Positions 1-20,007 of a stretch of 20,007 bases of DNA are shown here, piece after piece; the stretch's first letter is position 1; every line of letters begins with the position of its first letter. Position numbers and translations under genes: made by a program. The notes below the pieces were generated by a model. It searched no databases. It was not told the origin of the DNA and saw nothing but the letters and a program-made list of their open reading frames with translations. This DNA is from a virus: the IMG/VR virus record IMGVR_UViG_3300020187_000284, positions 1 to 20,007 of that record. One strand, 5' to 3'.

Positions 1-2
1 CG

Positions 3-125
3 TGGGACATTGCTTTGACGGCTGACACAACCAACGGCGGCTTGAAGATAGAGGTTACTGGCGCAGCAGCTACAAACATTAGGTGGGTTGCCACGGTCAA
101 CACAAGCGAGGTTACATACGCATAA
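3..125 (+). CDS. Repeat tail fibre/adhesin, 3' end only (paralogue of next gene)
   Basis: Only the last 40 codons are in the window. They read from WDIALTADTTNGG to NTSEVTYA and end in TAA at 123-125. This segment matches the C-terminus of the next gene (2135-2257) at 32 of 40 residues by my count with no gaps, so two genes with the same C-terminal domain lie in tandem. The next gene starts on the last base of this stop (TAATG), which suggests translational coupling. Such C-terminal domains in phage fibres usually carry trimerisation or receptor contact; that role is inferred here. The upstream repeat region, if present, lies outside the window. Confidence 0.75.
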   Translation, partial: WDIALTADTTNGGLKIEVTGAAATNIRWVATVNTSEVTYA

Positions 126-2257
126 TGGGTAAGATTGAATTAGATCACACAGGCTCAGGCAGCGGCGTTACACTAAGCTCTGACGGTACTGACCTGCTTT
201 TAGACGGCACAGCGATTGGTGGTGGTGGTGCAGCTTTAGAGCTTTATGCAGAAAACTCAAGCAGTCCCACTGCACCAAGTGCAACTGGTACGAATGCTGT
301 GGCGATTGGGAATGGTGCTAGTTCGACAAGCCAAGACTCTTTTGCTATTGGGCGAGATACAACTGCTTCCAACTTCTACACTGTAGCCCTTGGATACCAA
401 GCGGTTGCAAGCGGTTCACAAGCCCTTGCAGGGCCAAGGTCAACAGCAAGCGGTAGCCAATCCGTTTGCCTTGGTGTACTTAGCACCGCAGCGGGGGGAA
501 CATCTGTAGTAGTTGGCCCGCAGGCTTCAACCTCCGCAACTACAACCGATGGGCTTGCACTAGGACGTTATGCAACATCTGCTGGCGATGCGGCAGCAGC
601 ATTAGGTAAAAGTTATGCTTCTGGCACCGACAGCTTCGCAGCAGTTATAGACAACAACACCTCTAGCTATGGTGCTACTGGTTCTAATAGTGTTGCAATA
701 GGTTATCAAGCAAAAGCAACAAATGAAGGGTCGTTAGCTTTTGGTCATACGACAAATTCAACAGGTCAATTTGCTCTTGCGCTTGGCTACCAATCTACGG
801 CGGCAGGTACTCAATCTGTAGCAATTGGTAGAGCCAACCAAACTAGCGGCAACTTTGCTTTATCCTTGGGTTACAATTCAATTGCGTCAGCATCCAATTC
901 AGTTGCAATCGGAGACACCAACACAGCTAGTCATGCAAATGCAATTACAATCGGTGACAGTGTACAATCAACAGCTATAAATCAAGTAAGCATTGGTGGT
1001 ACGGCTGACACAGTTCGCATTTCAGAAAGCTACACCCTGCCCACCTCAGACGGTACAGCTAACCAAGTGCTTACCACAGATGGCTCTGGGGCTGTAACCT
1101 TTGCGGATGCTGGCGGCGGTGGTGGAGGTGCTGATCTGTTTGCTGAAAACTACGATGGTACGTCTACTTTGCCAAGTGCTACTGGCACGAATGCAGTAGC
1201 GATTGGCCTTGGGGCAGTATCGTCGGGCCTTAGATCCGTAGCTATTGGTAATCTTGCAAATGCTAGTAGCCTTCGTGGTTTTGCTGTTGGGGTTAATTCT
1301 GCTGCTAGTGGGTCTAACGCTATTTCAATGGGGGCAAACTCTGCTTCGTCTGGTAGTGCTTCTGTGGCGATAGGTGCTGAATCAAGTGCTGCTTCAGACA
1401 ACTCTTTTGCCCTTGGTTATCAAGCAAAAACTGCAACTAACTCACAGGCAACTGCGGTTGGTTATAGAGCTTACGCCTCTGGTACGGACAGCTTCGCAGC
1501 AGCTATAGCTAACAACTCCTCTAGCTATGGTGCTTTGAATACCAATGCAATTGCCATGGGTAATCAGAGCAAGGCTGCGGGTTCTTATAGTTTTGTAGCA
1601 GGAGGTTATGCAAACACTGCTAATAGCTACAGAAGTTCTGTCCTTAATGGGACAGGCAATACAGTAAACAGTAATTATGGCACTATTCTTGGTGGTGAAA
1701 GCAACACCATCAATAGTAGTTCTAACTACTCCATAATTCTATGTGGTGAGCGAAACGAAGCTGGTCAACAGTATACAGTGGCATCAGGACTAAGGGCTAA
1801 AACCACTGTAAGAGGTCAGTGGGCGCATTCTGCTGGTCATTTTACAGCCACTGGTGATGCTCAGTCCTCTAAGTATGTTTTGCGCAGTGATACAACAGAC
1901 GCAACTGCTGAAGCATTAACTGCAACTAATACTTCGGGTGACGCCATCAACCAAGTCATCCTACCCAACAACTCAGCCTACGCCTTCCACGGCACCATCG
2001 TAGCCCGTCAAAAGGCGGGTGATGGTACAGCAAGTGCAGCATGGAAGGTCGAGGGCTTGATCCGCAGGGAAGGTTCTGCTGGTACGACAGTGCTAGTCAA
2101 CAGCGCAACAACTGTTCTTGATAATACCCCCGGCTGGGGCTTGGCACTATCCGCTGACACAACAAACGGTGGCCTTAAAGTAGAGGCCACAGGTGCAGCA
2201 TCAACTAACATCAGGTGGGTCGCTACGATCCACACATCTGAAGTAACTTACGCCTAA
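125..2257 (+). CDS. Tail fibre/adhesin with YadA-head-like AVAIG repeats
   Basis: The product is 710 aa. I start it at the ATG at 125 (MGKIELDHTG), which overlaps the previous stop; the open frame runs further up to 83, but that part overlaps the paralogue's coding end. The body is built from many short repeats such as NAVAIGNGA, SVAIGYQ and SFALGYQ, the pattern of the left-handed beta-roll head of trimeric autotransporter adhesins (YadA family). There are two similar halves: residues about 38-300 begin ALELYAEN and residues about 336-590 begin ADLFAEN. They are joined by a linker with LPTSDGTANQVLTTDGSG and a Gly6 run. Residues about 590-710 form a separate non-repeat C-terminal domain shared with the upstream paralogue. 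Probably a trimeric virion fibre for host binding. The family style is clear; the receptor is unknown. Confidence 0.85.
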   Translation: MGKIELDHTGSGSGVTLSSDGTDLLLDGTAIGGGGAALELYAENSSSPTAPSATGTNAVAIGNGASSTSQDSFAIGRDTTASNFYTVALGYQAVASGSQALAGPRSTASGSQSVCLGVLSTAAGGTSVVVGPQASTSATTTDGLALGRYATSAGDAAAALGKSYASGTDSFAAVIDNNTSSYGATGSNSVAIGYQAKATNEGSLAFGHTTNSTGQFALALGYQSTAAGTQSVAIGRANQTSGNFALSLGYNSIASASNSVAIGDTNTASHANAITIGDSVQSTAINQVSIGGTADTVRISESYTLPTSDGTANQVLTTDGSGAVTFADAGGGGGGADLFAENYDGTSTLPSATGTNAVAIGLGAVSSGLRSVAIGNLANASSLRGFAVGVNSAASGSNAISMGANSASSGSASVAIGAESSAASDNSFALGYQAKTATNSQATAVGYRAYASGTDSFAAAIANNSSSYGALNTNAIAMGNQSKAAGSYSFVAGGYANTANSYRSSVLNGTGNTVNSNYGTILGGESNTINSSSNYSIILCGERNEAGQQYTVASGLRAKTTVRGQWAHSAGHFTATGDAQSSKYVLRSDTTDATAEALTATNTSGDAINQVILPNNSAYAFHGTIVARQKAGDGTASAAWKVEGLIRREGSAGTTVLVNSATTVLDNTPGWGLALSADTTNGGLKVEATGAASTNIRWVATIHTSEVTYA

Positions 2258-2270
2258 AAGGAGAAACTCA

Positions 2271-2576
2271 ATGGCTATTCAAAACAACATCGCAGAAGGT
2301 GCCTCCCAGTATGGCATCGCTTTTAACAACGCATACTACCGTATCGTGACAGCGGCAATCAGCCGTCAACGTGGAACTGATCCAAAGTTCTCCGTGATGA
2401 TTGACCTGTCAGCATATGCGACAGCTACACCTGGTGACGACACTCGTGAGGTAGACTTCAAACGGTACAACGCAAACCTAGATGACGTTCAGGCTGCATC
2501 TGGTGACGCATTCATGGACAAGTGCTATTCTTGGGTAATGGCTCAGGATGACATGGCGGGATCGACTGCCGTTTAA
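2271..2576 (+). CDS. Conserved-looking phage protein in the tail fibre cluster
   Basis: The product is 101 aa. A clear AGGAG lies 8 bases before the ATG. I do not recognise the family with certainty. The protein is soluble, with no signal peptide or membrane segment, and is rich in Ala, Asp and Tyr. A central stretch (SVMIDLSAYATATPGDD) could be beta-structured. It lies between two repeat adhesion proteins, 13 bases after one and 10 bases before the next, so it is probably a small virion or fibre-assembly protein of the same operon. No function can be read from the sequence. Confidence 0.75.
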   Translation: MAIQNNIAEGASQYGIAFNNAYYRIVTAAISRQRGTDPKFSVMIDLSAYATATPGDDTREVDFKRYNANLDDVQAASGDAFMDKCYSWVMAQDDMAGSTAV

Positions 2577-2586
2577 GGAGTAACAC

Positions 2587-3720
2587 ATGCTTGGCTTTAG
2601 TCCTCTAGCTTCTGCCCCTTTAGCGGATACCGGGGCTGCTTCCGAGCAGGTTATATCTACTGTGGACATTGTTGCAGGCGCACCCACGGTTGCTGCCTCA
2701 ACAATCTCTCAGGTTCATGTACTTACGTCTGATGATATTACGGCGGGTGTGCCAACCGTAGGCACACCAGACGCAGACGCAAACCAAGCATTAATTAGCG
2801 TTGACATTGTGGCCGGGACGCCCATCGTTGCGACTTCAGACATAGACGTAAATTACGCATTAATCAGCGTTGATGTTGTAACTGGCACTCCTACGGTCGC
2901 AGCGTCAGCAATGTCTCAAGAACACACGCTGGCGGCAATAGGCATTACGTCTGGAATCCCAACCGTTGCTGACGTTACAACAACAAACGACCAAAATCTA
3001 ACAGCAACTGACATTGTTTCAGGTGCGCCGACTGTTGGGTCGCCTGACCTAGATCAGAATTACATTTTTGCGGGGGCTGGCATTGCAACGGGCGTGCCGA
3101 CTGTTGAGGCTTCCACTATTGCCCAAGTCAATGGGCTGGCATTAGTGGGCATCACGTCCGGCGCGCCTACTGTTGGCACCCCCACGGCAGCGGTACAAAG
3201 CGTTTTAACGTCAACCGACATCGTGTCTGGCGCACCAACCGTTGGTGATGTCACAATTAGCCAAGTTCACAATGCAACTGCGTTGGATATTGACGCTGGC
3301 GCACCTGTTGTTGGTACATCCGTTATAACTGGCGCTCAAAGCCTAACGTCAGCTGACATTATCACCGGCGTCCCAACCGTTGCTAATTCAACGCTGGTTG
3401 AAAATGTTGCGCTAACTTCTACTGACATTACGAGCGGCGTTCCGACAGTTGCGACTGTCTCGATTAGCCAGGTCAGCAACTTAATCCCGCTAAGTGTTGT
3501 AGCTGGTGTGCCAACTGTCGGCGACTCAAGCATCACACAAGCCCACAGCATCACTCTGGACAATGTCGTTGCTGGATCTCCAACCGTTGGCCCAGCGCGG
3601 TTTAAGTGGCAGGTCGAACCTGTCGGGCCTGAGACCTGGACAGAACAGGCTGTTGACGCGGAAACGTGGACAGAACAATCAACTTCTGCTACGACTTGGA
3701 CAGAGCAACAGGCGGCGTAG
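2587..3720 (+). CDS. Tandem 23-aa repeat structural protein (PTVG repeats)
   Basis: The product is 377 aa, with AAGGAG 6 bases before the ATG. After about 26 residues it consists of 13 full and one partial copy of a 23-aa unit, roughly DIVSGAPTVGxxxxxQxxxLTST, over residues 27-337. The unit keeps a G-x-P-T-V core and a hydrophobic pair near its end. The C-terminus has three about 10-aa copies of a (E/T)TWTEQ motif (residues about 348-375), similar to endings seen in other phage tail proteins. The regular period suggests an extended beta-solenoid or fibre rod. It lies among tail fibre genes, so a fibre shaft or surface decoration is likely by inference. There are no Cys residues and no membrane segment. 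Confidence 0.8.
   Translation: MLGFSPLASAPLADTGAASEQVISTVDIVAGAPTVAASTISQVHVLTSDDITAGVPTVGTPDADANQALISVDIVAGTPIVATSDIDVNYALISVDVVTGTPTVAASAMSQEHTLAAIGITSGIPTVADVTTTNDQNLTATDIVSGAPTVGSPDLDQNYIFAGAGIATGVPTVEASTIAQVNGLALVGITSGAPTVGTPTAAVQSVLTSTDIVSGAPTVGDVTISQVHNATALDIDAGAPVVGTSVITGAQSLTSADIITGVPTVANSTLVENVALTSTDITSGVPTVATVSISQVSNLIPLSVVAGVPTVGDSSITQAHSITLDNVVAGSPTVGPARFKWQVEPVGPETWTEQAVDAETWTEQSTSATTWTEQQAA
2665..3597 (+). repeat. 69-bp tandem repeat array, 13 full units plus part of a 14th
   Basis: This is the DNA behind the 23-aa protein repeat. Units are in phase at 69 bp. The PTVG core is the best conserved part and is often an inverted repeat, for example the arms GGTGTGCC (2746-2753) and GGCACACC (2761-2768), and CACCAAC/GTTGGTG around 3240. 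The rest of each unit has diverged strongly, so the array is old rather than a recent slippage product. Confidence 0.85.
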
Positions 3721-3770
3721 CCATTGCTGGCAAAATAAGGTATAGTGCAAAAAAAGCGCGAGGCTATTAA

Positions 3771-4679
3771 ATGACTATTAGCATAACTAAGCCCACCGTC
3801 GGCGGCTCAGAGAACACATGGGGTACGACCGTCAACACGGCGTTAGATACGATTGTTGACGGCATAAACGGCACGTCCGGCACAATCGCGCCTGATCTAA
3901 GCACACTGACCATCAACGGCACAGATGTTACGGCGACAGCGGCAGAATTGAACATCTTGGATGGTGTAACGGCGACCACGGCAGAGTTGAATATTTTAGA
4001 TGGTGTAACGGCGACAGCGGCAGAATTAAACATTTTGGACGGTGTAACGGCGACAGGGGCAGAGTTAAACGTCTTGGACGGTGTTACGGCGACCACGGCA
4101 GAGTTAAACGTCTTGGACGGTGACACCGCAGCCACCGCTACAACACTTGCAGACGCAGATCGTGCAGTTGTCAATGACAATGGCACAATGGTTCAAGTCG
4201 CGATGACTGACTTTACCACATACTTTAATTCCAACATTGAACCTTCAGGTATAACGATTACCGACAGTGAGTTGGCAGGTGCCACTATTGAAAAGTTTAC
4301 AAACGACACAAGCGCCGCAACAGGTGTCGTTAACTTTGATTGTAAAACACAAGCGGTATACTTAAACTCAGCCAACGCCTCGGGAAATGTACAATTAAAT
4401 TTCAGGGGTGACGGCTCTACTACTTTTGCTGATATTGTTCCTGTAGGTAAATCGCTGACAGCGGTATATGCCGTTAATAATGGTAGTACCCCGTATTATG
4501 TTTCCGATGTCAAAATAGACGGCACTTCGCAATTAAGCAGTTCCTCGTTTTTCTGGCAAGGTGGAACGCAGCCCTCTTCTGGAAATGCAAGTGGTATGGA
4601 TGTCTATACGTTCACCTTCTTTAGGAGGGGTGCTAGTGCATGGACTATTTTTGCAGATAGAACCTTCTACGGTACATAG
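3771..4679 (+). CDS. Tail fibre protein with 13-aa AELNILDG repeats
   Basis: The product is 302 aa. GAGG lies 8 bases before the ATG. The first 50 residues (ITKPTVGGSENTWGTTVN..) resemble the N-terminus of many phage fibre proteins, where this part is thought to attach to the virion. Residues 53-117 are five copies of VTATxAELN(I/V)LDG, a repeat I know from marine phage fibres. Residues about 118-190 hold an A/D-rich connector and short beta segments. Residues about 190-302 form a non-repeat C-terminal domain ending in an aromatic stretch (AWTIFADRTFYGT), the likely distal receptor-binding or adhesive part. Probably a trimeric fibre; the partner is unknown. Confidence 0.8.
   Translation: MTISITKPTVGGSENTWGTTVNTALDTIVDGINGTSGTIAPDLSTLTINGTDVTATAAELNILDGVTATTAELNILDGVTATAAELNILDGVTATGAELNVLDGVTATTAELNVLDGDTAATATTLADADRAVVNDNGTMVQVAMTDFTTYFNSNIEPSGITITDSELAGATIEKFTNDTSAATGVVNFDCKTQAVYLNSANASGNVQLNFRGDGSTTFADIVPVGKSLTAVYAVNNGSTPYYVSDVKIDGTSQLSSSSFFWQGGTQPSSGNASGMDVYTFTFFRRGASAWTIFADRTFYGT
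3927..4121 (+). repeat. 39-bp tandem repeat, five units
   Basis: Five in-frame 39-bp units encode VTAT(A/T/G)AELN(I/V)LDG. The units are far more alike at DNA level than those of the 69-bp array upstream: most differences are single synonymous changes (gaacatcttgga versus gaatattttaga). They could gain or lose copies by recombination and so change fibre length. Confidence 0.9.
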
Positions 4680-4688
4680 GATTAAGCG

Positions 4689-5504
4689 ATGCCTTTACTA
4701 AGCACACTTGGCGCAGCATCTTCTCAAAGTTTTAAGGGTCGTGGTGGGCCGGGCCGGACAATGACGGCTTCCACGATTGATGCTGACATGAGTTTCGGCT
4801 CGTTTTCAGTGGCATCCGATGCAGATATTGTGTCCGGCGACATGTTAATTGTTGCGCAAGGTTCTGGGGACAGTGATGTAACCACTTTTCCTAATCCTGT
4901 GTCAGATGGTTATTATTCGCCCTCTGGAACGGGTTTCACGCGATTGTCTGCCACGTTTTCAAATTATGCTTCATCCGGGGACAATCCAAAAATATGTGCG
5001 TCATGTGGCAGTTGCCAATATTCGGCCGATGGAAGTGAGCCGGGTACAACAATAAGCGGTTTCTTACCTACAGGCCAAGACGGTTACGAGCGATCAGATG
5101 GAAGTTTGATAAGGCTCCGGCCCGATTTCGATATCGCCGTTAGAAGTTTCAAAGACAGTACAAATTTTATTGGCAATACAGGCACTGGTACTATTACGTC
5201 AAGTGCCATATCTTTAGGCATTGTTCCGTCAACGCGGTGTACTCTTTTGGTTACGGTATTTATGAACCACAATAGTAGCAATACCAACGGAATTGTTTTT
5301 AGTAAAAACATAGACGGTTTCCGGGTGTTTCAAGCTACTACAGGCTATTCGGGATCTGGTTTTAAGGTTTCGGGCCTTCGTTATATTTCAATGCATGTTT
5401 TTCCTAACGGAACAAATGTTGGAGACATAACCATATCACACACCAATACTGCATCTGGTTCAAGAATGCTTAATGCAGTAGCTTATGAGATAGGTACGTC
5501 ATAA
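4689..5504 (+). CDS. Putative tail/fibre-associated protein
   Basis: The product is 271 aa, with AGGA about 7 bases before the ATG. The N-terminus MPLLSTLGAASSQSFKGRGG has the LGAAS..F-type start common in phage fibre-tip or Gly-rich tail proteins. The rest alternates Ser/Thr/Gly-rich beta segments and has a small Cys cluster (CASCGSC, residues about 103-109). No transmembrane segment or enzyme motif is visible. It sits between a repeat fibre and the gp10-like tail protein, in an operon of structural genes, so I read it as a virion surface protein. It could also be a chaperone or a fibre tip; the sequence does not decide. Confidence 0.7.
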   Translation: MPLLSTLGAASSQSFKGRGGPGRTMTASTIDADMSFGSFSVASDADIVSGDMLIVAQGSGDSDVTTFPNPVSDGYYSPSGTGFTRLSATFSNYASSGDNPKICASCGSCQYSADGSEPGTTISGFLPTGQDGYERSDGSLIRLRPDFDIAVRSFKDSTNFIGNTGTGTITSSAISLGIVPSTRCTLLVTVFMNHNSSNTNGIVFSKNIDGFRVFQATTGYSGSGFKVSGLRYISMHVFPNGTNVGDITISHTNTASGSRMLNAVAYEIGTS

Positions 5505-5548
5505 TGCCCCTTCAGAAACTTCAATTCAAACCCGGAATTAACAAATGA
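5504..5548 (+). pseudogene. 14-codon leader or relic of a gp10-like tail gene
   Basis: A tiny ORF starts on the last base of the previous stop (TAATG) and reads MPLQKLQFKPGINK, then TGA. It ends inside the start codon of the next gene (AAATGA). The peptide looks like the N-terminus of phage tail proteins of the family encoded next; I recall many that begin M-L-x-x-L-x-x-P-G-I-N. It aligns without gaps to the first 14 residues of the downstream protein (MTLVPLDIPAGFYR), sharing M1, L3, L6 and G11. It is either the remnant of a replaced allele or a coupling leader peptide. That it is translated is inferred from the overlaps only. Confidence 0.55.
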
Positions 5549-7035
5549 CATTAGTTCCCCTTGATATACCCGCAGGCTTTTACCGCAACGGCACTGACTT
5601 AGAGCAATCTGGCCGCTGGCGCGACGGAAGTTTGGTCAGGTGGAGAGATAATAGCTTGCGCCCCATTGGAGGCTGGCAAGAACGAAAAGCGTCGTTCAGC
5701 ACAAATCCCGTGCGAGGCATGCACAGTTGGGAGACAAATTCCAGTGATGCCTATCTTGCTGGCGGCTCTTATAGCGAATTAAAGGCAATGATCGGCAGCG
5801 GAACTATTTATGATATTACGCCCACCGATTTGACTGCTGGTCGTGAAAGTGCAGAGGTTGGCACAGGGTATGGGGATGGATTTTATGGAAACGGCTATTA
5901 CGGTCAGCCAATCCAGCAGAGTACAAATTCTGTACCACTAGAGGCGACGACGTGGAGTTTAGACAACTTTGGCGAATATCTTGTAGCCTGCTCAAAAGAT
6001 GATAAGCGTTTGTTGGAATGGCAGCTTGGGTCTGGTGCTAAAGCCGCGCCCATTGCAAATGCTCCAATAAATAATCTTGGATTGGTTGTAACAGAAGAGC
6101 GTTTTATTTTTGCTCTTGGTAGCGGCGGCAATCCTCGCAAAATTTCATGGTGTGATCGAGAAAACAACACGCTGTGGACGCCAGCGGCAACAAACGAGGC
6201 TGGCGACATTGAGCTTTCTGACAGCGGGCAAATTATGCAGGGCATTAGAACGCGAGGTCAGACGCTTATTCTGACTGATACGTCAGCGCATACCGCGCGT
6301 TATACTGGACCGCCTTATGTGTACGGGTTTGAGCGCGTTGGAACCTCTTGCGGGGCCATATCTCGAAAGGCTGCGGCCGACGTTGATATGGGCGTGTTCT
6401 GGATGGGCCAGCGCGGTTTCTTTAGATTTGACGGTAACAGCGTTCAAGAAATACCGTGCGACGTATTTGACTATGTGTTTAGCGACTTTAACACGGCGCA
6501 ACAGTCAAAGGTTTGGTCGTTTGCCAATGGTCAATACGGCGAGGTTTGGTGGTTTTATTGCTCAGAAGGCTCAACAGAAATAGACCGATATGTCGCTTAT
6601 GATTACAAAGAAGGTCACTGGTTGATCGGCAACTTATCACGCACCAGCGGCGTGCAGCGCGGTGTTTTTCGGTATCCTCTTATGGCTGGCCACAATGCAG
6701 ATAGCGATATATATGACCATGAGGTTGGGTTAAATGTTGATAGCTCATCAATCTTTGCAGAAACCGGGCCTATATCTATAGGCTCAGGGGATCAAGTGGC
6801 GCGGATTACCAACCTTATTCCAGATGAAAAAGCGCAGGGCGAAGTAAATTTAACATTCAAAACAAGGTTCTACCCCAACGGCACTGAAACAAGCCACGGG
6901 CCGTTCGCAACGTCCAACCCTACATCAGTTAGGTTTACTGGCCGTCAGATTAGAATGCGCGTCGAAGGCGCAGCCTTGTCAGACTTTAGGGTTGGCAATA
7001 TGCGGGTTGATATTAAGGCTGGGGGGCGTAGATAA
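5545..7035 (+). CDS. P22 gp10-like tail accessory/DNA-stabilisation protein
   Basis: The product is 496 aa, close to P22 gp10 (about 470 aa). The start MTLVPLDIPAGFYRNGTDLE is followed by WRDGSLVRWRDNSLRPIGGW, a pattern I associate with the phage stabilisation (gp10-like) family. The middle has repeated W and G turns and blades such as VFWMGQRGFFRFDGN and WWFYCSEGSTEIDR, which fits a beta-propeller-like nozzle fold. The C-terminal 60 residues end in strands (RQIRMRVEGAALSDFRVGN), as in gp10. In P22 this protein closes the portal channel below the head. Only weak Shine-Dalgarno sequence (GGA) precedes the start, which overlaps the stop of the 14-codon ORF. The next gene overlaps by TAATG. The family call is from memory of patterns, not a search. 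Confidence 0.7.
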   Translation: MTLVPLDIPAGFYRNGTDLEQSGRWRDGSLVRWRDNSLRPIGGWQERKASFSTNPVRGMHSWETNSSDAYLAGGSYSELKAMIGSGTIYDITPTDLTAGRESAEVGTGYGDGFYGNGYYGQPIQQSTNSVPLEATTWSLDNFGEYLVACSKDDKRLLEWQLGSGAKAAPIANAPINNLGLVVTEERFIFALGSGGNPRKISWCDRENNTLWTPAATNEAGDIELSDSGQIMQGIRTRGQTLILTDTSAHTARYTGPPYVYGFERVGTSCGAISRKAAADVDMGVFWMGQRGFFRFDGNSVQEIPCDVFDYVFSDFNTAQQSKVWSFANGQYGEVWWFYCSEGSTEIDRYVAYDYKEGHWLIGNLSRTSGVQRGVFRYPLMAGHNADSDIYDHEVGLNVDSSSIFAETGPISIGSGDQVARITNLIPDEKAQGEVNLTFKTRFYPNGTETSHGPFATSNPTSVRFTGRQIRMRVEGAALSDFRVGNMRVDIKAGGRR

Positions 7036-7688
7036 TGCCAGCCCCAATATTGCCCCCTATTGGCCCAGATTTGCGCCAGTGGGGGCGTCAACTTTCGTTA
7101 TACTTGCAGCAAAACCTGGCGAAGCTAGGATTCAAAACAGCAACAGACAACCCTTCTGAAAATGGGGTAATATTATGGGATGAAGTAAACGGCTACCCGG
7201 TCGTTTCTAAGAACGGCGAGTTTCGCCAGATTGTGCTGGAAGACGGCCAGTATGCTGGCGGCATTACAACGGATCAGACAGCGGCATCTACAAACACAGC
7301 GTACGCTTTAACGTACACGTCAAGCATCGCCGATGGTGTTACAAACGGCACACCAGCCTCTCGCTTGGTGTTTGAGGAAGCTGGTCAGTACATGATTGCG
7401 TTTTCGGCGCAAATTGCGTCCACGTCCAGCTCAACTGTAAACTTCTGGTTCTGGCCTCGCGTCAACGGCGTTGACGTTGCTGGGTCAACAATGAAAAGCG
7501 CACTGCATCAAAACGGTTCAGTCTTGGTGGTGTCCCGCTCGGCTATATTTGAGTTTAGTGCCGGAGATTACTTGGAGGCCATGTGGGCCATTGACAGCAC
7601 CAGTGGTTTTCTTGATGCAACTGCGGCAACGGCGTTTGCACCCGCAGCACCAGCGTCCACTATTGCGATAACGAGGTTGCATGGATGA
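7035..7688 (+). CDS. Tail protein with C-terminal jelly-roll-like domain
   Basis: The product is 217 aa and starts on the stop of the gp10-like gene (TAATG). Residues 1-35 (PPIGPDLRQWGRQLSLYLQQNL) look like a short helical virion-anchoring segment. Residues about 40-70 contain WDEVNGYPVVSKNGEFRQI. Residues about 85-217 alternate hydrophobic strands (YMIAFSAQIAS, VNFWFWPRVNG, AIFEFSAGDYLEAMWAID), a pattern typical of TNF/C1q-like jelly-roll domains at the ends of phage tail proteins. Probably a trimeric tail spike or fibre tip next to the tail hub; the binding partner is unknown. Confidence 0.65.
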   Translation: MPAPILPPIGPDLRQWGRQLSLYLQQNLAKLGFKTATDNPSENGVILWDEVNGYPVVSKNGEFRQIVLEDGQYAGGITTDQTAASTNTAYALTYTSSIADGVTNGTPASRLVFEEAGQYMIAFSAQIASTSSSTVNFWFWPRVNGVDVAGSTMKSALHQNGSVLVVSRSAIFEFSAGDYLEAMWAIDSTSGFLDATAATAFAPAAPASTIAITRLHG

Positions 7689-8152
7689 ATAGAGAAAACG
7701 TCATAAAGGTCAGCTTCGAGCCGCATCAAGATCCCAAGGTGGAAATGTTCGCCGTTTTGCCGGAGAACCTTCCATCGGTGATCGACGACGCGCGGCGCTT
7801 CATAGCGATGTCTACTGCGCGCCAGGACAATGTAGACGCCGATCACATCATCCAAGACCTATACGATGGCATGTCACTGCTGTGGATGGTTTACGTCGAC
7901 GGGGCGCCAATGGCGTCCGTCGTGACCTGCATTTTGCACCACCCGCTGCGCCGCAACCTCAAGATCGAGTGGATGGGCGGAGAGGACATGCACCTCTGGG
8001 CCGGTGAGGCTTTGGCCACTTTGACAAAAATAGCGAAAGAAGCTAAAATGGACGCGATTGAAACTGACGGTCGCAAGGGTTTTGCCAAATACGCAGAAGC
8101 GGCTTCCTTCCGTGAAACGCGCAGACATTATGAGATGGAGCTGAGCCAATGA
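7685..8152 (+). CDS. GNAT-like virion-cluster protein
   Basis: The product is 155 aa, with ATGA overlaps at both ends. The second half has an acetyltransferase-like layout: LLWMVYVDGAPMASVV as a strand pair, then KIEWMGGEDMHLWAGEAL, a helix TLTKIAKEAKMDAIET, and a last strand (RRHYEMEL). Phage proteins of this type are often labelled GNAT-like acetyltransferase, and T7 gp13 at a similar genome position has a related look. I see no clear acetyl-CoA loop (R/Q-x-x-G-x-G/A), so enzymatic activity is doubtful. It may be a structural or assembly protein that kept the fold. It opens the ejection-protein block. Confidence 0.6.
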   Translation: MNRENVIKVSFEPHQDPKVEMFAVLPENLPSVIDDARRFIAMSTARQDNVDADHIIQDLYDGMSLLWMVYVDGAPMASVVTCILHHPLRRNLKIEWMGGEDMHLWAGEALATLTKIAKEAKMDAIETDGRKGFAKYAEAASFRETRRHYEMELSQ

Positions 8153-9114
8153 GTTCGACTACGACCGAAACAAAGAAACTGCCGCAGTGGCAGGAAGACT
8201 TCATCCGCAGCGAGATCCTTCCGCGCGGCATTGAGATCGCCGACACGGAATACACTCCATACACTGGCGAGACGATTGCCGGCATGACGCCGACCCAGCA
8301 GCAGGCGCTTTCCGGCTTCGGCGGGCTCAACATGGGCGGTCAGGCATACGGACAGGCGGCAGGCGTTCAGCAAGGCTTGACGGGGTTCGACCCCTCAAGC
8401 ATGGGCGCTGAAGGGCAGGTTGATGTGAACCAGCTGGCCACGACAGACATTGGCGCGTATATGTCACCCTACACTCAAAACGTAATTAACCGCAGCCTTG
8501 AGACGTTGGGAGGCGCCCAGGAGCAGGCGCTGAACAAGCTGGGCGCGCAGGCGACTGCGGCAAAAGCCTTTGGAGGATCGCGCCAAGGAATTGCGGAGGC
8601 CGCGACGCGGGAGGCTTACGGAAAGCAGGCGGCAGATCTTGTCTCCGGCTTGCAGGAAAAGGCGTTTACACAGGCGTTGCAATCGAGCCAGTTCGACATT
8701 GGCAACGTGCAGCAGGCTCGCGAAGCCGCCGCGGCTCGAGCTCAAGCGGCTAACGCAGCCAATTTCCAAGGCCAGTTTCAAGGTGCCGGCATCCAGTCGG
8801 CGGCGGCAAACGCGCTGGGCAGCCTGGCGGGCCAGCGCTTGCAATCGCAGCTCTCCGGCCTCGGGGCTCAGATGTCTGCGGGAGAGCAGCAGCGCGCGCT
8901 TGAGCAGGCTCAGTTGCAGTCGGATTACGCAATGTTCCAAGAGCAGCAAGCATACCCGCTCACGCAGCTTAACGCGCTCCTGGCGGCGAGCACCGGCGTT
9001 CCGGCGGGCCTCGGCACAACGACGGCGCGCGATCCGTTTGGCGGGTTGAAGGCGGTTGGGCAGGTGCTCTCTGGCGTCGGGGACGTAGGCACTGGATTTG
9101 GATACGGGGCATAG
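8149..9114 (+). CDS. Probable internal virion/DNA-ejection protein, Ala/Gln-rich
   Basis: The product is 321 aa and overlaps the previous gene by ATGA. Residues about 10-50 hold LPQWQEDFIRSEILPRGIEI, then YTPYTGETIAGMTPTQQQAL, a start I know from many marine podovirus proteins. Residues about 60-280 are long Ala/Gln-rich helices with many Q pairs, and the tail is Gly-rich (QVLSGVGDVGTGFGYGA). There is no signal peptide or long membrane segment. Helical, Ala/Gln-rich proteins placed after the tail genes of P22- and T7-like phages are usually ejected with the DNA. This role is inferred from composition and position. Confidence 0.65.
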   Translation: MSSTTTETKKLPQWQEDFIRSEILPRGIEIADTEYTPYTGETIAGMTPTQQQALSGFGGLNMGGQAYGQAAGVQQGLTGFDPSSMGAEGQVDVNQLATTDIGAYMSPYTQNVINRSLETLGGAQEQALNKLGAQATAAKAFGGSRQGIAEAATREAYGKQAADLVSGLQEKAFTQALQSSQFDIGNVQQAREAAAARAQAANAANFQGQFQGAGIQSAAANALGSLAGQRLQSQLSGLGAQMSAGEQQRALEQAQLQSDYAMFQEQQAYPLTQLNALLAASTGVPAGLGTTTARDPFGGLKAVGQVLSGVGDVGTGFGYGA

Positions 9115-9116
9115 AC

Positions 9117-10202
9117 ATGGAACGCATACTTACTAAAGATGACATCGCCAAGCTGATTGCCGCGGGGCGTCCGGGCGCGATGGAGGGTGAAATCGCCACG
9201 CCTGAAGACTTGCAGGTACTTGGCGTTACGCCTCAAGCCACTCCCGAAGCGCCAGCCATAACTGACGATAGGAGCCCCGGCGGCAATCTGGCGGTTGAGG
9301 GCGTGCCAACTCCGCCTGCAAACGACAACATGGCGCTGCTCCAACAGATGTTGGACGCGCAAAAGCCGGCGCAGCCTTTTTCATACCAAAGTATGTCAAA
9401 GGACCAGCGCCGCATGTTGGCCTTTGCTGGGCTTTCCGACGCGGGTAGAGCTTTGCAGGGTATGCAGGGCGGAAAGGTAGAGGCTCTGCTCGGCCGCTTT
9501 AACGAGCAAGCCGACATACAGCGCAAGGCTACGGCGGCGGCGGCTCAGCGGCAGATGCTGCAAGGTCTTGTTGGCGGCGGCGCCGGCGCTGACCCGCAGG
9601 CACGCATCCAACAGCTTCTCAACCTGGCGATGGTAAACCCGAGCATGGCGCCGGCGATTGCGTTGCAGGTTAAGCAGATACAGGATCAGATGCAGGCGCA
9701 GATGGGACTGGAAGGCAAAGCGTCATCCGCCGCTGGTCAGCTGGAGACGATGCAAGAGATCATAGCCGCGATTGACGCAGATCCCACGATGACAACTGGG
9801 CCAATGGCGATGTTCTTGCGCAACGTCCCATTCACGCAAGCCGGCCAGACACAGGCTCTGGTCGATAGTCTCCGGTCAACTCTCGCTCTGGACACGCTGA
9901 AAGACCTGAAGTCTACAGGCGCAACTATGGGCGCGCTGAATAAAGAAGAGCTGAACATTCTTTTGGATGACGTGACCAAGCTGGACTTAGCACTCGGACC
10001 AGAGGCGGTGAAGAAATCATTGGCCAAGATCGACCGACGGTATAAAAACATCGTGCGCGGCCTTTACAATGGAGCAAGTGCTGAGGGCGCCACCCAGCTG
10101 GACACTCATTTTGGAGGTCGCCCAGCGTGGTTAGACCCATCGTCTGATGCGCCAGCTGCGGATGAAAGCATTGAAGACTTCAAAAAGCGGATGGGCTTAT
10201 AA
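9117..10202 (+). CDS. Probable internal virion/DNA-ejection protein
   Basis: The product is 361 aa and starts 2 bases after the previous stop. The N-terminal 70 residues are Pro/Ala-rich and look flexible. Residues about 80-230 are Met/Gln/Ala-rich helices (LQQMLDAQKPAQPFSYQSMS, QMLQGLVGGGAGADPQARIQ), and residues about 230-310 contain a longer mixed helical domain with DTLKDLKSTGATMGALNKEE. That last phrase resembles conserved text in other phage DNA-transfer proteins. The next gene overlaps by TAATG. It is placed between two other candidate ejection proteins. No enzyme motif is visible. Confidence 0.6.
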   Translation: MERILTKDDIAKLIAAGRPGAMEGEIATPEDLQVLGVTPQATPEAPAITDDRSPGGNLAVEGVPTPPANDNMALLQQMLDAQKPAQPFSYQSMSKDQRRMLAFAGLSDAGRALQGMQGGKVEALLGRFNEQADIQRKATAAAAQRQMLQGLVGGGAGADPQARIQQLLNLAMVNPSMAPAIALQVKQIQDQMQAQMGLEGKASSAAGQLETMQEIIAAIDADPTMTTGPMAMFLRNVPFTQAGQTQALVDSLRSTLALDTLKDLKSTGATMGALNKEELNILLDDVTKLDLALGPEAVKKSLAKIDRRYKNIVRGLYNGASAEGATQLDTHFGGRPAWLDPSSDAPAADESIEDFKKRMGL

Positions 10203-11932
10203 TGACAGAGCAAGAGCTGAATGCCATACTCACCAAAGCGCAAGAAATGGACGCTCTGGGCACTGCTCAGGGCGATGCTGATCGCGACAGGCTCTTGCAA
10301 ATATATCAAGAGGGCGTCGAGGCAACTCAAGTAACCAGAGGCGAGGACGTCCGAGCGGCAGCAAAATCTGGTGCGATCCGCGGCGCTGCTGGCGCATTAG
10401 ACTTAGGGCGCAACGTGCTGGAGTTGGCTGAAGGAGGCCCAATATCCATGCTAAGTCGCCTTGCTGGGTTTGGCGCCGAGGCGTTGGGGACTGGCCAAGT
10501 CCCGCCTGTGGACTACAAAACTTCAGTCATGGACGCCGCTAGATCACAGTTTGGCGATACTCTGGACTACCAGCCCACAACTACCGAAGGAAAATTCGCA
10601 GGAACCGTATCAGAGTTTGCCGGCGGCGGAGCAGTTATGCCATTTGGCTACCCAGTTAAGACTGGCTTACAGCTCGCCGCTGCGCCTGCTCGATCAGCCC
10701 TGACCACCCTGTTTCCAGCCTTGGCCAGTGAGACAGCCGGCCAGATGACTGAGGGTACAGAAATGGAAGGGCCGGCGAGATTAGCCGCAGCTCTTGGAAC
10801 GCCATTAGCGACTAGCGCACTGCGCCAAGGCACGCAGAGAGCGCTGCTTGGCCCCGAGGCGCGTTTAACGCAGCCCGGAACGGCGCGCGGCGAGGCTGTG
10901 CAGACGCTTGAGGATGCTGGTGTGTCCATGACCACTGGCTTGAAGGCAGGATCTCCACGGCTCATGTCCCTCGAAGGCAGCGTGGAAGTGCCGCTGGAAA
11001 CAAAGAAAACCTTGACCACTGCAACCATGCGTACAATGGGGTCAGACAGCGAGCTGGCAACCCCGGCGGCTATGCGTGACGTAAAAAGTCGCCTCGGCAA
11101 AGTGTTTGATCGAGCTGACAATGTTGTGGACGACGTGCCAAGCACGGAAACCGCAATAAAAGCCAACAGCATCATCGAGGAGCATATGGGCTCTTCGGCG
11201 ACTGGGGACATCCCGCCGTTTCTCGTTGACATAAACGACGAGTTTTTAAATGCAGCGGCAGGCAGCAAAGCAATATCTAACAAAAAACTGCAAAATATGC
11301 GATCCCGACTTCGCAAGGTAATGAACGGCACTAACGATCCGCTTATTTACGAAAGCGCGTTTAAGATGAACGGCGTGGTTGACGACTTTATGATTGAGAG
11401 TGTCCGGCGCACGCAACCAAAGCTGGTCCCGGAGCTTATGGAGGCCAGAGATCAATATAGAAACTATCTGACCACTATGCGCGCACTAAAGACGCGCGGG
11501 TCTGACAGCGCTGGAGGTTATATCTCTCCGGCAATGCTCTCTGGCGCCCTGCGCAGCCGCGAGGGCGACCGCTACATTCTTGGCACGGGATCTGAGCTCG
11601 CCAATCTTGGGCGCGCAGCGGAAGAGGTCGTTAGCTCCATGCCAGCCGTGCAGGCGGGTGGACGTCGAAGCATTGCAGGCGGAGGCGGTATTCTTGGCGC
11701 GGGCGGCGGAGCATATGCAGCGACGCAGATGGGTATGGACCCTGTGCCAGCCATGATGATTGGCGGCGCAGCTGGCGCAGCGATCCCCGCGGCTGGACGG
11801 AAGGCGATAACCTCTGCGCCTATGCAGAGCCTACTCATGCCAACACAAGACAGCGTGACGACGCAAATGCTGTTGGATGCTCTGCGGTCTGGGGCACGCC
11901 AATCAGGCGGACTGCTCAGCATACCCCAGTAA
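10202..11932 (+). CDS. Large internal virion/DNA-ejection protein
   Basis: The product is 576 aa, the largest of the ejection-type block. The first 60 residues are acidic and helical. Residues about 60-230 are Gly/Ala-rich with amphipathic or weakly hydrophobic stretches (AIRGAAGALDLGRNVLELAE). Residues about 240-430 form a charged helical domain (KKLQNMRSRLRKVMNG). Residues about 500-540 are strongly Gly/Ala-rich and hydrophobic (GGGGILGAGGGAYAATQMGM, MMIGGAAGAAIPAAG), which could insert into a membrane. Size, position at the end of the structural operon and composition fit a protein injected with DNA to help cross the cell envelope. No lytic transglycosylase motif was seen. Confidence 0.6.
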   Translation: MTEQELNAILTKAQEMDALGTAQGDADRDRLLQIYQEGVEATQVTRGEDVRAAAKSGAIRGAAGALDLGRNVLELAEGGPISMLSRLAGFGAEALGTGQVPPVDYKTSVMDAARSQFGDTLDYQPTTTEGKFAGTVSEFAGGGAVMPFGYPVKTGLQLAAAPARSALTTLFPALASETAGQMTEGTEMEGPARLAAALGTPLATSALRQGTQRALLGPEARLTQPGTARGEAVQTLEDAGVSMTTGLKAGSPRLMSLEGSVEVPLETKKTLTTATMRTMGSDSELATPAAMRDVKSRLGKVFDRADNVVDDVPSTETAIKANSIIEEHMGSSATGDIPPFLVDINDEFLNAAAGSKAISNKKLQNMRSRLRKVMNGTNDPLIYESAFKMNGVVDDFMIESVRRTQPKLVPELMEARDQYRNYLTTMRALKTRGSDSAGGYISPAMLSGALRSREGDRYILGTGSELANLGRAAEEVVSSMPAVQAGGRRSIAGGGGILGAGGGAYAATQMGMDPVPAMMIGGAAGAAIPAAGRKAITSAPMQSLLMPTQDSVTTQMLLDALRSGARQSGGLLSIPQ

Positions 11933-11936
11933 TTCG

Positions 11937-12137
11937 CTACTTCTTAGCAGCTTTTTTAGGCGCAGTCTTAGCGGGCTGCGCCTTCAGCGTGTCCGCCGCC
12001 AGCTGGTGCAGCTGAGCCGACTGCTCCTGTATGATCGTGGCCGCCTGTTCGCAGAATTTGAACAGCGCCATGATGTTTGTTACGCGGTGCGGATTGTTGA
12101 GATTGCGCACCAGTTCTTTCGTTTGGTCGTCGAGCAT
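11937..12137 (-). CDS. Small helical protein with basic AAKK tail
   Basis: The product is 66 aa on the minus strand, convergent with the structural operon and only 4 bases from its stop. I start it at the ATG at 12137 (MLDDQTKELV) because GGAGG lies 5 bases before it; the longer frame to 12158 would start with GTG and lacks such a site. Residues about 1-45 are helical (NIMALFKFCEQAATIIQEQS). The tail is rich in Ala, Pro and Lys (AQPAKTAPKKAAKK), as in nucleic-acid-binding tails. Function is unknown. It has its own upstream region, shared divergently with the plus-strand gene at 12265. Confidence 0.6.
   Translation of the reverse strand: MLDDQTKELVRNLNNPHRVTNIMALFKFCEQAATIIQEQSAQLHQLAADTLKAQPAKTAPKKAAKK
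11959..11982. other. Perfect 7-bp inverted repeat inside the convergent gene
   Basis: GGCGCAG (11959-11965) and CTGCGCC (11976-11982) flank a 10-base loop. It lies within the 3' coding end of the minus gene, 27 bases past the stop of the structural operon. No T-run follows on the plus strand, so it is at best a weak or Rho-assisted terminator. It may be a chance product of Ala codons. Confidence 0.3.
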
Positions 12138-12203
12138 GTGATCCTCCATGAATGTCACCCTGGCACCCTATAACATTTTTTTCGCTTTGTGAACATTTTG
12201 TGC

Positions 12204-12232
12204 TTGCAAGGGGTGTGTGTTACCCCTATGTT
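12204..12232 (+). promoter_or_regulatory. Sigma70-like promoter with palindromic spacer
   Basis: TTGCAA at 12204-12209 and TATGTT at 12227-12232 are exactly 17 bases apart and lie 32 bases before the start codon at 12265. The spacer itself is an inverted repeat, GGGGT (12210-12214) and ACCCC (12222-12226), and the -10 runs into the palindrome TGTTAACA (12229-12236). Either dyad could be an operator. This is the only good promoter match I found in the window, read by eye. Confidence 0.55.
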
Positions 12233-12264
12233 AACAATATAGACAGAAACAAGGGAACACGGAC

Positions 12265-12858
12265 ATGTACAACACAAAATTCAAAACTGTTCAAGATTAC
12301 GTTTCATCCGCAATAAGCATGACCCAAGAAGACCAAACCTTTGCGGCTAAATCTCACCAGAAAGAAGCTCTTGGTGAATTGAACAGCGGATACCAAATGC
12401 TTCGTGAGAACAATTTTCAATTTTCAATCGACAGCTTGTCACGCGAAGATTACTTTGCAATCCCGTTTGATCTTCACCAGATCCGCGAAAAGCATTTCCG
12501 CCTGTTCGATGAGGCGCACCATGCTGACTTGACAGATCTGATTACATTTCGCGTTTTGCTCAAAGAGCTTGAAGTTGTAAAGCCAGCTCCAAAGTCTGAT
12601 CGCATCACAGCCAAGCAAGCTGAAGTGACAGAAACTGTGGTTGATCTGATTGAGCGCCGCATGGCTCAGTACCATGAGGCTGTTGAGCTTGGCCGTTTAT
12701 TTGGTGGCTTGCCTGTAAGCGTCACGCCGCACCAAGTGACTAACGGATATAACACCACATTCACACGCTGCTTCTATTACCTCGCTGGCAAATTCACACC
12801 TCTGTCAGTCATCATGGCAGCAGCCGACAAATTGGCCAGAGAGAAAGAAAACGCCTAA
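12265..12858 (+). CDS. Hypothetical phage protein, first gene of the small-gene operon
   Basis: The product is 197 aa, with AAGGG about 9 bases before the ATG. I do not recognise the family. It is mostly helical and charged, has no membrane segment, and ends with a helix (VIMAAADKLAREKENA). Residues about 105-150 (DRITAKQAEVTETVVDLIER) are a likely long helix, and residues about 160-180 (GYNTTFTRCFYYLAGKF) are aromatic. It is more A+T-rich than the genes after it and is directly downstream of the predicted promoter, so it is likely an early, strongly expressed protein. A hairpin follows it. Confidence 0.75.
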   Translation: MYNTKFKTVQDYVSSAISMTQEDQTFAAKSHQKEALGELNSGYQMLRENNFQFSIDSLSREDYFAIPFDLHQIREKHFRLFDEAHHADLTDLITFRVLLKELEVVKPAPKSDRITAKQAEVTETVVDLIERRMAQYHEAVELGRLFGGLPVSVTPHQVTNGYNTTFTRCFYYLAGKFTPLSVIMAAADKLAREKENA

Positions 12859-12865
12859 TCAAACC

Positions 12866-12881
12866 GGGGGCTACGGCCCCC
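12866..12881 (+). other. Stable GC hairpin with UACG tetraloop after the first gene
   Basis: GGGGGC-TACG-GCCCCC is a perfect 6-bp G/C stem closed as c(UACG)g, a member of the very stable UNCG tetraloop class. It lies 8 bases after the stop codon at 12858 and before the next gene. No T-run follows, so rather than a full intrinsic terminator it may partly stop transcription or protect the upstream mRNA 3' end. Confidence 0.55.
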
Positions 12882-12901
12882 ACCCACCGGGAGAGCATAA
12901 C

Positions 12902-13051
12902 ATGATGCCAACGAAGCAAGACTGGGCGATCCTCGCCATATGGACGTCGCTCTGCGGGCTGTTGATCGCCTGCACGTTAACCGCTAATATTTCAGACGAA
13001 CCAATGCGCCCGAAGGCGCGTCCAACACACTGGGAGACCACCAATGGCTAA
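12902..13051 (+). CDS. Small single-pass membrane protein (49 aa)
   Basis: This short ORF reads MMPTKQDWAILAIWTSLCGL and goes on to end in HWETTNG, then TAA. GGAGAG lies about 6 bases before the ATG. Residues about 8-29 form one hydrophobic segment with Trp at its start, a likely membrane helix, followed by a charged tail. It overlaps the start of the next gene by 8 bases, which supports it as a real, coupled gene. Function is unknown. The second ATG (12905) is an alternative start. Confidence 0.6.
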   Translation: MMPTKQDWAILAIWTSLCGLLIACTLTANISDEPMRPKARPTHWETTNG

Positions 13052-13334
13052 ACTCACCCGCGCCGAAGTCTTAGACACGGCCAAGGAATATGTAACCAAG
13101 GACCGGGCGTCCGACCACGGCGACATGGAGGACAACTTCAAGACCATCGCCATTTATTGGAGCGTGCACCTTGGCGTCGAGGTTCTACCGCACGACGTAG
13201 GCACCATGATGATGCTGCTGAAGGCCGCCAGGGCCAAGTCAAACCCGAAGCACGCCGACAACTACATCGACGCGGCCGGATACGCCGCCTGCGCCGCTGA
13301 GCTGGCCACAGAGGATAAGGAGGGCGCGACATGA
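13044..13334 (+). CDS. DUF6378-like phage protein
   Basis: The product is 96 aa. It has the pattern I associate with DUF6378: an N-terminal helix (LTRAEVLDTAKEYVTKDRAS), then HGDMEDNFKTIAIYWSVHLG, DVGTMMMLLKAARAKSNPKH and DNYIDAAGYAACAAELA. The conserved Asp, His and Glu residues in helices recall all-alpha pyrophosphohydrolase (MazG-like) folds, but I do not see a clear EExxE metal motif. If related, it could act on nucleotides. It overlaps both neighbours (8 bases with the small membrane gene, ATGA with the next). The name is from memory and needs a profile search. Confidence 0.7.
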   Translation: MAKLTRAEVLDTAKEYVTKDRASDHGDMEDNFKTIAIYWSVHLGVEVLPHDVGTMMMLLKAARAKSNPKHADNYIDAAGYAACAAELATEDKEGAT

Positions 13335-13531
13335 GCCTGGGCTTAGACAGCATCCTACCGAAGCTCATAGCGTGCGCTGAGTGCCACGGAGAGGGCACCG
13401 TGGAGCAGGGGTTCGCATACCCGCACAACGCAGGCCGAGACATCGGCGAAATCATCATGGAGACCGTTCCATGCCCCGAGTGCGGCGGCATGGGCGAGAT
13501 CCCGCCATTCGAAGAGGAGGAAGACGAATGA
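13331..13531 (+). CDS. Small DnaJ-type zinc-binding protein
   Basis: The product is 66 aa and overlaps both neighbours by ATGA. It has two half-motifs of the DnaJ zinc-finger type: C-A-E-C-H-G-E-G (residues 15-22) and C-P-E-C-G-G-M-G (residues 48-55), each CxxCxGxG, which together would hold one zinc ion. The C-terminus is acidic (PPFEEEEDE). Small proteins with one such site are common in phages and may act as zinc adaptors or partners for other phage proteins. No J domain is present, so it is not a co-chaperone by itself. Confidence 0.75.
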   Translation: MSLGLDSILPKLIACAECHGEGTVEQGFAYPHNAGRDIGEIIMETVPCPECGGMGEIPPFEEEEDE

Positions 13532-14295
13532 AATACGATCCAGAGGCGCTCACACGCCACGTTCTTGACTGCGCACAGCAGGGCATGTCGCAAGCCGACG
13601 TTGCCGAGCTTCTACATGTGTCGCGCTCAACGATACACCGCATATGCACCACAATGAATATCACCTTGGAGAGGAAGAAACGTGAATACGGACCAAACTC
13701 AGATCATTATAAAAAGGCTAGAGCGGATCAACAGCATAATGCTGACGGAGGCGAAGACGGCGATGCGGCCAAACTTGAAGCAGCGGCTGGAAGAGCAGCA
13801 AGCGTTGCTCGACGTGTTAAAGCGCGAGATCAAAAGGACGCAGCCGAGCGATTGAGGCTCAAGCTGGAGGGTGTGACGGATAAGCACGAGCGCTACGAGA
13901 TCACATACGCGCACTGCATCTGGGAGTTCGAGCAGATGCATTACCGCAAAGGCAAGCGCGACCCGCTGCCGGCTGGGCCGCGCAGGCCGACCACAATGGC
14001 ACCATCTATGATTAAGGCGGCTGAGGCCAGTAAACAGCACAGCATCGAACAGGGCAAGCGCCTGTTTGCTTTGATCCCGTATGACCAGCGCGTTACAGCT
14101 GCAGAGGCCGCAGAGTTGCTGGGAGACAGCGTGCCACGCACGTCAAGCTATCTCAAAAAAATGTGGGAGGCGGACAAGGTTTACCGCGTGCGAGATTTTG
14201 TTGAAGTGCCGGGCTATACCAAGCGGCAATGGCGCTGGGTCTTTAGCAAGCAACCCATTCAGCCGTTGAATAACTGCTTTGAGGATGATGATTGA
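13528..14295 (+). CDS. Two-domain helix-turn-helix DNA-binding protein (may be two genes)
   Basis: The product is 255 aa from the ATG at 13528, which overlaps the previous stop (ATGA); the open frame extends to 13381, but that part lies over the zinc protein. Residues about 19-45 (GMSQADVAELLHVSRSTIHR) are a clear HTH. Residues about 187-240 (RVTAAEAAELLGDSVPRTSS, then WEADKVYRV) look like a winged helix. In between, residues about 53-108 are low-complexity Ala/Lys/Asp text with poor codon use, where another ORF (13682-13855) overlaps in the +1 frame. The C-terminal domain could start on its own at TTG 13852 or GTG 13873. Likely a regulator or replication-linked DNA-binding protein. The full-length reading is not certain. 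Confidence 0.6.
   Translation: MKYDPEALTRHVLDCAQQGMSQADVAELLHVSRSTIHRICTTMNITLERKKREYGPNSDHYKKARADQQHNADGGEDGDAAKLEAAAGRAASVARRVKARDQKDAAERLRLKLEGVTDKHERYEITYAHCIWEFEQMHYRKGKRDPLPAGPRRPTTMAPSMIKAAEASKQHSIEQGKRLFALIPYDQRVTAAEAAELLGDSVPRTSSYLKKMWEADKVYRVRDFVEVPGYTKRQWRWVFSKQPIQPLNNCFEDDD
13682..13855 (+). CDS. Embedded 57-codon coiled-coil ORF, +1 frame
   Basis: It starts with GTG after GGAGAGGAAGAAAC and ends in TGA. It reads MNTDQTQIIIKRLERINSIM and ends with LLDVLKREIKRTQPSD, a natural-looking amphipathic or coiled-coil helix. By my count 43 of 57 codons end in G or C, against about 18 of 56 in the HTH-gene frame over the same bases; neighbours are G/C-ending. Its stop is overlapped by a possible TTG start (TTGA, 13852) for the C-terminal HTH domain. 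This suggests a separate small gene here. Against it: the HTH frame has no stop across this stretch. Confidence 0.5.
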   Translation: MNTDQTQIIIKRLERINSIMLTEAKTAMRPNLKQRLEEQQALLDVLKREIKRTQPSD

Positions 14296-14600
14296 TGAGA
14301 ACGCGCTCTAGGCAATTGGAGGTGGTCAGAGTGGCGTTGGCCAAGGCATATGTGGATAATTACAAAATGAACAAGGGCTGTAGTCGTTGTGGATTTAATG
14401 AGCATCCAGTTGCACTTGAATTTAACCACATTGATCCGTCCCAAAAAGTCAAAACTGTGTCTCAGCTTGTTAAAAAGGGGGTAATAGAGAACATAAAGGC
14501 TGAGATCGAAAGGTGTCATATTTTATGTTCAAATTGTCACCGAATCCACACCTACGCTAATAAGCATCACATGAAATTATCGGAGAGTTTAGATGGATGA
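14295..14600 (+). CDS. HNH endonuclease
   Basis: The product is 101 aa from the ATG at 14295, which overlaps the previous stop by one base (TGATG); a TTG at 14292 is less likely. The HNH pattern is clear: zinc ligands C29-x2-C32 and C78-x2-C81, with LEFNHIDPSQK (N44, H45) and CSNCHRIHT (N80, H82). H45 is the expected general base. The gene is visibly more A+T-rich than its neighbours, so it may have arrived by transfer, like free-standing homing endonucleases. HNH proteins beside terminase help packaging, but no terminase is near here, so homing or host/competitor DNA cutting is more likely. Confidence 0.88.
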   Translation: MRTRSRQLEVVRVALAKAYVDNYKMNKGCSRCGFNEHPVALEFNHIDPSQKVKTVSQLVKKGVIENIKAEIERCHILCSNCHRIHTYANKHHMKLSESLDG

Positions 14601-14703
14601 CAAAGAGCTTGAGCGCATGATAAACGCGGCGGGTCTGATCGGAGCCATCTTTGGCTTCATCAGCGGCGCTGGCTTGATGGCGCTGGTGGGTATTATATTC
14701 TAG
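14593..14703 (+). CDS. Tiny single-pass membrane protein (36 aa)
   Basis: It reads MDDKELERMINAAGLIGAIF and continues to GLMALVGIIF, then TAG. GGAGAG lies 5 bases before the ATG, and the start overlaps the end of the HNH gene by 8 bases. After a charged N-terminus of about 9 residues comes one Gly-rich hydrophobic segment (residues about 11-36) running to the end. Function is unknown. It is the last plus-strand gene before a convergent junction. Confidence 0.6.
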   Translation: MDDKELERMINAAGLIGAIFGFISGAGLMALVGIIF

Positions 14704-14710
14704 TAATCGT

Positions 14711-14783
14711 GTGGGTGGCCGTGAATGTTGGCACATTTAGCAGCGTCGAAACCAAAAAACAGTTGCGATGAAAAGCCACCCAC
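14711..14783. ncRNA. Candidate three-stem structured RNA at the convergent junction
   Basis: A 9-bp perfect outer stem, GTGGGTGGC (14711-14719) with GCCACCCAC (14775-14783), encloses two smaller hairpins: AATGT/ACATT (14724-14737, TGGC loop) and GCAGC/GTTGC (14740-14766, one G-U pair). The total is 73 bases with a three-way junction. It is not a normal tRNA: there is no T-loop TTCGA and no anticodon arm of the right size. It lies between the last plus gene and the end of the minus lysis operon, so it could be a bidirectional terminator or mRNA 3'-end structure. The strand is unknown. Confidence 0.35.
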
Positions 14784-14822
14784 TCAGACTTTCTAATCAA
14801 AGGCGCGCCCGGCAACAAGTGG

Positions 14823-15206
14823 CTATTTGAAGCTGTCGAATGTTTTTTGCATTGAATTCTCTTCGTTTAGGAATTCTTTACTTGAGATATATGTTGTCAC
14901 GGATGTTAGCTCATCTCCACGGCGGAATATCACAGCGCCTAAATCAATGGATACAAACGCAAACACGTCTGATACATCGACGTTCTTTTTGGGCGTGTGG
15001 AATGCGTAACTGTTGGTGGTCTTGTGTGTCTTGCTGGCCGTCTTCACTTGCAGCGTGAGCGTCTGTGTATCCGTCTGTATATACGCATCGTGATCTTTGA
15101 TCTGGCACAGCGTGCAAGAGTAACCAGCGAGCGACAAGTAGGCGAGAGCTAAATGCTCTCCGGCCCTACCCACCGATGCGCTGGCCTTCTGGTCTTGTCT
15201 GGCCAC
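14823..15206 (-). CDS. PD-(D/E)XK nuclease-like protein
   Basis: The product is 127 aa and starts at GTG 15206. The layout fits small PD-(D/E)XK nucleases: GRAGEHLALAYLSLAGYSC with E17 in the first helix, D40 in KDHDAYI, then a strand with Q53-V-K55-T-A where the usual E/D of (D/E)xK is Gln, and a later strand pair (FAFVSIDLGAVIFRRGDE). The Gln variant exists in some families, but activity is not certain. It is the last gene of the minus operon, 18 bases after the endolysin. Such genes in phages can be resolvases, restriction-like enzymes or group-intron-type endonucleases. Confidence 0.6.
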   Translation of the reverse strand: MARQDQKASASVGRAGEHLALAYLSLAGYSCTLCQIKDHDAYIQTDTQTLTLQVKTASKTHKTTNSYAFHTPKKNVDVSDVFAFVSIDLGAVIFRRGDELTSVTTYISSKEFLNEENSMQKTFDSFK

Positions 15207-15224
15207 TTAGCTAACCTGACTAAG

Positions 15225-15680
15225 CTAAACCATCAGCTCGAAGTGAGGTCCGTCAATGAACGGCCGACGCCCTTGTGACCGACGCAAATCAATGTATTCG
15301 TTCATGGCCTCTTCCATTGTGCCTTTATACTGGCCAATGCTGTCGATGTGCCATGCAGCACCCCAGCGCACTTTGCAGCCTGCAGCGTTGGCACCCTCGG
15401 CCATTGCGTCGGCCAGGTCATCATATAGGTTAAGCTCCCATGAGCCGCGTCCGCCAATGTAGGCCATCAAGTCAACGGCAAGGCCATCGAGGTGCTTGGA
15501 TTTCATTGTCTGTGACGCGCCCTTGGCGACCAGAGCCTTCTGCATCTCAATCGTCCGAAGCCCTTGGATAACGCCGAAGTCGGTCTTGGTTGCCGTGATT
15601 GCATGTTTAACCACTGCCACCAATCTCTCATCGACACCCTCCATGCGGTCCAAACTGCGTTGTGATAGTTTATAAGTCAT
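15225..15680 (-). CDS. Endolysin, M15-type peptidase (L-Ala-D-Glu/D-Ala-D-Ala cleaving)
   Basis: The product is 151 aa. It has the M15 (VanY/M15_4) signature: GLRTIEMQKALVAKGAS (R42 region), S61-K-H63-L-D-G-L-A-V-D70 and the C-terminal G-P-H146-F-E148. H63, D70 and H146 are the expected zinc ligands. This family cuts peptide bridges in peptidoglycan and is a common phage endolysin. There is no signal peptide, so it needs a holin, and two candidates lie upstream in the same operon. The start overlaps the previous gene (ATGA). The length is normal for a single-domain enzyme. Confidence 0.93.
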   Translation of the reverse strand: MTYKLSQRSLDRMEGVDERLVAVVKHAITATKTDFGVIQGLRTIEMQKALVAKGASQTMKSKHLDGLAVDLMAYIGGRGSWELNLYDDLADAMAEGANAAGCKVRWGAAWHIDSIGQYKGTMEEAMNEYIDLRRSQGRRPFIDGPHFELMV

Positions 15681-15784
15681 TTTTTAACGCCCATCTTCTT
15701 GCACATGCCGGCGGCGCGGCAGGCGGATTTTGTCTTGCAGGATGGGCACGGCTTAAAGCCAGATGATTTTTTACCGTATTTCAT
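15677..15784 (-). CDS. 35-aa Cys-rich basic protein
   Basis: It reads MKYGKKSSGFKPCPSCKTKS and continues to GMCKKMGVKK. GAGG lies about 7 bases before the ATG at 15784, one base after the previous stop. It has four Cys: C13, C16, C22 and C28 (CxxC-x5-C-x5-C), enough for one zinc ion, within a Lys-rich chain. The longer open frame to 15952 lies over the previous gene and is not used. I recall similar tiny KPCxxC...C...GKC proteins in marine phages, with no known function. ATGA overlap with the endolysin. Confidence 0.65.
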   Translation of the reverse strand: MKYGKKSSGFKPCPSCKTKSACRAAGMCKKMGVKK

Positions 15785-15785
15785 G

Positions 15786-16040
15786 TTATGACCTCTTCGA
15801 TTTGGTGCCGGAACATTTCCAGCGTTTGCGTGATAGATTGAGCGGGCTGTTAGGATCTTTTGCCGCCTTCGGAAACTTCTTCTTCTGCGCAGCAGAACGT
15901 GCGCAATACGCGTCGCCCTTCGACGTGCCGGGCTTGACCCGTGGGCCGCCACCTTTTGCCTTACCCGCTTGACCGTAGCTGACCTTCTTGCCGGACGCCG
16001 TGACTTTGACGCGGGCTTTGCCTTTTGCTGGTGTCGCCAT
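15786..16040 (-). CDS. Small basic phage protein, DUF6321-like
   Basis: The product is 84 aa from the ATG at 16040 (MATPAKGKARVKVTASGKKV), which overlaps the stop of the holin-like gene (TAATG); an upstream frame to 16115 lies over that gene. It is very rich in Lys, Gly and Arg, with GPRVKPGTSKGDAYCARSAA and KDPNSPLNLSRKRWKCSG. The YCARSA phrase after a basic Gly/Pro-rich stretch recalls DUF6321 phage proteins. Probably binds nucleic acid or another acidic partner; this is inferred from charge only. Confidence 0.65.
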   Translation of the reverse strand: MATPAKGKARVKVTASGKKVSYGQAGKAKGGGPRVKPGTSKGDAYCARSAAQKKKFPKAAKDPNSPLNLSRKRWKCSGTKSKRS

Positions 16041-16384
16041 TACTTTTTCAACCCCTTCACTGTGCGGATGCCAAAGCTCGCCGCAATGCTTGCATACATC
16101 GCCCACTGAAACCACTGAGGCGCAGCGTCCAGATTAGCAAAACCCTGCGCCATGTAAGGCTGTATGCCCGGTATGAAGCTGCCAAGAACGATGGCTATGA
16201 ATGCCACGGTCCACGCCTCATCTTTCCACGAATTGTTGCTGGCCTCGATAGCAGCCTGCTCCCAACTGATCTCGCCAGTGGCGATTTTCATCTTGGTCTC
16301 AGCTTCGGCTTTCTTCACGGCAGTCTTGCCGTCGATGTAGCTGGCAGCAAGGCCGCCGAGTGATCCTATGATTTGACCGATCAT
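16040..16384 (-). CDS. Holin-like membrane protein
   Basis: The product is 114 aa. Residues about 20-55 are charged and helical (KKAEAETKMKIATGEISWEQ), followed by SWKDEAWTVAFIAIVLGSFI (membrane helix about 57-76), then FANLDAAPQWFQWAMYASIA (second helix about 91-107) and a basic end (RTVKGLKK). This W-K-D-E-W...P.W.....AASFG.R layout fits phage holins that resemble the GTA/3TM group. Next to the endolysin, a pore-forming role is likely. It starts 4 bases inside the end of the upstream small holin gene (ATGA type). Confidence 0.65.
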   Translation of the reverse strand: MIGQIIGSLGGLAASYIDGKTAVKKAEAETKMKIATGEISWEQAAIEASNNSWKDEAWTVAFIAIVLGSFIPGIQPYMAQGFANLDAAPQWFQWAMYASIAASFGIRTVKGLKK

Positions 16385-16581
16385 TTCGCCTGCTCCTTAC
16401 CCATCCAGATGCCAAAGCAGCCTGTGAGCGCCCCCATACAGACGCTTACAAGCCCTGACTGGGCAACGCTTGGATCATCTAGGCTCATAAACCAATGGAC
16501 CGCTTGATAGGTCAGCACAGTGACCGCCAGCATCATCAGTCGCGGCAGAACTTTCCAATTATCAAGTATCGTGTGTGCCAT
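16381..16581 (-). CDS. Small two-helix membrane protein, holin candidate
   Basis: The product is 66 aa from the ATG at 16581, which overlaps the previous stop (TAATG); AGGAG lies about 10 bases before it. It reads MAHTILDNWKVLPRLMMLAV, then a second hydrophobic segment VSVCMGALTGCFGIWMGKE. Helices lie at about 13-32 and 42-59, with both ends polar. The DNWK-x-LPRLMML and GxFxIWMGKE phrases are ones I recall from small phage holins. With the 114-aa protein next to it, the pair could be holin and antiholin, but which is which cannot be told. Confidence 0.65.
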   Translation of the reverse strand: MAHTILDNWKVLPRLMMLAVTVLTYQAVHWFMSLDDPSVAQSGLVSVCMGALTGCFGIWMGKEQAK

Positions 16582-17057
16582 TACCATTTCTCCTGCTTTT
16601 TCCCGAGGAAATAAATACCCACGCCGAGAATACCAACGCCTGATACCACCACCAGAATGCCCAAAGTCCACTCGATAATCGCCTGCTTAATCTCCGCCTT
16701 ACGATATAAAGTTTTCTGACGATCCTTACGCACTTGGGCTTCGATGCGCAGGAGTTCTTGCCAAGCCGACTGACCATAGCCAAACTGAATATATTGCTTA
16801 ATATCTGCACGCAGAGCCTCCGCTTGTTTCTTCTTGGCGAAGATGTCCATTGCACTAGGTCCACTGCCGCCAAAAAGCACGGCATACCAAGGCTGGTTCT
16901 CCGCTGACTTATGTGCAAATTCCAAGTCTGAAATCGCGCCAGCAAATTTGGCTAGATCATTGGATATGCCGCCAATGTCTTTGCCGAGCTGGATGCCCTT
17001 CTTGATGGCGGATACGGCGGTCTGCGCTGCTGCGAATGCTGTAAATGGATCAATCAT
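16581..17057 (-). CDS. Phage protein with C-terminal membrane anchor
   Basis: The product is 158 aa. The first 20 residues (MIDPFTAFAAAQTAVSAIKK) are amphipathic. Residues about 30-80 include FAGAISDLEFAHKSAENQPW and FAKKKQAEALRADIKQY. Residues about 98-125 are a charged helix, and residues about 129-151 (IIEWTLGILVVVSGVGILGV..) are a strong membrane segment near the C-terminus. I have seen this MIDPFTA...WTxGI type in marine phages without a known role. In this operon it may be a lysis helper, such as an inner-membrane partner in envelope disruption. The start overlaps the previous gene (ATGA). Confidence 0.7.
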   Translation of the reverse strand: MIDPFTAFAAAQTAVSAIKKGIQLGKDIGGISNDLAKFAGAISDLEFAHKSAENQPWYAVLFGGSGPSAMDIFAKKKQAEALRADIKQYIQFGYGQSAWQELLRIEAQVRKDRQKTLYRKAEIKQAIIEWTLGILVVVSGVGILGVGIYFLGKKQEKW

Positions 17058-17236
17058 GCTTCAGCAAACCTCACCGGGCAGACGTAGTGCGGCGGCACGC
17101 TATACTTGCGATCATACCATTGCGCCTTTGTTATCTTCTCGCTGCCGCAGTTGTAGTAGCACGACTTCACCAGCACATTGCCTACGCCCTGCACCCATGC
17201 GTGTCCGAAACTTACAAAAACCAGCGCGCAAAGCAT
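17054..17236 (-). CDS. Small exported Cys-containing protein
   Basis: The product is 60 aa. GGAG lies about 7 bases before the ATG at 17236, one base after the previous stop, and the end overlaps the next gene by ATGA. Residues 1-14 (MLCALVFVSFGHAW) look like a short signal peptide with possible cleavage after GHA. The mature part has C26, C30 and C53 (SCYYNCGSEKI, YVCPVRF), which could form a disulphide in the periplasm. By position it might be an outer spanin-like partner, but no lipobox is seen. Function is unknown. Confidence 0.6.
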   Translation of the reverse strand: MLCALVFVSFGHAWVQGVGNVLVKSCYYNCGSEKITKAQWYDRKYSVPPHYVCPVRFAEA

Positions 17237-17237
17237 A

Positions 17238-17471
17238 TCACCGCTCCATCAACCGATCAATTTTCTCTTCGAGACGGTCAAACTTATTCATAATCTGCGA
17301 TAGAACCTCAGAGCTGTCTGACTTGGTGACATACTCCTTGGCCATCTCCTCGCGGGTGCGGTTGAGCAAGATGCGCAGGCGATCCAGCTCTTCTCGCTGC
17401 GTCTTTAGCCACCAGCCAATCATGGCGATGACAACTCCAAACAGTATATTCAAGATTGCGTCGACTTCCAT
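17238..17471 (-). CDS. Membrane protein with coiled-coil tail, first gene of lysis operon
   Basis: The product is 77 aa from the ATG at 17471 (MEVDAILNILFGVVIAMIGW), with GGAG 6 bases before it; the frame to 17498 has an ATG without such a site. One membrane helix at about 6-22 is followed by a charged coiled coil (KTQREELDRLRILLNRTREE, then DRLEEKIDRLMER). The type II topology with a long coiled coil in the periplasm or cytoplasm is like small inner-membrane spanins, but the family is not certain. It is the first gene of the minus operon. Confidence 0.65.
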   Translation of the reverse strand: MEVDAILNILFGVVIAMIGWWLKTQREELDRLRILLNRTREEMAKEYVTKSDSSEVLSQIMNKFDRLEEKIDRLMER

Positions 17472-17593
17472 GGTTGGCTCCAAAAGGTTCCCGGCCATAT
17501 TAACACGGCGACGACAGAAAAGAAATATCTCGGCAACACCTTGACCCCTGCTCCCGTTCTGTTAACACTGCACAAACAAATGGAGGAACCACT
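17472..17593. promoter_or_regulatory. Divergent control region between lysis and replication operons
   Basis: This 122-base gap lies between the starts of two divergent operons, so it should hold at least two promoters. On the plus strand TTGACC (17541-17546) is a good -35 candidate, but no strong -10 is at 17 bases. The palindrome TGTTAACA (17560-17567) is also found at the promoter at 12229-12236. On the minus strand TAATAT is a possible -10 without a good -35. GGAGG (17582-17586) serves the plus gene. Exact sites are not proven. Confidence 0.4.
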
Positions 17594-17764
17594 GTGAAAC
17601 ATGAGTTAAAACAAATCGGGCCGCGCATCCGCGCCGATATAGCTGAGATGCTGAAAGAGTATTGCGCCGGCCAGCGCGTCAGCGCGTCTCTGACGATAGA
17701 GCGACTGATCGTCGAGCATCTCAAGAAGGGTGGATATGTTGTCGAAGATTACAATCGGTATTGA
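17594..17764 (+). CDS. Small ribbon-helix-helix-like protein
   Basis: The product is 56 aa and starts with GTG, 7 bases after GGAGG; the nearby ATG at 17600 is in another frame. It reads MKHELKQIGPRIRADIAEML, then KEYCAGQRVSASLTIERLIV and EHLKKGGYVVEDYNRY. A short N-terminal strand and two helices with a turn (QRVSASLT) fit Arc/CopG-type RHH DNA-binding proteins, though the match is not strong. It overlaps the RuvC-like gene by 29 bases. Being first in the operon and next to the divergent promoter, it could be a local regulator. Confidence 0.6.
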   Translation: MKHELKQIGPRIRADIAEMLKEYCAGQRVSASLTIERLIVEHLKKGGYVVEDYNRY

Positions 17765-18194
17765 TCCAGGCTACCGCACCGGGGGCGTTGCGCTTCTGGG
17801 TGACGGCTTCGCCGAGGTGCACGACCTGCCGGTCTACACCGAGGGCGGCGTCGACGTGATCGCGCTGCTCGACATCATCAACAGCGCCGGGCCGGTTGAG
17901 CATATTTGGCTTGAAAAACAACAGGCTATGCCCAAGCAGGGCGTCGTGTCGGTGTTCAAGCTGGGCTTCGCCTACGGCCAGATCCTGACGACTGCCGCAC
18001 TATCTTGCCACCCGTACAGCGAAGTGCGGCCGGCCAAGTGGAAGTCGAGCATGAACCTGCCGAAGGACAAGGACGCGGCGCGCCGGCAGGCCCAGCAGTG
18101 GTATCCAGATCTGGCGCTGAGACTGAAGCGCAAGAAAGACGAACACCGTGCGGAAAGTTTACTGATCGCAGCATATGGAAGGGGAGAGAAATGA
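17736..18194 (+). CDS. RuvC-like Holliday junction resolvase
   Basis: The product is 152 aa from the ATG at 17736, with AGAAGGG 5 bases before it; a GTG at 17730 is possible. The RuvC/RNase H layout is clear: GIDPGYRTGGVAL with D10, IWLEKQQAMPKQGVVSVFKL with E60, a lysine/tryptophan-rich middle (VRPAKWKSSMNLPKDKDAAR) and KDEHRAESLLIAAYG, where D135 and E140 can complete the acidic site. RuvC-type enzymes cut four-way junctions, and phage forms resolve branched DNA before packaging. The last acidic residue is Glu where many have Asp. It overlaps the RHH-like gene and the next gene (ATGA). Confidence 0.85.
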   Translation: MLSKITIGIDPGYRTGGVALLGDGFAEVHDLPVYTEGGVDVIALLDIINSAGPVEHIWLEKQQAMPKQGVVSVFKLGFAYGQILTTAALSCHPYSEVRPAKWKSSMNLPKDKDAARRQAQQWYPDLALRLKRKKDEHRAESLLIAAYGRGEK

Positions 18195-18391
18195 GTTACA
18201 TCGTGGCCTGCGTCGAGGACGGAAAGACGTGCATCGAGATTGATGGGGTCTACACCAGCATGAATGGCTTGCGCCAGCAGGCTAACTACATGCTCTGGAA
18301 GCATGATCCAGACGGAGACCTTGAGTACAAGGCGTATGTCTTGGAGATAAAGGCGACTTTTAACTTAACAACGGCGGGGGAATGGGAGTGA
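18191..18391 (+). CDS. Small hypothetical phage protein
   Basis: The product is 66 aa from the ATG at 18191, with GGGGAGA just before it and an ATGA overlap with the RuvC-like gene; an open frame to 18005 lies over that gene. It reads MSYIVACVEDGKTCIEIDGV, then LRQQANYMLWKHDPDGDLEY and ends TTAGEWE. It looks like a small alpha/beta fold with one central helix. I do not recognise the family. Position suggests a helper of the recombination genes. Confidence 0.65.
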   Translation: MSYIVACVEDGKTCIEIDGVYTSMNGLRQQANYMLWKHDPDGDLEYKAYVLEIKATFNLTTAGEWE

Positions 18392-19182
18392 CCGTAAGAC
18401 TTGATATGACAAACGAGGCGTACCACCTCGAGCCGTCGCTGAGCGCCAGCGGCGCAAAAACGATCGCGCTGGGATCGCCGGCCGAGTACATGTACGGCGA
18501 GTTCAAGAGCAGCCCCGCATTCGACGTGGGCACGGCAACTCACACTCTGGTATTCGAGCCGCAGAACGCGGAAAGCATCTGGTGCGGGCCGGAGACGCGC
18601 CGGGGGCTTGATTGGAAACGCAAGAAGCTGGAGGCTGAGGAGGCTGGCGCCTTGCTGCTGACGGAGGCGGATTACCGCCTGGCCGCAGACATGGCCGAAG
18701 CGGTGCGATCAAATCGTGCAGCCGCGGAGCTACTCAGCGGCGACCTCGTGTGCGAGGCCAGCATATTCAGCAAAGATCCGTCGACGGGCGTCGAGATGCG
18801 GTGCCGCCCGGACGGTTGGCGCCGTGACATCGGCGCGCTGATAGATCTCAAGACTACCATTGCGTCGGACCCGGAGGGCTTTGCCAAGCAATGCGCCAAC
18901 CTGGGGTATCATATACAAGACCAATTCTACCGGCGCTGCATGGAAAACGCCGGGTTTGAGGTCGACCGCTTTTGCTTCATAGCGGTCTTAAAATCACGTC
19001 CGCACTTAGTCGGCGTGTACGAATTGGACTTTGCCAGCCTCGATGAGGGGAAGGCAGCAGTTCAGTACGCTCTCGAGAAATATCGCAAGGCGAGCGAGAG
19101 CAACGAGTGGGGCTACGACTTTGGGGACTTGAAAACGATCCAACTTCCGCGCTACTCATTTAAGTTCAGTCAGATTGACTGA
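18382..19182 (+). CDS. RecE/DUF3799-like PD-(D/E)XK exonuclease
   Basis: The product is 266 aa. It has the motifs of the exodeoxyribonuclease VIII-like (DUF3799) family: SLSASGAKTI near residue 20, F-D-V-G-T-A-T-H54-T-L-V-F-E59, CEASIF (E125), RPD144GW, then GALID155LK157TT and YHIQ179DQFYRR. D144, D155 and K157 form the metal site, and H54 and Q179 are the flanking motifs. These enzymes chew double-stranded DNA 5' to 3' to make single strands for annealing. ATG 18382 sits almost on the G-run; GTG 18388 (GTGA overlap with the previous stop) has better spacing and may be the true start. An SSB-like protein follows. Confidence 0.85.
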   Translation: MGVTVRLDMTNEAYHLEPSLSASGAKTIALGSPAEYMYGEFKSSPAFDVGTATHTLVFEPQNAESIWCGPETRRGLDWKRKKLEAEEAGALLLTEADYRLAADMAEAVRSNRAAAELLSGDLVCEASIFSKDPSTGVEMRCRPDGWRRDIGALIDLKTTIASDPEGFAKQCANLGYHIQDQFYRRCMENAGFEVDRFCFIAVLKSRPHLVGVYELDFASLDEGKAAVQYALEKYRKASESNEWGYDFGDLKTIQLPRYSFKFSQID

Positions 19183-19213
19183 GAAACGGCAACCATAGTC
19201 TAGGAGACAACAT

Positions 19214-19813
19214 ATGCCAATATCATTCGGATCAAGTTCAGAGGGTTCTGGGAATTCATTGTTTATACGGTCAAATCTGCCGCAAAATCGCTGGTGGGTG
19301 AAGACGGAAGCGGGCGACGAGAACATCGACATGTCTCGCGGCTTCGCTGTGGACATCAAAAACGTCCAGTTCGGCTGGCTGCACATCGACATCGGCGTGC
19401 GTGACTGGCAGCCGTGGCCGTCACCGTCCGAGCAGATCCCGCGCCCAAGCGAGGTCTATAAGCAAGGCTTCGAGGTCAACTGCTGGCTGGTCGACGGTCG
19501 TGAGGCGTCGTTCAGCGGCAACTCGTATGGCCTCGGCCAATTCATCGCCAAGCTGTACAACCAGGCGGAGCAGGCGCCCGAGTTTGCGACGCAAATCCCA
19601 ATCGTGCAGGTCACGAGCTCAACGCCGGTCGTGGTCGGCAAGGGCACGTCGTACGACGTGGGCTTCAACATCTCCAAGTGGATCAATCGCCCGGAGAATG
19701 GCGCAGCGCACCCGGCGGCAGCAGCGGCACCCGAGATGGCGCCAGCGCCTGCACCGGCACCCGCCGCAGCACCCGCCGCAGCACCCGCAGCCGATAACAA
19801 CTTCGGCTTCTGA
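19214..19813 (+). CDS. Probable phage single-stranded DNA-binding protein
   Basis: The product is 199 aa, with TAGGAGA about 7 bases before the ATG. The core (residues about 15-160) has strands such as NRWWVKTEAGDENIDMSRGF, VQFGWLHIDIGVRDWQPW and QIPIVQVTSSTPVVVGKGTS with many aromatic residues, as in OB-fold proteins; I know this layout from SSB-like proteins beside phage recombination genes. Residues about 164-193 are a flexible Ala/Pro run, then DNNFGF, a short end with a final Phe like the SSB C-terminal tip (usually acidic-x-P-F). It likely coats the single strands made by the upstream exonuclease. Confidence 0.65.
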   Translation: MPISFGSSSEGSGNSLFIRSNLPQNRWWVKTEAGDENIDMSRGFAVDIKNVQFGWLHIDIGVRDWQPWPSPSEQIPRPSEVYKQGFEVNCWLVDGREASFSGNSYGLGQFIAKLYNQAEQAPEFATQIPIVQVTSSTPVVVGKGTSYDVGFNISKWINRPENGAAHPAAAAAPEMAPAPAPAPAAAPAAAPAADNNFGF

Positions 19814-19820
19814 TCAACAT

Positions 19821-19844
19821 GGCCGCCTGCCTCGGTGGGCGGCC
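19821..19844 (+). other. GC hairpin between SSB-like and primase-like genes
   Basis: GGCCGCC (19821-19827) and GGCGGCC (19838-19844) are perfect 7-bp arms with a 10-base loop, 8 bases after the SSB-like stop. No T-run follows. It could slow transcription or protect the mRNA and so set SSB made in excess over the next gene. Confidence 0.5.
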
Positions 19845-19863
19845 AAACTATAGGGTGGAAACT

Positions 19864-20007
19864 ATGAGCGAGAGATACTTCAGCAAAGTCGCGGAGAGCG
19901 CAGTGGCCGACGTGGCCGGTGCGATCAAGGGGAGCCGCAACGAAATTTTAAACAAGGCCGCATTTAGCATAGGCCGCCACGCGCACATGGCGCCGGCGAA
20001 CCTGGAC
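19864..20007 (+). CDS. Probable DNA primase/helicase, 5' end only
   Basis: The first 48 codons are in the window: MSERYFSKVAESAVADVAGA, then KGSRNEILNKAAFSIGRHAH, and the frame runs off the end. GGTGG lies about 6 bases before the ATG. The helix pattern A-x-x-G-x-R-N-x-x-L-N-x-A-A-F-x-x-G is one I know from phage primase and primase-helicase proteins, where it appears as a conserved helical segment. Placed after an SSB-like gene, a replication role is likely. The catalytic domains are outside the window, so the call is not certain. Confidence 0.5.
   Translation, partial: MSERYFSKVAESAVADVAGAIKGSRNEILNKAAFSIGRHAHMAPANLD

Follow-up and report, generated by a model that had tools for sequence, protein, structure and literature searches.

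Phage mosaicism, with its novel joints near gene boundaries, is the closest described setting for the locus considered here: an unrelated cassette is joined to a backbone, and a small piece of a lost gene stays behind. The locus differs in that this piece is itself an open reading frame, a mini-ORF homologous to the gene that it precedes and overlapping both of its neighbours. The scar is an elegant, well-documented case of this known process.

The other point of comparison is translation. Synthetic bicistronic designs are one of the systems in which a short ORF delivers ribosomes. The mini-ORF described below resembles such systems in being short, in having an SD-like site of its own, in the TAATG and ATGA overlaps at its two ends, and in the placement of the second gene's weak SD inside the first ORF; it differs in its origin, which is a fossil gene start and not a mobile repeat or a design, and in that coupling here is putative. 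Ribosome delivery by short ORFs is known to be possible, and the ribosome-delivering short upstream ORFs include MIRU elements located at start codons with a spacing of −4 (PMC12548453). The commonest coupling spacings are −4 and −1; coupling is best from −4 to +3, with a 3–10 fold loss by about +40 nt (PMC12548453).

The mini-ORF and the nozzle-gene family

The window analysed is a stretch of marine phage DNA of 20,007 nucleotides (IMG/VR record IMGVR_UViG_3300020187_000284). On its plus strand, a 14-codon ORF (5504–5548), hereafter termed the leader, translates to MPLQKLQFKPGINK* and lies between a 271-aa gene (4689–5504) and a 496-aa gene (5545–7035), both on the same strand. The ATG of the leader overlaps the TAA of the 271-aa gene as TAATG (spacing −1). 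Its TGA, codon 15, is fixed by the opening bases of the 496-aa gene, with which it forms an ATGA stop/start overlap (5545–5548, plus strand; spacing −4). Both overlaps reported in the earlier note are confirmed, and both spacings lie within the range of efficient coupling.

Over its full length, the 496-aa protein matches the virion structural protein family PHROG 3287 (E 1e-85; profile 8–524 of 524). Several of its relatives are named "phage stabilization protein" in phage-collection records, and its profile gives distant, partial-length matches to the solved nozzle chains 8zkm and 8zkk and to 9nwi_Y. For these reasons, we refer to the gene as gp10/nozzle-like, or simply as the nozzle gene. 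It is of the MTLVPL type and complete from its own ATG, with no truncation at codon 14.

Aligned without gaps, the leader and the N-terminus of the nozzle protein, MTLVPLDIPAGFYR, have four identities only (M1, L3, L6, and G11). The gap-free alignment claimed in the earlier note is, however, backed by a profile–profile comparison of the leader-parent and resident families, which extends from residue 1 to the end (probability 100%, E 4.8e-71), pairs residue 1 of both families, and has no gaps across the leader region. When IMG/VR was scanned with the degenerate pattern MP[L/F]QKLQFKPGIN, 47 stretches were returned; two of these are L001/L082, a contig nearly identical to the window, and a second contig, L009 (= L111). 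In the other 45 contigs this peptide opens a long nozzle gene, of 621–871 aa where complete, and INKE-type alleles, e.g., those of L084 and L123, are identical to the leader at 14 of 14 residues. For this reason, a chance resemblance between the leader and a nozzle start is excluded. The usual continuation of the long alleles is R/K/D-E-x-T-x-Y-S...GGW..DKIRFR.G.PEKIGGW; the gp10-like proteins with this start and an acidic/GGW region, which had been anticipated, do therefore exist. All four MPLQKLQFKPGIN-start proteins that were tested match PHROG 3287 (E 1e-62 to 1e-74), and nozzle starts of the same kind are found in the named phages HTVC023P (MPLTNVQIRPGLNK), CRP-901 (MPLQLLKYDPGIVK), and HTVC027P (MLQKLNFKPGFNK). 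These comparisons bear out the proposal that the peptide is the N-terminus of other family members, and it is well supported that the leader is a relic gene start from a different allele of the downstream nozzle gene. PHROG 3287 includes both the downstream gene and the parent alleles of the leader, of which the leader represents the first 14 codons only.

The closest full-length allele in the IMG/VR scan differs from the leader at 6 of 42 bases, which indicates that the actual donor is absent from this collection, and searches of viral contigs and the phage collection revealed no donor sharing the end of the upstream gene, so that the direction of transfer is putative.

The joint, its second copy, and the upstream cassette

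In both known copies of the scar, in the window and in L009, the donor sequence ends at codon 14 (nt 41 or 42). Recombination exactly at codon 14, as proposed earlier, thus holds for the donor side; the resident gene is uncut. Because donor nt 41/42 is followed by the resident gene's own start codon, the joint is out of register: codon 1 of the resident nozzle gene comes directly after donor codon 14, which duplicates the N-terminal segment.

L009 is the only independent contig with the scar among 80 relatives and in two pattern scans. Scans for other relics of the leader type, with MP or MA starts, gave only the two known copies, and the leader pattern was not found in GTDB genomes. The leader peptide is identical in the window and L009, and the DNA differs at four positions, all of them third-base and all synonymous (p about 0.001–0.004, assuming random substitutions after the joint, and for two haplotypes only). 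This pattern could also stem from the full-length alleles, via recombination inside the leader. In L009 the stop is lost (TGG vs. TGA), and the resident second codon is GCA, compared with ACA in the window; the frame continues two codons further, to INKWH*, so that the leader ORF overlaps the nozzle gene by 10 nt. At its other end, the upstream stop lies at +33 to the leader. Because this spacing is weaker, the tight coupling arrangement is not conserved.

The first bases of the nozzle gene, ATTAGTTCCCCTTGAT, are common to the window and L009 and absent from other close relatives. In the nozzle-gene tree, L009 clusters with the leaderless L007 and L010, which implies that recombination within the conserved gene start has parted the scar from the gene body that it first preceded. 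These sequences are most simply read as the outcome of one old joint and of later crossovers within the nozzle gene's conserved start.

Upstream of the leader, the DNA of the window and L009 is 94% identical up to 3953 and, starting again at 5471, 93% identical; the cassettes that separate these two parts are unrelated. The first boundary falls in a 302-aa tail-fibre-like gene (3771–4679, plus strand; PHROG 5906), the start of which (to about 3953) is conserved backbone while the remainder is variable among relatives. The 271-aa gene belongs to the variable cassette; its only relative found is in the near-identical contig 3300020169_000196, and no other contig was found to share its end (..AYEIGTS). 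The cassette of L009 contains a 305-aa propeller-like gene, after the stop of which come about 33 nt and then the leader. These nucleotides (..NPAAYGIGTT), which lie outside the translated frame of the 305-aa gene, resemble the 3′ end of the 271-aa gene (5471–5503, plus strand; ..NAVAYEIGTS), of which they are a diverged copy located after a different gene's stop.

Among the 80 relatives, the start of the fibre gene is matched in 70 and the gene after the nozzle gene (7035) in 75, and the gene directly upstream of the nozzle gene is highly diverse. Since both flanks are backbone common to the relatives, the upstream fibre cassette with its 41 nt is a likelier import than a new nozzle allele. 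This suggests that a variable tail-fibre cassette was imported along with 41 nt of the gene that used to follow it, and that the nozzle gene was not replaced; the earlier claim of a replaced tail-gene allele loses ground here.

Two repeat regions were observed in the window. Positions 3926–4138 hold 78-base tandem repeats that code for AELNILDGVTAT-type units in the fibre-like gene, and the conserved/variable boundary with L009 lies inside this array. A large gene at 83–2257 contains YadA-head adhesin repeats (PF05658, 10 stretches), more diverged copies of which are present in the neighbouring region of L082.

Spacing and initiation signals

In nearly all relatives, the upstream stop is located −4 to +13 nt from the nozzle start, so that the two genes overlap by up to 4 nt or are separated by up to 13 nt. 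This does not hold for the window (40 nt, with the leader discounted), L009 (74 nt), L059 (38 nt), the truncated L022 (22 nt), and L040/L041. The leader of the window restores adjacency at both of its ends. It is plausible, judging by these sequence features, that the leader couples translation into the nozzle gene.

The leader ATG is preceded at 7 nt by an SD-like TAGGTA (5491–5496, plus strand; duplex energy −3.8 kcal/mol), the AGGT of which is also present in L009. Inside the leader, a weak SD-like CGGAA (5533–5537, plus strand; −3.5 kcal/mol) lies 7 nt before the nozzle ATG. These sites and the stop/start overlaps agree with the view that the old start was retained. The median SD energy is −6.2 kcal/mol for full-length MPLQ genes and −3.0 kcal/mol for leaderless relatives; both window starts are weak. 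As the SDs of leaderless relatives are equally weak, the leader is dispensable in general.

The start-region accessibility of the nozzle ATG is average, and the RNA fold of the joint region is ordinary (z −0.27). An RNA-structure switch was considered and rejected, because the region does not stand out: the local fold is at least as stable in 22 of 77 relatives. A hairpin GGAATTAA/TTAGTTCC (window 5534–5558) spans the joint and holds the nozzle ATG in its loop; L009 has the identical hairpin.

Origin of the scar and other scars at this boundary

As a whole, the best explanation, to which we assign a probability of about 0.78, is a recombination scar together with a possible translated bridge. 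An ancestor would have gained the upstream tail-fibre cassette through an out-of-register, probably illegitimate, joint. The cassette would still have borne 41 nt from the start of the gene that used to adjoin it, a MPLQKLQFKPGIN-type nozzle gene, and the joint would have been placed directly before the start codon of the MTLVPL-type resident gene, leaving the latter intact. The fragment would have retained its start codon and a weak SD and, by chance, would end in ATGA over the resident start. Translation of this short leader could then bridge, by termination–reinitiation, the distance between the upstream stop (TAATG) and the nozzle start. It should be noted that we infer the direction of transfer, the translation of the leader, and the coupling alike. 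The scar would thus be a base-exact record of a tail-fibre gene swap beside a conserved structural gene. If coupling is true, translation offers a way to neutralise, or to exploit, a recombination scar, and mini-ORFs at module boundaries would be predicted to be often fossils of a neighbouring gene.

The same homologous origin is compatible with an inert scar, the nozzle gene initiating on its own weak SD. The overlaps would then be accidental, TAATG being derived from the donor and ATGA arising by frame about one time in three. The SD-like site of the resident ATG, which is as strong as the relatives' median, and its average accessibility favour the absence of a role, as does L009, where the nozzle gene is intact although neither tight overlap links real genes. 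The unchanged peptide with its exclusively synonymous differences argues the other way, and the position of the nozzle start beside an upstream stop in nearly all relatives suggests that coupling matters; we consider an inert scar to have slightly less than an even chance. A true allele replacement, in which a genome that formerly had an MPLQ-type gene received the present nozzle gene in its place and kept the old start, would produce an identical end result, and related phages whose 101-aa gene is homologous (79% identity) do carry MPFQKL-type nozzle genes (L103, L107). Yet the resident nozzle gene and the gene following it accompany the same upstream backbone in most of the 80 relatives, and the lack of truncation at codon 14 also makes a replacement unlikely.

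A leader peptide with a function of its own, or an extension of the nozzle N-terminus by frameshifting, would account for the conservation of the peptide between two contigs but is hardly credible given the ordinary RNA fold. A fusion would, moreover, duplicate the N-terminus, and frameshifting is rejected from the sequence: a TAA (5539–5541) stands in the nozzle frame just before the ATG, and a canonical slippery site is absent.

Beyond the scar that we interpret as a cassette import with a possible translated bridge, scars of several kinds occur at the nozzle-gene boundary, as the following two cases indicate. In L040/L041 (about 3937–3996), a 19-codon ORF, MSILVQKVRNAINWPNKPE*, precedes the nozzle gene. 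Its two ends look like those of the upstream gene (roughly 140 aa) of L015/L059, the start being like MHILITQVRNA of L059 and the end like INWPNKPA of L015, and it is apparently an in-frame internal deletion of that gene. One might speculate that fossil gene starts left by swaps are selected as bicistronic leaders, which would make the upstream gene exchangeable without loss of coupling, with L040/L041 as a second independent case; we regard this generalisation as doubtful. In L059 (about 3963–4000), a 38-nt remnant (..GAIYGST*) between the upstream stop and the nozzle ATG resembles the C-terminus of the Gly-rich fibre genes in L063/L064.
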